NCBI GenBank assembly: GCA_902610175.1
Contig: CACLUR010000003.1
Span: forward strand, 1 to 64,000
Length of the DNA stretch: 64,000 nt
Reading direction: 5' to 3'
Origin: an uncultured Alphaproteobacteria bacterium
GTDB taxonomy: Bacteria; Pseudomonadota; Alphaproteobacteria; HIMB59
How positions within the stretch are numbered: the first letter of the stretch is position 1; each line of letters opens with the position of its first letter. The notes under the pieces are model-generated. The model worked only from the letters and a program-made list of their open reading frames with translations, was not told the DNA's origin and did no database searches. A program made the position numbers and the translations under genes. Of the stretch, positions 1 through 64,000 are shown one piece after another.

Positions 1-362
1 TTAAAGACACTTACCATGCTAGCTGCCGTACACCCTTTCATATCCTCTGATCCACGACCATAAAGATACCCATCTTTAATCGTTGGTTGAAAAGGTGGTG
101 TGTCCCAATCCTCTAAGTTACCAGGAGGCACAACATCAACATGACATAAAAAATTAAAATGTTTTCCATTTGTATTTATTGGACCATACGTAGCCATGAT
201 ATTAATAACTTCGTAACTCCCATCTCCATCAAAGTTTAGTTGTTTTGTTGTAAAACCATTTTCTTCAAATGTTCCAATTAAGAAATCAAAAATATCTTGT
301 TTTGCTGGTGTAACAGAGTCAAAAGATATTAATTTTTTTGATAGCTCTATTGTGTCTAACAT
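1..362 (-). CDS. dapE: Succinyl-diaminopimelate desuccinylase, partial (C-terminus off the left edge)
   Basis: The first ~120 residues read from an ATG at 362 down to the window edge. DapE is the zinc M20-family peptidase that removes succinate from N-succinyl-LL-diaminopimelate in lysine and peptidoglycan precursor synthesis. The translation shows the M20 metal-site pieces: CHVDVVPPG (His and Asp ligands) and GRGSEDMKG with the bridging Asp. The start lies one base after the dapD stop, so the two are co-transcribed in pathway order, dapD first. The gene continues beyond the window, so the length and C-terminal ligands cannot be checked. Confidence 0.93.
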   Translation of the reverse strand, partial: MLDTIELSKKLISFDSVTPAKQDIFDFLIGTFEENGFTTKQLNFDGDGSYEVINIMATYGPINTNGKHFNFLCHVDVVPPGNLEDWDTPPFQPTIKDGYLYGRGSEDMKGCTAASMVSVF

Positions 363-363
363 T

Positions 364-1194
364 TTAATCTCTTAATAATTCATTAACGGAGGTTTTTGAA
401 CGAGTTTTTTCATCAACCGTTTTTACAATCACAACACAGTACAATGATGCATCTCCTTTAGAACTTGGAAGATTACCCGGAACGAGTACAGAATATGGAG
501 GAACTTTCCCCATATAAATTTCTTTAGTTTCACGATTATAAATTTTTGTTGAAGCACCAATAAATACTCCCATGGATAATACTGACCCCTCTCCAACTAT
601 TACACCCTCGGCAACTTCTGACCTTGCACCAATAAAACAATTATCCTCTATTATAACTGGATTTGCCTGCAAAGGTTCTAGGACTCCCCCTATACCTGCA
701 CCTCCTGAGATATGACAGTTTTTTCCTACTTGAGCACAAGATCCAACAGTAGCCCAAGTATCAACCATTGTTCCCTCATCTACATATGCACCCAAGTTAA
801 CAAAGCAAGGCATAAGCACTGCACTTTTTGCAATAAATGCTGATCTCCTTACAACACAGTTAGGAACAGCTCTAAAACCAGCTGATTGAAAATTGTCTGA
901 TTTCCAATCTTGGAATTTTGAGGGAACTTTATCCCACCATGAAGTAGACCCGTCTTTTACACTCGGACCGCCAGTTATTATTTCCATATCTTGAATTCTA
1001 AAACTTAAAAGTATTGCTTTTTTAAGCCACTGATTCACACGCCAATTATTTTCTATTTTTTCGCATACTCGAAGCTTTCCTTCATCTAATAAGTTAAGAA
1101 CACTCTCAACATTTTTTTTTGCTTCACTATCCTCAATAAAGTTAATCTGATCTCTTTGATCCCATAATTTCTCGATTATATCTTGATGGCTCAT
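364..1194 (-). CDS. dapD: 2,3,4,5-tetrahydropyridine-2,6-dicarboxylate N-succinyltransferase
   Basis: 276 residues, the usual DapD length. It transfers succinate from succinyl-CoA to tetrahydrodipicolinate, the step before DapC and DapE in the succinylase branch of lysine/DAP synthesis. The C-terminal two thirds show the hexapeptide left-handed beta-helix pattern (e.g. [32 protein letters not shown]), and the N-terminal part is helical. It begins with ATG and ends one base before dapE. The 7-base gap to the HAD gene behind it suggests one transcript of HAD gene, dapD and dapE. Confidence 0.96.
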
Positions 1195-1201
1195 AATACT
1201 C

Positions 1202-1885
1202 TTATATCACGTTTTTTAAGAATTTTTCCAAATCATCAGTAACGTGTGATATGTAGCCTTTTTCATCAATAATTTTTTGAATATCTCCTTGCTGATTGAC
1301 ATCTTTGTTTAGGTTATATTCAAGGTTATTCGTTACCCAAACTGTCTGCCAACCCATTTTATGAGGCTCTTTCAAATTAATATGAAGATCCTCAAACATA
1401 GCTGTTGAACTATTATCTAAATTGAATTTATTTTGGAATGAGTCATAAACTTCTTTGTGAGGTTTTGGCATATAGTCACTTTCAGAAATGTCAAAACATC
1501 CATCAAAAATATTAGTCATATGAAGTTTTTCTAAAACTTTTTCCAGATGTTCAAAGTTAGCATTTGTAAAAATATACTTTTTTCCATTTAAGCTTTTTAA
1601 TATTTCCGCAAGAGATATATTTGGTTGAACTACTTCATAATTAATTTGATGAACATAGTCCAAATATTCATTAGGATTTACTTGATGTTCAATCATAAGA
1701 CCTCTTAGTGTTGTTCCGTATTGATGATAATATTTAGATCTTAGAGCTTGTGCATCTCCAGAATTTAAATTTAATTTTTCCTCAATAAACTTACCCATAA
1801 GTATGTGTACTTTATCAAATAAACCACATTCCGCTTTATAAAGCGTATTGTCTAAGTCAAAAACCCAATTTGTTATATTATTCAT
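1202..1885 (-). CDS. HAD-superfamily hydrolase, pyrimidine 5'-nucleotidase-like
   Basis: 227 residues. Motif I is FDLDNTLY near residue 9, with the nucleophile and acid/base Asp pair. A Thr/Asn motif II sits at IFTNAN, a Lys in YMPKPHKEV, and the motif IV acid in FEDLHINL. This matches the SDT1/phosphoglycolate-phosphatase-like HAD group often annotated as pyrimidine 5'-nucleotidase; the substrate is inferred from family only. It lies just upstream of dapD on the same strand and is probably co-transcribed. A gene of this family next to dapD is common in alphaproteobacteria. Confidence 0.85.
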
Positions 1886-1928
1886 AAGCGTGTTAAACTA
1901 ATGTTTATTATATAAAAGCCAAGAAGAT

Positions 1929-2504
1929 TTATAAAAATTCAAAAATTTTTTTTTGAATTTCAAATATGTTTTCTTTTGTTTTTGAACTTACAATGTAGTT
2001 TTCAAATTCTGTATTTAAATTGTCTAAAAAAGCCGACTTTTCTTTTATTTTTTTGTCACTTTTCGTATAGCAAATAATAATTTTTTGTTTTATTTGTTTC
2101 ATTGAGTCTATCATCTCTATGTCTATCTTTTTTGGCCCCAATGAATTATCAATTAATACAAATATTGTCTTTAAATTTTCACGAGATGTTAAATATTGAG
2201 AGACAAGATCTGATATTTGAAATGCCTCCTTTTTAGATATTTTTGCAAATCCATACCCAGGAAGATCAACTACCATCATTGAGTCCCCATGATTAAAAAA
2301 ATTAATTTGTCTTGTTTTGCCAGGGGTATTTGAAATATTTGCTAGTTTTTTCATAAAAACAGCGTTGATTAAACTAGATTTTCCAACATTTGACCTACCT
2401 ATGAAAGCTATTTCAGGAAAACTTACATTAGGATATTGACGAGGTTGTGTAGCGCTTAGTAAAAACTTAGTTTGTTTTTTGAAATAATTTGAGACAAGGC
2501 TCAT
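1929..2504 (-). CDS. engB: Ribosome-biogenesis GTP-binding protein EngB/YsxC
   Basis: 191 residues. TRAFAC-class small GTPase needed for large-subunit assembly. G1 is GRSNVGKSSL near residue 36, G2/G3 include NTPGKTRQ and DLPGYG, G4 is TKSD and G5 is the SSKTKENI region. The ATG overlaps the yidC stop by one base (TAATG-type junction), so translation is coupled. The rpmH-rnpA-yidD-yidC-engB order is the standard alphaproteobacterial arrangement, which supports the call. Confidence 0.95.
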   Translation of the reverse strand: MSLVSNYFKKQTKFLLSATQPRQYPNVSFPEIAFIGRSNVGKSSLINAVFMKKLANISNTPGKTRQINFFNHGDSMMVVDLPGYGFAKISKKEAFQISDLVSQYLTSRENLKTIFVLIDNSLGPKKIDIEMIDSMKQIKQKIIICYTKSDKKIKEKSAFLDNLNTEFENYIVSSKTKENIFEIQKKIFEFL

Positions 2505-4192
2505 TAACTCTTCATAATTTTTCTTTGTATAATGTATTGTTGGGCCATTGATAAAACATTATTTGTTGTCCAATAAATAACTAGCCCCGCTGCGAAGCCA
2601 CCTAAAATGAAAGTAAATACTATTGGCAATAAACCAAAAATTTTGGCCTGCATCTTATCTACCGGGGCTGGGTTCAGTTTAAATTGAATATACATTGAAA
2701 TACCCATTAAGATTGGCCAAATACCGACATTTAGAATTTGTAGAATACCTGGAACATTCCATTCCACAAATCCAAAAAGAGTAAGAGCTCCTAAGGGATC
2801 AGGTGCAGATAGATCGTGCACCCATCCTATAAAAGGGGCATGTCTCATCTCAATAGTTACAAATAAAACTTTATACAAGGCAAAAAATACTGGTATCTGT
2901 AAAAGTATTGGCAAACAACCAGCAATAGGATTTGCCTTTTCTCTTTTATATAAAGCCATCATTTCTTTTTGCATTCCAGCTCTATCATCTCCATATTGCT
3001 CCTTAAGTCTTTGCATCTCAGGAGCTAGTTTTTTCATTTTTGCCATTGATTTAAAAGATTGTTGAGCAAGCGGGAAAAAACAAATCCTCATTAAAACTGT
3101 AAATAGAATTATTGACCAACCAAAGTTTCCTACGTACCCGTATATAAATTCTAAAACGTTAAAAATAGGTTTTGTTAAAAAATAAAACCAACCAAAGTCC
3201 ACTGAACGATCAAAACCGTCAAACCCATATTCTTCCATATATTTGTCGATAATATTTACAATTTTTGGCCCTGCAAAAATTTTAAAATTATGGGAGATAC
3301 TCGCATTATTTGAAACAGCTATTCTTTCACCAACAATATCAGTTTGAAAATTATCTATACTATCAACAAAGCTGTAACTGTATGTTTGCTGAACAGGTTC
3401 GTTTTGGTTAGGGATGATAGCAGTCTGCCAATACTTATCTGTCATCCCAATCCACCCTCCAACAGAAGAATGTTTAATTTTTTTATCATCTTTTAAATCG
3501 TCATAATCATATTCCTCTAACACTCCATCAGTGATTGACAGGGGACCCTCATGAAGGATGAAGAAATTTTGCATCTCAGGAATTCCTTGTCTTTTGGATA
3601 AACCATAGGGATAAAGGTCAAATGAAAGACCTGAATTATTAATAACTCTTTGATCAACACTAAATAAATAGTTTTCATCAAGAGTTATGATCTTTTCAAA
3701 AGTAATATTCTGATCACTAGTCCAAGTCAGTTTTACAGGCTCATTAATGCCGATAGTGTTTTTATCAGCAACCCAAATACTAGAGCTATTAGGTAACTCA
3801 ATTGTACTGTCAGAGCTTACCCAACCTGTATCTAAATAATAAGCATTATCAGATCCTAAAGGATTCAAAAATTCAATTAAGTCAGATTTTGGATCTAAAG
3901 TTTCCTTGAATTCTTCTAAGATTAGATCATCAATTACTGCTCCATTTAAATTGATAGAGCCTTTGATTTTAGTGTTATCAAAGTTCACTCTACCTGTCTG
4001 ATTTATTACATCACCTCTATCAGCTAAAACTTTAGATGAAGATTTTTGAATACTGAGATCTACAAGACTCTCATCACTTGATTGTTCTTCAGTGATTGGT
4101 GTTCTCTCCGGTTGAGGCACCAGTAATTGAAAACCAAAAATAATTGCCATTGAAATAATAATAGCTAAGAATAAGTTCTTTTGATTTTCCAT
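2504..4192 (-). CDS. yidC: Membrane protein insertase YidC
   Basis: 562 residues, typical for a proteobacterial YidC (Oxa1 superfamily). It inserts inner-membrane proteins alone or with SecYEG. An N-terminal anchor (LFLAIIISMAIIFGFQLLVP) is followed by a periplasmic beta-supersandwich domain to about residue 340. The conserved five-helix core comes next, with GNFGWSIILFTVLMR holding the groove arginine, the cytoplasmic loop ending at QIPVFFALYKVLF, and a final segment near GGFAAGLVIYWTTNN. It lies in the yidD-yidC-engB order, 2 bases after yidD. Confidence 0.97.
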   Translation of the reverse strand: MENQKNLFLAIIISMAIIFGFQLLVPQPERTPITEEQSSDESLVDLSIQKSSSKVLADRGDVINQTGRVNFDNTKIKGSINLNGAVIDDLILEEFKETLDPKSDLIEFLNPLGSDNAYYLDTGWVSSDSTIELPNSSSIWVADKNTIGINEPVKLTWTSDQNITFEKIITLDENYLFSVDQRVINNSGLSFDLYPYGLSKRQGIPEMQNFFILHEGPLSITDGVLEEYDYDDLKDDKKIKHSSVGGWIGMTDKYWQTAIIPNQNEPVQQTYSYSFVDSIDNFQTDIVGERIAVSNNASISHNFKIFAGPKIVNIIDKYMEEYGFDGFDRSVDFGWFYFLTKPIFNVLEFIYGYVGNFGWSIILFTVLMRICFFPLAQQSFKSMAKMKKLAPEMQRLKEQYGDDRAGMQKEMMALYKREKANPIAGCLPILLQIPVFFALYKVLFVTIEMRHAPFIGWVHDLSAPDPLGALTLFGFVEWNVPGILQILNVGIWPILMGISMYIQFKLNPAPVDKMQAKIFGLLPIVFTFILGGFAAGLVIYWTTNNVLSMAQQYIIQRKIMKS

Positions 4193-4193
4193 A

Positions 4194-4430
4194 TTATTTT
4201 TTTATTGGGTCGTAACCAGATGACCCTAAAGGATTACATTTAAGAATTCTAACCATTCCCATTGTTATTCCTTTCAAAACACCAAATTCTTGAATAGCCT
4301 CAATTGTATATTCAGAGCATGTTGGTAGATGTCTACATGTTTTTGGTAACATAGGTGATATGAATAATTGGTAGAATTTAATCGGTGTAATAAAAGCTAT
4401 CTTCCAAAACTTTTTGATATTATTTTTCAT
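4194..4430 (-). CDS. yidD: Membrane protein insertion efficiency factor YidD
   Basis: 78 residues from the ATG at 4430; the frame opens upstream at a TTG (4448), but the internal ATG is the better start. It is a small amphipathic inner-membrane protein thought to assist YidC. Its family signature is plain: KFYQLFISPMLPKTCRHLPTCSEY followed by AIQEFG and RILKCNPLGSSGYDP, with the three conserved cysteines. It overlaps the 3' end of rnpA by 11 bases and ends 2 bases before yidC, a tight translationally coupled cluster. Confidence 0.94.
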   Translation of the reverse strand: MKNNIKKFWKIAFITPIKFYQLFISPMLPKTCRHLPTCSEYTIEAIQEFGVLKGITMGMVRILKCNPLGSSGYDPIKK

Positions 4431-4749
4431 GAGATAAGAATTTTTCAATATCTTGTTTTAAATCAATAAAAGGCACTTTCAAAACTGTTTTTTTAAGTAT
4501 TAATACAAATTTGACATGATTTAATGTATTTATAATACTGCATGTGCGAATTGCCTCTCTAGCTCTTCTTTTAGCCCTATTTCTTTCCACAGCATTACCA
4601 AGCTTTTTACTAGCTATAATACCAACAAGAAAAGTTTCTAAATCTGCGTCATGAAGAATATAGCCGTTAAAACTTAAACTTTTGAAGTAGTTCCCTTTGT
4701 TTCTGATTTGTGAAAACTGGGAGGATTTTTTTAGTGTAGGAAGTCTCAA
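4420..4749 (-). CDS. rnpA: Ribonuclease P protein component
   Basis: 109 residues. RnpA binds the RNase P RNA and helps cleave tRNA 5' leaders. The RNR signature is visible as GNAVERNRAKRRAREA, and the N-terminus RLPTLKKSSQF is typical. The frame opens at TTG (4749), only 3 bases after the rpmH stop; there is no ATG in a sensible place, so a TTG start coupled to rpmH translation is likely. It lies in the conserved rpmH-rnpA-yidD-yidC order. Confidence 0.94.
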   Translation of the reverse strand: MRLPTLKKSSQFSQIRNKGNYFKSLSFNGYILHDADLETFLVGIIASKKLGNAVERNRAKRRAREAIRTCSIINTLNHVKFVLILKKTVLKVPFIDLKQDIEKFLSHEK

Positions 4750-4752
4750 TAA

Positions 4753-4887
4753 TTAAGCGGATAGTCTAGATCGACCTTTAGCTCTTCTTGCATTAATGAC
4801 TTTACGACCGCCAACAGTTGACATTCTAGAACGAAATCCGTGCCTTCTTTTTCTGACTAATTGACTTGGTTGATATGTTCTTTTCAT
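4753..4887 (-). CDS. rpmH: 50S ribosomal protein L34
   Basis: 44 residues read directly from an ATG at 4887 to TAA at 4753. It opens [20 protein letters not shown] and ends in an Arg/Lys-rich tail, the L34 signature and length. It leads the rpmH-rnpA-yidD-yidC-engB operon. The 73-base divergent gap to panC should hold the promoter for this highly expressed operon. Confidence 0.98.
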
Positions 4888-4960
4888 TGTTAATACACCT
4901 AAAAAATTGGTTCCTACATTTAACAATTATTGATATGAAGTCAATAAATAAAAACAAATT

Positions 4961-5791
4961 ATGCTGATAATTAAAGACATTTCTAATTTAAAGTCATATC
5001 TGACTGCTTATCAAAACAAAAAATACTCAATTGGTTTTGTTCCTACTATGGGCGCTCTTCATAAGGGACATGGAGAACTAATCAAAAGATCAAAAAATGA
5101 TAATAACAAAACTATTGTAAGTATTTTTGTAAATGAAAAACAATTTAACAGTAAAGAGGATTTTAATGCTTATCCTAGGAATAAAGGCCTTGACTACGAT
5201 TTTTGCTCTGACAACGACGTAGATCTACTATTTGAACCATCAGCAGAAGAAATTTACGACAAAGAAGAAACTATTTTAAAAAATACTTACTATAATAATA
5301 TTCTCTGTGATAAATATAGAAAAGGACACTTTGATGGTGTAATCACTGTGCTAAATAAATTTTTTTCAATTGTAAAAAGTAACAAGGTTTATTTTGGTGA
5401 AAAAGATTATCAGCAACTCAAGATAATCGAAAAATTTATTCAAGAAAAATATAAATCTTTGGATCTAGTATGTGTTCCGACAAAGAGAAGCAAAGAGGGT
5501 ATCGCCTATTCATCGAGAAATGAAAAATTAAGTAAAAAACAAATTCAAGATTTTATTGGTCTTCATCAACGAACTGAAAATTTTCTAAAATCTTTAGAAA
5601 AATCATTAGATATTGAAACCGCAAACCAAAAAGCAAAAGATTTCATTGCAAAACAAGATATTGAAAAATTAGACTACTTTGAATTTAGAAATAATGAGGA
5701 CCTAAGTTTCAATGGTAAAGTTTCTGAGTCGAGACTTTTTTATGCAATTTATAAAGGCAAAATTAGACTTATTGATAATTTAAAAATTTAA
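4961..5791 (+). CDS. panC: Pantothenate synthetase (pantoate--beta-alanine ligase)
   Basis: 276 residues. Joins pantoate and beta-alanine with ATP to make pantothenate, the coenzyme A precursor. The nucleotidyltransferase HIGH-type motif is in VPTMGALHKGHGEL near residue 28, the pantoate-binding SIFVNEKQF follows, and the KMSKS-like region is at SSRNEKLS. The usual YFGEKDYQQL stretch is also present. It is monocistronic here, ending 2 bases before the tRNA-Arg gene that converges on it. No panB is in the window. Confidence 0.95.
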   Translation: MLIIKDISNLKSYLTAYQNKKYSIGFVPTMGALHKGHGELIKRSKNDNNKTIVSIFVNEKQFNSKEDFNAYPRNKGLDYDFCSDNDVDLLFEPSAEEIYDKEETILKNTYYNNILCDKYRKGHFDGVITVLNKFFSIVKSNKVYFGEKDYQQLKIIEKFIQEKYKSLDLVCVPTKRSKEGIAYSSRNEKLSKKQIQDFIGLHQRTENFLKSLEKSLDIETANQKAKDFIAKQDIEKLDYFEFRNNEDLSFNGKVSESRLFYAIYKGKIRLIDNLKI

Positions 5792-5793
5792 AA

Positions 5794-5868
5794 TGGCGGT
5801 TCTGCAAGGATTCGAACCCTGAATTCTTGATCCGTAGTCAAGTGTGATATCCGTTTCACCACAGAACC
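5794..5868 (-). tRNA. tRNA-Arg (anticodon ACG)
   Basis: 75 bases, folded by eye. The acceptor arm pairs GGTTCTG with CAGAACC, the discriminator is G, and CCA is encoded. The D stem is GTGA/TCAC, the anticodon stem CTTGA/TCAAG with loop CTACGGA (anticodon ACG), and the T arm has TTCGAAT in the loop. A34 is presumably edited to inosine for CGN codons. The gene is intact. Its 5' half is repeated twice further right, marking it as the target of the island that follows, so its present promoter (right of 5868) may have come with the island. Confidence 0.97.
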
Positions 5869-5871
5869 TTA
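5833..5871. repeat. Attachment-site-like repeat, copy 1 (within tRNA-Arg)
   Basis: This 39-base stretch runs from the anticodon loop to three bases beyond the tRNA 5' end. It matches 8631-8669 with a single difference and 7505-7538 over 34 bases with one difference. It is the functional copy inside the intact tRNA gene. Confidence 0.85.
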
Positions 5872-5951
5872 ATCAAAGTATATCACCATTATTCAATCGT
5901 TGTACTTAATCCTACGAAACCTATACGGGCAAAGGTTTCAGAAAGGTTAAT

Positions 5952-6120
5952 ATGGGAAGTATAACTAAACGAAAGATGAAAGATGTAAAGGGCAATCGGT
6001 ATGTCTTGTTCCAAGCTGAAGTGAACATGAAGGGACAAAGATACTCCCGTGCTTTTCAATATATGCGGGAAGCAAGGGCTTACATTAGCGAACAAAAGGG
6101 ATTAATCAGTAGAGGTTGTT
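5952..6120 (+). pseudogene. Tyrosine recombinase (phage integrase) N-terminal remnant
   Basis: An ATG-initiated frame beginning MGSITKRKMKDVKG carries about 50 residues with the arm-type DNA-binding layout of phage integrases: basic start, RYVLFQAEVNMKGQRYSRAF strands, then an ARAYISEQKG helix. Recognisable similarity stops near residue 55. The frame then runs into unrelated sequence (to 6281), and no catalytic R-H-R-Y domain exists anywhere in the island. It starts 84 bases from the tRNA 5' end, the usual place for an integrase beside its attachment site. The family call is from pattern recognition, without a search. Confidence 0.65.
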
Positions 6121-6125
6121 TGTCA

Positions 6126-6158
6126 GGGGGAGGGAACAACGTTGTGTTTCCTCCACCC
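6126..6158. repeat. GC-rich imperfect inverted repeat
   Basis: A G-rich arm (GGGGGAGGGAACAAC) faces GTTGTGTTTCCTCCACCC with a perfect ACAACGTTGT centre. No U-tract follows on either strand. It could form a strong hairpin downstream of the minus-strand gene at 6192-6596, and it is strikingly GC-rich against its surroundings. Confidence 0.6.
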
Positions 6159-6168
6159 TTAGTGTTGC

Positions 6169-6193
6169 AGAGGTGTGAAATCTTCAAACCTCT
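6169..6193. repeat. Hairpin overlapping the stop codon of the 6192-6596 gene
   Basis: AGAGGTGTGAA, a 3-base loop, then TTCAAACCTCT: ten of eleven positions pair. It sits exactly at the end of the minus-strand hypothetical gene and could slow exonucleases or act as a weak terminator. No T-run follows, so it is not a classical intrinsic terminator. Confidence 0.6.
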
Positions 6194-6596
6194 AGTTAAA
6201 GGGGTAAAGTTCCCAAACTGCTTTGCCATCTGCATCGGCTTCGTAAGTAAATGCGTAAAATTTACCATTCAGTTCAGATAACGCTTCAGATGTGGTTTCG
6301 AATATAGCGCCGCCTCTAAAAGAAGTGCCTCCATCTTTCCTCTGGTTTCCGACACCCGTAGCTTTATATGTGGCGACACCTTCTGCACACATTACAACCC
6401 CAGCATAGGCATTTCCTGCCCATGAACCATCTGGTCTCATTTCAGCTGTAAATGCGCCCATAGACTGAACATCATGACCTAGCATCGTTCCGCTCCCTTC
6501 AGCAGTAATGTCCATAGCAGGTAAACCATATTTACCAGAGTCTATTGGCTTATTAGTTTCCTGTAATGTCATTGTTCCAATTTTATCACCAAGCAT
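6192..6596 (-). CDS. Conserved hypothetical protein, small soluble barrel-like
   Basis: 134 residues from an ATG preceded by a good AAAGGAG ribosome site. No signal peptide or membrane segment. The sequence is glycine-rich and strand-rich (GSGTMLGHDVQSMGAFTAEM, GVATYKATGVG, FRGGAIFETTSEAL) and ends near a FYAFTYEADADGKAVWELY strand. This pattern recalls small eight-stranded-barrel proteins of unknown function seen in many bacteria; the function is not known. It lies in the island with its own promoter region (6597-6783), transcribed towards the integrase remnant. Its codon use is less AT-biased than neighbouring core genes. Confidence 0.75.
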   Translation of the reverse strand: MLGDKIGTMTLQETNKPIDSGKYGLPAMDITAEGSGTMLGHDVQSMGAFTAEMRPDGSWAGNAYAGVVMCAEGVATYKATGVGNQRKDGGTSFRGGAIFETTSEALSELNGKFYAFTYEADADGKAVWELYPFN

Positions 6597-6783
6597 TGTA
6601 AATCTCCTTTTCTAAAATTTATAAAATAAATGATTATAATAATTACTTGTTTAAAATAAATTTAAATTTTTGTTATTATTTTATTACAAAGATTTGTAGA
6701 GTTTTAAAATTGAAAGCACTACGCTAATAAAAAAAAAGAGAAGAAACAAAACCAAAGTACTGGCACCCAAGACTTGATTTTTC

Positions 6784-7266
6784 ATGAAAAAAATACTCCC
6801 CATCCTTTTACTTTTTTGCCATGTATCGGTGGCCAGTGAAATGAAACTAATTGGAGAGGGAACATTGACCGTTTTATTCTTTAAAGTATATGACATTCGC
6901 CTCTTAGCCGACTCCAAGATCTTTTCATGGGAGAATAAATTTCAATTAGAGTTTGAATACAGACGTACCATTACTAAGGAGCGTGTGATTGACTCGTCTT
7001 TAAAGGAACTCAAACGCCAGCAAAACGTCACCGAGCAAAACCTCGAGGAATGGAAAACATACCTTGAAGAGGTCATCCAACCATTACAAGAGGGCAGCAA
7101 AGCAACAATAGAATGGAACCCCCAAGGAACAATTACGTTTCAAAATGAAGGGTTGAAGTCAGTGACGATTAAAGATGAGAGTTTTGCCCGCTCTTATCTA
7201 AAGATATGGCTAGGTGAGGAAACTTCCCAACCCAACCTCCAAAGTCAATTATTGGGCGAGAATTGA
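6784..7266 (+). CDS. Secreted chalcone-isomerase-like protein
   Basis: 160 residues with a cleavable signal peptide (about residues 1-17, ending SVASE). The mature part opens LIGEGTLTVLFFKVYDIRLLAD and continues with FQLEFEYRRTITKERVIDSSLKEL, then a final FARSYLKIWLGEE. This is the layout of the bacterial periplasmic chalcone-isomerase-like family, whose role is unclear and which should not be assumed to act on flavonoids. Base composition is visibly more GC-rich than the flanking genes, consistent with arrival on the island. It is the only gene on its transcript. Confidence 0.75.
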   Translation: MKKILPILLLFCHVSVASEMKLIGEGTLTVLFFKVYDIRLLADSKIFSWENKFQLEFEYRRTITKERVIDSSLKELKRQQNVTEQNLEEWKTYLEEVIQPLQEGSKATIEWNPQGTITFQNEGLKSVTIKDESFARSYLKIWLGEETSQPNLQSQLLGEN

Positions 7267-7334
7267 CAAAGGGTCTAATCAGAGGTTACATATAGCAAAA
7301 TGGAATACTACTTTAAAAAAGCAATAAATTAATA

Positions 7335-7412
7335 ATGGCAATAGAGATTAAAATCAAATCTGAGAATGCAAAAGGGATATATTTCATTACAGGCTCATTA
7401 CGTAGTACATAG
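7335..7412 (+). pseudogene. Possible second integrase N-terminal remnant (25 codons)
   Basis: An ATG frame of 25 codons, MAIEIKIKSENAKGIYFITG and onward, ends at TAG. The K.N.KGI(Y/W)(F/Y)ITG pattern resembles the first residues of another tyrosine-recombinase subgroup, different from the remnant at 5952. It lies about 100 bases left of repeat copy 2. It is too short for a firm call; the 7267-7617 stretch otherwise shows no gene, only this fragment and the repeat. Confidence 0.35.
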
Positions 7413-7504
7413 GTTTACATAGCGTAGAATGTTGATATGATTCTAAGCATTAACAACGATTATGTACGATTGATTGTTGGGCGATTAGGTTCACGTAGTA
7501 TCCT

Positions 7505-7538
7505 TAGCCAAGTGTGATATCCGTTTCACCACAGAACC
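7505..7538. repeat. Attachment-site-like repeat, copy 2
   Basis: 34 bases identical to tRNA-Arg copy 1 except for one position (TAGC versus TAGT). It covers the tRNA anticodon arm to the 5' end but is not followed by the 3' half, so no tRNA is made here. To its right lies a promoter-like flank shared with copy 3 (TATACTCTTTTT at 7552-7563). Confidence 0.85.
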
Positions 7539-7617
7539 ATTATCTTGATTTTATACTCTTTTTTTAGATAATAAACTTTTATACAATGTTCATTACGGAC
7601 TCATTACGGGCAATACT

Positions 7618-8520
7618 ATGAAAATATTCTTTCTTCTGTTTATTTTTCTACCCAGTTTAGTACTTGGTTCAAATTTTAATGAAATAAAAAAAGTTTTAAA
7701 ACAGGATGGTTTTGGAATAATAATGCCTGAGGAGTTTCATTCTTTAAATTCACCAAAAGCAAAAAATCCTATTTCAGTTAGTGATATTTCAATAATTGGA
7801 GACAAATCTATAATGTTTGAAGTAAACAACGGAGAGTGTGGAGAAGGGCCTAAATCAAGCGATTGTGATACTGATAGAGAGAGGTCTGAAATATATTATA
7901 GTCACGAAAAGTGGAAGGAGGAGAAGTGGTATAAGTTTTATATTTTGCTTCCAAAAGAATATAACTCTATCGCTCCATCAAAAATGTCACTAATTCAATG
8001 GAAAAGACATAATCCATCTAAAGTTTTAGTTATGTTTCAACACACTCATGCAGGATTGACTTTTAACAGAAACGGGACTTCTTTTGAGGACTCTCACATA
8101 GTTTTAAAAAGCAATGATGACCTTTTAGGACAATGGACAGAAATAATTTTTAATACTAATTGGCACCCAGATGAAAATAAAGGCTTCATGAGAGTATGGA
8201 TAGACGGCATTTTAAAAGTTGATTTCAAAGGAATTAGCAATACATCTGAAGGCGAAGAACTAAACCTTAGGTATGGATTATACGCTTCTGCAATCTCACG
8301 TTACAAAAAAGTATTTAATACCGAGATAATTCCACAGCGAGTCATTTATTTTGATGGTGTGAATGCGGAGTCTAAATGTGAAAAGTTACTAGATAAGACT
8401 GAATGTAATAAATTACTTTCTCAAACAATCGAAAAATATGAATTATTTATGTATGATAAAAATGATAAAAAATTTCATAACCATTCTATTGTTAAATTAC
8501 CAATAAATTTTTTAAAATAA
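7618..8520 (+). CDS. Secreted polysaccharide lyase-like protein (heparin-lyase-I-type jelly roll)
   Basis: 300 residues with a signal peptide (MKIFFLLFIFLPSLVLGS). The body has the pattern of the Polysacc_lyase (heparin lyase I-like) family: ERSEI in the first third, a WYKFYILLPKEY strand, FQHTHAG near the middle, then TEIIFNTNWHPDENKGFMRVWIDG, the strand pair closing this fold. The likely role is beta-elimination of uronate-containing glycans outside the cytoplasm; the substrate cannot be told. It is the sole cargo of island segment B and a plausible adaptive gene. Four cysteines sit in two pairs (about residues 75/84 and 254/262) and may form disulfides. Confidence 0.75.
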   Translation: MKIFFLLFIFLPSLVLGSNFNEIKKVLKQDGFGIIMPEEFHSLNSPKAKNPISVSDISIIGDKSIMFEVNNGECGEGPKSSDCDTDRERSEIYYSHEKWKEEKWYKFYILLPKEYNSIAPSKMSLIQWKRHNPSKVLVMFQHTHAGLTFNRNGTSFEDSHIVLKSNDDLLGQWTEIIFNTNWHPDENKGFMRVWIDGILKVDFKGISNTSEGEELNLRYGLYASAISRYKKVFNTEIIPQRVIYFDGVNAESKCEKLLDKTECNKLLSQTIEKYELFMYDKNDKKFHNHSIVKLPINFLK

Positions 8521-8630
8521 AAAGTTTAAATTAAAAATATTTTATTTTTATTACGGGTACAGAGATAAAATATTGTTAAAGCTCTAAGAATTGTATTGAT
8601 AATAAATGAATTAAAGAGACGTAGAATATT

Positions 8631-8669
8631 CGTAGTCAAGTGTGATATCCGTTTCAGCACAGAACCTTA
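8631..8669. repeat. Attachment-site-like repeat, copy 3 (distal end of island)
   Basis: 39 bases identical to copy 1 (5833-5871) except C to G at 8657. It ends the island; core-type genes resume at 8691. The right flank carries TATACTCTTTTT (8681-8692), also found right of copy 2, and probably represents the ancestral tRNA-Arg upstream region. Confidence 0.85.
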
Positions 8670-8690
8670 GTACTGATTTATATACTCTTT

Positions 8691-9110
8691 TTAAACTCTA
8701 AAATAGGCTTTTACCTGTGGTCGAAACATTAACAAAAGAGCAATAAATTGTATTAATGTGTTTAAACTTAAAATCGTTCTTATGCTCATTTCATTAATAC
8801 CAATCTCTGGAAAAGGCGAGAAAGGTGCTGAAAAAGAGTGTGATAAAGCTCCAAATAAATCAAAAATTCCAACCGCATTCCAAGCTAGCAAAATTCCCCA
8901 AAGTAAAGCTGATGGCTTTTTCCATATCCTATAAGCAAGAAATAATGCAGTAGTGCCTATCACGAAATCGCCAAGAAAAGCTATAGTCCAGTCAGATGAA
9001 GCTGCACGTTCACTTCCTATAGCTCCGAGTGTAAGAAAAAGACCAGAGCCAACTGCTCTGAACACCATCCATCCAGTTGTAAAAATTAATAATTTTACTT
9101 GAATATGCAT
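8691..9110 (-). CDS. Small integral membrane protein of unknown function
   Basis: 139 residues from the ATG at 9110; the frame also extends to a TTG at 9146 that is less likely. About four membrane segments are visible (LLIFTTGWMVFRAVGSGLF, DFVIGTTALFLAYRIW, LLWGILLAWNAVGIFDLFGA, LSLNTLIQFIALLLMF). No catalytic motif is recognisable. It diverges from the channel gene at 9150 across a 39-base gap, so they share a control region. It is the first gene outside the tRNA-Arg island; its last bases abut the distal repeat flank. Confidence 0.75.
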   Translation of the reverse strand: MHIQVKLLIFTTGWMVFRAVGSGLFLTLGAIGSERAASSDWTIAFLGDFVIGTTALFLAYRIWKKPSALLWGILLAWNAVGIFDLFGALSHSFSAPFSPFPEIGINEMSIRTILSLNTLIQFIALLLMFRPQVKAYFRV

Positions 9111-9149
9111 CTTTATAACTCTAGATAAATAATGTGAATTATACAACTA

Positions 9150-9938
9150 ATGAAAAAAACTTTTTTTAAAATCAGGGAAAGTAAAGTATTTCAATACACA
9201 GTTTTATTGATAATCATTTTTAATGCATTTACGATTGGTCTAAATACATACGAATTAGGTGAAATTTCAAGAATACTTATTAAATATCTAGATTATTTGA
9301 TAACCATATTTTTCGTTATAGAAATTACAATTCGTTTTATTGGTGAGCCTAAAAAATCAAATTTTTTAAAAAATGGTTGGAATATTTTTGATACTATCAT
9401 TGTATTAGTTTCCTTAATACCAATACCTAATAATTCTAGTTTTTTATTATTTAGATTATTAAGAGTATTTAGAGTTTTAAGAGTAATTTCAATTATACCT
9501 GAGCTAAAATTAATAATTGAGTCTTTGATCGGATCTCTAAAAAGAGTTTTTTATGTAAGTTTGTTGTTATTTATTATTCTCTACATTTACGCCACGATTG
9601 GCTCAATAGTCTTTTCTGATAATATACCTTCTCGATGGTCTGATGTGGGAGTTTCGATGATCACTTTATTTCAAGTTTTAACCCTTTCATCATGGGAGCA
9701 GGTTATGCTTCCCCTTCAAGACGTGCATTGGTGGGCATGGATTTATTTTTTTAGCTTCATAATTGTTTGTGCTATTACAATGTTAAATCTCTTAATTGCA
9801 ATTTTAGTTGATGTTGTTGTTAATCAGAATGATAAGAAAGAGGATGTTGCTAATATGAAACTAAGAAATAATGTTGAAAAGTTAAACGAACAATTTTCAG
9901 AAGAAATTAACCTAGATAAGTTAAAAAGAGACCAATGA
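9150..9938 (+). CDS. Single-domain voltage-gated ion channel (BacNav-like)
   Basis: 262 residues with the six-segment layout of prokaryotic voltage-gated sodium channels. S1 begins near residue 15. S4 lies near 100-113 with arginines at 102, 105, 108 and 111 every third residue. The pore helix and filter are near 172-186 and S6 at 200-222 (MLNLLIAILVDVVV). The C-terminal ~40 residues look like the usual helical coiled-coil tail. The filter reads TLSSWE (178-183), whereas characterised sodium channels such as NaChBac and NavAb have TLESW, so ion selectivity should not be assumed. Its stop overlaps the next ORF. Confidence 0.88.
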   Translation: MKKTFFKIRESKVFQYTVLLIIIFNAFTIGLNTYELGEISRILIKYLDYLITIFFVIEITIRFIGEPKKSNFLKNGWNIFDTIIVLVSLIPIPNNSSFLLFRLLRVFRVLRVISIIPELKLIIESLIGSLKRVFYVSLLLFIILYIYATIGSIVFSDNIPSRWSDVGVSMITLFQVLTLSSWEQVMLPLQDVHWWAWIYFFSFIIVCAITMLNLLIAILVDVVVNQNDKKEDVANMKLRNNVEKLNEQFSEEINLDKLKRDQ

Positions 9939-10117
9939 TGACAGCGGATATATTGATGCCAATTATCTATTTAGTTTGTTTACTAATTTTAATTGGTCCT
10001 CGTTTCTTAGAAACGAATTCCTCTTTCAAACAACTACTTAGTAATCTGAGTATATGGGCTTTAATAATCATTTTGATATCTTTGGGCTATCAGTTTTATA
10101 ATTATTTCATTCGCTAA
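9935..10117 (+). CDS. Small membrane protein resembling the N-terminus of TIGR02281-type aspartic proteases
   Basis: 60 residues, starting inside the channel stop (ATGATGA overlap) and so translationally coupled. Two hydrophobic segments (MPIIYLVCLLILIGPRF and ALIIILISLGYQFYNYF) flank a short polar loop. The arrangement recalls the membrane anchor found ahead of the retropepsin-like domain in many alphaproteobacteria, but no protease domain follows: the frame stops at 10117 and the convergent gene ends at 10121. It is either a stand-alone small protein or a truncated remnant. Confidence 0.55.
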   Translation: MMTADILMPIIYLVCLLILIGPRFLETNSSFKQLLSNLSIWALIIILISLGYQFYNYFIR

Positions 10118-10120
10118 AGT

Positions 10121-11305
10121 TTAAAAAGCATAGCTTGTATAAATTTTAAAATTTACCTCATCTTTAAATGAAGATTGATGGTAATCATCCTCAAGATTTA
10201 TTGGTACATAGATATCTATGCCCCCTTTAAACTGAGAAAAAAATCTACTCTCATAATTAAAAGTCATAGCCCTGGTGTTTTTATCAATATCATTTTGTAA
10301 AGAAATAAAATATTGTGTGTCATCGATATCATTTAAGATTAGCCTTGCTCCATAAAATAAATCATTTTGATTACTTTGATGAGATTTAGATCCTCTTGAG
10401 TCATAAGTGTACTCTATGATATTTGATAGGTCCCAATTTTTTTCAAATAATCCATACAGGGTGTGCTCAGTACCTACAATAAATCCATAATAATCGTCAA
10501 TATTTCCATCTAAATTGTACTGATTACTTCGATTTATAAATTCTCCCTTATGTAAAAAATCTCCCTGAGTGGCTTGCAACTCAATTCCAATTTGAGTTAT
10601 CTCTGAGTAATTAGGAACTAATTGATTTGATGAAACAATTAATGCTGGGTCTTTTGTATTTCCTTTATAGAAAGTTAAACCATAATCGTATTCATCAATA
10701 TATCCAGACCAACGAAGTCCAATGCCTAAATTTTCTTTTTTTGCTCCTTTAGAGTAATTATTTTTGGATTTAATATTTAAAGTTTGTTGTGAGCGAACCT
10801 GCGATTTTGGATAAATATTTGTATTAGACGGAAGAATATAAAAATCTAGCTCACTTGAAGAAAAATATCTTTTGATGTTGAACATTGTTTGTCCTATCTT
10901 TTTTCCAGATGCTAGACCAAGAGAATAATCTTTGGAATTGATAATATCTACGGGGTTGTAAAATTCATTTTTACCCCAAAAAACAATATTGTTACCAGCA
11001 AGAATATTGGTATTTTCAAAAGCGTAATCTAAATAAGCTTCGTTAAAATCTAGATTTTGTGCTGATCCTGGATAAGAGTCTTTAATACTCATTTTAAGCT
11101 TCCCAGTTAAATTATCTTTTTCAAAAAAATAGTTATACTCAACATTTATTGAATTTAAAAAATTTTTTCTATTATCTCCTTCAATGTCTTCTAAAAATAT
11201 AGTGGAGCTTACTTCTATTTCGCCATAGTGTTCGGAATAAAACTCAGCTTTTGAATAAGAACTAATAAGTAGAAGATTTAATAAAATTAAAAAAAAATTT
11301 GTCAT
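10121..11305 (-). CDS. Outer-membrane beta-barrel protein, DUF1302-like
   Basis: 394 residues with a signal peptide (cleavage probably after SYSKA) and alternating strand pattern to a terminal aromatic (YTSYAF), as expected of an outer-membrane barrel. The stretch VFWGKNEFYNPVDIIN matches the WG...NP.D feature of DUF1302/porin-like proteins that accompany MMPL-type exporters. Its ATG overlaps the preceding stop by 4 bases, in an operon with the periplasmic LolA-like protein and the RND transporter. Likely the outer-membrane partner of that export system; cargo unknown. Confidence 0.75.
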   Translation of the reverse strand: MTNFFLILLNLLLISSYSKAEFYSEHYGEIEVSSTIFLEDIEGDNRKNFLNSINVEYNYFFEKDNLTGKLKMSIKDSYPGSAQNLDFNEAYLDYAFENTNILAGNNIVFWGKNEFYNPVDIINSKDYSLGLASGKKIGQTMFNIKRYFSSSELDFYILPSNTNIYPKSQVRSQQTLNIKSKNNYSKGAKKENLGIGLRWSGYIDEYDYGLTFYKGNTKDPALIVSSNQLVPNYSEITQIGIELQATQGDFLHKGEFINRSNQYNLDGNIDDYYGFIVGTEHTLYGLFEKNWDLSNIIEYTYDSRGSKSHQSNQNDLFYGARLILNDIDDTQYFISLQNDIDKNTRAMTFNYESRFFSQFKGGIDIYVPINLEDDYHQSSFKDEVNFKIYTSYAF

Positions 11306-12108
11306 CTAGCCATTTTGGCTAATTTTTCTGGGTTAAAATCGTTAATTGACAAGTTTGTTTGAAATTCATAATTTTCCCAGGTAATATTAGTTGATTTACC
11401 TGTTTGCAAGTTCTTCATTTCTAATAAATCTGCTCTCCAAAACTTATCTAAATATTTCTGATAACTTTTAAAATTTAGTTCTTTTTCGAGGTCACCACGT
11501 CTGTTATGAAATTTCACAGTTTGGTATCGTAGTTCACTTACATCAATATAAATTACTCTTTTGGAGTAACCTGATTTTTTATTTTTTGGAGTGGCTTCAA
11601 TGACATGACATTGCAAACTAGGGTCAGCTGGACAATTTATATCCTCTAGCCATAAAAAATTATAATCTTCAGGCTCATCTGTTGATAAATCTTCGTATGA
11701 AAATTCCGATGATACAAATTTTCCAGTCCTATTAGATGAGGATATCCTTTTTACTCTTTTTAGAGCTGGAAGATAAAGCCATTGATCGTCATCTTTTGGT
11801 TCAATATTGGCATGAGTTAATAAAGATGTTCCTTTGACATCTCTTGGCTCAGTAAAAACAATAATACTTTTATCTCCTAAAGTTTCATCAAGCTCTTCAA
11901 ATATAAAATTTTTAAAACTTCTAACACTTTCATTGCCTGATTTATCTTTTAGTATCATTTTTCCAACAACAGTGCTGTCGACAAAACCGTTATCTAAAGC
12001 AATACTTTTTTCAATAATCTCTAATCCTTTTTCTTCTGCGGACTGAGCAAAAATTTGACTACAGAAAAGAGTCAAAATTGAAGTCAGAGTTATAATAAAT
12101 ATTTTCAT
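11302..12108 (-). CDS. Periplasmic outer-membrane-lipoprotein-sorting-like protein (LolA-like fold)
   Basis: 268 residues with a signal peptide ending near IFAQSAEE. The body shows RDVKGTSLLTHAN, DDQWLYLPALKRVKRISSSN and SDFSYEDL-like strands, typical of the family annotated as outer membrane lipoprotein-sorting protein. Members usually sit between an RND/MMPL transporter and a barrel protein, as here: it overlaps both neighbours by 4 bases. Its likely role is to ferry a lipid or lipid-like cargo across the periplasm. A regulatory or structural role cannot be excluded. Confidence 0.82.
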   Translation of the reverse strand: MKIFIITLTSILTLFCSQIFAQSAEEKGLEIIEKSIALDNGFVDSTVVGKMILKDKSGNESVRSFKNFIFEELDETLGDKSIIVFTEPRDVKGTSLLTHANIEPKDDDQWLYLPALKRVKRISSSNRTGKFVSSEFSYEDLSTDEPEDYNFLWLEDINCPADPSLQCHVIEATPKNKKSGYSKRVIYIDVSELRYQTVKFHNRRGDLEKELNFKSYQKYLDKFWRADLLEMKNLQTGKSTNITWENYEFQTNLSINDFNPEKLAKMAR

Positions 12109-14426
12109 GTTGTTTTCCTTTTTAATTTAAAGTTGTCGATCCAGATCAATACGGGAGGTAAAAGTAAATAATCAACTACTAAGGCAAATACAACAGTAAT
12201 TGCTGTTAACTGGGCCATATCTTTATTCACAGCAAAACCTGATTGCGCCAAGACGCAGAAGCCTAAAAAAAGACCTATAGTTGTTGTTGTTAATGCCATA
12301 CCTACTTTTTCGAATGCTTGTCTAACACTATCTTCAGGGGATTTTCCTTCCTTTCTAGCTTTAGCATACTTTAGCATAAAATGAACAGAGTCATCGACAA
12401 CAATGCCTAAAGTCATCGCCACAACAATTGAGACAGCAAGAGTTACGGAGCCTGTAAAGTAACCCCATAAACCAAAAGCCATTGCTGCTGGAAGTAAATT
12501 AGGTATCAGACTCATTAATCCATATTTTACATTTCTAATCACTAGTAATATTATAAAGGAGATACCTATCAATGCTAAACCAGTACCTTTCAACATGGCT
12601 GGAACATCTCGAGAAGATATCTTGGAGAAGACCTGCGAAGTGCCCGTAGATTTGGTACTAAGTTCAGGTGCGTTTTCATCAAACCAGCTTTGGACTTTTT
12701 TATCTAGCTCAAGGAAACCTTTGGTAGTAGTTTTTGACACATTAGCCGTCACTCTTAATGCAGATTTATCGACATTTATTTGATCTGTTAAATCTAATCC
12801 ATAACCTAAAGATAACTCATACAGAAATAGGTATTGTGCTGCTTCAAGCTCTGAGTTAGGTACTTTATAAAAACTCTCGTCATCCTCATTAAAGTTTTGA
12901 TTTAGTCGTTTCACAACATCTGTATAGGATCTCACGCTTGAAATATTTGGCTGACTCCTTAAGAAATTCACAAGTGATTCAACCTTCATTAAATATTCAG
13001 GATCATTAACCCCATTTTCTTTACCAGAATTAACTGAATACTCTAATGCATTTAAACCTGCAAAATTATCTTCGTAATAATCTATTGATTGTCTGAGTTC
13101 ATACTCTGGCCCAAAATATCTAAGAAAATCATCCTCTAGAGAAATTTTTGATATTCCAAAAACTAGAATTGCTATTAATGCTGCGGTAAAAGCTAGTAAT
13201 GAGTTCTTTCTTCTTATTACAAATTCTGCCAGAAAGCTCATACTCTTGTCCATTGTGGCTTTCTGATTTTGTTTTTTTAAAGGCAACAAACTAATAAGAG
13301 CAGGTAACATTGTAAGTGTATAAAACAAAGCTGCAATTACTCCGACGAATACGATATTACCTAATTGTCTAAAGGGAGGTGAGACAGAAAAATTTAAAGA
13401 TAAAAATCCAATAGCTGTTGTTAAACAAGCAACGGTAATCGCTGGACCGTGATCCACTATAGCTCTTCTAACCCATTCATTTCTGTCAGGGGTAATGGTC
13501 ATTGTTTGCCTGACAGAGGAGAGGATGTGAACTGCGCTCGCAACGGCAAGCGTCATTACCATTAAAGGTGCTACAACAGTTGCATTATTAATGTTTGTAC
13601 CAGACCAACCCAATGCTCCAACAGATGAGCCAGCACATAATACTATAATAATAAAAATTAACCCTACCCCAAAAATAGTCCTAAGGATTATAGCAACTGC
13701 AATTAGTGTAACTAAGATCATCATTGGAGTTAACTTAGCCGTATCGTCTTGACCTGAGACACTGTATTGATTATTTAAAGGAACAAACCCAACCATTCTA
13801 AGCTCAATCTCAGGAAATTGACTCTCAAATTCTTTTTTAAGAATTTCTACTTCATTCATGACATAAGGAATTTCAATAATTGCATCCTTGCCTGGTAAAC
13901 GAAATAAAATATTTACTTGGGAAATTGAGTTATCAGAATTGATAAATGCATTTTTCAATTCAATTCGAGAATTAGCAACTTCTTCAGCATAATTAGCATC
14001 CTCTTCTGATATGTTTTCAATGTCTGTTATTAAATCCTCAACGATAAGACTATCGCCGTCTGCATAGCTATTTTGGTAATTAGTTAATGAGTAAACTGTC
14101 CGAACATAAGGCAATAACCATGCTTTTTCAGTAAGTATACCAATAGCATTTAGATTTTTAGGTGTAAAAATATCGCCATTTTTAGGAGATATAACAAAAG
14201 CCAGATTATCATCTTTTGAGTACTCCCCTTCAAAGTTTTCTAATGCTATTCTGTCAGGATTGTTTTCGTCAAAAAAAACTCTGGCGTCAGTATCAAATTT
14301 AATATTAGGGGCTCCTGTCATTAGGACAAAAGCTATTACAAAACCAATTAGTATAAAAAAAATTCTTCTTTTAATAACTAACTCTGCAAGTTTGGGGAAA
14401 AAATTACTCATTTTGAATAGGTACAT
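12105..14426 (-). CDS. MMPL/RND-superfamily transporter
   Basis: 773 residues in two halves, each with one leading membrane helix, a large periplasmic domain and a five- or six-helix bundle. The second helices carry small-residue runs and charged residues typical of proton-driven RND pumps (e.g. VAMTLGIVVDDSVHFMLKYA near the C-terminus, with the paired Asp). The length and sterol-sensing-like core fit the COG1033/HAE3 group of lipid or hopanoid-type exporters. It is first in a three-gene operon with the LolA-like and barrel proteins. An alternative start ATG is at 14411. Confidence 0.88.
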   Translation of the reverse strand: MYLFKMSNFFPKLAELVIKRRIFFILIGFVIAFVLMTGAPNIKFDTDARVFFDENNPDRIALENFEGEYSKDDNLAFVISPKNGDIFTPKNLNAIGILTEKAWLLPYVRTVYSLTNYQNSYADGDSLIVEDLITDIENISEEDANYAEEVANSRIELKNAFINSDNSISQVNILFRLPGKDAIIEIPYVMNEVEILKKEFESQFPEIELRMVGFVPLNNQYSVSGQDDTAKLTPMMILVTLIAVAIILRTIFGVGLIFIIIVLCAGSSVGALGWSGTNINNATVVAPLMVMTLAVASAVHILSSVRQTMTITPDRNEWVRRAIVDHGPAITVACLTTAIGFLSLNFSVSPPFRQLGNIVFVGVIAALFYTLTMLPALISLLPLKKQNQKATMDKSMSFLAEFVIRRKNSLLAFTAALIAILVFGISKISLEDDFLRYFGPEYELRQSIDYYEDNFAGLNALEYSVNSGKENGVNDPEYLMKVESLVNFLRSQPNISSVRSYTDVVKRLNQNFNEDDESFYKVPNSELEAAQYLFLYELSLGYGLDLTDQINVDKSALRVTANVSKTTTKGFLELDKKVQSWFDENAPELSTKSTGTSQVFSKISSRDVPAMLKGTGLALIGISFIILLVIRNVKYGLMSLIPNLLPAAMAFGLWGYFTGSVTLAVSIVVAMTLGIVVDDSVHFMLKYAKARKEGKSPEDSVRQAFEKVGMALTTTTIGLFLGFCVLAQSGFAVNKDMAQLTAITVVFALVVDYLLLPPVLIWIDNFKLKRKTT

Positions 14427-14511
14427 AACTTTTATGAAAATTACATTAAAAAAAGATCTATTTATTTATTCTTTTATATCATTAGCTTTATGCAAGAAAT
14501 TAATAAATCAA

Positions 14512-15549
14512 TTAAATTTTTCTTGTTTGACCGTGGGCCATATAAGAAAACTCATCTTTATTTAATTTTAATTTTTTTGATTGCTGTTTAAGTAATTTAA
14601 TTGGCTCATCCATTGGCTCATCAGTAAGTTGAAAAGTTCCCCAATGCATTGCTATAGACTGTTTTGAATTAATATCTTTATGAATTTGAATTGCTTCTTC
14701 AACGTTACAATGTGAGTCTTTCATAAACCACCTTGGAGCATATGCCCCTATGGGGATTGTTGATAAGTCAAACGATCCAAACTTTTTTTGAATATCCTTA
14801 AAATCTTTTGAATATCCAGTATCGCCTACAAAAAAATACTTAAAATTATTTGCTTTAACAACCCAACCACACCAAAGTGTTTTATTGGTATCGTTAAATG
14901 ATCTCTTACTCCAATGTTGAACTGGGACAGAATGAATTTCTAAGTTTTTGAATTGAGTCATTTGCCACCATTCATGTTCCATAACATTTCTTGCACCTAA
15001 TTTTGATAAAATATCTCTTAATTTTAGTGGTACAAAAAACGTAGGTTGATTTACATTTTGTTTTTTTAATAAAAGCTGGATCGTCTTTGAGTCTAGATGG
15101 TCGTAGTGATTATGAGAAATTAAAACAAAGTCAATAAATGGCAGTTCCTCTATTTTTAATCCAGGGGGTGTTGTTCTTGAAGGACCCATGAAACTTAGAG
15201 GAGAAGCTCTTTTTGTGAAATGGGGGTCAGTTAATATGTTAATACCATTAATTTGTAGTAAGAAAGTTGAATGTCCAATCCAAGTAATTGTATTTTCAGA
15301 TTTATTAGATTTTAAGTATTCAGGGTTATTTTCAATAATAGGAAACGCAATCGGTTCTGGCTTACTTGATTCCCTCCTCCATTTCCAAAAATCTTTGAAA
15401 CTACTTTTATGTGAAACGTAATTATTGACAAAGATGCCATCAACTAGGTTGAAAGGTTTAAAGAGCGAGTTTGCCATAATTTTTGTTTTTAGAATTACAA
15501 AAGATAATGAGAAAAGTATAACCTTTTTTATAAAATCTCTTCTGTGCAT
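14512..15549 (-). CDS. Metallo-beta-lactamase-fold hydrolase (NAPE-PLD/UlaG-like) with Tat-type signal
   Basis: 345 residues. The N-terminus RRDFIKKVILFSLSFVI matches a twin-arginine signal. The core has GHSTFLLQINGINILTDPH, the metal-binding HNHYDHLD, FFVGDTGYS and a late AMHWGTF histidine, the layout of the MBL-fold family that includes N-acyl-phosphatidylethanolamine phospholipase D. The strongly conserved PSRTTPPG stretch fits that subgroup. A lipid phosphodiesterase role in the periplasm is a family-based guess. It lies behind the RND operon on the same strand, separated by 85 bases. Confidence 0.85.
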   Translation of the reverse strand: MHRRDFIKKVILFSLSFVILKTKIMANSLFKPFNLVDGIFVNNYVSHKSSFKDFWKWRRESSKPEPIAFPIIENNPEYLKSNKSENTITWIGHSTFLLQINGINILTDPHFTKRASPLSFMGPSRTTPPGLKIEELPFIDFVLISHNHYDHLDSKTIQLLLKKQNVNQPTFFVPLKLRDILSKLGARNVMEHEWWQMTQFKNLEIHSVPVQHWSKRSFNDTNKTLWCGWVVKANNFKYFFVGDTGYSKDFKDIQKKFGSFDLSTIPIGAYAPRWFMKDSHCNVEEAIQIHKDINSKQSIAMHWGTFQLTDEPMDEPIKLLKQQSKKLKLNKDEFSYMAHGQTRKI

Positions 15550-15570
15550 CTAAATTAAGTTAATAAAAAA

Positions 15571-16296
15571 CTAATTATTAATTATTTTAACGAAGTTTTT
15601 ATACATTTGGTTGCACTGCATCATCATAGTATCAATTTCTTTAGCTACCATATCTTTCATTTGAGGTAAGGCATCGGCTCCAAGAGATTTTTCGAGAGCA
15701 TTTTTATATTCAGGAACTTGAGCCCAATCATCAACAGTAGTTTTTCGAATTTCTAAATGAAATTGAATTCCATAGGCATACTTGTCAAAACCAAATATTT
15801 GATATTTTGTTGAGGGTGAAGTGCCTATAACTCTTACTTTAGAATTAGTCTCCAAACCTACCACTTCATACGAATGCCATTGCAATGCTTTTATTTTATT
15901 TGGAAGAAAATCAAAAATATGATCTGTTTTGGCATCTGCTTCAATGTTAATATCCAATAAGCCAATTTCAGGCGGTTTAGACTCAACTACCTTTCCTCCC
16001 AATACCTCACCTAATAGCTGACATCCTAAGCAAAACCCTAAAAAAGGTTTCTTAAGGTTTAAAACATATTCACCTATTGCTTTTTTTTCAGCCACTAACC
16101 ATGGATATTGATCCTCCATAAATGTATCCATTGGGCCACCCATACAAAGCATAGCGTCAAATTCATCTAAATTATTTGGAATACTATCGCCCTCATCCAA
16201 TTGGATAGTTGTTATACTATGACCATCTTCTATAAGAAAATCTTTAAACGTTCCCGGATCCTCAATTGAAATATGTTGCAGAGATATAAATTTCAT
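15571..16296 (-). CDS. Class I glutamine amidotransferase-like protein
   Basis: 241 residues. The nucleophile elbow is GFCLGCQLLGE (Cys near residue 93) and the His-x-Glu pair is in IQFHLEIRK, so the triad is complete. The early MLCMGGPMDTFMEDQYPWL matches stand-alone GATases of the GMP-synthase-like group, some of which act as gamma-glutamyl hydrolases or transferases in polyamine or amine metabolism. No synthase partner is adjacent. It is probably transcribed separately from the MBL gene 22 bases downstream, though read-through is possible. Confidence 0.85.
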   Translation of the reverse strand: MKFISLQHISIEDPGTFKDFLIEDGHSITTIQLDEGDSIPNNLDEFDAMLCMGGPMDTFMEDQYPWLVAEKKAIGEYVLNLKKPFLGFCLGCQLLGEVLGGKVVESKPPEIGLLDINIEADAKTDHIFDFLPNKIKALQWHSYEVVGLETNSKVRVIGTSPSTKYQIFGFDKYAYGIQFHLEIRKTTVDDWAQVPEYKNALEKSLGADALPQMKDMVAKEIDTMMMQCNQMYKNFVKIINN

Positions 16297-16349
16297 TAAA
16301 TTAAATTAATTTGAACTCAGTAAAGGGCACGTCTTGTAAAGCGCTAAAC

Positions 16350-16514
16350 TTAATCGTCGCCGCCGCCGGTAACTGTATCTTTAACTTTGTTGTAACCTTT
16401 AGATACGGCACCCGCTACAGTATCGTAAGCATCATTAGCTTTTTCGCTTACAGATGCGCAACTAGTGATTAAAAAAAATGAGGAAAGAATAATTAATATT
16501 ATTTTTTTTGACAT
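16350..16514 (-). CDS. Small entericidin-like lipoprotein
   Basis: 54 residues from ATG at 16514 to TAA at 16350. A hydrophobic leader (KKIILIILSSFFL) runs to a lipobox ITSC, so the mature protein would be a lipid-anchored peptide of about 36 residues. The tail is small and amphipathic (SEKANDAYDTVAGAVSKGYN, then a Gly/Asp end). It resembles entericidin-like lipoproteins common in proteobacteria. The final GGGDD codons are unusually GC-rich for this genome. Confidence 0.8.
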   Translation of the reverse strand: MSKKIILIILSSFFLITSCASVSEKANDAYDTVAGAVSKGYNKVKDTVTGGGDD

Positions 16515-16603
16515 TATTGGATTATCAGAAATCTTACAAAAATGTCAATTTATTTAAATGATAATCTAAAATATATTTCATAAAGGATGATAAGATTTTT
16601 ATA

Positions 16604-17443
16604 ATGATAGAAATTTCTTTAAATGAGGGTCAAAAAAAAGATTTTCAAAAAAATGGTTTTTTGATTTTTGAGAGTTTTCTCGATCCCACCCATTTTGAGC
16701 GATTAAAGGAGAGATTTAAGAAATTATTTAATGGAAACTTTGAAACAGGTATTGAGCCTGACGAGTGGAATTGGAAGTTTGAAAGTGGACCGAAAGATGT
16801 TACTAGACAAATTTGTAACGCTTGGAAATCAGATAATTCTATCAAGGAAATAGTTTGCAATGAATTTTTAGGAAAAGCTTGTGCTGAACTAATGGGCTGG
16901 AGTGGATCAAGACTTTTACAAGATAATGTTTTATGGAAACCACCTGGTGGTAAAACTTTAGCTTATCATCAAGATGCTGCGTACGATGATTGGATTGTAC
17001 CGCAGACTATGATGACATGTTGGATGCCTATCGATAACGTCGATAAAGAAAAAGGGACACTTGAATATGTAAAAGGATCACATCTTTGGGGATTAAGCCC
17101 TCCTAAGGGACAATTTCATTCTCCTAAAGATTATAAAAAAGAGTTAAATGAATATGCTTCAAAATTAAATAAAGAAATTCAAATTCAATATGTTGAAGTT
17201 CCAGCAGGTGGAGTAGCATTTCATCATGGATACACTTGGCATGGATCAGGTATTAATAATACAAATAGTAATAGAAGAGCAATAGTTGCTCATTGTGTTC
17301 CCTCCGACTCAAAGTTTCATCCTACAAACACAGGAGGTACCGCGAGAATTTATAAAAAATATAAAAAATTAGAAACAGATGAGTTAGACGAAAGTTTTTT
17401 TCCAATTATTTGGACTAAGGGAGGATATAGAACAAATGTTTGA
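16604..17443 (+). CDS. Phytanoyl-CoA dioxygenase (PhyH) family protein
   Basis: 279 residues. Iron/2-oxoglutarate-dependent oxygenase fold: the HxD pair is in LAYHQDAAYDDW, the distal iron histidine in FHHGYTWHGSG, and the 2-oxoglutarate arginine in NRRAIVAHCV. PhyH proteins hydroxylate varied small molecules in marine bacteria, including alkyl-CoA, ectoine and phosphonates; the substrate cannot be inferred here. It overlaps the DUF1192 gene by 8 bases, with no pathway genes alongside. Confidence 0.9.
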   Translation: MIEISLNEGQKKDFQKNGFLIFESFLDPTHFERLKERFKKLFNGNFETGIEPDEWNWKFESGPKDVTRQICNAWKSDNSIKEIVCNEFLGKACAELMGWSGSRLLQDNVLWKPPGGKTLAYHQDAAYDDWIVPQTMMTCWMPIDNVDKEKGTLEYVKGSHLWGLSPPKGQFHSPKDYKKELNEYASKLNKEIQIQYVEVPAGGVAFHHGYTWHGSGINNTNSNRRAIVAHCVPSDSKFHPTNTGGTARIYKKYKKLETDELDESFFPIIWTKGGYRTNV

Positions 17444-17612
17444 TGAAGAAGAGCCAAAAAAAACAAAACCAATCGATTTAGATGATTTGAGTGTTGAAGA
17501 AATTGAGGAGATGATTGGCAATCATAAATTAGAAATCAAAAACCTAGAGATTTTACTGAAAAAGAAAAAAGACAAACTCAAATTAGCCGATCAATTTTTT
17601 AAAAAGAATTAA
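17436..17612 (+). CDS. DUF1192 family small protein
   Basis: 58 residues, MFDEEEPKKTKPIDLDDLSV and onward. It is the standard N-terminus of DUF1192 (Asp/Glu-rich start, Lys-Pro, then LSVEEIEEMI), followed by a helix of repeated E-I-K-L heptads and ending ADQFFKKN. The family is nearly confined to Alphaproteobacteria, so this is good evidence for the class of the host. It overlaps the PhyH stop by 8 bases and the convergent DUF1330 gene by 4. Confidence 0.88.
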   Translation: MFDEEEPKKTKPIDLDDLSVEEIEEMIGNHKLEIKNLEILLKKKKDKLKLADQFFKKN

Positions 17613-17899
17613 TATCCCTCTATTAATATGAGGTCACTTTTTGTACTATTTTGCCTAATTTTCATAGCCTCTGAGTACTCAACAGACTCATAACATTTTT
17701 TAGCACTTTCAAAGCTTTCAAACTCTACTACTGTAGTTCTATCTACAGGCCATTCCCCTTCAAAAATTTCAGTTTTTCCACCTCTAATTATGTATTTACC
17801 CCCATATTTTTTCATCACTTCAGTTGATAAAGGAGGATATTTTTGAAATAATTCAGAATTGTGAATTGAAACTCTCACAATGATGTATCCTTTTTTCAT
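17609..17899 (-). CDS. DUF1330 family protein
   Basis: 96 residues, the full length of this ferredoxin-like dimeric alpha-beta-barrel family. The typical pieces are GYIIVRVSIHNSELFQKYPP, YGGKYIIRGG, the GEWPVDRTTVVEF strand and the SAKKCYESVEY helix. Family members are small stand-alone enzymes or binding proteins of unknown reaction. It converges with the DUF1192 gene; its upstream region to 18109 contains the DnaA-box-like sites. Confidence 0.9.
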   Translation of the reverse strand: MKKGYIIVRVSIHNSELFQKYPPLSTEVMKKYGGKYIIRGGKTEIFEGEWPVDRTTVVEFESFESAKKCYESVEYSEAMKIRQNSTKSDLILIEGY

Positions 17900-17931
17900 A
17901 ACAAAGGGTAAATTAATACTTTTAAACAGAG

Positions 17932-18116
17932 TTATCCACAGTTATTCATTATACATCTAGTTTATTGGTTGAATGATGATGACACATTTCAAATTAATTA
18001 AAAAAAAAACCATGTTTATCAAGTTTTTTTTGTAGTTTGTTCTTTTGTTTTAAATCTAATCAAATTGTTTGTACAACTTTTGTGAAAATACATTAATGTT
18101 TTAAAAGTTATGCACA
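17932..18116 (+). promoter_or_regulatory. AT-rich intergenic region with two DnaA-box-like 9-mers
   Basis: TTATCCACA at 17932-17940 and TTATGCACA at 18108-18116 both fit the DnaA box TTATNCACA and lie in the same orientation. Between them are about 165 very AT-rich bases without a gene. The neighbours (DUF1330, DUF2141, cys genes) are not the usual origin neighbours, so this may be a minor DnaA-binding region or coincidence. The second 9-mer spans the ATG of the 18110 gene. Confidence 0.35.
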
Positions 18117-18550
18117 GCTATTTGGCTAGTATTAAATTGATCATTTATTTCCTGATTTTTCAGGCTTTTTTTGTAATAAAAACTTCATATTCAGATCATC
18201 TCACAGCAAAAATCACAGGTTTTGTTGATGCTTCAAGCCCAATTCACGTTCTGGGGTATGATAGGAAATATTATTTCGAGGAAAATTCCGCACCTCTTTT
18301 TATTGTTGTAGAACAGGATATAAACAAATTTAATAATGTTAATTTAAAAGCTTTCCCACATATTAGTATAGGCCTGTTTGCCTTTCAAGATACTGATGGA
18401 AATGGAGAATTTTCAAGAGATTTTAAAGGTCAACCTCTAGAACCATTCGGGTTTTCATTAAACCCTAATTTAAATTTTGAAGATGTTGTTTTTGAAAATA
18501 TAGTTTTTGATATGACTAAATTTCAACAATTGGAAATTCGACTTAAGTAA
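18110..18550 (+). CDS. DUF2141 family exported protein
   Basis: 146 residues with an N-terminal signal ([20 protein letters not shown], ending near KTSYSD). The body includes [20 protein letters not shown] and EPFGFS, close to the DHNGNGKLDTNFLGIPKEPYGFS pattern that defines DUF2141, a transthyretin-like periplasmic domain of unknown role. It converges on cysNC with an 8-base overlap. Its ATG sits inside a DnaA-box-like 9-mer. Confidence 0.82.
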
Positions 18551-20408
18551 TAATATTCAATATTTTTTTTACAGCCTTACTTAAAGAAACTTTAGAGGTA
18601 TCAATTTCCAGTTCAGGATTTATAGGTTTTTCATAGATACTGTCTATCCCTGTGAAGTTTGGTATTTTACCCTGTCTTGCCTTTTTATATAAACCTTTAG
18701 GATCTCTTTTTTCAGCAACTTTTAAAGGAGTTGAAATATAAATTTCTTTAAAATCATTCTTTTCAAAAAGTGATCGAGCCATTTCTCTTTCTAATCTAAA
18801 TGGTGATATAAAAGCAGTGATCACAATTAGTCCAGCGTCACACATAAGTTTTGCCACCTCTGCAACTCGCCTTATATTTTCAACTCTATCTTTGTCTGTA
18901 AAACCTAAATCTTTATTTAATCCGTGTCTGATATTGTCTCCATCAAGAATGTATGTTTTTTTACCTTGAGAGTATAATATTTTTTCTAGTTCATTAGCTA
19001 TTGTTGATTTTCCTGAACCCGAGAGGCCAGTCATCCACAGCACTTGACCTTTATGACCATTAATATTCTCTCTTAAATTCTTATTGATGGTTAAGTTTTG
19101 AAGTTGAATATTTTGTGATCTGCGAAGAGAAAAGTTTATCATTCCCATTCCAATAGTTTGATTATTAATTGGATCAATAATTATTAAAGATCCCAAAATT
19201 TTATTTTCTTTAAAAGTCGAAAAGGGAACAGCTTTACTAAATGAGATAGAAATTTCTGCAACATCATTGAGTTTAAGTTCATTTCCAGCAGCAAATTCTA
19301 GCGTATTCACATCATATATTTTTTTTATGTTCATAATTTTAATACTGGTTGCGATATTATGAATTTTTGCTAAATAAGTTCTTCCAGTAAAACCCTTATC
19401 CTCTGACATCCAAATAACATTCATGTTAAATTGGTCAGCCATATCAACTGTGGAGTTTTTTGAGCAGAGAATATCGCCCCTAGAGGTATCTATCTCTTTG
19501 TCTATGGTAAGTGTAATACTTTGCTTTAAATTAGCTGTTTTAAGTGGTCTTTCACCCACAAAAATATCTTTTACTTTTACTCTTTGATTCGACGGAAGAG
19601 AAATTAACTCATCACCCTTTCTAATTTTTCCCTCAGCGATGGTTCCTGAATATCCTCTGAAATTTAAATTAGGTCTATTGACACTTTGAACAGGAAGTAC
19701 AAAACTGTCTGAGCTTTGTATTTTAGTTTTAGTAGTTTCTAAATAGTCAAATAGGGTTTTATCATTGTACCATTTCATGTATTTAGATTTTTTGTAAATA
19801 TTATCTCCCTTAAGTGCTGATATAGGAATACTTTGAATATTTTCAAAATTTAATTTTTTGGAGAATAATTTGTATTCAGAGCTTATTTTTTCGTAAATAT
19901 TTTTATCATAGTTAACTAAATCCATTTTATTAATTGCCAAGACAATATTTTTAATTCCAAGAAGAGATACAATAAAAGAATGTCTCTTAGTTTGTGTAAG
20001 TATGCCATTACGGGCATCAACAAGTAAGATAGCTAACTCAGCTGTTGAGGCCCCAGTCGCCATATTTCTGGTATATTGCTCGTGACCCGGTGTATCTGCT
20101 ACAATAAACTTTCTTTTGCTACTTGAAAAAAATCGATATGCAACATCTATAGTAATAGCTTGTTCTCTCTCAGCTGATAAACCATCGACCAGTAATGCAA
20201 AATCTATATTCTCACCTTGTGTTCCATATTTTTTTGAGTCGTTTTTTAGGGAATCAACTTGATCATCAAATATCATTTGAGATTCATAAAGCATCCTCCC
20301 AATTAATGTACTTTTACCATCATCAACAGATCCACAAGTGATAAACCTTAATAGATTAAGGGAAGCTTGACTTTTTAAGTATCTGCTAATTGTACCGGCT
20401 TTATACAT
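18543..20408 (-). CDS. cysNC: Bifunctional sulfate adenylyltransferase large subunit / adenylylsulfate kinase
   Basis: 621 residues. The N-terminal ~430 are the CysN GTPase: [14 protein letters not shown] near residue 26, [15 protein letters not shown] and NKMD. The C-terminal ~175 are APS kinase with its own P-loop [34 protein letters not shown] and the [13 protein letters not shown] motif. With CysD it makes APS from sulfate, then PAPS, so the PAPS route or sulfation is served. It starts one base after cysD, which precedes it in the operon. Confidence 0.96.
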
Positions 20409-21881
20409 TTAAAAATAACCATCAATTTTTTTGATTTCCATTGAGCTACTTGAATCTGTATCAATAGCTCTTCCTTGTCTTTCGGATGTTTTAGATTGAA
20501 GAAGTTCAAGAACAATGTCTTCAAGTGAATTTGCATTTGATTCAATAGCACCAGTTAAGGGATAACAGCCAAGTGTTCTGAACCTAATACTTTTTAATTC
20601 AATTTTCTCTTTAGATTGAATATTAAATCGATCATCATCGACCATAATAATCATTCCATCTCTCACGACTACAGGTCTAATCTTTGCAAAATATAAGGGA
20701 ACTATTGGTATTTGTTCTTGGTAGATATATTGCCAAATATCTAATTCTGTCCAATTAGATAAGGGAAAAACCCTTGTGCTTTCACCCTTATTGACTTTAG
20801 AGTTATATAAAGACCAAAGCTCTGGACGCTGATTTTTGGGATCCCATTGATGAGAGGGGTTTCGGAATGAAATAACTCTTTCTTTTGCTCTTGATTTCTC
20901 CTCATCTCTTCTTGCTCCACCAAAAGCAGCATCGTATTTATACTTGTCCAAGGCTTGTTTTAGACTTTGAGTTTTCATTATATCAGTGTGGAGAGCAGAG
21001 CCATGATCAAAGGGATTAATATTTGATTTAATACCATCAGGATTAATATGTGTTATTAGCTTCATACCACTATTTTTTTCCACCCAATTTCTAAATAAAT
21101 ACATTTCTCGGAACTTCCATCGAGTATCAACATGTAGAAGAGGAAATGGGGGAAGACTAGGGTAAAAAGCTTTTTGAGCAAGCCTTAACATCACTGAACT
21201 ATCTTTTCCTATTGAGTAAAGCATGACAGGATTTTTTGTTTCACTTACTACTTCTCTAATAATATGTATACTTTCCGCTTCTAGATCTGACAGATAACTG
21301 TTTGGAGGTAAATTAAATTTATTGAGTAGTTTCGTATCATTAATTTTGAGGTTATTTATATAAAATAAATATTCAGGAAAATGAATTGAGAATTTTAATT
21401 TATTATTAATTTGATTTTCGTCAATTTTTTGATCGAGAAAAATTTTAAGAAGATAAGTGTCTGGAAAAATAATAATATTTTTTTTTCTTAATTTTGAGAA
21501 ATATTTTAAACTCTCTGAAATATCTTTTATTTTATTTGATTTAACTTTGACCCATAGTCTTCCATTACGTCTATCATTTGCAAATAAAAATTTATTATTA
21601 TTTACCTCAACGTATTGGATAAACAAAATAAGTGATCTTTGTTTTTCAAATTTTTTTAAGGAGTCTTCATAAATCAATTTGTTTATATGGCCTGCATGTA
21701 TGTTTAAAAGGCTTTCTATATTTAAATTCTCTGGAAAAATTGATATTTTTTCCAACCACCTTTCATAAGATCTTTTTGTTTTAAATAATTTTTTACTAAA
21801 TAGGAATTTATAATGACTATCGCTATCCCAAGCAGGAAATTTTATTGATGGGTTAATTTTAAAAAATAAAGTATGATTCAT
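20409..21881 (-). CDS. cysD: Sulfate adenylyltransferase small subunit with ~196-residue N-terminal extension
   Basis: 490 residues, against about 300 for CysD. Residues ~197-490 are a complete CysD: PP-loop [10 protein letters not shown] near 222, [38 protein letters not shown] and [14 protein letters not shown], ending KIDGYF. Residues 1-196 match nothing I recognise: Lys/Phe/Asn-rich, mixed alpha/beta in appearance, no membrane segment. No Met occurs between Met1 and about residue 220, so ATG initiation at the canonical CysD start is impossible and the extension is probably translated. Operon with cysNC. Confidence 0.92.
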
Positions 21882-21963
21882 TATAATTGACTATTTGTCG
21901 TATTATTGGAAAAATACAAAAAATAATATAAATGTATATAAAAAAAAGTCAAAATTTAAAAAA

Positions 21964-22728
21964 ATGACAAATAATCACATAATACGACAATTTGAGTTTT
22001 TCAATGAAATCAGTGAAAATCTTGAGTTATGTTCTCAAAAAATTCTTAATATTTATGAGAACTATGATCAAAGTATTGAATATAAAAACGATAAAAGCCC
22101 ATTAACAGAAGCAGATTTAGCATCACATGAGCACATCTCTGATTTATTATCTTCTATCTCAGCTTTCCCCATAATTTCAGAGGAGGGTGAGCTAAAGTAT
22201 ACTGATGAGCCAAAATACTGGTTAGTTGATCCTTTGGATGGAACTAAAGAATTTATCGATAAGAATGGTGAATTTACAATTAATATTGCTTTGATTAATA
22301 ATAATTATCCCACCCAAGGGTTTGTTTACATTCCAAAAGACAATACATTATTTTTTGGGGGCCTTAACAAAGGTTCATACAAGTTATTAAATAACAATAT
22401 CAAATCTATTTCTGTGCAATCACCATCCGATAAATTAAAGATTGTTACGAGCAGAAGTCATCTCAATAGTGAGACTAAAACTTATTTATCTCAGTTTAAT
22501 AACTTTGATACTCTACAAGCCGGAAGTTCTTTAAAGTTTTGTATGATAGCAGAGGGTTTAGCAGATTTATATCCTAGGTTAGGACCTACTTCTGAATGGG
22601 ACACTGCAGCACCACAAGCAGTTGTAGAGGGAGCAGGTGGTACCGTAAAAGATTTAAAAGGTAATAGGTTGAAATATTCAAAGAAGAATATAATCAATCC
22701 TCATTTTATAGTTAGAGGTAAAATATAA
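21964..22728 (+). CDS. cysQ: 3'(2'),5'-bisphosphate nucleotidase CysQ
   Basis: 254 residues from the ATG at 21964; the frame opens earlier at a TTG (21895), giving a poor Lys/Asn leader, so the internal ATG is preferred. Inositol-monophosphatase fold: ISEEGE and the metal motif WLVDPLDGTKEFI, then a late SEWDTAAPQAVVEGAGG. CysQ degrades 3'-phosphoadenosine 5'-phosphate, the by-product of PAPS use. It diverges from cysD-cysNC, consistent with joint control of sulfate activation. Confidence 0.92.
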   Translation: MTNNHIIRQFEFFNEISENLELCSQKILNIYENYDQSIEYKNDKSPLTEADLASHEHISDLLSSISAFPIISEEGELKYTDEPKYWLVDPLDGTKEFIDKNGEFTINIALINNNYPTQGFVYIPKDNTLFFGGLNKGSYKLLNNNIKSISVQSPSDKLKIVTSRSHLNSETKTYLSQFNNFDTLQAGSSLKFCMIAEGLADLYPRLGPTSEWDTAAPQAVVEGAGGTVKDLKGNRLKYSKKNIINPHFIVRGKI

Positions 22729-22730
22729 AT

Positions 22731-23711
22731 TTATTTACTAGGATTTTTTTCTTTATAAGTTTTTTCTAAACTTATGTCATCAACTTCAGTATATATTTGA
22801 GTTGTAGATAACGAACTATGTCCTAATAATTCTTGAATTATTCTTAAATCCCCACCATTTTTTAATAGGTGAGTTGCAAAACTATGTCTTAATGAGTGAG
22901 GTGTTGCTGTTTTTGGTAGCCCCAAATTAACTCTGGCATTCTTCAAATCTCTTTGGAAAGCCGAGGCTTTAAGAGGATTACCTCTATCTCCCACAAATAT
23001 CGAAACATCGCTTGGTAAATCATATGGTATTTCTTTTAGATAATTTTCTAATGAGTTAGCTACAATATCAAGAACCGGCACTAATCTCTCTTTATTACCT
23101 TTGCCCACGATAGTAAGAGAATTTCTATCAATTAAATGGCTTTTAGTAATAGATAAGGCCTCATTTATTCGTAGCCCACATCCGTACAAAAGATAAAGCA
23201 AAGCTATATTTCTTTTTTGAACCCAGCTTTTTTTTGATATTTTTTTTAACTCTTCAATTAAAAGATCAATATCTCCCTCTGCTATGGGTTTAGGAAGGGA
23301 TCTTGGAATTTTTGGATTTTTTAATAATTGAACCTCACTATAAGCAACTTTATATAAATCATTATTAAGAGATGAATACTTAAAAAAATTTTTAATAGAA
23401 CTAATCGCTCTTCTCCTTGACCTTGCTGACAATGGTTTTTTATAAATATTTTTATATTTTCTATTCTCACTGAGATCTGCCAACCAAGCCCTAAATGTCT
23501 GCAAATTTAAACTTTTTAAATTTGATAAAGATACGGAATTTCCATTATAGAATTTAAAGAAAATTAAAAAATCACATACATCAAAGCAGTACGATCTATA
23601 TGTGTTTTCCGAGTGGCCTTTTATGTCTTTTAAATAAGTAGCCCATTTATCAAAGTCTTGTATTGAGGATTTATCTATTTTTAACTGTTCTAACAGTTCA
23701 ATAAAATTCAT
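22731..23711 (-). CDS. xerC: Tyrosine recombinase XerC
   Basis: 326 residues. Core site-specific recombinase for chromosome dimer resolution. A SAM-like N-terminal domain (TYRSYCFDVCDFLIFF) precedes the catalytic domain with Arg in GCGLRINEAL, HSLRHSFATHLL (His-Arg), the second His in LLGHSSLSTTQIY and the terminal Tyr. The divergent placement against priA is the usual alphaproteobacterial arrangement, which favours XerC over XerD or a phage integrase. It is intact, so it is unrelated to the island remnants at 5.9-7.4 kb. Confidence 0.92.
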   Translation of the reverse strand: MNFIELLEQLKIDKSSIQDFDKWATYLKDIKGHSENTYRSYCFDVCDFLIFFKFYNGNSVSLSNLKSLNLQTFRAWLADLSENRKYKNIYKKPLSARSRRRAISSIKNFFKYSSLNNDLYKVAYSEVQLLKNPKIPRSLPKPIAEGDIDLLIEELKKISKKSWVQKRNIALLYLLYGCGLRINEALSITKSHLIDRNSLTIVGKGNKERLVPVLDIVANSLENYLKEIPYDLPSDVSIFVGDRGNPLKASAFQRDLKNARVNLGLPKTATPHSLRHSFATHLLKNGGDLRIIQELLGHSSLSTTQIYTEVDDISLEKTYKEKNPSK

Positions 23712-23745
23712 TACATTATATTATAAATTAGAATCAAAATTTAAA

Positions 23746-25818
23746 ATGGATTATTACTACCAAGTTATGCCGATAGGGCAAATAAATGAGAGCCTCACAT
23801 ATAAACACTCACATTCTATTGAGATAGGCTCCATTGTTGAAATACCTTTAAGAAAAAGAAAATCAGCAGGAGTCATTATATCTCAAACAAACATTAAAGA
23901 TTTAAAATTTGATCTCAAAAAAGTACTTTCAATAAGTAATTATTATCAATTTGCTATTTGCACAGAAAACATTGATTTTTACAATTATGTGTCAATGCAT
24001 TGCTTCATAGATTTAGGTATGGTTTTTAAGATGGCAATACAACAATTTCCTAATACACAATTAAAAAATTATTATCTTTTTGAAAATAAAATTTATGAAA
24101 CTCAAAAAAATCTCATTGATAAATACAATCTATCAAAAAAAGATTGGCAGAAATTATTAGAAGAAAAAAAAATTTCCCAAACTTCAGATAGTTTTAATTT
24201 TGATGGCATGGCGCAAAATATTTCCTTAAACCCTGATCAAGAAAATATTTTTAAATCACTTCAAATAAATAAAAATAATGATTTTCAAGTTCACCTTATA
24301 GATGGTGTTACAGGTTCTGGTAAAACAGAGTTGTATTTAAAAGCTGTTGAGTCAAATTTAGTGAGAGGAAATCAATCTTTAATACTTTTACCAGAGATAG
24401 CTTTAACTGAAGAATGGTCTAGAAGATTTTTTAAATATTTTGGTTGTAGACCCTTTATTTGGCATTCAAAACAATCAAAAATTCAAAAAGCTAGAATAAT
24501 CAGATCTCTTTTATCCGGTGAACCATGTGTTTTAGTTGGAGCAAGGTCATCAGTTTTACTTCCTTTCAAGAATTTAAAATTAATTATATGCGATGAAGAG
24601 CACGACTCATCTTATAAACAAGAAGATGGCCCAAAATATCAAGCAAGAGATATGGCCATATATAAAGCAAAATGTTCAAAAGCTTTATGCCTTTTGATAA
24701 GTGCATCCCCATCATTAGAGAGCCTTCATAATTCTAATCAGAGAAAATTTCATATTCACCATCTTTCCAATCAATTTCATAAAACTCAGTTACCATCAGT
24801 TGAAATTGTTGACATGAGTCAATCAAAACCTAGCTCTAGGGCTTGGATATCAAAAAAAGTATTTGATGAAACAAATAAGATCTTAAAACAAAAAGGACAA
24901 GTTTTATTTTTTCTTAATAGACGCGGTTATGCTCCATCCAAAATATGTGTAAGTTGTCATACACCAATACAGTGTCAAAATTGTGCAGCAAATTTAGTTT
25001 ATCACAAAAAAATTGATAGACTCATTTGTCATCATTGTTCAAATTATTTTGAGCCTAACCAAATATGTAAGATGTGTTCATCTGAAAAATTTATATCGAT
25101 TGGTATAGGGTTAGAAAGACTTCAAGAGGAAGTTACACGCCTTTTTCCAGGATACTCAAATCAATTATTTTCGAGTGACACATTAAAATCAAAAAAAAAT
25201 AAAAAAGAAATCATTGAAAATATATTTAATTTAAAGACTAGTTTGTTGATTGGCTCACAAATAATTGGTAAGTCTTTTCATTTTCCAAATTTAAAATTAG
25301 TAAATATTATTGACGCTGACTCAAGTCTGTATAGTCCTGACTTCAGAGCTATGGAAAAAACATACCAGCTTTTGCAACAAGTAGCAGGGAGATCTGGTAG
25401 AGAGGGTAACAGGGGTAAGGTCTTAATTCAAACCTACAATCCTAAGCATTCGATATACAATTCACTTAAAAACCAAAGCAGAGAACAGTTTATAAAATTA
25501 GAACTTCAAAGAAGAGAAGAAAATAATCTTCCTCCATTTTACAAAATTGTTCAAATTCAATTAATCCACCCTAATGTCTCAGCTATAAGAGAGGCTTGCC
25601 AAGAAATTCTTGATATATCGAAAAAGAGTAGACTTGATATTTTAGGGCCTGTTCCCTCATTGATTCCATATAAAATGAAGCACTTTCATGAGAATTTTTA
25701 TTTTAAAGAGAGGACATATAAGGCTTTGAGAAAAAAAATAGATATCTTAATGTCAAAAATAGCCCCAAAATACAGGCGTTTTCTAAATATTGACATTGAT
25801 CCACTATCAATCGCTTGA
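23746..25818 (+). CDS. priA: Primosomal replication restart helicase PriA
   Basis: 690 residues. An N-terminal DNA-binding domain is followed by the helicase: Walker A GVTGSGKTELYL near residue 188, a DEEHD box, and the zinc-binding cysteine array (CVSCHTPIQCQNC, CHHCSNYFEPNQICKMC) inserted in the helicase C-half. Motifs V-VI include LLQQVAGRSGR. It restarts stalled forks by loading the primosome. It reads toward the atp operon, 65 bases upstream of atpH. Confidence 0.95.
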   Translation: MDYYYQVMPIGQINESLTYKHSHSIEIGSIVEIPLRKRKSAGVIISQTNIKDLKFDLKKVLSISNYYQFAICTENIDFYNYVSMHCFIDLGMVFKMAIQQFPNTQLKNYYLFENKIYETQKNLIDKYNLSKKDWQKLLEEKKISQTSDSFNFDGMAQNISLNPDQENIFKSLQINKNNDFQVHLIDGVTGSGKTELYLKAVESNLVRGNQSLILLPEIALTEEWSRRFFKYFGCRPFIWHSKQSKIQKARIIRSLLSGEPCVLVGARSSVLLPFKNLKLIICDEEHDSSYKQEDGPKYQARDMAIYKAKCSKALCLLISASPSLESLHNSNQRKFHIHHLSNQFHKTQLPSVEIVDMSQSKPSSRAWISKKVFDETNKILKQKGQVLFFLNRRGYAPSKICVSCHTPIQCQNCAANLVYHKKIDRLICHHCSNYFEPNQICKMCSSEKFISIGIGLERLQEEVTRLFPGYSNQLFSSDTLKSKKNKKEIIENIFNLKTSLLIGSQIIGKSFHFPNLKLVNIIDADSSLYSPDFRAMEKTYQLLQQVAGRSGREGNRGKVLIQTYNPKHSIYNSLKNQSREQFIKLELQRREENNLPPFYKIVQIQLIHPNVSAIREACQEILDISKKSRLDILGPVPSLIPYKMKHFHENFYFKERTYKALRKKIDILMSKIAPKYRRFLNIDIDPLSIA

Positions 25819-25883
25819 TGCGTCATTTGTATGATGCCGGTTGGCCTAGTGATGTGATAAAAAATTGAGGTTAACTTTACAAA

Positions 25884-30278
<4,395 letters not shown>

Positions 30279-30280
30279 TT

Positions 30281-30646
30281 ATGATTAATTTGAAGGTCGT
30301 ATCCCCTCAAAAAGTGATTTTTGAAAAAGAAGTTGAAATGGCAGTTTTGCCAGGAGCAGAGGGTGATTTTGCTGCAATGCCTAATCATTCTCCGTTCATC
30401 AGTTCTTTGCGACCTGGTCAAATGGCAATTATGTCTTCAAATAAAGTCGATGAGAGTTTCTTTGTGTCAGGTGGTTTGGTTATGCTTAAAGAAAAGGTTT
30501 GTGAGGTCTTAGTAGATCAAATAGAGCCATTGTCTGATGTTAATAGCTCTAACTACCAACAATCTAAAACCTATCAAGAACTAGAGGGCAATGAAACTGC
30601 TCTGGGTACGTTTGAACAAGTGGTAAATAATCCGCCTTATAAATAG
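30281..30646 (+). CDS. atpC: ATP synthase F1 subunit epsilon
   Basis: 121 residues, slightly short. The N-terminal beta-sandwich is clear (LKVVSPQKVIFEKEVEMAVL, GAEGDFAAMPNHSPFISSLRPG), while the C-terminal helical hairpin is reduced. The short C-terminus is common in alphaproteobacterial epsilon and may weaken epsilon-type inhibition. It converges with rppH, overlapping by 10 bases. Confidence 0.93.
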   Translation: MINLKVVSPQKVIFEKEVEMAVLPGAEGDFAAMPNHSPFISSLRPGQMAIMSSNKVDESFFVSGGLVMLKEKVCEVLVDQIEPLSDVNSSNYQQSKTYQELEGNETALGTFEQVVNNPPYK

Positions 30647-31110
30647 TCTTTAAATTCTTTTAATAACTTTTCGTAAATTGCTTTTTTAAAAGGAACTATG
30701 TTGGGAACTAAAAAATCTGGTTTAACCCATTTATAATCAGAAAATTCAGGTTTAGATGTTTCAATATTTATATCTTTCTCACTGCCTTTAAATTCATACA
30801 AGAACCATTTTTGACGCTGACCTTTGTATTTACCTTTCCAAAGAGTTTTTGATAAGTCTTTAGGTAAAGAATAGTAATACCAGTCTTTGCTCTGTGAGAT
30901 TAATTTTACTTTATTTTTTTTAATACCAACCTCTTCTTCCATTTCTCTAAGAGCTGCCACTTCTGATTTTTCTTTAGGATCAATCCCACCTTGTGGCATT
31001 TGCCAAAATTCTGAAGGGTGGTCTATTCTTTTTCCAACAAATATTTCTTTATTTTGATTAATAATCATCATACCAACATTTGGTCGATAATCTTTGGGGT
31101 TTATTTTCAT
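30637..31110 (-). CDS. rppH: RNA pyrophosphohydrolase (Nudix)
   Basis: 157 residues. The Nudix box is GGIDPKEKSEVAALREMEEEVG (first and second halves seen around residues 41-62). The flanking YRPNVGMMIINQNKEIFVGKR and WQMPQGG are characteristic of RppH/NudH, which removes pyrophosphate from 5' mRNA ends or hydrolyses Ap4A. It abuts ctpA, as in many alphaproteobacteria. Confidence 0.93.
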   Translation of the reverse strand: MKINPKDYRPNVGMMIINQNKEIFVGKRIDHPSEFWQMPQGGIDPKEKSEVAALREMEEEVGIKKNKVKLISQSKDWYYYSLPKDLSKTLWKGKYKGQRQKWFLYEFKGSEKDINIETSKPEFSDYKWVKPDFLVPNIVPFKKAIYEKLLKEFKDYL

Positions 31111-32336
31111 TAATTTAATACAGCTATGGTTTTGACTGCATCAATGGCACGAGATAGCTGATAATCTCTTTCAAGAATATCATCAGTGGACTCTTCCTCC
31201 TCACTTTCTTCATTTGTCTCGTTATCTAAAGCTTCTCGATAATCTGACTCTCTAAACGTAAAGTTATTATCAATCACATTTAATTCAGCTCTAGGCACTA
31301 CAACATCTGGCTCAATACCAACTGCTTGTATTGAGTCTCCACTTGGAGTGTAATACTTTGCGATGGTGAGTCTGATTGCACCGCTGTCAATAGGTATAAT
31401 GGTTTGCACAGAACCTTTTCCAAATGACTTTATACCCATAATTACTGCCCTATCATGATCTTGTAATGCACCAGCAACAATTTCAGACGCCGAAGCAGAA
31501 CCCTCATTGATTAATATAATTAATGGTTTTCCATTAATTAGATCCCCTTTTTTAGCAGAGTAAACTTGAACATCTTTCTTTTCTCTTCCTCTGATTGAAA
31601 CTATTTCTCCTTTATCAAGGAACATATCTGTAACTGACACAGACTCATTTAATAATCCTCCTGGATTATTTCTTAAATCAAGGACATAACCAATTGGAGG
31701 ATCAGTACCGTCTTCAAGCTCTTTTATACTTTTTTTCAATCCTGTTGTTGTTTGCTCATTAAATTGAATTATTCTTATATATCCCACATCGTTAATTAGA
31801 CGATGTTTAACAGATGCAACTTTAATTATATCTCTTTTAATATCGACATCGAATGGTTCTTCGGAAGATCTAAAAATTGTTAAAGTTATAGTGGTCCCTG
31901 GTTCACCTTTCATAATATCAATTGCTTCCTTTAAAGTCATATCAACTACTGATGTGCCGTCTAAATGCGTTATATAATCTCCAGCTAAAATTCCAGCTTT
32001 ATAAGCAGGGGTATCGTCAATTGGAGAAACCACTTTTATGAACCCTTTATCTGTTGTGATTTCGATTCCTAATCCACCAAAAGAACCTGACGTGTCCATC
32101 TGCATTTCTTTATAAATTTCTTCACTCATAAAACTTGAGTGAGGATCTAGAGCCTGTAGCATTCCATTCAAAGCTTTTTCTATTAACTCTTTATCAGTTA
32201 CCTCTTCAACATATTGATTTTTTACTCGGTTATATACTTCATTGAAAATACTTAATTGTTTATAAGTTTCTTTAGTATCAGAAAAACTGATATTCACATT
32301 AAAGATTAAAATTAAAATAAAAAATATTTTGAGCAT
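31110..32336 (-). CDS. ctpA: Carboxy-terminal processing protease (S41)
   Basis: 408 residues from the ATG at 32336, which gives a proper signal peptide (MLKIFFILILIFNVNISFS). The longer frame to 32420 would overlap rsfS and lacks a leader. A PDZ domain (GGLGIEITTDKGFIKVVSPI) precedes the protease core with the Ser in NEGSASASEIVAGALQ and the Lys in IKSFGKGSVQT. It processes periplasmic proteins and peptidoglycan hydrolases. The acidic C-terminal tail (ETNEESEEEESTDD) is a local feature. It follows rsfS by 10 bases; the envC-type gene often found here is absent. Confidence 0.93.
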   Translation of the reverse strand: MLKIFFILILIFNVNISFSDTKETYKQLSIFNEVYNRVKNQYVEEVTDKELIEKALNGMLQALDPHSSFMSEEIYKEMQMDTSGSFGGLGIEITTDKGFIKVVSPIDDTPAYKAGILAGDYITHLDGTSVVDMTLKEAIDIMKGEPGTTITLTIFRSSEEPFDVDIKRDIIKVASVKHRLINDVGYIRIIQFNEQTTTGLKKSIKELEDGTDPPIGYVLDLRNNPGGLLNESVSVTDMFLDKGEIVSIRGREKKDVQVYSAKKGDLINGKPLIILINEGSASASEIVAGALQDHDRAVIMGIKSFGKGSVQTIIPIDSGAIRLTIAKYYTPSGDSIQAVGIEPDVVVPRAELNVIDNNFTFRESDYREALDNETNEESEEEESTDDILERDYQLSRAIDAVKTIAVLN

Positions 32337-32346
32337 ATTTGACTTC

Positions 32347-32715
32347 TTAAGAGGCAGTATTGATCGTGTTGAAGTCTTCAGACCATAGTTTTTCCAAATC
32401 GTATATTTCTCTAACTTCATTTCTAAAAATATGCACTAAAACATGTCCAGCATCAATGACCGTCCAGTCGCAAAGGGGCTTTCCTTCTGGTTTATTGCAA
32501 TAAAGTTTATTTTTCTTAAGGTATCGGTAAACCTTATCTGAAACTGAGTCCACATGCTTATTTGATCGCCCGGATGCAACGATCATGAATTCAGCAAATT
32601 CTGCCTTTCCTTTAAGAGAAATAACTGAGATGTTTTCAGCCTTATTGTCTTCAAGACTGTCGACTATAGCCTTAACAGAGGGGTCTTTATCGTGATTAAG
32701 AATTTCGTAACTCAC
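32347..32715 (-). CDS. rsfS: Ribosomal silencing factor RsfS
   Basis: 122 residues with a GTG start overlapping the nadD end by 20 bases. Family features: LEDNKAENISVISL, FMIVASGRSNKHVDSVSDKV and the closing CDWTVIDAGHVLVHIFRNEVREIYDLEKLW. RsfS blocks 30S-50S joining by binding L14 under starvation. In many relatives rlmH follows; here ctpA comes next. Confidence 0.94.
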   Translation of the reverse strand: MSYEILNHDKDPSVKAIVDSLEDNKAENISVISLKGKAEFAEFMIVASGRSNKHVDSVSDKVYRYLKKNKLYCNKPEGKPLCDWTVIDAGHVLVHIFRNEVREIYDLEKLWSEDFNTINTAS

Positions 32716-33253
32716 TAGATGACATCTCTACACCTGTATTATCAAGAATATGGAAACAAGGAGTAGAGCAGTTAATAAAACTATTTAAATCAGGCATAAA
32801 TAAATGGGAGAATTGTTTTTGGACTGTTGAATTTTCAATAAAATCATCATATCTCGGTCTATAAATAACGCAAATACTAATATTTTTTAAAATCCACTCA
32901 TATTCTTTCCATTCGTGAAAATGACCAAGCTGATCAAGACCTATAATTAAATAAAAAGAGCTAAGGTCACATTTAGTCTTAATTTTTTGCAACACATCAG
33001 AGGTACATTTCATTTTATAACGATGTTCAAAGTCAGAAACTTTTACTAACGGCTCTTTAATTTTTGATCGGATATTTGATAATTGAGAATTTATTGAATT
33101 TAAATTTTGATTAGCCTTAAGAGGATTTTGATAAGTGGGAAGGACAAATAGTTTTTTCAGATTTAAACTTTTTATTGAACTTTCTATTACATGAACGTGT
33201 CCCTCGTGTAAGGGATTAAAAAATCCACCATACAGTCCAATCTTTCTATTCAT
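32696..33253 (-). CDS. nadD: Nicotinate-nucleotide adenylyltransferase
   Basis: 185 residues. The nucleotidyltransferase motif is LYGGFFNPLHEGHVHV at the N-terminus, followed by VLPTYQNPLK and the C-terminal SSSELRN (ISSTxIR-type) motif. It makes deamido-NAD from nicotinate mononucleotide. It overlaps the upstream hypothetical gene by 8 bases and rsfS by 20, in the conserved proA-nadD-rsfS block. Confidence 0.93.
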   Translation of the reverse strand: MNRKIGLYGGFFNPLHEGHVHVIESSIKSLNLKKLFVLPTYQNPLKANQNLNSINSQLSNIRSKIKEPLVKVSDFEHRYKMKCTSDVLQKIKTKCDLSSFYLIIGLDQLGHFHEWKEYEWILKNISICVIYRPRYDDFIENSTVQKQFSHLFMPDLNSFINCSTPCFHILDNTGVEMSSSELRNS

Positions 33254-33659
33254 CTATTTTCCTCAAAAATTTTTTAGAGACACCATTTTCTTCGAGGAAT
33301 TTGTTTAGAATATTTATACATTGTAGTTGTAATTTTGAATTTGTTTGAAATAAAATTGGCACTCTTTGATTAAAAAAATAAAATAAAGATATAATAAATT
33401 GCAAATCATTTTCTTCCTCTATGTAAACTACGCCTTTGTTAATCAAACGCTCTTTGTTATATTTAAAGAAAAGGTTATTAAAGGGCTCACTTATAAGAGT
33501 TACTTTATTAATTTCATTTAATTCTTCTTCATTGAAAACTTTTAAACTCTCTAACTCATAAATTGAAGATTTGATTATATGAGTAACATCCTCTTTGTTC
33601 AAAGAGCTAAGATATTCGATCTGAGATTTTAATTCTTGAAAATTATTACGGAATTCCAT
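33246..33659 (-). CDS. Hypothetical protein between proA and nadD
   Basis: 137 residues; I do not recognise it. It is Asn/Lys/Glu-rich, mostly helical in appearance, with one hydrophobic stretch (QFIISLFYFFNQRVPILF) too polar for a confident membrane segment. It has no signal peptide, cysteine clusters or nucleotide motifs. It overlaps proA by one base and nadD by 8, so it is surely translated as part of this operon. In most alphaproteobacteria proA and nadD are adjacent, so this is an insertion into a conserved block. Confidence 0.75.
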   Translation of the reverse strand: MEFRNNFQELKSQIEYLSSLNKEDVTHIIKSSIYELESLKVFNEEELNEINKVTLISEPFNNLFFKYNKERLINKGVVYIEEENDLQFIISLFYFFNQRVPILFQTNSKLQLQCINILNKFLEENGVSKKFLRKIDE

Positions 33660-34912
33660 TAAGGCCTTATGGTGTGATTGCCTATTACTTGATATTTAAA
33701 TGTTGTTAGGTGTTTTGCTCCTACTGGCCCTCTCACATGAAGCTTGTCAGTAGAAATACCTATTTCTGCTCCAAATCCGAATTCTCCACCATCAGCAAAT
33801 TGAGTGGAAGCATTATTCATTAAAATGGCACTTTTACAGTTTTGAAAGAAATACTCTATAGATTGTTGATTGTTACTTAAACAACTCTCGGTATGTCCAC
33901 TAGAATATTTGTTTATATGCTCTACACATTCTTCAACATTATCAACTAGTTTTACTGTAATTTTCTTATCTAGATATTCAGTTGACCAATCTTCTTCTGT
34001 TGCATCTCGATCAATAGCATAAATATCTTTGATGCGACTACATCCAATAATTTCACATCCTTGTGATTTTAAATTATCTAAAACAGATGAAATATCTTCT
34101 GCTGAATTATTTGAGTGTATAAGTAAAGTCTCTGTTGCACCACAAATCTCTGGTCTTCTCAGCTTGGCATTTACGATGACCTCAGTGGCTTTATCTTTGT
34201 CATATCCTTCATCCCAAAAAGTATGACACAAACCTTCCAAATGTTTAATTGTAGGAACTTTCGAATTTTTAGAAATTGTTTCAATTAACGATTTTCCCCC
34301 ACGAGGAATAATCACATCTATTTCTCCTTCAGCTTTTAACAACTCTTCAACAAAACTACGATCAGTATTTTGAATGAAACAGACAAGATGAGTATCAAAA
34401 TTTAAATCTTTTAAAGCCTCTTGAATGCACTCATAAAGTTTTTTATTAGTTTCGATACACTCAGAGCCTCCTCTAAGAATAGAAATATTTCCAGATCTAA
34501 GGCAAAGACATGCAGCATCTATTGTGACATTAGGTCGAGACTCATAAATAATACCAATCACACCAATAGGCACTGAAACTTTTGTAAATTGTAACCCATT
34601 AGTGGCATTGGTCCAACTTTCTAAAGTTTGATCAAGGGGATCTTGCATTTGAGCTATTTTCTCAACGTCACGAGAAAGTTGATCTATTTTCTCTGAAGTC
34701 AAAACTAATCTATTAATCATAGGTGCAGAAATATTATTTGATTTAGCTCTCTCTACATCTGCTTGATTAGCTTTTAGAATTTCATTTTTATTAGATAATA
34801 GAAAACCACTAATATTCATTAAAATTCTACTTCTATCCTCTGCAGATAGTTTGGACATAGCACTCGATGCCCTCTTCGAATGGTTTAAAATTTCTTGAAA
34901 ATAGTCGCTCAT
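33659..34912 (-). CDS. proA: Gamma-glutamyl phosphate reductase
   Basis: 417 residues, standard length. Aldehyde-dehydrogenase fold; the catalytic Cys lies in HLEGLCHTFWDEG, and the closing FADGGEFGFGAEIGISTDKLHVRGP segment is the family signature. It reduces glutamyl-5-phosphate to the semialdehyde in proline synthesis. The start overlaps the proB stop by 4 bases, pairing the two enzymes whose labile intermediate is channelled. Confidence 0.96.
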   Translation of the reverse strand: MSDYFQEILNHSKRASSAMSKLSAEDRSRILMNISGFLLSNKNEILKANQADVERAKSNNISAPMINRLVLTSEKIDQLSRDVEKIAQMQDPLDQTLESWTNATNGLQFTKVSVPIGVIGIIYESRPNVTIDAACLCLRSGNISILRGGSECIETNKKLYECIQEALKDLNFDTHLVCFIQNTDRSFVEELLKAEGEIDVIIPRGGKSLIETISKNSKVPTIKHLEGLCHTFWDEGYDKDKATEVIVNAKLRRPEICGATETLLIHSNNSAEDISSVLDNLKSQGCEIIGCSRIKDIYAIDRDATEEDWSTEYLDKKITVKLVDNVEECVEHINKYSSGHTESCLSNNQQSIEYFFQNCKSAILMNNASTQFADGGEFGFGAEIGISTDKLHVRGPVGAKHLTTFKYQVIGNHTIRP

Positions 34913-36027
34913 CTTGATCTCACCAAGTTATCTTTGTGAATAATTTCATCCTCTCGCACAAAACCAAGAATTTCACTGAATTTTGATGATTTTTTACCTT
35001 TTATTTTATCCATTTCCTGAAAATCATAATTAATCATGCCTCTAGCTAACTCTTTTTTATTGTAATGGATCGAAACAGTATCACCACGATAAAACTTTCC
35101 ATCAATTGACTTTACACCGATTGCCAACAGACTTGAATTTTTCTTGAGTGCTTTTGAGGCCCCTTCATCAATATGGACAATTGCTTTTTGTATTGGTCTA
35201 TTCCAAATCCATTGCTGGCGACTTGTCAGAATATTTTTGGAAGGATGAAACCATGTTGAAGATTGAGGATCAATCTTGCTCAAAGGATTATTCACCAAAC
35301 CATTTGATATGATCATGGTGGATCCCGATTGAATACAGAGTTTTGCAGCATTGATTTTTGCCAACATCCCACCAGAACCAAACTCACTTAAATCTTTATC
35401 AATATATTTCTCTATTTGTTGATCAACCTCTTCAACAGATGTAATCAGTTTAGCTTGTAATGACTTTTTAGGATTTGCAGTATACAGACCATTCACATCA
35501 GATAATAAAATTAATAACTCAGCTGAGAGGGCATTTGCGATCATAGCAGAAAGTTTATCATTATCTCCAAAACGAATTTCTTCTGTCGAGGTAGTATCAT
35601 TTTCATTAATTATTGGAACAACATTTAAATCCATGAGAGAGTAAATTGTATTTCTGATGTTCAAATATTTTCTTCTTTCGTTTAAATCTTCAGCTGTTAT
35701 TAAAATCTGAGAACTTTGAATATTTAATTTTGCAAAAGCTTTTTGCCATTGTTGAGAGAGTTGTATTTGACCTATTGATGCAGCAGCCTGCTTTTCATGC
35801 AAATTAGTCAACTTTTTTTTTGAGAGTATATTCCTACCTAAAGCGATTGCACCAGATGAGACAATGATTATCTTAGACCCTCTCTTTTGGAGTTCTTTAA
35901 CATCTTCGATGAGGGAGTTTAGCCATTTTCTCCTCAGCACATGCTTTTCGTTAACCAAAATATTTGAGCCAACTTTAATGACAATAACTTTTGATTTTTT
36001 TGCTAACTCTAAAAATTTTTTATTCAT
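34909..36027 (-). CDS. proB: Glutamate 5-kinase
   Basis: 372 residues with both domains: the amino-acid kinase domain (VIKVGSNILVNE, VSSGAIALGRN, NENDTTSTEEIRFGDNDKLSA) and a C-terminal PUA domain from about residue 275. It phosphorylates glutamate, the proline-inhibited first step. It overlaps obgE by 8 bases and proA by 4. Confidence 0.96.
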   Translation of the reverse strand: MNKKFLELAKKSKVIVIKVGSNILVNEKHVLRRKWLNSLIEDVKELQKRGSKIIIVSSGAIALGRNILSKKKLTNLHEKQAAASIGQIQLSQQWQKAFAKLNIQSSQILITAEDLNERRKYLNIRNTIYSLMDLNVVPIINENDTTSTEEIRFGDNDKLSAMIANALSAELLILLSDVNGLYTANPKKSLQAKLITSVEEVDQQIEKYIDKDLSEFGSGGMLAKINAAKLCIQSGSTMIISNGLVNNPLSKIDPQSSTWFHPSKNILTSRQQWIWNRPIQKAIVHIDEGASKALKKNSSLLAIGVKSIDGKFYRGDTVSIHYNKKELARGMINYDFQEMDKIKGKKSSKFSEILGFVREDEIIHKDNLVRSR

Positions 36028-37009
36028 CTTGTAAATATTCTAAACATAAATTTGTTAATTGATCTAATTGATGTCCTGTTGCAGCTGAAATCAATTTAAC
36101 CTCTTGATCTAAAGAAGTCTCAAATTCTTTTTTAATTTCCTCAACCCTTTTCTGATCAGCAATTTCAATCTTATTTAGTGCAATAATTTCTTTTTTTTGT
36201 TCTATTTTGCCTCCATAATTTAAAAGTTCTTGTCGAATAACTTTATAATTTTCAAAAGGTTTTTCTTCAGTGATATCTACGACGTGAATTAAAATTTTAC
36301 ACCTTTCAACATGGGATAAGAAATCATGACCCAGTCCTTTCCCATCACTCGCATGTTCTATGAGTCCAGGTATATCTGCTAATACAAATTCAAGATCTTC
36401 CTTTTGAACCATTCCGATGTGTGGATGTAGTGTTGTAAACGCATAATCAGCAACTTTTGACTTTGCATTTGTTACAAAATTTAATATTGAAGATTTACCT
36501 GCATTTGGCATTCCCACCAAACCAACGTCAGCTAATATTTTTAGCTTTAATCTGACAGTTGATTCTTGTCCTTTTTCTCCTTGTTGGAACTTACGAGGTG
36601 CTCTATTAGTAGAACTTTTAAAGTGCGCATTGCCTTTGCCTCCCTGACCTCCTCTTAAAAAATGATAAGTTTCATCATCTTTTAAAATCTCATGAATTTT
36701 AATACTCATGTCTTCGGTGTATATCTCAGTTCCACAAGGGACGTCTAAAATAAGATCTTTACCACTTGCGCCAGTTTTTAATTGACCAGCACCACCCATA
36801 CCATTTTGCGCATTATGATGTTGGTTAAAACGATATCGTTGGAGAGTGTTGATTCCTTTATTCCCTCGAAAAATAACATCACCACCTTTTCCACCATTTC
36901 CACCATTAGGGCCTCCGTACTCTACAAATTTTTCTCTTCGAAAACTAAGAGCGCCGTGCCCACCATTTCCAGATTTAATATATATTTTTGCTTTATCTAT
37001 AAATGCCAT
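36020..37009 (-). CDS. obgE: Obg GTPase
   Basis: 329 residues. The glycine-rich Obg domain (SGNGGHGALSFRREKFVEYG, GGPNGGNGGKGGDVIFRG) fills about 1-158. The GTPase follows with G1 GMPNAGKSSILNFV, DIPGLIEHASDGKGLG and NKIE. It has no long C-terminal OCT extension. It binds the 50S subunit and links growth to ribosome assembly. It follows rpmA in the conserved rplU-rpmA-obgE order. Confidence 0.96.
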   Translation of the reverse strand: MAFIDKAKIYIKSGNGGHGALSFRREKFVEYGGPNGGNGGKGGDVIFRGNKGINTLQRYRFNQHHNAQNGMGGAGQLKTGASGKDLILDVPCGTEIYTEDMSIKIHEILKDDETYHFLRGGQGGKGNAHFKSSTNRAPRKFQQGEKGQESTVRLKLKILADVGLVGMPNAGKSSILNFVTNAKSKVADYAFTTLHPHIGMVQKEDLEFVLADIPGLIEHASDGKGLGHDFLSHVERCKILIHVVDITEEKPFENYKVIRQELLNYGGKIEQKKEIIALNKIEIADQKRVEEIKKEFETSLDQEVKLISAATGHQLDQLTNLCLEYLQDE

Positions 37010-37042
37010 AACAGTTTAATTTGAAGTTTTTTTTAAGTGGGT

Positions 37043-37288
37043 TTAGTTAACGCAAACAAACTGTCTGTTTCGAGATTTTTTAAACAGAACTTTGCCTTCA
37101 ACTAAGGAGAAAAGAGTATGATCTTTTCCAATCCCAACATTTTCGCCCGGGTAAAATTTTGTACCGCGCTGACGAACAATAATGTTTCCAGGAATTACGT
37201 GTTCTCCACCAAACTTTTTAACTCCAAGCCTTCTACCAGCCGAGTCTCTTCCGTTTTTGGAACTTCCACCTGCTTTTTTCGTTGCCAT
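37043..37288 (-). CDS. rpmA: 50S ribosomal protein L27
   Basis: 81 residues. The N-terminus [20 protein letters not shown] and [19 protein letters not shown] are diagnostic. There is no Firmicute-type cleavable leader. It lies 4 bases after rplU and 33 bases before obgE. Confidence 0.98.
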
Positions 37289-37292
37289 ATTT

Positions 37293-37817
37293 CTACTTTT
37301 TTACCTCAGTTGTTTGTTTTTTCACAGTCTTTTTTTCTTTAGCCTCGACCTTTTTAGGTTTTTCAGCTTTAGTTTCAACTTTTTTTGTTTCTGTTGCTTT
37401 TACTTCAGTTTTATTTGGAGTATCAGCCTTTTTTTCAACCTTTTTTGGAGTTTCTGCTTTTGGCGCAGCTTTTTTAACTGGCTCTTTAAAGCTTTCTTCT
37501 CCAATGGCGGACTTGATTGCCATGACCTTTAATATAGAGATATATTGACGATGACCTTTAGTTCTTTGAAAATGTTTTCTTCTATTCTTTCTAAAAACTC
37601 TAATCTTATGGTCCCTGGTCTGATACAGTAGTTTTGCAGAAACCTCTGCACCTTTTACAGCTGGAGATCCAAGTTCAAACTTGTCGCCATTTCCAACTGC
37701 AACGATATCTTTGAAAGATATGGTATCACCAACTTTACCCTCTATTTTATCAATCTTTAAAACATCTCCTGGTGATACTTTGAATTGCTTACCAACTGAT
37801 TTAAGAACTGCGTACAT
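37293..37817 (-). CDS. rplU: 50S ribosomal protein L21 with Lys/Ala-rich C-terminal tail
   Basis: 174 residues. The first ~103 are L21 ([35 protein letters not shown]). The last ~70 are a low-complexity Lys/Ala/Glu/Thr/Pro tail of short KKVE- and KAET-type repeats. Lys/Ala-rich L21 extensions are known in alphaproteobacteria. It heads the rplU-rpmA-obgE-proB-proA operon. Confidence 0.95.
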
Positions 37818-37906
37818 AATAAGTCGGACAATATATATAGGTCTTTATTTATGTCAATAGTCAAAAATGCAATAAAATAGCGATATATTTGGAGATTAGT
37901 TTTTGA

Positions 37907-38320
37907 TTAATTTATTTTGCAAGACTTACACAAAACATAAAATTCAAGGTTATATCTTGTAATTTCTAATTGATTATCCTTAACCAGATCGCTGACACCA
38001 CCCGTTAAATCTCTATTTTTAATCTCTTTTACTTTTCCACATCTCTCGCAAATTGTAAAAGCAGTGTTCTTTGCACAATTTGAGTTGTTACATATTATAA
38101 AAGAGTTAATACTCTCGATTTTGTGAATTTTTCCTAATTCAACCAATTTATCTAAAGCTCTGTAAACTTGAAGAGGTGAGTTTAAGCCCTCTTTCTTCAG
38201 ACTATCTAATATAAAGTATGCCTTCAAAGGTTCGCCACTGTTTTGTAAGAGATCAAGAACAATTCTTTGATTTTTGGTTAAACTTTGACTTTTTTTAGAG
38301 TGTGTATGTGTAGAACTCAT
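37907..38320 (-). CDS. zur: Zinc uptake regulator Zur (Fur family)
   Basis: 137 residues. Winged helix (TKNQRIVLDLLQ to VYRALDKLVELGKIHKIES) followed by the dimer domain with CNNSNCAKNTAFTICERCGK and a closing CKSC, giving the structural-zinc CxxC pairs of Zur. The His-rich N-terminus (SSTHTHSKK) is extra. It is last in znuC-znuB-zur, 4 bases after znuB, so it is autoregulated if the intergenic palindromes at 39.92 kb are its operators. Confidence 0.9.
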   Translation of the reverse strand: MSSTHTHSKKSQSLTKNQRIVLDLLQNSGEPLKAYFILDSLKKEGLNSPLQVYRALDKLVELGKIHKIESINSFIICNNSNCAKNTAFTICERCGKVKEIKNRDLTGGVSDLVKDNQLEITRYNLEFYVLCKSCKIN

Positions 38321-38323
38321 CTT

Positions 38324-39145
38324 TTATCTGACAATTCTAATTTTTTTTTTCGAAATTAGCAATTTTTTCAGTGGCAGTAACGTGAGTATAAAGACACCTA
38401 ATGTTATTACTAGAATTGTTGGGCCTGTAGAAGTATTCCATATCATTGAAGTTTGCAGACCAATAACTACTGAACAAACTCCAATTATTGAAGAGATAAT
38501 AGCCATTTGTATTGGTGTGGAGGATAAATTTCTTGAGGCAGCTGCGGGAATGATTAGAAGACCAGTAATTAATAATATCCCAACAATTTTTATAGATATT
38601 GCAATGACACTAGCTATTAGCAAAGTAAAGATTGTAGTAGCTAGATCAGGATTTAACCCTTCTGCTTTGGCTAATTCTAAGTTGACTGTTCCAGCAAATA
38701 ATGGCCTCCAAATTAAAATTAATGTAGTTAAAACAACACCCCCACCAATCCAAACAAATAAAACATCAGTGAAATTAACTGACAAAATGTCTCCAAAAAG
38801 TAAACCCATAAGGTCAATTCTAATAAATGAAAGTATACCTAAAAGAACCAATCCTATCGCTAACACAGAGTGAGCTAACAGACCTAATAAAGCATCATCT
38901 GGAAGACTTGTTCTCCTTTGTAAAAAAAGTAAAGATATAGCAAGCAAGCATGAAACAACAAACACGGCTATGATTAAATTGAAATTCATAGCATAAGCTA
39001 TAGTAACCCCCAATAATGCTGAGTGTGCTATTGTATCACCAAAATATGAAAGTCTTCTCCAAACAATAAAGCATCCTAAAGGGCCTGTAACTAATGCCAA
39101 ACCAATTCCTGCTGCAAAAGCTCTTACAATAAAATCATCAAACAT
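38324..39145 (-). CDS. znuB: Zinc ABC transporter permease ZnuB
   Basis: 273 residues with 7-8 membrane segments of the ABC-3 (ZnuB/MntB) type. The N-terminal GPLGCFIVWRRLSYFGDTIAHSALLG motif is the ATPase-coupling EAA-like region. It forms the inner-membrane channel for zinc with ZnuC and ZnuA. Its start overlaps the znuC stop by one base. Confidence 0.93.
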   Translation of the reverse strand: MFDDFIVRAFAAGIGLALVTGPLGCFIVWRRLSYFGDTIAHSALLGVTIAYAMNFNLIIAVFVVSCLLAISLLFLQRRTSLPDDALLGLLAHSVLAIGLVLLGILSFIRIDLMGLLFGDILSVNFTDVLFVWIGGGVVLTTLILIWRPLFAGTVNLELAKAEGLNPDLATTIFTLLIASVIAISIKIVGILLITGLLIIPAAASRNLSSTPIQMAIISSIIGVCSVVIGLQTSMIWNTSTGPTILVITLGVFILTLLPLKKLLISKKKIRIVR

Positions 39146-39897
39146 TATGAGTCTCTCCCCGAGTCATCAATGCTCCCATCAGGTAAGTGTTCGTGATCGT
39201 GGTCATGTTGATAAAAAGCTAAGGTGGGATCAATATTCTTTCCAAATAATTTAATATATTCTGGCTCCTTTATGACAGTGTTGGGAGCTCCAGAACAACA
39301 AACATGCCCATTAAGACAAATAACGTAATCAGTTTGTGACATCACCACATGTAAGTTATGTGAAATAAGTAATATTCCGCAGTTTATTTTTTTTACAATT
39401 TCTTGGATAGTCTTATATAAAGCAATTTCTCCAGGATAGTCTACTCCTTGCACAGGCTCATCTAAAACCAGAAAATGAGGTTCTTTAGCTATTGCGCGAG
39501 CCATGAGTAATCTTTGAAATTCTCCTCCAGACAAATTTCTAACATCTTCATAAATAAGATGTTTGATTCCAGTGATACTGAGGGCATCATTAATCTCACT
39601 GGTCTTATGTTTTTTTACTAAATTAACAAAATCTATAGCCCTTAACGGGAGAGACCAATCAATTGAAATTTTTTGTGGCACATATGAAATTCGAATTCCT
39701 TTTTTGATATTATTTGTACCTTCGTCAGGTTTTAAAATATCCAATGACATTTTTGCAGTTGTTGATTTGCCAGATCCGTTAGGCCCAATCAATGTTACAA
39801 TTTCTCCTTGGGAAACTTTTAATGAGACACCTCTAACTAACCATTTATGGTTTCTTAAAACTCCACAGTTATTTAATTCAACTAAATAATTATTCAT
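39145..39897 (-). CDS. znuC: Zinc ABC transporter ATP-binding protein ZnuC
   Basis: 250 residues. Walker A GPNGSGKSTTAK, Q-loop region YVPQKISID, signature LSGGEFQRLLMARA and Walker B FLVLDEPVQGVD are all intact. The His-rich tail (YQHDHDHEHLPDGS) is typical of zinc-system ATPases. First gene of znuC-znuB-zur, diverging from znuA across a 76-base gap holding the palindromes. Confidence 0.94.
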   Translation of the reverse strand: MNNYLVELNNCGVLRNHKWLVRGVSLKVSQGEIVTLIGPNGSGKSTTAKMSLDILKPDEGTNNIKKGIRISYVPQKISIDWSLPLRAIDFVNLVKKHKTSEINDALSITGIKHLIYEDVRNLSGGEFQRLLMARAIAKEPHFLVLDEPVQGVDYPGEIALYKTIQEIVKKINCGILLISHNLHVVMSQTDYVICLNGHVCCSGAPNTVIKEPEYIKLFGKNIDPTLAFYQHDHDHEHLPDGSIDDSGRDS

Positions 39898-39920
39898 TTT
39901 TTAATATTGACATATTTTTA

Positions 39921-39953
39921 TGGTTATAATATCACATATGTAATAATATAACA
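39921..39953. promoter_or_regulatory. Tandem Zur-box-like palindromes between znuC and znuA
   Basis: GTTATAATATCACATATGTA and the following ATAATATAAC form a 30-base inverted repeat (39923-39952) in which 26 of 30 positions are symmetric. It can be read as two adjacent 15-mers. The right one, TGTAATAATATAACA (39939-39953), is itself near-palindromic and matches the TGTTATAATATAACA type reported for alphaproteobacterial Zur. It lies in the divergent promoter region of znuA and znuC-znuB-zur. Confidence 0.75.
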
Positions 39954-39973
39954 CTTAGAGGTAGGTAATAGAC

Positions 39974-41047
39974 ATGAATTTCTTTCAAAAATCAATTATT
40001 TTTGGACTTTCTATTTTATTTAGTAGTTTTTCTGCTCACGCAGACGTAAGCACAGACATCAAAGTAGTAACCACAATAAAGCCATTACATTCATTAATAT
40101 CTAGAATTATGGAAACAAGAGGAGAACCACAATTAATTATTGAAGGCACAAATAATCCTCACACTTTTGTCTTTAAACCATCACATGCAAAAATGATTGA
40201 AGAGGCAGATATTGTTTTTTGGATTGGAGAGGATTTGGAGGCATTTATGGAAAAACCTTTAAATTCTCTAGCAAAAGACACAAAAAAAATTGCATTTATT
40301 GACTCCGAGTCTATTGAAAAACTAAAATTTAGAGAAGAAAATATTTTTGATGATCACGACGACCATGACGATCATGACGATCACGATGATCATGATGGCC
40401 ATGACGACGAACATGAAGGACACGATGACCATGACGATCACGATGGTCACAAAGATGATGACCATGACGATCACGATGATCATGATGGCCATGACGACGA
40501 ACATGACGATCATGCAGGACATCACGACGGTCACAATCACGGAGAGTTTGATGCTCACATATGGTTGGACCCAGAGAACGCCAAAGAGATGGTTAAAATT
40601 ATCCGTGATGAATTAATAAAAATTGATCCAGAGGGTCAAAGGCAATATTCAGTAAATGCAGCTGGAGCTACTTTGGAGCTAGATAATCTGATTAATAATG
40701 TTGAAAAAGAATTATCTAAAGACATTAGTTACATTGTATTCCATGATGCCTACCAATATTTTGAAACAAGATTTGGTGTGAAATCTGCAGGAGCGTTAAC
40801 TTTAAATCCTGACGTCCTACCTGGTGCTAAACAAATAGCTGATATACAAGATTTAATTAGTGATAAGGGTATTAAGTGTATCTTCTCTGAGCCTCAATAT
40901 AATCCAAAGATAATTGAGACACTCGGCAACGATATGAATATCTCTACTGGTGTTATGGATCCTTTGGGAGCTTTCATAGATGCAGGACCTACAATGTATG
41001 TTGAACTAATTAATGGAATTGCAAATTCTATTAAAGATTGTCACTAA
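39974..41047 (+). CDS. znuA: Zinc ABC transporter substrate-binding protein ZnuA
   Basis: 357 residues with a signal peptide (ending SAHADVS). Cluster A-I metal-binding protein: ligand histidines are in TTIKPLHSLI, NPHTFVFKPSH and the later DAHIWLDP region, with GALTLNPDVLPGA and SEPQYNPKIIETLG further on. Between about residues 120 and 190 lies a very long loop of Asp, His, Gly and Glu encoded by imperfect repeats, the zinc-scavenging or sensing loop of ZnuA. It diverges from znuC. Confidence 0.95.
   Translation: MNFFQKSIIFGLSILFSSFSAHADVSTDIKVVTTIKPLHSLISRIMETRGEPQLIIEGTNNPHTFVFKPSHAKMIEEADIVFWIGEDLEAFMEKPLNSLAKDTKKIAFIDSESIEKLKFREENIFDDHDDHDDHDDHDDHDGHDDEHEGHDDHDDHDGHKDDDHDDHDDHDGHDDEHDDHAGHHDGHNHGEFDAHIWLDPENAKEMVKIIRDELIKIDPEGQRQYSVNAAGATLELDNLINNVEKELSKDISYIVFHDAYQYFETRFGVKSAGALTLNPDVLPGAKQIADIQDLISDKGIKCIFSEPQYNPKIIETLGNDMNISTGVMDPLGAFIDAGPTMYVELINGIANSIKDCH
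40373..40506 (+). repeat. Tandem His/Asp-coding DNA repeats in znuA
   Basis: A 44-base block at 40373-40416 recurs at 40463-40506 with no difference seen, giving a 90-base period built from smaller GAC/GAT-CAC/CAT units. It encodes the ZnuA metal loop and is likely prone to expansion or contraction. Confidence 0.85.
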
Positions 41048-41124
41048 GGAATTTTGAAATAAGTTTCAGATAATTTCAATAATCTAAGAAACTTAAAGTC
41101 AAAAAAAAAACTAATTTACAATTT

Positions 41125-41156
41125 TCTCATATAGGCATTTTATATGCCTTATGAGA
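41125..41156. repeat. Inverted repeat upstream of the 41151 ORF
   Basis: TCTCATATAGGCA faces TGCCTTATGAGA around a short AT loop, with one bulged base. The right arm contains the ATG of the small ORF at 41151, so the hairpin would sequester that start. No T-run follows, so a terminator role for znuA is doubtful. The rest of the 384-base gap (41048-41431) is AT-rich, with a weaker stem at about 41059-41093. Confidence 0.55.
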
Positions 41157-41321
41157 AAAACTAAAAACAAGGTTTGTAATCACAAAATAAAAAGAATCGT
41201 CGAAGAGAAGTATTATCCCATATCATTTATTGAAAGAGTGAATGTTATGTATCAATTAAATTCTCAAAAAAAGGTTAATGAGAATTCTCCTAGTTTGTCA
41301 GCTAACTTAAATAAAACTTGA
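41151..41321 (+). CDS. Possible small basic protein (56 residues)
   Basis: An ATG-to-TGA frame of 56 codons begins MRKTKNKVCNHKIKRIVEEK and ends in a Ser/Asn/Lys tail. It has no hydrophobic segment. No convincing ribosome site precedes it, and its start lies in a hairpin arm. It may be a real small protein between znuA and the Irr-like regulator, or chance in AT-rich DNA; I do not recognise it. Confidence 0.3.
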   Translation: MRKTKNKVCNHKIKRIVEEKYYPISFIERVNVMYQLNSQKKVNENSPSLSANLNKT

Positions 41322-41431
41322 TTTACCTATTAACTCATCGTTTAATGGAATATATTACATTCTATCTAGTGCTCTTTTGTCTTAATATAATATGCCAGAT
41401 GCTATTGAATAATAAGCATTTTTAGCCTATT

Positions 41432-41857
41432 TTGAACTCAATGAATTTATCAGATGCTAGTAAAAAAGAGATTGATGTTGTTCTAGAGAAGTGTGGATGG
41501 AGACAAACTAAACAAAGAGTGGTTCTCCTAAAATCAATTTTTGATGGTAAAGACAAACACTTTTCAATTAATCAAATGAATGAAACTTTGAAAGATAACA
41601 GAAGTTATTTTTCTTTAACAACACTATATGAAAATCTGAATACTTTAGTTGATAAAGGATATTTAAAGCAAATTGTTGTTGATAAACAATCATTTTATGA
41701 CACCAATACAAGTAATCATATACATGTTTACAATCAAGAAGAAAACCAAATCTACGATTATGATGATTGTAAAGAACTTCACAAAGATCTCCCTATACCT
41801 GCTTGCTTATCGCTTCTTGAAGAATACTCACTAGTTATTAATTTAAAAAAAAAGTAA
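41432..41857 (+). CDS. irr: Fur-family iron response regulator, Irr-like
   Basis: 141 residues. CGWRQTKQRVVLL, SLTTLYENLNTLVDKGYLK and YDTNTSNHIHVY follow the Irr pattern (RPTRQR, LATVYNTL, FDTNVSDHHHF) rather than Fur. The CxxC zinc pairs of Fur/Zur are absent, as in Irr. In rhizobia Irr represses iron-consuming genes and activates uptake genes under low iron, responding to haem. The adjacent iron-binding protein supports an iron role. The N-terminal Cys near residue 21 could belong to a haem motif, but no adjacent Pro is seen. Confidence 0.8.
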   Translation: MNSMNLSDASKKEIDVVLEKCGWRQTKQRVVLLKSIFDGKDKHFSINQMNETLKDNRSYFSLTTLYENLNTLVDKGYLKQIVVDKQSFYDTNTSNHIHVYNQEENQIYDYDDCKELHKDLPIPACLSLLEEYSLVINLKKK

Positions 41858-41962
41858 ATTTTTAATCTGTAGTTTGTTTCAGAAGTAGTTTTTTTTTATT
41901 CATTTGTAAGGTTGATTTTTTTTTGAATTTATAATTTTTCAATTTGAGATTAATTACATCAT

Positions 41963-42964
41963 ATGAAAAATTTAATTTCTTTTTTAATAAAGATTTTAGT
42001 AATTAATTTCTTTATTGGTTTTAGTGGTGCATATGCGGATGATGTATTAAAAATTTATTCAGAAAGACAACCAATGTTAATTGAGCCTCTTTTAAATGAA
42101 TTTGAGAGTCAAACTGGTATTGATGTTGAATGGATATATTCCAAAAAAGGCTTAGTTCAAAAAATTATTTTAGAAAAAGATAAGCCTGTAGCCGACGTAT
42201 TCTTAGCATCAGATATATCAAGACTAATTGATGTATCTGAAGCAGGAGCGTCTATTAAAATTAATTATTCTTCTGCTGTGCCCTCTCATCTCCAAAGTGA
42301 TAACTGGATAGGTCTTACTCAAAGAGCAAGAATTATATACGTGAATAAAGATTTAGGTCTTAATGATATTACTTATGAGGATTTAGTATCTGAAAAATAT
42401 AAAGGAAGAATATGCACAAGATCAGGTTTTCACCCATATAATGTCTCATTGTTCGCATCTTTGATGGCTCATCATGGTGAGGAGTGGTTAGAGAATTATT
42501 TGATTAATTTAAAAGCAAATTTAGCTAGAAAACCTCAGGGTAACGACAGAGACCAAGTCAAAGCTATATATGCAGGAGTATGTGATCTAAGTATCGGCAA
42601 TCATTATTATTATTTTAAGATGCTTAATAATGAAGAACAAAAGATATGGCTCGAGAAAGCAACAATTGTTTTTCCTAACCAAAAGGATAGAGGAACTCAT
42701 GTTAATATTTCCGGTATAGCTTTACTTAAAGAAAGTCATAGAGAAAAATCTGAAAAACTTTTGGATTTCTTAGTTAGTCAAAAAGCCCAGCGCATATACG
42801 CAAATGACAATAATGAATTTCCTGTTTCACCCGAAGTACCTTTATCAGATGGTGTTAATGAATTAGCAGGAGGTGCTGAGTTTGACAATATTGATTTATT
42901 AAAAATAGCTGAAAATCGAAAAGCTGTTATTAATATTTTAAATAAAATAAATTACGACGAGTAG
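41963..42964 (+). CDS. Iron(III) ABC transporter substrate-binding protein, FbpA/FutA-like
   Basis: 333 residues with a signal peptide (ending GAYADD). KIYSERQPMLIEPLLNEFE, TGIDVEWIYSKKGLVQKI and DVFLASDISRL follow the FbpA/FutA family. The tyrosine pair that binds iron is in GNHYYYFKML. It is the periplasmic ferric-iron binder; permease and ATPase are not adjacent and must lie elsewhere. It lies 105 bases behind the Irr-like regulator and ends at a clear terminator. Confidence 0.9.
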   Translation: MKNLISFLIKILVINFFIGFSGAYADDVLKIYSERQPMLIEPLLNEFESQTGIDVEWIYSKKGLVQKIILEKDKPVADVFLASDISRLIDVSEAGASIKINYSSAVPSHLQSDNWIGLTQRARIIYVNKDLGLNDITYEDLVSEKYKGRICTRSGFHPYNVSLFASLMAHHGEEWLENYLINLKANLARKPQGNDRDQVKAIYAGVCDLSIGNHYYYFKMLNNEEQKIWLEKATIVFPNQKDRGTHVNISGIALLKESHREKSEKLLDFLVSQKAQRIYANDNNEFPVSPEVPLSDGVNELAGGAEFDNIDLLKIAENRKAVINILNKINYDE

Positions 42965-43008
42965 AAGATTTTTTATATTTTAAAGGTTGGTCGCTTCAAA
43001 TAGGCCCG

Positions 43009-43037
43009 ATGCACCCCATTGGTTAGGGTGCATTTTT
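43009..43037 (+). terminator. Rho-independent terminator after the iron-binding protein gene
   Basis: ATGCACCC pairs with GGGTGCAT around a 9-base loop and is followed by TTTT on the plus strand. It lies 45 bases past the binding-protein stop. It is the cleanest intrinsic terminator seen in the window. Confidence 0.88.
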
Positions 43038-43106
43038 CATAAATGAATGTGAAATTGTAGCAATCGCTTCAGTTGAATAAATAATCTTAATAACTAAAAT
43101 TTGCTT

Positions 43107-44312
43107 ATGAATAATTCTGAAATACTCAGTGTTTTATTAAATTCTGATAAAGAATTAATAATTTATAGAAACTCAGATAAAAATAATTTCGAAATATATA
43201 CGGATTTTGCTGAAAAAGTTAATTTAAATATAGGTAATTTAGATAAGTTTTTAAATAAATTAGAGCGATTTAAATCAAATAAACCCTATGATTGTTATAT
43301 TGGCTTCTTCGGTTATGAATTACTTTGTAAGAATATTAATTTAAAAGTAAACAAAGATAATTCATCTTTTCCTGAGGGAGTTTTTTTTCGACCACAAACT
43401 AAAATAATCTTAGATAAACAAGTTAAAATTGTAACCAAATCTAAATCAAAATTACTAAAAGACCTTAAAGCTTTAAATAAAACTACTTTTTCAAATAGCA
43501 ATAAAATATCTGTAAGTCCAAACGTCCAAGTATATGAAAAAATCTTTAATAAATTTAAAAAAAATATAAGGGCTGGTGAAACCTATCAAATAAAAATTGC
43601 TCAAAAATATTCGAACAAAAAAGATTTAGATGTAGTGAATTTATTTTTTAATTTGATGAAGAAAAATCTTAGTCCAGAGTCTTTTTGTATTAGAACAAAT
43701 GATTTTAATATAATTAGTTGCTCTCCTGAAAACCTTTTTAAGGTAAAAGGAAAAAAAATCATCACCTCCCCAATAGCAGGAACAGTAAGTAGAGATAAGG
43801 TAAAATCAACAAAAGAGGCTAGAAAGTTTTTTGAAAATAATCAAAAAGAGGACAAAGAACATAATATGATTGTTGACTTAGAAAGAAATGATTTAAGTCG
43901 TATAACTAAGGCAAACACTGTCAAAATTCAAAATTTAAAATTTGTTCAAAAATACCAATATATTTTCCACAATGTCTCTGAAATTTCAGGAACACTTCTT
44001 GATAATGTAAGGTTATCTGCAGTGATTAAGGCGATGATGCCCGGTGGCTCAGTTATAGGTTGTCCAAAAATTAATACTTTAAAATTACTCAATAAAGAGG
44101 AGAAAGAACCAAGAAGAATTTATACTGGTTCTTTTGGTTACTATCGCTCTAAACAGGATATGAGTTTTAACATAATAATTAGATCTATTTTAAATTTTCA
44201 AAAAAATAATGAGGTATTTGCTGCTAGTGGCGTGATTTTAGATAGTACTGCAAAAAATGAATACCATGAAAATTACTTAAAAGCTAAATCGTTATTGGAT
44301 TTATTAAAATGA
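43107..44312 (+). CDS. pabB: Aminodeoxychorismate synthase component I-like (chorismate-binding enzyme)
   Basis: 401 residues from the ATG at 43107 (a TTG lies 6 bases earlier). The chorismate-binding C-terminal domain is complete: AGETYQIKIAQ, DLERNDLSRI, GGSVIGCPK and YTGSFGYY. The N-terminal part is short. The motif that carries the nucleophilic Lys in E. coli PabB (PIKGT) reads PIAGT here, as in anthranilate synthase TrpE. Position at the head of a folate cluster favours the PABA role, but a TrpE-like or dual role is open. It overlaps pabA by 4 bases. Confidence 0.8.
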   Translation: MNNSEILSVLLNSDKELIIYRNSDKNNFEIYTDFAEKVNLNIGNLDKFLNKLERFKSNKPYDCYIGFFGYELLCKNINLKVNKDNSSFPEGVFFRPQTKIILDKQVKIVTKSKSKLLKDLKALNKTTFSNSNKISVSPNVQVYEKIFNKFKKNIRAGETYQIKIAQKYSNKKDLDVVNLFFNLMKKNLSPESFCIRTNDFNIISCSPENLFKVKGKKIITSPIAGTVSRDKVKSTKEARKFFENNQKEDKEHNMIVDLERNDLSRITKANTVKIQNLKFVQKYQYIFHNVSEISGTLLDNVRLSAVIKAMMPGGSVIGCPKINTLKLLNKEEKEPRRIYTGSFGYYRSKQDMSFNIIIRSILNFQKNNEVFAASGVILDSTAKNEYHENYLKAKSLLDLLK

Positions 44313-44875
44313 ATTTACTTTTAATTGACCACGAAGACTCCTTTACTTATAACCTCGCACATTTGTTGTCAGGATTTGGTAATTTAGAAGTAAAAAATTT
44401 TTATGACATTAAAGAAAAATCCATAAAAAAATCTGACATCATTATTTTTTCTCCAGGACCAGGGAAGCCCTCAGATTACCCAGTATCACTTGATATTTAT
44501 AATAATTATAAATCAAAGAAAAAAATAATTGGTATTTGTCTTGGTTTTCAACTTATTGCTAATGGAGAGGGTGGAACTATTTCTAAGCAAGAAAAAATAT
44601 TTCATGGTTATCAGACTTATATTAGAACGAATTCAAAAAGTTTAAGATTTCCTAATAATGCTTTATATCAAGTAGGTAGATACCATTCTTTAAAACTAAA
44701 AGAGCCATTTAATTCCTCTTCAATGCATATTACAATGAGATGTGAAGAAACTAATGTTGCAATGTGTTTGGAAAGTCATAAATATGATATTTGTGGTTTA
44801 CAATTTCACCCAGACTCGTTTTTGACTCCAAATGGCAAACAATTTATTCGAAAAATCATTCAATATAAAAAATAA
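44309..44875 (+). CDS. pabA: Glutamine amidotransferase subunit PabA/TrpG-like
   Basis: 188 residues. Class I GATase: LLIDHEDSFTYNLAHLL, FSPGPGKPSDY and nucleophile GICLGFQLIA. The His-x-Glu pair is altered: LQFHPDSF has Asp where Glu is usual (FHPES), and LGF replaces LGH/LGQ. It should supply ammonia to the PabB-like subunit. Whether the Asp preserves glutaminase activity is uncertain. It overlaps pabB by 4 bases and pabC by 44. Confidence 0.85.
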   Translation: MNLLLIDHEDSFTYNLAHLLSGFGNLEVKNFYDIKEKSIKKSDIIIFSPGPGKPSDYPVSLDIYNNYKSKKKIIGICLGFQLIANGEGGTISKQEKIFHGYQTYIRTNSKSLRFPNNALYQVGRYHSLKLKEPFNSSSMHITMRCEETNVAMCLESHKYDICGLQFHPDSFLTPNGKQFIRKIIQYKK

Positions 44876-45611
44876 TTCATATTACACCTCACAATTTAAG
44901 CCACTGTGGGGTCAAAAAGGTGTTTTTACATCCATACCTATGATTGGAAAAACACCTAGGTTAATAGGTTTAAATAAATATTTGAGGACTTTTAACACAA
45001 CATGTCGGGATTATAAATTTGCTACCAAAATAGATTTAAACATTATCAGAAGTTTAGTGGGAGAGGATTTAAAGAAAATCAAAAATTTCAATCACTTGTT
45101 GAGAATAGCAACTAATGGAACAACATTATCAATTTCGTTTAGAAAGAGAACAACAACTAAAGATAGTGTCATTGGATTTATAAAAAAATACAAAAGAAGA
45201 GACTTTAAAAATAAAAACTTATTTTACAAAAAATTATTAAAATTCATGAGTGAAATAAATTACTCTGAAAATGAAATTATATTACTAAGAGATAATGAAA
45301 TTACAGAAGGAGCAGTCACAAATTTAGTTTTCGTAAAAGGAGATAAAATTTATATTCCTAAAACTGGGTATTATCATGGAAATACTTTGAAGCTTATTGA
45401 AGAAATATCAAAATCGAAATTTATTAAAAGAAAAATTTTATTAGAGGATCTAAAAGAGTACAGTGAGATATTATCGATTGGCTCTGGTAGAGGTATTACC
45501 TCAATAAAAAAAATTCAAAGTATTTTATGGAAGAGAGCGTCTACAAAATATTTTCAAAAATTAAAAAAAGATTATGAAACTATGATAAAAAGGAATTATT
45601 ATGAAATTTAA
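44832..45611 (+). CDS. pabC: Aminodeoxychorismate lyase-like PLP enzyme (fold type IV)
   Basis: 259 residues. The fold-type-IV signature is ITEGAVTNLVFVKGDKIY with the cofactor-binding Glu; the Lys region is YKKLLKFM and a closing EILSIGSGRGITSI is present. By position it converts aminodeoxychorismate to p-aminobenzoate and pyruvate. Branched-chain or D-amino-acid aminotransferases share the fold, so the call leans on the cluster. The ATG used overlaps pabA by 44 bases; a later non-ATG start is possible. It overlaps folP by 11. Confidence 0.75.
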   Translation: MANNLFEKSFNIKNNSYYTSQFKPLWGQKGVFTSIPMIGKTPRLIGLNKYLRTFNTTCRDYKFATKIDLNIIRSLVGEDLKKIKNFNHLLRIATNGTTLSISFRKRTTTKDSVIGFIKKYKRRDFKNKNLFYKKLLKFMSEINYSENEIILLRDNEITEGAVTNLVFVKGDKIYIPKTGYYHGNTLKLIEEISKSKFIKRKILLEDLKEYSEILSIGSGRGITSIKKIQSILWKRASTKYFQKLKKDYETMIKRNYYEI

Positions 45612-46416
45612 TCAACATTCCTTTGCTTTGAAAAAGCCTTTATTAGTCGGTATATGTAATTTTACACCTGACTCATTTAGTGATGGAGGAAAAACATTTT
45701 CACGATCTACTGCATTGAAACATATAAATGCAATGGTTAAAGATGGTGCACAAATTATTGATATTGGTGCTGAAAGCACTAGACCAAATAGCGAGCCAAT
45801 TACATATATTGAAGAAATAAATCGTTTATCCAAAATCTTACCATATTTAAACTATAAGAAATACCTTGTCTCTGTGGACTCGTATAAAATTGAGTCCCAA
45901 GAGTATGCACTAAAAAAAGGTGCCCATATTATTAATGATATTAATGGAGGGTCAGAAGAGCTATTTAAACTTATAAAGAAATATAACGCAGGTCTTTTCT
46001 TAATGCACAAAAGAGGAACGCCAAAGGAAATGCAAAAAAAACTTAACTCCAGAGTAAATATGGTAAGAGAATTTGATTATTTTATTAAAAAAAGATTGAA
46101 AATACTTAATAAAATGAAGATTAATCTCAAAAAGGTATGGTTTGATCCTGGTATAGGATTTGGCAAAACACTAAATCAAAATTTACAATTAATGAAATCT
46201 TTGAAGAAATTCAGTAGTGCAAATATCCAAGTATTATTGGGATCCTCACGAAAAAGTTGGATAAACTATATTGATCCATCAAAAGCCGATGAAAGGATTG
46301 GAGGATCTTTAGCTTCTGTAGCGCATGCTCTCGAACAAAATGTTCATACATATAGAATTCATGATGTCAAAGAGACAAATCAAATGATAAAAGTTTTGAA
46401 AGCATTAAATAAATGA
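45601..46416 (+). CDS. folP: Dihydropteroate synthase
   Basis: 271 residues. TIM-barrel enzyme joining p-aminobenzoate to the pterin pyrophosphate; target of sulfonamides. Signatures: GICNFTPDSFSDGG, GAQIIDIGAESTRPNS, VDSYK, INDINGG and WFDPGIGFGKT. It overlaps pabC by 11 bases and folB by 4. Nothing unusual in the motifs. Confidence 0.96.
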   Translation: MKFNQHSFALKKPLLVGICNFTPDSFSDGGKTFSRSTALKHINAMVKDGAQIIDIGAESTRPNSEPITYIEEINRLSKILPYLNYKKYLVSVDSYKIESQEYALKKGAHIINDINGGSEELFKLIKKYNAGLFLMHKRGTPKEMQKKLNSRVNMVREFDYFIKKRLKILNKMKINLKKVWFDPGIGFGKTLNQNLQLMKSLKKFSSANIQVLLGSSRKSWINYIDPSKADERIGGSLASVAHALEQNVHTYRIHDVKETNQMIKVLKALNK

Positions 46417-46760
46417 AATTTTTTATCGAAATAGAAGAGCTAAAAGTCGACACAATTATTGGGGTGTTCGAAGAAGAAAGGTTAAAACCCCAAACTATAT
46501 TAATAAGTATAAAATGTCAGTTAGACATTGATCATAATCAAGATCTTGACAATATTGAAAATGTTACAAGCTATTCAGATATTAAAAATGAAATAATTAA
46601 ATTTGTTTCAGCTTCTCAATATAAAACATTGGAAAAATTAATAACAGACCTTAAAAAACAATTAGATGATAAGTTTCCAATTCAAATAGAAAAATTAGAA
46701 ATAAATAAAATTGAGATTGCTAAAAAATACAATGCAAAAAAAGTTAGCGTATCGATATAA
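46413..46760 (+). CDS. folB: Dihydroneopterin aldolase
   Basis: 115 residues. Tunnelling-fold enzyme: IEELKVDTIIGVFEEER and ENVTSYSDIKNEIIKF are diagnostic, the active Glu lying in TLEKLI. It cleaves dihydroneopterin to hydroxymethyldihydropterin, the FolK substrate. Overlaps folP by 4 bases and folK by 29. Confidence 0.9.
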   Translation: MKFFIEIEELKVDTIIGVFEEERLKPQTILISIKCQLDIDHNQDLDNIENVTSYSDIKNEIIKFVSASQYKTLEKLITDLKKQLDDKFPIQIEKLEINKIEIAKKYNAKKVSVSI

Positions 46761-47259
46761 ATCATATATTGCTATCGGATCAAATATAGGCAATTGGAGA
46801 AGTAATTTTAACAATGCATTAAATTTAATGAATAAATTTGGTTATGTTAAAAAGGTAAGTAGGGTTTATTTTACCAAGCCCTTTGGTTTAACCACCCAAA
46901 AATATTTTCATAATGCTGCCTTTTTATTTCTCACTAATTTATTTTTTAATGATCTATTTATAAAAATAAACGCTGTAGAAAAGCTGATTAAAAAAAATAA
47001 AATTTTAGAGAATGGGCCAAGAAGAATTGATTTAGATCTTATTCAATTCGAAAACTTGAAAGTTAAAAATCATTTAATATCAATTCCTCATTCTTCCTCA
47101 CATTTAAGAGATTTTGTTATACAGCCTGTTTTAGACCTCAATCCTAATTTTATTGATTTAAAGACCCAATATACTTACAAAAGACTCATAAATAATTTAG
47201 ATGAACGATTTATTATTAAGAAATCTCGTCAAACCCAAGATTATCAAGGATTTTTTTAA
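46732..47259 (+). CDS. folK: HPPK, hydroxymethyldihydropterin pyrophosphokinase
   Basis: 175 residues from the ATG at 46732; an earlier TTG at 46711 is less likely. SYIAIGSNIGNWRSNFNNAL, GPRRIDLDLIQF (the signature R.IDLDL with magnesium-binding Asp pair) and IPHSSSHLRDFV are present. It pyrophosphorylates the pterin for FolP, closing the pabB-folK cluster. It converges on trpF with a 44-base overlap of coding 3' ends. Confidence 0.92.
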   Translation: MQKKLAYRYKSYIAIGSNIGNWRSNFNNALNLMNKFGYVKKVSRVYFTKPFGLTTQKYFHNAAFLFLTNLFFNDLFIKINAVEKLIKKNKILENGPRRIDLDLIQFENLKVKNHLISIPHSSSHLRDFVIQPVLDLNPNFIDLKTQYTYKRLINNLDERFIIKKSRQTQDYQGFF

Positions 47260-47878
47260 GCTTTTCCTCATCCACACTATTAGATTGTTTTAAACCTGTT
47301 GAAATATCAATTCCATGAGGAGATATTGTTTTAATTGCCTCTTTTATGTTATCTATATTTATTCCCCCACCAAGGTAGAGAGGTTTTGCAAAGATCTTTA
47401 ATTGATTGATTTGTTTTTCACATTCCACAAGAGATTTTTTTTCAATAGTATCTTTTCTGTAAATATTTAAATCGTAATAAAAACTACTTATATTATTTAA
47501 AATCTCTTCAAAGAAATTATAGTCAAAATTCTCATAATTTACCGAAATTGAAATTTTTGCATCTGTTTTATTATTCAGCAATTCAATTTCTTCATTTTTA
47601 TATTGATTAGATATGCAAACCTCTTTTATTGCTACATCATTTACGATACTAATTACTTCTTGCATCTTTATATTTCCAATCAATAAAATTGGATTTAATT
47701 TTAAATTGTAGGATGAAATAGTCAGTTCTTGAATTTCTTTAGTGCTAAGTGTATTTGGGCCATATAAGAAATCACTTACAAGGCCCACCCTACTTACAGA
47801 GTACTTTTGAATTACTTCTAAAGATTTTTGATCTGTAATACCACAAACTTTAAGTTGGATATTACCATAATTGAACAT
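47216..47878 (-). CDS. trpF: Phosphoribosylanthranilate isomerase, divergent
   Basis: 220 residues. LKVCGITDQKSLEVI at the N-terminus supplies the catalytic Cys region of TrpF. PLYLGGGINIDNIKEAI and HGIDISTGLK are the phosphate-binding end of the barrel. The usual GG(T/S)G region in the second half is not clear, so the protein is divergent. It catalyses the third step of tryptophan synthesis; no other trp genes are in the window unless the PabA/PabB pair doubles as TrpE/TrpG. It converges with folK. Confidence 0.8.
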   Translation of the reverse strand: MFNYGNIQLKVCGITDQKSLEVIQKYSVSRVGLVSDFLYGPNTLSTKEIQELTISSYNLKLNPILLIGNIKMQEVISIVNDVAIKEVCISNQYKNEEIELLNNKTDAKISISVNYENFDYNFFEEILNNISSFYYDLNIYRKDTIEKKSLVECEKQINQLKIFAKPLYLGGGINIDNIKEAIKTISPHGIDISTGLKQSNSVDEEKLKKILDNLGFDEIS

Positions 47879-47881
47879 TAA

Positions 47882-50044
<2,163 letters not shown>

Positions 50045-50137
50045 CTACTTAATTAATATTGAAGTTATTAAAATTTAACCTGTAAGTAAGTCAACAATAC
50101 GAATTGTCTCTGTTAATAATTTACAAAATCCTTGAAA

Positions 50138-50782
50138 TTATTTACTTTTAAAGAACTGATTATACAAAATGTAGGCAGCAAACATTCCAATAACTTGACA
50201 AGTAATAAAAAATATTACGGTCGAGGGATTAATACCCGTAAATGACTCAGTAAACATTCTAGCAATTGTTACAGCCGGATTTGCAAAACTTGTAGATGAT
50301 GTAAATATAAGAGCTGCTGTAATATAAATACCAACATTAAATGAAACTACATTTTTACCATCTGCTCTAGATAAAAGTATGACCAATAATAATCCAGTTG
50401 CAGCAAAAATTTCGGAAATATATATATTTGCTCCACTTCTTATATTTGAAGAAATTTCAATTACATTTAATCCAAAAATATAATTAGCAAAAAGTGTGCC
50501 TAGTACAGCTGCAATGATTTGTATTAGTATATAAAGAAATAAATCCCTAGAACTTAATTCTTTTTGTAAGAAAAATATAATTGAAACAATAGGATTAAAA
50601 TGAGCTCCAGAAAAATTTGCAAATATTCTAATTATAAAAATTAGTGTGAAACCTATGACAACAGCATGACTAAATAAAATTACCATTTGATCATTCGTAT
50701 ATTGCTGTCCTGCTATGCCAGATCCAACAATTGATACTAATAAAATAAATGTGCCTATAAATTCAGATATGTATTTTTGCAT
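50138..50782 (-). CDS. Aquaporin/MIP family channel
   Basis: 214 residues, six membrane segments. The second half-helix has SFANPAVTIAR, while the first reads GAHFNPIVSI, so the first NPA is NPI. The run TSSTSFANPAVTIAR with GINPSTVIFF is like the AqpS-type bacterial MIPs that often accompany ars genes, but no ars gene is near. It may pass water, glycerol or small uncharged solutes such as arsenite or peroxide. It follows the cobW operon on the same strand with a 145-base gap. Confidence 0.88.
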   Translation of the reverse strand: MQKYISEFIGTFILLVSIVGSGIAGQQYTNDQMVILFSHAVVIGFTLIFIIRIFANFSGAHFNPIVSIIFFLQKELSSRDLFLYILIQIIAAVLGTLFANYIFGLNVIEISSNIRSGANIYISEIFAATGLLLVILLSRADGKNVVSFNVGIYITAALIFTSSTSFANPAVTIARMFTESFTGINPSTVIFFITCQVIGMFAAYILYNQFFKSK

Positions 50783-50927
50783 TTTTTAAGTCTTAATGTA
50801 TCATTGCTAAGTTTTAAAGAAATGTATTATGAATTTTTAGTTACATACCTTGATTAACCATCTCTATTGTTTTCTGCTAGCACTAGTTTAATGATACATA
50901 TTTTTTACAAATAATTAAATCTAGGAA

Positions 50928-51170
50928 TTAATCTAGTGAATTAATATCAGACTCTAATATTTCATCTATAGGTTTATGTACACGCCAAATTTTTGTTAAT
51001 TTGTCTTTTTTTCTAGCTGTAATTACAGTTTCTGTAGGTGGACAATCGGGTTCATGACAATTTAGTTCTGCAACATTTAAAATTGTATTTTCTGTCAATT
51101 TAAATTTCTTTGTTAATAATTTTTTTAAATTTCTTATAGCTTCTGCATTTGGTTTTTTTTTGTTAAACAT
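50928..51170 (-). CDS. Conserved small protein of the cobW operon
   Basis: 80 residues. Basic N-terminal helix, then AELNCHEPDCPPTETVITAR, whose two Cys and a His could bind metal. The C-terminus IWRVHKPIDEILESDI is also family-like. I recall similar small proteins beside COG0523 GTPases and WD40 genes, without known function. The start overlaps the WD40 stop by one base; it is last in the operon carrying a Zur-box-like element. Confidence 0.75.
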   Translation of the reverse strand: MFNKKKPNAEAIRNLKKLLTKKFKLTENTILNVAELNCHEPDCPPTETVITARKKDKLTKIWRVHKPIDEILESDINSLD

Positions 51171-52216
51171 TAATTATTTTCCTCATCGCCCCATATCGAT
51201 GTCCACAAAATATTTCCACCCATATCACCTATCAATAAATTTGAACGATCACTAGTTACTGCTATAGCTGAGACTTCAGAGCTAGTAGAACTCCGAATAA
51301 TAATTGTATTATCTAAATTTTCAATTTGAGACAAAAAAACTGAGCCATCACTAAATCCAGTAAAAATTGCATTTTCATTAGGAAATGGCTCTACTAATTT
51401 GACTAGTTTTTTTCCTAAATATGGAAAACAAATAGGTTCACGACCCTCTGGTCCATCTCCATCAAATGGCCAACAAACCGTATATTCAGCCCCTGAAGTT
51501 GCTAAATATTTTGAGTCATGAGCAAAAGCAAAACTTTTAACTTTTGTTACATATCCTGACATTCCTGCAGCATATTTATCTTTTAAACGCCAAAAATGTA
51601 AGCGGTTTTCTTGCATAGATGTCACCAAGTATTTTCCATCAGGACTAAAAATTACTTTGTTGTGAGAGCCTTTCCAAATCAAGTCTGATGATTTCCATTT
51701 ATTACTGTAATCTTTCTTCCAAAGAGTTACTCCTCCATATCGAGAAACTGCCATTCTTCTTCCTTTTTTATCGAATGCAACTCCCCCAATGGTACTATCA
51801 TGTTCAAATAATTTTGGCACTTTTTTATCCGGTGCCCAGAGATATACAACCTTTCCAGATGAACAAACTAAACTCCCATTACTCGCAGTTACATTATCTA
51901 CCCAACGAGATCCAAAGTTCCCAATTTCCTTAACCTCACCATTAAGAGAGATTTTTAAAAACCGACCATCATCTCCACCAGTTAAAATATTATTACCATC
52001 TTTGGACATGCATAAAACAATACTTTTGTGAGCTTTTATCGGCTCAGAACTTTGTTCAGAGTTAAATATTCTCACACTACCATCTCCAAAACCAACTGCT
52101 ATAGAATTTCCTATTGAGACAGCATTAGTGATTGGGATTCCAAAATTAAATACAGTTCCTCTTTGTTCAAATTTAGTTTTATTTAATTCTTGGAAGTTTT
52201 TAGCATCAGCATTCAT
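51170..52216 (-). CDS. WD40-repeat protein
   Basis: 348 residues arranged as about seven blades (VRIFNSEQSSEPIKAHKSIV, GRRMAVSRYGGVTLWKK, GKYLVTSMQENRLHFWRL, SKYLATSGAEYTVCWPFDG among them). No signal peptide, so cytoplasmic. It probably serves as a docking platform or helper of the neighbouring CobW-type GTPase; its role is unknown. It overlaps cobW by 4 bases and the small gene by one, within a zinc-linked operon. Confidence 0.88.
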   Translation of the reverse strand: MNADAKNFQELNKTKFEQRGTVFNFGIPITNAVSIGNSIAVGFGDGSVRIFNSEQSSEPIKAHKSIVLCMSKDGNNILTGGDDGRFLKISLNGEVKEIGNFGSRWVDNVTASNGSLVCSSGKVVYLWAPDKKVPKLFEHDSTIGGVAFDKKGRRMAVSRYGGVTLWKKDYSNKWKSSDLIWKGSHNKVIFSPDGKYLVTSMQENRLHFWRLKDKYAAGMSGYVTKVKSFAFAHDSKYLATSGAEYTVCWPFDGDGPEGREPICFPYLGKKLVKLVEPFPNENAIFTGFSDGSVFLSQIENLDNTIIIRSSTSSEVSAIAVTSDRSNLLIGDMGGNILWTSIWGDEENN

Positions 52217-53184
52217 GCTGATTTACAGTTTTCAAATCCTTCTCTTAAATTCATACTTTCAAGATTTCTGCCAATAAAAACAATACGAGAGCTACGGTCT
52301 TTCCCCTCTGGCCATTTATCCATTTTTGATGCATCCATCAACATATGTACACCTTGGAATACGTATCGATCACTCTCTCCTTTAAAATCAAGAATACCCT
52401 TAGATCTTAATATATCCTGACCCTTTGTTTGTAATAATTTGCTAAACCAGTTTTGAAATTTTTCCATATCTAGAGGTGTTTTAGAGACAAAAGATAAACT
52501 TGTTACGTCATCATCATGCTCATGGTCATGATCTGATGTGAGAAAATCAGGTTCTACATCTAAAACTCGTTTTAAACTAAATGCATCTAAATCAAGAATC
52601 TCACTTAAAGGAGCACCACATTTTGTTGTATTAATAATTTTTGCAAAAGGATTAATCTTTTTTATTCTTTCTTTAACAGTCTTTAATCCGCCCTCATCTA
52701 CAAGATCCATTTTGTTTAACAATACCACATCTGCGAATGCAATTTGTTCCTCTGCTTCATGATGATCTGTTAATTGTGAACTTAAATGTACAGCATCTGC
52801 AACTGTAACAATCGCATCTAACTTTGTTCGATCAGCAACGTCTTGATCAACAAAAAATGTTTGAGCAACGGGGGCAGGGTCAGCTAATCCTGTGGTCTCT
52901 ACTATTATTGCGTCTAGTTTGTCGGCCCGTTTCATAAGTCCACTTAAAATACGGATTAAATCACCTCTAACAGTGCAACAAATGCAACCATTATTCATCT
53001 CAAAAACTTCCTCATCAGCATCAACAACAAGATCATTATCAATCCCTTGTTCACCAAACTCATTAACAATTACAGCATATTTTTTTCCGTGTTGTTCTGT
53101 TAAAATTCGATTTAAAAGAGTTGTTTTTCCTGCTCCAAGAAATCCTGTTAAGACTGTTACTGGCACTTGATGAAGATTATCCAA
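52213..53184 (-). CDS. CobW/COG0523-family metallochaperone GTPase
   Basis: 323 residues. Walker A GFLGAGKTTLLNRI at the N-terminus, the family metal motif CICC in NNGCICCTVRGDL, an ETTGLADPAPV switch and NKMD. A His/Asp run (SDHDHEHDDD) lies near residue 220, and a CobW_C domain closes the protein (YVFQGVHMLMD). These GTPases deliver zinc or another metal to client proteins when the metal is scarce. The upstream TGTAATAATATAACA equals the right znu Zur box, suggesting zinc-starvation induction. Confidence 0.92.
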   Translation of the reverse strand: MDNLHQVPVTVLTGFLGAGKTTLLNRILTEQHGKKYAVIVNEFGEQGIDNDLVVDADEEVFEMNNGCICCTVRGDLIRILSGLMKRADKLDAIIVETTGLADPAPVAQTFFVDQDVADRTKLDAIVTVADAVHLSSQLTDHHEAEEQIAFADVVLLNKMDLVDEGGLKTVKERIKKINPFAKIINTTKCGAPLSEILDLDAFSLKRVLDVEPDFLTSDHDHEHDDDVTSLSFVSKTPLDMEKFQNWFSKLLQTKGQDILRSKGILDFKGESDRYVFQGVHMLMDASKMDKWPEGKDRSSRIVFIGRNLESMNLREGFENCKSA

Positions 53185-53253
53185 TTAAGATACCTTTTTT
53201 ATAAGTTGATTTGTTTTCATTATTAACTGTTTCAAAATACTGTAATCAAAACT

Positions 53254-53268
53254 TGTAATAATATAACA
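53254..53268. promoter_or_regulatory. Zur-box-like 15-mer upstream of the cobW operon
   Basis: TGTAATAATATAACA is identical to 39939-39953 between znuC and znuA. It lies 70-84 bases before the cobW start. Unlike the znu site it has no second box beside it. The rest of 53185-53449 is AT-rich with no gene seen. Confidence 0.7.
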
Positions 53269-53449
53269 TTTATTAGTCAAGTAATAATTTTTGCTGACAT
53301 AGTTCGAAATAAAACCTCTATTTTTTTTATGTCTTTTTATAAAATCATTTTTTCAGGAAGTCTTGACATAAAGATTGGTAAGTAAATGTGAAATTACACA
53401 TACAAAGTTGCATTTTCGAGTCAGCGTAAGGTTGAAGTGGGGAACGTTT

Positions 53450-54763
53450 TTAGTCTACTTGTTCCAGGGCTTTTTTTACTTTTGTAAACATTTCATCGAC
53501 CTGATTTTCGTTAATTATTAAAGGTGGAGAAAATGCGAGCGTATCTCCGTTAGCTCTAACCATTAAGCCAAGATCCCAAGCTTTTTTCATGGTTTCAAAC
53601 CCTCTTGCACCAACTGCGTTACCTTTAGGCTCTAATTCTAGTGCAGCAATCACTCCTAAATTTCTAATATCGATTATATGTTTTGTGCCCTTCAGGCTAT
53701 GAGCGGCTTCCTCAATAATAGGAGCCATATGAGCAGCATTATCAAATAATCCCTCTTCTTGATAAATATCTAGTGTTGCTAAGGCTGCAGCGCAAGCAAC
53801 AGGATGACCAGAGTAAGTGTATCCATGAAATAATTCTATTGGAGCATCCGCATTTTCCATCATTGATTCATATATAAAGTCTTGAACTATGGTTGCACCC
53901 ATAGGGATGGTGGCATTTGTAATACCTTTTGCACATGAAATAATATCAGGTGTTACACCAAAAAACTCAGAGCCAGTTGCTTTTCCCATACGGCCAAAAG
54001 CAGTTACTACTTCATCAAAAATTAATAAAATGTCATATTTTGTGCAAAGCTCTCTTAATCTTTTTAAGTATCCTTTAGGCGGAGGCAGCGCACCAGTTGA
54101 TCCAGCTATTGGCTCAACAATTACAGCTGCAATAGTTGATGCATCATGCAATTGAACAAGACGCTCTAAATCATCGGCAAGTTCTGCTCCATGTTCAGGT
54201 TCACCTTTTGAAAAAGCATTTAATTTTAAATTGTGGGTATGGCGTAAATGGTCAACACCATTTAGCATTGATCCGAAGTACATTCTATTTTTTACCATAC
54301 CACCTACGCTTATTCCTCCAAAACCCACACCATGATAACCTCTTTCGCGACCTATTAATCTAGTTTTAGATGAATGTCCACGTGCACGTTGATAAGCTAG
54401 TGCAATTTTCAATGCACTATCTACTGCTTCAGATCCTGAATTAGAAAAGAAAACATGATTCATTCCTTCAGGAAAAATCTCTGCTAAACGATTAGCTAGT
54501 TCAAATTGTTTTGGATGTCCAAATTGAAAAGGTGGTGAGTAATCAAGATTTTCAATTTGTTTATTTACAGCTTCTTGAATTTTTTTTCTACCATGACCAG
54601 CGTTTACACACCACAGTCCTGCAGTGCCATCTAAAATTTCTCTATTATCATCACTGATAAAATGCATATCCTTGGCTCCGACAATAATTCTAGGGTCTTT
54701 TTTGAATGTCTTGTTGGGAGTAAAAGGCATCCATAGCGGTTCTAAGTTATTAGGTTTATTCAT
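53450..54763 (-). CDS. Class III omega-aminotransferase, beta-alanine--pyruvate type
   Basis: 437 residues, fold type I. FSNSGSEAVDSALKIA, RGYHGVGFGGISVGG, LLIFDEVVTAFGRMG and the PLP lysine in ISCAKGITNATIPMGA are intact. The N-terminus LWMPFTPNKTFKKDPRI resembles omega-amino acid:pyruvate aminotransferases (beta-alanine, taurine or related amines). The exact amine donor is uncertain. Monocistronic between the cobW control region and a small hypothetical gene. Confidence 0.88.
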   Translation of the reverse strand: MNKPNNLEPLWMPFTPNKTFKKDPRIIVGAKDMHFISDDNREILDGTAGLWCVNAGHGRKKIQEAVNKQIENLDYSPPFQFGHPKQFELANRLAEIFPEGMNHVFFSNSGSEAVDSALKIALAYQRARGHSSKTRLIGRERGYHGVGFGGISVGGMVKNRMYFGSMLNGVDHLRHTHNLKLNAFSKGEPEHGAELADDLERLVQLHDASTIAAVIVEPIAGSTGALPPPKGYLKRLRELCTKYDILLIFDEVVTAFGRMGKATGSEFFGVTPDIISCAKGITNATIPMGATIVQDFIYESMMENADAPIELFHGYTYSGHPVACAAALATLDIYQEEGLFDNAAHMAPIIEEAAHSLKGTKHIIDIRNLGVIAALELEPKGNAVGARGFETMKKAWDLGLMVRANGDTLAFSPPLIINENQVDEMFTKVKKALEQVD

Positions 54764-54813
54764 ATATTGTTAAAAATTTTATTCCTGAATTTGCATTCTG
54801 TCTATGATTGTTT

Positions 54814-55101
54814 TTAGGACTTATAGCCTGACAAATAAATATCAACCATTACAGATATCATTACTTTAGAATATTCATTCTTATAGAACTCAGGATAATG
54901 ACTGTCCTCTTTTAAGATGCCTTCATAATCCCATTCTAGGCCAAATGCTTTGTATTCACCTTTTTGAAGTAATTTATAAAAATACTCTTCGTTTATTTTT
55001 GAAAAACTATCCTCCTTGATTTTATGTTTCTTGTTCCTTAGTAAAAAATACAGATAAAGTGCGAATATATTAGTTTTTTCCCTATCCAAATTAGATTTCA
55101 T
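54814..55101 (-). CDS. Hypothetical protein, 95 residues
   Basis: Starts MKSNLDREKTNIFALYLYFL and appears helical and Lys/Tyr-rich, with no membrane segment or recognised motif. The last third (FYKNEYSKVMISVMVDIYLS) could pack as an amphipathic helix. I do not recognise the family. It diverges from osmC across a 48-base gap and follows behind no obvious partner. Confidence 0.6.
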   Translation of the reverse strand: MKSNLDREKTNIFALYLYFLLRNKKHKIKEDSFSKINEEYFYKLLQKGEYKAFGLEWDYEGILKEDSHYPEFYKNEYSKVMISVMVDIYLSGYKS

Positions 55102-55149
55102 TCTTTGATTTTATGATGGCGTTTATAAATTTCCATACTATTTTTAACT

Positions 55150-55602
55150 ATGTCTGAATTATCCATAAACTTGAAATGGAAACTTGAAGAGGGTGAATTA
55201 GCACCAGGCAAATTCTCCAATTCTCATGAAATTTCTTTCAATGATAATTATAATATTACCGCAGATGCTGCCCCTGATTGGGGAGGGAGCCCAGATTATA
55301 CAAATCCAGAACAAGCCTTGGCAGCCTCAGTTAGCAGTTGCCACATGATGACTTTTTTAGCATTAGCAGCCAAAATGAAATGGCCAGTAAATTCCTATGA
55401 AGATAAGGCTGACGCTTATTTAGGCAAAAATTCCAAAGGGCAGATGGCTGTGACTAAGATAGTCCTTCATCCTGTTGTGACATTTAGTGGAGAATTTACG
55501 ATTAGTAACCAAGATATGAAGGACATGCATGATAGATCTCATCGATATTGTTTTGTTGCTAACTCGTTGGCTGATGAAGTTGTATTTGAAGTTAGTTTAT
55601 GA
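55150..55602 (+). CDS. OsmC-family peroxiredoxin
   Basis: 150 residues. The two redox cysteines of OsmC/Ohr are in AASVSSCHMMTFLALAA and SHRYCFVANSL. It reduces organic hydroperoxides with lipoyl or thiol donors, complementing katG nearby. It heads a three-gene set with an enoyl-CoA hydratase (4-base overlap) and an acyl-CoA synthetase. Confidence 0.9.
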   Translation: MSELSINLKWKLEEGELAPGKFSNSHEISFNDNYNITADAAPDWGGSPDYTNPEQALAASVSSCHMMTFLALAAKMKWPVNSYEDKADAYLGKNSKGQMAVTKIVLHPVVTFSGEFTISNQDMKDMHDRSHRYCFVANSLADEVVFEVSL

Positions 55603-56402
55603 GCACAGATAGACAATCATCACTTGTAAAAATCACGGAACTGGAAAACGGGATATTTAAAATCATCCTCAGCGATCCAAGTCATCAAAACACCTTATCA
55701 GAAAAAATGATTGATGAGCTACAATCTGCATTTGATCATTTCAATTCTAGTCCTAGTAGGGTTATCATTTTATCCTCTACAGGAAAAGTTTTCTCAGCTG
55801 GTCATGATTTAAAAGAACTTAAAGCTGCTCGGTCTCATCCTGATAAGGGTAAAGAGTATTTTCAATCAATTTTAAAAAAATGCTCAAGATTAATGCAAAC
55901 AATAGTCAACCATTCGAAACCTGTCATAGCCCAAGTAGATGGAGTTGCTACAGCTGCAGGATGTCAATTGGCACTAAGTTGTGATTTGGTTTATGCCTCT
56001 TCTAACTCAAGGTTTGCTACACCAGGAGTAAACATTGGCCTTTTTTGTTCAACTCCAATGGTGGCCCTTTCTCGAAATACAACCTCAAAGCACTCCATGG
56101 AAATGCTTCTTACAGGGGAGCTAATATCTGCTGATGAGGCAGAGAAAAAAGGTCTTATTAATAAGAGTGTTAATGGGGAAGAGCTAGAAAACCTAATATT
56201 AGAAAAAGCCAATAAAATCAGCTCAAAATCTGGTACCACATTAAAAATTGGTAAAAAAGCATTTTATCGACAAATTGAAATGCCTTTAGCTGAAGCATAT
56301 GAGTATGCTTCAAAAGTAATGCTTGAAAACATGTTGGACCAAGATGCTAAAGAAGGAATAGAAGCTTTTTTAGAAAAACGATCTCCAAATTGGAAAGAAT
56401 AA
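55599..56402 (+). CDS. Enoyl-CoA hydratase/isomerase family protein
   Basis: 267 residues, crotonase fold. The oxyanion loop is in STGKVFSAGHDLKELKAA, and VDGVATAAGCQLALSCDLVYAS is the second family signature. The canonical second catalytic Glu position reads NIGLFCSTP in place of the usual Glu-containing loop, so activity may differ from a standard hydratase (isomerase, hydrolase or thioesterase variants are known in the fold). It overlaps osmC by 4 bases. Confidence 0.85.
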   Translation: MSTDRQSSLVKITELENGIFKIILSDPSHQNTLSEKMIDELQSAFDHFNSSPSRVIILSSTGKVFSAGHDLKELKAARSHPDKGKEYFQSILKKCSRLMQTIVNHSKPVIAQVDGVATAAGCQLALSCDLVYASSNSRFATPGVNIGLFCSTPMVALSRNTTSKHSMEMLLTGELISADEAEKKGLINKSVNGEELENLILEKANKISSKSGTTLKIGKKAFYRQIEMPLAEAYEYASKVMLENMLDQDAKEGIEAFLEKRSPNWKE

Positions 56403-56411
56403 AACCTTAAG

Positions 56412-58058
56412 ATGGTCAATCCCTATAATCAGGATTTAGATGCAAATTCTGCTAACTATCAACCTCTCACCCCATTATCATTTCTAGAAAGAGCTGCAGA
56501 TGTATTTCCAGAGTTTACTGCAATTGTTCATGGTAATCTTCGAAGATCCTATGCTGAATTTTATCTTCGCTCTAAAAAATTAGCCTCAGCTTTATCTCAG
56601 CAGGGCATGACAAGAGGAAGTACAATATCAACTTTGTTGTTGAATACACCTCCAATGCTCGAAGCTCATTATGGTATTCCAATGTGTGGAGGAGTAATCC
56701 ATGCTATCAATACCCGTCTTGATGCCGCGACCATTGCCTTTCAACTTGAGCACGCTGACTCACAGTTTTTATTATATGATCGAGAGTTATCAGTAACTGT
56801 AAAAGAAGTTTTGAGTCAATGCAAAGTAAAACCTCAATTAATTGAATTTATAGATAAAGAACACTTCTATGAGTCTCTCGATAATTTTGATTTAGATGTA
56901 ATAGACTATGAGGAATTTTTGGATCGAGGAGATAGTAATTATCAATGGCTTATGCCAGAAAATGAGTGGGATGCAATTTCTGTTGGATACACTTCTGGTA
57001 CTACCGGTGATCCCAAAGGGGTAGTCTCTCATCATCGTGGGGCTTATTTATTAGCTCAAGGTAATGCAATGGTTGCCTCAATGCCTAAACATTCAGTGTA
57101 TCTTTGGACACTCCCGATGTTTCATTGTAACGGCTGGTGTTTTCCATGGACCATGTCGGCAATTATTGGAACTCATGTTTGTCTACGCCAAGTTAGGGCA
57201 GAACCAATATGGAATAGTATAAAAAACCATAAAGTTAGCCATTTATGTGGGGCACCCATCGTAATGTCAGTTATTTTATCACAAGACCAAAAAAACAGAT
57301 TTAACATAACTCATGAGGTTCAATTTTTTACTGCAGCTGCACCACCACCAGAAAATATTCTTAGAGAAATGCAAGAGTCAGGATTTTTAGTAACCCATCT
57401 TTATGGTTTGACTGAAACGTATGGACCAGCTGTCATCAATGAGTGGCATCAAGAATGGAATTCATTAGACATGAATGCACAAGCATCACTTAAAGCGAGG
57501 CAGGGTGTACGATACCTTCCTCTAGAACATCTCAAAGTTCTTGACCCAGATACTATGAAGCAGGTACCTGCCGATGGCAAAACAATTGGTGAAGTTATGT
57601 TTCAAGGAAATATTGTGATGAAGGGTTATTTAAAAAATAAATCTGCAAATCAAAAAGCTTTTGAAGGTGGTTGGTTTCACTCAGGAGATTTAGCAGTGAT
57701 GCACCCTGACGGTTATCTCCAGCTAAAAGATCGATCAAAAGATATTATAATATCTGGTGGAGAAAATATTTCATCGATTGAAATTGAGGAAGTATTCTTA
57801 AAAAATGATTGTGTCAGCGCTGCAGCAGTTATTGCTATTCCTGATCAAAAATGGGGCGAAGTCCCCTGTGCTTTTATTGAACTAAAGAAAGATCAAAATT
57901 GGAATGAGATACATGCAAAACAGTGGTGCGAAGAAAACTTGGCATCATTTAAAGTTCCTAAATATTATTTTTTTGAGAACATTCCTCGAACTTCAACTGG
58001 CAAAATTCAAAAATTTATATTGAGAGAAAAAGGAAAGAGTCTTACTGGAACAAATTGA
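56412..58058 (+). CDS. Acyl-CoA synthetase (AMP-forming)
   Basis: 548 residues, ANL superfamily. The AMP-binding P-loop is YTSGTTGDPKGV, followed by HLYGLTETYGP, WFHSGDLAVM, LKDRSKDIIISGGENIS and the C-terminal Lys in PRTSTGKIQK. It activates a carboxylic acid, possibly a medium- or short-chain one, to its CoA ester. It closely follows the crotonase gene, so they likely act in the same acid catabolic route. It ends in a GC-rich hairpin. Confidence 0.92.
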   Translation: MVNPYNQDLDANSANYQPLTPLSFLERAADVFPEFTAIVHGNLRRSYAEFYLRSKKLASALSQQGMTRGSTISTLLLNTPPMLEAHYGIPMCGGVIHAINTRLDAATIAFQLEHADSQFLLYDRELSVTVKEVLSQCKVKPQLIEFIDKEHFYESLDNFDLDVIDYEEFLDRGDSNYQWLMPENEWDAISVGYTSGTTGDPKGVVSHHRGAYLLAQGNAMVASMPKHSVYLWTLPMFHCNGWCFPWTMSAIIGTHVCLRQVRAEPIWNSIKNHKVSHLCGAPIVMSVILSQDQKNRFNITHEVQFFTAAAPPPENILREMQESGFLVTHLYGLTETYGPAVINEWHQEWNSLDMNAQASLKARQGVRYLPLEHLKVLDPDTMKQVPADGKTIGEVMFQGNIVMKGYLKNKSANQKAFEGGWFHSGDLAVMHPDGYLQLKDRSKDIIISGGENISSIEIEEVFLKNDCVSAAAVIAIPDQKWGEVPCAFIELKKDQNWNEIHAKQWCEENLASFKVPKYYFFENIPRTSTGKIQKFILREKGKSLTGTN

Positions 58059-58076
58059 GGGTGGCTCTCACCACCC
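58059..58076. repeat. GC-rich hairpin after the acyl-CoA synthetase gene
   Basis: GGGTGG, loop CTCTCA, CCACCC starts at the base after the synthetase stop. It is followed by an A-run rather than a T-run on the plus strand. It may stop or stabilise both convergent transcripts. Confidence 0.6.
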
Positions 58077-58086
58077 CCAAAAAAAC

Positions 58087-58170
58087 TTATAATTTTGAAC
58101 CCACGATCCCGGCTATTAACCAAATAATCAATATTATAAAAGGGTAGTGTCCTGTGAACATGTCAGCCAT
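58087..58170 (-). CDS. 27-residue single-span membrane micro-protein
   Basis: ATG at 58170 to TAA at 58087 encodes MADMFTGHYPFIILIIWLIA and seven more residues ending in Lys-Leu: a short polar start, then about 15 hydrophobic residues. A perfect AGGAGG (58177-58182, minus strand) lies 6 bases before the ATG, ideal spacing in a genome where such sites are rare. It is too small for standard gene finders. It could be a subunit of a membrane complex, like other micro-proteins of this size; identity unknown. Confidence 0.6.
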   Translation of the reverse strand: MADMFTGHYPFIILIIWLIAGIVGSKL

Positions 58171-58217
58171 TTAAAACCTCCTAGATTCCATGGAATAAGA
58201 TTAAAGGTTTATATGTA

Positions 58218-58236
58218 ATATGCAATAATTGCATAT
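58218..58236. promoter_or_regulatory. Perfect 19-base palindrome, operator candidate
   Basis: ATATGCAATAATTGCATAT: nine base pairs around a single central base, no mismatch. It lies between the divergent micro-ORF (58170) and pncC (58362), within the 188-base gap. No repressor gene is adjacent. The rest of the gap is AT-rich promoter-type DNA. Confidence 0.5.
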
Positions 58237-58361
58237 ATTATTTTTAAAATTGTTGATTTTTCTGTTGATAATCAGAGTAAAAATCATTTTTTTATGCAAT
58301 TTTTAGATACCTATAAGTACCATTGTTATTTTGTAGTCCTTATAATAAGTATATCTAGTTG

Positions 58362-58841
58362 ATGACAGTAGAATCAAAAATAATCAAATATCTCTTAAAT
58401 GAAAATATTACCCTATCTACAGCGGAGTCTTGTACGGGTGGTTTGCTGGCAGCGAAATTTACATCTAAGCCAGGAATATCTAAAATTTATAAGAGCGGAT
58501 TTATTACATATTCAAATGACTCAAAAATTAAACATCTAAAAATCTCCCCCAATACTCTCAAAAGATATGGTGCTGTCAGTCGCCAAGTCTGTGCTCAGAT
58601 GTGTTTTCAATTACATAAAATTACAAAAAGCCAATTAACGTTTTCGACAACAGGTGTGGCTGGCCCAGATGGGGGAACTAAATTAAAACCAGTAGGTTTA
58701 GTATTCATAGGAGTATATTTTAAAAAAAAAATTTATGTTGAACAATTAAAGTTTGGTCCAAGACTCTCAAGAGCACAAATTCAAAAGCTTACAGTTAAGG
58801 AATGTTTTCAAATGGTAAGCGAGATACTAAATGGGCTATAA
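58362..58841 (+). CDS. pncC: Nicotinamide-nucleotide amidase (CinA C-terminal domain)
   Basis: 159 residues from the ATG at 58362. It is the stand-alone CinA/YdeJ domain: STAESCTGGLLAAKFTSKPG and TTGVAGPDGGTKLKPVGLV are the two signatures. It deamidates NMN to nicotinate mononucleotide in pyridine recycling, feeding NadD-type synthesis. Its stop lies 11 bases inside the helicase gene, so translation is coupled. Confidence 0.92.
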   Translation: MTVESKIIKYLLNENITLSTAESCTGGLLAAKFTSKPGISKIYKSGFITYSNDSKIKHLKISPNTLKRYGAVSRQVCAQMCFQLHKITKSQLTFSTTGVAGPDGGTKLKPVGLVFIGVYFKKKIYVEQLKFGPRLSRAQIQKLTVKECFQMVSEILNGL

Positions 58842-60132
58842 GCGAAATTATAATAGTTTGCTACCTGATGATTTTATGTTGAGTGAGGAATTTGAGACGA
58901 TTATCGAACAGTTAGAAAATACAAAAGATCATTTTTATATTACAGGAAAAGCAGGAAGTGGTAAGTCAACTTTGTTAGCATATTTTAGATCCATCACAAA
59001 AAAAAATACCGCTGTTCTTGCTCCTACAGGTGTCGCTGCAATCCGTGTCAAGGGACAAACTATTCACTCGTTTTTTGGCTTCCCTCCCAAGGTTATTCAG
59101 ACAAGGCACATTAAGAAAGTAAGACAAATTGAAGTGCTCCAAAATTTAGAAACTCTCATTATAGATGAAGTATCAATGGTGCGTGCTGATGTTTTTGATG
59201 CAATTGATTATAGTCTTCGTGTTCATCGCAAAAAACTTACGCAGCCTTTTGGAGGAGTTCAGTTAGTTGTATTTGGGGACTTATTTCAACTCCCACCAGT
59301 CGTCAACATGGATGAGTCTGGTCTTCTTCAGCGAATTTACTCGAAAGGTCATTTCTTCTTTCACTCAAATATTTTTCAGGAAGCTCAATTTAAAACCCTT
59401 GAATTATATAGTATATATCGTCAAAAAGATGATCACTTTATTCATTTACTTAACTCTGTTCGAGATGGTTCTATAACCCACTCTCAAATAGATAATATCA
59501 ATGACTCTTTAATTGATCATATTGAGATGGACGAGGGAAAAATAATACTTACTACTACCAACGCTCGAGCAAGTAGTATTAATCAAAAATACCTAAGTCA
59601 GTTGAATGAAGAAGAGTTTTCCTACCGAGGACAGGCGACAGGTCAGTTTTACAAAGAATTATTTCCCACAGATGAAATTTTGAAATTAAAAAAAGGGGCT
59701 CAAGTAATTATGATCAAAAATGATCCTGAAAAAAGATGGGTTAATGGATCAATAGGTATTATTCACGATATTGCACAAAAAAAAATCAAAGTAAAAATCG
59801 GTAACAAAATCTTTGAAGTCAAAAAAGAAAAATGGGATCGCATTCAGTATACTTATGATGATAATCAACAAGAAGTTCAAGAAGATATAACGGGATCTTT
59901 TAAACAGTATCCTATGCGATTAGCTTGGGCAATTACTATTCACAAAAGCCAAGGACAAACCTTTGAAAAAGTAATAATAGACATGAGCCAAGGTTCCTTT
60001 GCTCCAGGACAGCTTTATGTTGCATTAAGTAGATGTATTAGTTTAGAGGGTATAGAACTTCTAAGACCCATCAAAAAATCTGATATCATTGTTAACAATC
60101 AGTTGATAGGTTTCCAGGATAGATTAATTTAA
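58831..60132 (+). CDS. PIF1-like/RecD-type SF1 helicase
   Basis: 433 residues. Walker A TGKAGSGKSTLLAYF, then APTGVAAIRVKGQTIHSFFG (motif Ia of PIF1), IIDEVSMVRADVFDAID (motif II), GDLFQLPPV (motif III) and the terminal AITIHKSQGQTFEKVIID and YVALSRC motifs. Bacterial PIF1-type helicases unwind 5' to 3' and act on G-quadruplexes or stalled forks. It overlaps pncC by 11 bases and precedes a small membrane-protein gene. Confidence 0.92.
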   Translation: MGYKRNYNSLLPDDFMLSEEFETIIEQLENTKDHFYITGKAGSGKSTLLAYFRSITKKNTAVLAPTGVAAIRVKGQTIHSFFGFPPKVIQTRHIKKVRQIEVLQNLETLIIDEVSMVRADVFDAIDYSLRVHRKKLTQPFGGVQLVVFGDLFQLPPVVNMDESGLLQRIYSKGHFFFHSNIFQEAQFKTLELYSIYRQKDDHFIHLLNSVRDGSITHSQIDNINDSLIDHIEMDEGKIILTTTNARASSINQKYLSQLNEEEFSYRGQATGQFYKELFPTDEILKLKKGAQVIMIKNDPEKRWVNGSIGIIHDIAQKKIKVKIGNKIFEVKKEKWDRIQYTYDDNQQEVQEDITGSFKQYPMRLAWAITIHKSQGQTFEKVIIDMSQGSFAPGQLYVALSRCISLEGIELLRPIKKSDIIVNNQLIGFQDRLI

Positions 60133-60133
60133 G

Positions 60134-60307
60134 ATGAGTAAGAAAATATTATATAGTATTGCAGTCTTTAGCATTATCGGTATTGGTTTATATATTTCCT
60201 CAACTTTTGAATACCACGAGTACTATGAGGAATGTGAAAAACAAAGTAATACCCAAGGAGGAATTGAGTCCTGTGTTGATTATAAGATACAAGAAGCAAA
60301 AAAATGA
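60134..60307 (+). CDS. Small membrane protein between helicase and alaX
   Basis: 57 residues from ATG at 60134; the stop overlaps the alaX start (ATGA). One membrane segment (ILYSIAVFSIIGIGLYIS) is followed by a short acidic, Tyr-rich tail with two Cys (EECEK, ESCVD) that could form a disulfide. An in-out topology with tail outside is plausible. Unrecognised, but coupling on both sides argues it is real. Confidence 0.6.
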   Translation: MSKKILYSIAVFSIIGIGLYISSTFEYHEYYEECEKQSNTQGGIESCVDYKIQEAKK

Positions 60308-60987
60308 TTTACCTTAAAGATAGTTACATCAAGAATTTTGAAGAGAAAATTGTATTAGTTGAGGAAGACAAAATCATCACTCAAGATAGCTCTTTTTATG
60401 CCCAAAGCGGCGGGCAACCTGGAGATAAAGGAATATTAGAAATCAATGATCAAAAATTCAACGTTATCAATACAATTAAGCATGAATTAGGTATAGCCCA
60501 TATTGTTGATACAGAAATTAGTGATCTTTCGGGGGATATCAAAGGGCATATTGATTGGGATCATCGTTATCGTTTAATGAAGATGCACACCACTATGCAT
60601 CTTTTGTGTGCAGCATTACCTTATTATGTTACTGGAGGTTCAATTGGTTTAGAAAAAAGCCGATTAGATTTTGATTTAGGAGAGGAAACATTTGAATTTG
60701 AAACGTTAAACAAAATTATTAATGAATTTATTCAACAATCCCACTCGATTACGTATCAGTGGATTACAAATGAAGAGCTTGATCAAAAACCTGAATTGGT
60801 TCGCACACTTTCTGTCAAACCTCCAAGAACTAATTATAAAATTCGTTTAGTTAAAATTGGAGATATTGATTTACAGCCATGCGGGGGAACTCATGTAGCC
60901 AATACTAGTGAGATTGGAGAATTTAAATTTATTAAATATGAGAGTAAAGGAAAAATGAATAAGCGTGTTCAGTTTACTCTTATATAA
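60304..60987 (+). CDS. alaX: Alanyl-tRNA editing protein AlaX
   Basis: 227 residues. Stand-alone editing domain like that of AlaRS: SGGQPGDKG, HTTMHLLCAALP (metal His pair) and QPCGGTHVANTSE (Cys/His of the zinc site) are intact. It hydrolyses mischarged Ser-tRNA(Ala) or Gly-tRNA(Ala). It overlaps the small gene before it by 4 bases and the EamA gene after it by one. Confidence 0.92.
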   Translation: MIYLKDSYIKNFEEKIVLVEEDKIITQDSSFYAQSGGQPGDKGILEINDQKFNVINTIKHELGIAHIVDTEISDLSGDIKGHIDWDHRYRLMKMHTTMHLLCAALPYYVTGGSIGLEKSRLDFDLGEETFEFETLNKIINEFIQQSHSITYQWITNEELDQKPELVRTLSVKPPRTNYKIRLVKIGDIDLQPCGGTHVANTSEIGEFKFIKYESKGKMNKRVQFTLI

Positions 60988-61886
60988 TGCATAAAGCATC
61001 TCTTAAAGATTTTTTACTGTTATTTGTATTAGCTGGTATATGGGGTAGCGCCTTCTTTAATATTAAAATTGCCTCAGAGAGTTATACTCCAATGGCCCTT
61101 GCTTTTGGTAGAATTTTTTTTGCAGCAATCGTAATGCTTATTTACTGTTGGATTAAAAAAATTTCTATTGAAGCATTTGGAGAAAACTGGTTATGGTATG
61201 CAACAATAGGATTTGTAAATTTAGTTCTTCCTTTTTTTTTTATTTCATTTGGAATAGTAAAAGTTCAAAGTAATCTAGCTGCTATCTTGATGTCCACAGC
61301 TCCTATCGCAGCAACAATATTAGGTCATTTCTTTATTCAAAATGAAAAAATTAATCTTTTAAAATTTCTAGGAATACTAATTGGCTTTTTAGGGATTGTT
61401 TATCTGTTCTCAGATAATATTTTAATCAATCAATCAAATATCTTCTATGCATTTATGGTAATTTTGGGCCCAGTTTGTTACACCATTGGCGGTTTGTTTT
61501 CACTTAAGCTAAAACATATAAAAAATGAAGTACTCACTTCTAGTATTCTAATATGGGCTGTAATTATCTTACTCCCTATTATGTTTATCTTCGAAAATCC
61601 AACAGAATTAAGACCCTCTTTGAACGCTACAATTTCTCTTATTTATCTCGGAATTGTTGCTACTGCAATTGCTTGGCTAATGAGATTTTATATTCTTAAA
61701 AATAACGGGTTGGTATTTCAATCTCAAGTTGCCTACATCATCCCAATATTTGGCCTAATATTTGGCTATCTCTTTTTAAATGAAAAAATAACTTATAAAA
61801 TAATAGTGGCATTGATTGCTGTTTTAATAAGTACGTACTTAATTGAAAAAAGTAAAAAAGTAAAAGTTACAGATAAACTATCTTGA
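60987..61886 (+). CDS. EamA/RhaT-family drug/metabolite transporter
   Basis: 299 residues with ten membrane segments in two EamA repeats (first begins VLAGIWGSAFFNIKIA; the second contains ILGPVCYTIGGLFSLKLK and AIAWLMRFYILKNNGLV). The family exports or imports amino acids and metabolites; the substrate cannot be assigned. It overlaps alaX by one base. An AT-rich gap with a TATAAT-like box (about 61897) precedes the ABC genes. Confidence 0.9.
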   Translation: MHKASLKDFLLLFVLAGIWGSAFFNIKIASESYTPMALAFGRIFFAAIVMLIYCWIKKISIEAFGENWLWYATIGFVNLVLPFFFISFGIVKVQSNLAAILMSTAPIAATILGHFFIQNEKINLLKFLGILIGFLGIVYLFSDNILINQSNIFYAFMVILGPVCYTIGGLFSLKLKHIKNEVLTSSILIWAVIILLPIMFIFENPTELRPSLNATISLIYLGIVATAIAWLMRFYILKNNGLVFQSQVAYIIPIFGLIFGYLFLNEKITYKIIVALIAVLISTYLIEKSKKVKVTDKLS

Positions 61887-61923
61887 TGTTATTGACTTAT
61901 AATATACTGTACGCAATCTAATT

Positions 61924-62853
61924 ATGTCAGCAGATATTCTAATTAAAATTGAGAATTTAAAAAAATCATTTCAGGGAGGCCTAGAGGCTCTTAAGGGAGT
62001 TAATTTGGAAATTCAAAGAGGTGAAATTTTAGCTCTTCTGGGCCCCAATGGTGCTGGAAAAACTACACTCATCAATGCAATATGTGGAATAGTCTTACCA
62101 ACCTCTGGTAGCATTACAGTTGATGGTTATGATGTAGTAAAAGACTATAGAAGAACAAGGTCTATGATTGGACTTGTGCCCCAAGAACTTCATTTAGAGG
62201 CTTTTGAAAAAGTTTTTCAAAACGTATCTTACACTAGAGGTCTTTATGGTAAGAAAAAAGATCCTGCCTTTATTGAAAAAATTTTAAGAGACCTCAGTCT
62301 TTGGGATAAAAAAGATAGTAAACTTCGAGAGCTTTCTGGTGGCATGAAGAAAAGAGCTTTGATCGCAAAAGCCCTAAGTCATGAACCAAAAATATTATTT
62401 TTAGATGAACCCACTGCAGGTGTTGATATTAATTTGCGAAGAGACATGTGGAGAGCAGTTAGAGAATTAAAAGAAAAGGGCGTAACAATAATTCTTACAA
62501 CACATTACATCGAAGAGGCAGAGGCAATTTCTGATAGAGTTTCTGTGATAAATAATGGTGAAATAATAATTACAGATAATAAAAACGATTTAATGCAGAA
62601 AATGGGCCAAAAGAATTTAACCATAGAATTCCAAGAGCCCTTTAATGAAATCCCTTCTTCTCTAGGAACGTACAACCTTAAAATGAATAATAATATTTCA
62701 TTAACCTATACTTACGACTCTCAGGGGTCTTCAACAGGCATTACTGCACTACTCCAAGATATAAAATCAGCTGGCCTAAAACTGAAAGATTTAAACTCCT
62801 CCCAGACATCTTTAGAGACAATATTTGAAAAATTATTGGAGGAAAGCGCATGA
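61924..62853 (+). CDS. ABC-2 type transporter ATP-binding protein
   Basis: 309 residues. Walker A GPNGAGKTTLINAI, Q-loop GLVPQEL, signature LSGGMKKRALIAKAL, Walker B ILFLDEPTAGVDI and H-loop TTHYIEEAEA are intact. The ~90 C-terminal residues are the variable tail of YadG/DrrA-like ATPases. It pairs with the permease that begins 4 bases before its stop. Confidence 0.93.
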   Translation: MSADILIKIENLKKSFQGGLEALKGVNLEIQRGEILALLGPNGAGKTTLINAICGIVLPTSGSITVDGYDVVKDYRRTRSMIGLVPQELHLEAFEKVFQNVSYTRGLYGKKKDPAFIEKILRDLSLWDKKDSKLRELSGGMKKRALIAKALSHEPKILFLDEPTAGVDINLRRDMWRAVRELKEKGVTIILTTHYIEEAEAISDRVSVINNGEIIITDNKNDLMQKMGQKNLTIEFQEPFNEIPSSLGTYNLKMNNNISLTYTYDSQGSSTGITALLQDIKSAGLKLKDLNSSQTSLETIFEKLLEESA

Positions 62854-63611
62854 ATTGGACAGGTATTATAGCGATTTACTTGCATGAAATGGACCGTATG
62901 AGAAGGACAACAGTTCAAAGTATATTTTCTCCTGTTATCTCCTCCTCTTTATATTTTGTTGTATTTGGTGCAGCAATTGGTAGCCGAATACCTGTAATTG
63001 AGGATATTTCATATGGATCTTTCATAGTTCCGGGAATGATAATGTTAGCCTTACTAACACAGAGCGTTTCAAACGCTTCATCAGGAATTTTCTTTCCAAA
63101 ATTTTTAGGTACTATTAATGAAATTTATGCTGCACCTTTATCAACCACAGAAATTGTTATTGGCTTTGTTGGAGCAGCTACCACAAAATCTATAATTCTA
63201 GGGAGCCTAATATTAGCAACAGGGTTATTTTTTGTTGAAATTTATATTATGCACCCATTTGCGATGATTCTAATGCTTGTTTTAACATCTTTAACTTTTA
63301 GCTTACTTGGTTTTTTGATTGGAATGTTGTCAACTAATTGGGAAGAACTTTCTATATTTCCAACTCTTATTTTATCTCCACTTGTTTTTCTTGGGGGTTC
63401 GCTATATTCAATCAACTGGTTGCCAGAGTTTTGGCAAAACGTTTCTTTGGTAAATCCAGTTCTTTACTTAGTAAGTGGTTTTCGATGGAGTTTTTATGAA
63501 ATGGCTGATGTAAGTATTACAACAAGTTTGATTATGATATTTACATTTTTAATCCTAAATATATCTGCAATTATTTATATTTTTTCAAAAGGCTTTAAAA
63601 TTAAAGACTAG
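62850..63611 (+). CDS. ABC-2 type transporter permease
   Basis: 253 residues with six membrane segments. The pattern SSSLYFVVFGAAIGSRI, FIVPGMIMLALLTQSVSNAS and SPLVFLGGSLYSINWLPEF is that of YadH-like permeases. With its ATPase it forms an exporter, possibly of a lipid, polysaccharide or drug. It is followed by the partial cryptochrome/photolyase after 6 bases. Confidence 0.92.
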   Translation: MNWTGIIAIYLHEMDRMRRTTVQSIFSPVISSSLYFVVFGAAIGSRIPVIEDISYGSFIVPGMIMLALLTQSVSNASSGIFFPKFLGTINEIYAAPLSTTEIVIGFVGAATTKSIILGSLILATGLFFVEIYIMHPFAMILMLVLTSLTFSLLGFLIGMLSTNWEELSIFPTLILSPLVFLGGSLYSINWLPEFWQNVSLVNPVLYLVSGFRWSFYEMADVSITTSLIMIFTFLILNISAIIYIFSKGFKIKD

Positions 63612-63617
63612 TAACAG

Positions 63618-64000
63618 ATGTCAAATAGGATCGTCTGGTTTAAGAAGAATTTAAGATTTAAAGACAATGAAATACTAATTGATGAAAATAAAAAATCTAT
63701 ATTGATTTACATTATAGAACCTGAACTGTGGAAGCAAAAAGACATGTCTTTAAGGCAGTGGCAATTTACATTAGAGAGTGTAAATGAGCTTAAACGACAA
63801 TTACTCAGAAATAATTTACATTTAAATATCTTTTTTGGTGATGCATTGGAAATATTCAAGTTTTTAAATGATAATTATAGCTTTTCAAGCGTAATTAGCG
63901 AACAAGAAACAGGTATTCAATGGACTTACCAAAGAGATAAAAAATTAAAAGAATTTTTTTTTCAAAATAAAATTGATTGGATAGAGTGTTCTTACCCAGG
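63618..64000 (+). CDS. Cryptochrome/deoxyribodipyrimidine photolyase family protein, partial (C-terminus off the right edge)
   Basis: About 127 residues from ATG at 63618. The photolyase alpha/beta domain is clear: RIVWFKKNLRFKDNEIL at the start, LRQWQFTLESVNELKRQLL in the middle, then SEQETGIQWTYQRDKKLKEFF and a DWIE. The N-terminal motif with HxETG-like EQETG is typical of the antenna-binding domain. The FAD domain is beyond the window, so photolyase versus cryptochrome cannot be decided. Confidence 0.85.
   Translation, partial: MSNRIVWFKKNLRFKDNEILIDENKKSILIYIIEPELWKQKDMSLRQWQFTLESVNELKRQLLRNNLHLNIFFGDALEIFKFLNDNYSFSSVISEQETGIQWTYQRDKKLKEFFFQNKIDWIECSYP

Follow-up and report, generated by a model that had tools for sequence, protein, structure and literature searches.

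How did the genes next to one tRNA gene of an uncultured HIMB59 bacterium (Alphaproteobacteria) come to be separated by copies of that tRNA gene's own front half? The question is raised by contig CACLUR010000003.1 of assembly GCA_902610175.1, where the stretch analysed here (the window) comprises positions 1 to 64,000. We consider it probable that two small non-autonomous integrative cassettes make up the array at 5869-8666, and that they were serially inserted at the tRNA 5' half and later reshuffled.

The tRNA gene and the two modules in the window

ARAGORN identified one tRNA gene in the window, an intact tRNA-Arg(ACG) at 5794-5868 on the minus strand, as the sequence-only reading had stated. 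That reading had also described a 39-base block at 8631-8669 and a 34-base block at 7505-7538 as copies of the tRNA 5' half from the anticodon loop to the 5' end. Both blocks were recovered, where the former matches 5833-5871 and the latter matches 5835-5868 with one mismatch each. The natural unit is a 39-nt core, nt 1-39 of the tRNA (5830-5868, minus strand), which was delimited by sequence reading and core search. The anticodon arm reads CTTGA-CTACGGA-TCAAG, and the core covers the 5' half through the seven-base anticodon loop and one base more, as expected if the crossover had taken place within the loop. The displaced cores at 7500-7538 and 8628-8666 (both minus strand) each differ from the tRNA core at 2 of 39 positions, and a repeat finder reported the three same-direction copies as 5829-5881, 7499-7551, and 8627-8679.

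The E value for each core copy in a whole-genome search is about 1.5e-11. Chance repeats were rejected on this value and on a survey of the tRNA genes of the same genome. The survey covered 33 of the 34 genes above the Rfam cut-off (the gene on contig 11 was left out) with unequal flanks, mostly 6-9 kb. Displaced fragments were found near three genes, namely two 5' halves at Arg(ACG), two 5' halves at Thr(GGT), which form a second two-copy array in this genome, and one 3' half at Gly(GCC). Integration at the 3' half of tRNA-Arg(ACG) was also rejected, since the extra copies found at this locus are 5' halves.

Module 1 lies between the tRNA gene and the middle core. Its first part, 5869-5913 (minus strand), forms the region upstream of the tRNA; it was assigned by clustering of 45-bp upstream regions and is a putative promoter of the tRNA gene. 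A single left arm-like repeat unit remains at 5922-5930 (plus strand; sequence and repeat scan), where two relatives (G039 and G046) have two units. It is followed by a 52-residue integrase-like remnant at 5952-6107 (plus strand; profile search) and by two cargo genes. The open reading frame at 6192-6596 (minus strand) encodes a 134-aa protein that gave zero matches in any search run, including PHROG, and 6784-7266 (plus strand) encodes a Chalcone isomerase-like protein (PF16036). The right end of module 1 at 7386-7499 is degenerate in comparison with G046.

Module 2 has a pair of left arm-like repeats of period 11 at 7590-7611 (plus strand; sequence and repeat scan). Its cargo is a polysaccharide lyase (PF14099) at 7618-8520 (plus strand), the start of which resembles a signal peptide as read from the sequence. 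A single right arm-like unit remains at 8550-8557 (plus strand; sequence and repeat scan), and the conserved 65-bp right end, which was defined by locus comparison, occupies 8563-8627. A gap of 24 bp (8667-8690) separates the distal core from the next gene. The array in this genome has probably decayed, since only one repeat unit is left at two of the arm-like sites and the junction in the middle, before 7500, is degenerate.

Loci, cargo and module ends among relatives

The genus and the family of the window are represented by the same 52 genomes. The locus of the window was compared with those of 39 relatives that carry an exact copy of the tRNA-Arg(ACG) gene; the exactness of the tRNA among these 40 loci results from the selection, since genomes in which this copy is truncated or absent were left out. 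Extra 5' halves were counted up to 9 mismatches. At least one was found in 23 of the 40 loci and two were found in 8 loci, which delimit 31 core-to-core modules of 0.6-2.5 kb. The 31 displaced copies consist of 14 perfect copies, 8 with one mismatch, 7 with two, and 2 with three. One additional degenerate core copy is present in G030. The right end was used as a query and matched 27 of the 52 genomes (25 strong matches with E <1e-20 and 2 weak matches). All strong matches are located at the tRNA-Arg(ACG) locus except one (24 of 25), which is located at tRNA-Arg(TCG) in G023.

Empty loci, where the next conserved gene follows without intervening cargo, were identified in at least five genomes (G017, G041, G050, G015, and G032). 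Several other loci have a different neighbour and are outside this count. The next gene in G017, G041, and G050 is a channel-protein gene homologous to 9150-9938. The next gene in G015 and G032 is the homologue of the gene that starts at 8691, and it is separated from the intact tRNA by 24 bp, the spacing also found after the distal core of the window. An empty site of this form had been predicted from the sequence, as had different cargo between the same repeats, which other genomes do carry. Modules of the same type also occur in differing order and with differing neighbours between genomes. Insertion at tRNA-Arg(ACG) is well supported by the empty sites together with the displaced halves. 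Repeats of this kind could also stem from an assembly artefact or from a simple tandem duplication around the tRNA, and repeats are a recognised hazard for assembly. However, 23 of the 40 loci, each assembled separately, have the same anatomy with different cargo, and empty sites exist, so this explanation was rejected as highly improbable.

Clustering at 80% identity splits the 45-bp upstream regions of the 40 loci into ten groups, so the upstream region of the tRNA is supplied by whatever adjoins it. Three unrelated kinds were distinguished by eye, which are a native-like block (26 of 40 loci), the block of the modules with the integrase remnant (12 loci), and the block of cupin modules (2 loci). 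The window's 5869-5913 is unrelated to the native-like block. The sequence-only reading had held that each integration gave the tRNA a new 5' half and a new upstream promoter. The change of the upstream region with the adjoining module bears out that the tRNA acquires new upstream sequence, which would serve as its promoter. The presence of unrelated upstream regions at one tRNA gene in close relatives makes promoter replacement directly testable.

A scan for repeat pairs with periods of 10-12 identified pairs of period 11 at about 52-54 bp after the core (left) and about 88-91 bp before the next core (right). Both pairs were detected in 23 of the 31 modules and a pair was undetected at one or both ends in 8, where the cupin-type modules are without the left pair. 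The repeat types (ACGGG, ACCGG, TACACAC, and TAACACAC) are matched between the two ends of a module. The left-right similarity exceeded 20,000 of 20,000 permutations with 11 chosen types and 19,999 with 9 types, an association that applies among repeat-bearing modules because types were picked one each and repeat-less modules were left out. Exceptions are the Ala island with two different repeat types and the G023 module at Arg(TCG) with mismatched ends and a hybrid core. These repeats may be arm sites of an integrase.

Displaced 5' halves were also found at tRNA-Arg(TCG), Thr, Ala, and Met. Those of tRNA-Arg(TCG) occur in 9 of the 52 genomes as 11 copies, including the G023 hybrid, and the Arg(TCG) stretches inspected exhibit the same layout with other repeat types.

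Integrases and routes of movement

The tyrosine recombinase search gave matches in all 52 genomes, many of which we take to be XerC/XerD-like by their size and position, and 18 further matches were fetched. Integrases of 424 and 487 aa are located at Arg(TCT) and Asp, with 3'-half copies in 5 of 6 stretches. A group of integrases of about 314-327 aa is located at Ala, Met, Gly, and Thr tRNA genes. The Ala island of this group has a 5'-half copy of 41 nt. The Met island has a 5'-half copy of 40 nt in G038 and a damaged 68-nt copy in G050. The Gly island, with the integrase on the 5' side, has full tRNA copies (G051 and G003), and the Thr integrase has a 65-nt 3' copy (G029). Visual inspection showed repeats of period 11 close to the ends of the Ala, Met, and Gly islands.

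The remnant at 5952-6107 ranked first among island proteins in a profile search with the starts of the clade integrases (E 5e-5, best domain 3e-4). With modest support, it appears to resemble the beginning of the clade's tyrosine integrases of 314-327 aa. Remnants of this type are present in 13 of the 52 genomes, within open frames of at most 139 aa. Neither a full integrase nor integrase halves, the mark of a split pTN3-like integrase, were found inside the modules examined. A cognate full integrase or attP for the modules was found neither in the 52 genus genomes, nor in the viral contigs searched, nor in 385 genomes of the class (3 of them of the genus). The first search of the class sample matched G000, G046, and weakly G340 (E 0.003), and the right-end search matched G000, G001, G046, and G211 (E 5e-5, tRNA part only), so that one weak match to the tRNA part lies outside the genus.

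In the probable scheme of serial cassettes, each cassette would enter tRNA-Arg(ACG) through site-specific recombination within its anticodon loop, the crossover being placed there from the extent of the core. Each would supply the tRNA with a new 5' half and the upstream sequence attached to it, so that the tRNA would stay whole and the previous half would be pushed to the distal side. Serial insertion would then leave one 39-nt half per cassette. The ancestors of the cassettes may be elements of this clade that encode an integrase and target the 5' side of tRNA genes, and the cassettes may since have lost that integrase. With the integrase lost, they could be moved only by an integrase supplied in trans, which we infer, or by homologous recombination across their shared ends. 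Support for this scheme comes from the displaced halves, the empty sites, the conserved right end, the matched repeat pairs, and the remnant, as well as from the 5'-side location of the full 314-327-aa integrases at Ala, Met, and Gly within the genus, where repeats of period 11 lie nearby. The failure to find a cognate full integrase or attP, the repeat pair undetected in 8 of 31 modules, the two differing repeat types of the Ala island, the mismatched ends and hybrid core of the G023 module, and the 3' duplication at the Thr integrase count against it.

Further evidence on movement came from comparing modules with the panC gene. Among 66 same-type module pairs, which overlap and are not independent, the median identity is 97.2% for the module vs 91.8% for panC. 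In 49 of the 66 pairs the identity of the module is over 3 points higher than that of panC and in 2 it is over 3 points lower, where the latter also speak against the cassette scheme. Between G000 and G033, the last 65 bp with the core (99.0%) and 1.5 kb of the right flank (99.5%) are nearly identical, whereas identity is only 37.9% in the 400 bp before the 65-bp end, which are unrelated, and 83.8% in the left flank. Recombination breakpoints in this comparison fall inside the module ends, a further point against the cassette scheme, and ordinary recombination is visibly reshuffling modules as well. The sequence-only reading had proposed serial accretion on the promoter side of the tRNA. This is supported overall, and the evidence on insertion order is mixed, since G004 combines a perfect outer copy with an inner copy that has 2 mismatches, whereas the outer copy is the more mutated one in G022 and G026.

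A rival explanation, to which we give somewhat less than an even chance, is that homologous recombination is now the only way in which the modules move and that the att-like features are fossils of old insertions. The cores and conserved ends provide well over 100 bp of shared sequence in which imported DNA could be swapped without an integrase. The G000/G033 comparison, the hybrid core and mismatched ends of G023, and the modules' lack of any integrase found with them all agree with this, and homologous recombination alone may account for the recent movement. However, it does not account for the initial arrival of new module types precisely at the core, and repeat types stay matched at both ends of most modules. 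Insertion of cassettes and movement by homologous recombination can both hold, so our confidences in them overlap. The modules could alternatively be remnants of phages or helper-carried phage satellites that spread by packaging instead of an integrase. Their small size, the missing integrase, and the tRNA site fit such satellites, which are described in marine bacteria in the available text of PMC11389934. Four proteins gave zero PHROG matches, no phage record was matched in one search and only two chance-level matches were obtained in another, and the viral contigs searched gave no match. Phage origin by similarity was rejected on the PHROG and phage-record results, and we regard the satellite explanation as unlikely.

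The sequence-only reading had not foreseen the lack of a full integrase, the paired 11-bp-period repeats in most modules, or the reshuffling by ordinary recombination. Beyond the insertion of cassettes at single loci, we entertain, as a doubtful extension, a genus-wide, integron-like gene capture in HIMB59 bacteria on tRNA 5' halves. Integrase-less cassettes with a spare tRNA front half and promoter would carry several arm-repeat dialects for different trans-acting integrases, and most of the cargo exchanged would be secreted proteins with one mobile signal-peptide leader in common on unrelated mature parts.

Relation to known islands

The available text of the Islander paper reports 3,919 islands, where 3,760 have 3' fragments and 159 have 5' fragments (PMC4383910). 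The claim of the sequence-only reading that duplication of the 5' half is the unusual polarity agrees with these counts. The window is similar to the Islander 5'-fragment islands in that a displaced 5' fragment, oriented like the intact tRNA gene, lies upstream of it (PMC4383910). The Islander method, as described there, needs an integrase and at least 2 kb. The window has only the 52-residue remnant of an integrase gene, and each module is below 2 kb (2.8 kb for both together), under the Islander length criterion of 2-200 kb. Finders of this type would thus reject each of the present modules taken alone, and the class may escape notice.

Additive tRNA cassettes are described in the available texts on Alteromonas (PMC4119200), Actinomarinales (PMC7771536), where they are called small, and Methylopumilus fGI-2 (PMC10872708). 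The present array is similar to these flexible islands of aquatic bacteria, since its cassettes were added at one tRNA gene, vary by strain, and are bordered by partial direct repeats of the tRNA. It differs from the islands as described there in the 5'-half polarity, the new upstream region of the tRNA, and the paired period-11 repeats. CIMEs, in the accessible part of PMC5704250, keep att sites, have lost integration genes, and undergo tandem accretion by site-specific integration. Both att sites are likewise kept without integration genes in relatives such as G046, and the sites in the window are partly decayed. However, the present modules are 0.6-2.5 kb, lie on the 5' side of the tRNA, and have no ICE or IME parent seen, and no transfer genes were noted among the identified cargo families in the part of the cargo scanned.

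The pTN3-like archaeal integrases also use the tRNA 5' half with a new promoter and are seldom met in bacteria according to the available text of PMC8371274, where the restored tRNA is expressed from the element promoter. The present array shares the 5'-half site and the new upstream region; however, it is bacterial and its modules are without a full integrase, whereas the archaeal integrase is split by integration. Tycheposons, as defined in the available text of PMC10872708, have a tyrosine recombinase and a size of 4-200 kb, in contrast to the smaller modules here without a full integrase. Integron cassette arrays (CALIN) are characterised by folded attC sites and an integron integrase, and the repeats of the present array are tRNA 5' halves. 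The accessible part of PMC10734472 describes another HIMB59 island, which has phosphate genes and is without tRNA at its borders. No description of such an array was found in the literature searched, the scope of which left out most subscription papers. The best reading is that the array is akin to the known additive or CIME-like tRNA islands. It suggests that an ocean bacterium with a small genome may keep a changing gene pool by means of very small cassettes.

A common leader on unrelated proteins

A leader that is alike at the DNA level and encodes approximately MKTLLALLLLIPSLSWG was identified genus-wide, in 37 of the 52 genomes (for example, in the genomic stretches L196, L168, L214, and L162). 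The reversed pattern, which served as the control for this search, was found in 0 genomes. The 47 leader-bearing proteins were assigned to 32 groups by blastp, and their mature parts are unrelated between groups. All eight stretches fetched for leader matches contain a tRNA, and five of the eight contain a displaced or duplicated tRNA copy.

Modules and tRNA copies in related genomes

A module of genome G023 at tRNA-Arg(TCG) (stretch L177, 4941-6530) exhibits a right end of the Arg(ACG) type, a hybrid core, and a left repeat of a different type. This mixture points to exchange between two tRNA loci. In genome G050, ARAGORN labels as Lys(CTT) what is a tRNA-Met copy that has been damaged; it adjoins an integrase and lies 3 kb from an intact tRNA-Met (stretch L163, 7042-7111 and 10349-10425).

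Polarity of displaced tRNA halves

The window's genome has a second 5'-half array at tRNA-Thr(GGT) on contig 1 (stretch L213, 6260-9152), in which the 5' half of this tRNA recurs, displaced, at 6260-6297 and at 7646-7682. The same genome exhibits a displaced 3' half approximately 4.4 kb downstream of tRNA-Gly(GCC) (stretch L229, 8689-13237), which is the common polarity. In another clade, a 20-nt repeat is described in PMC10872708 as the last bases of tRNA-Lys. The quoted letters, when reverse-complemented, resemble a tRNA 5' end in our own reading, and that repeat possibly has the same 5'-half polarity.
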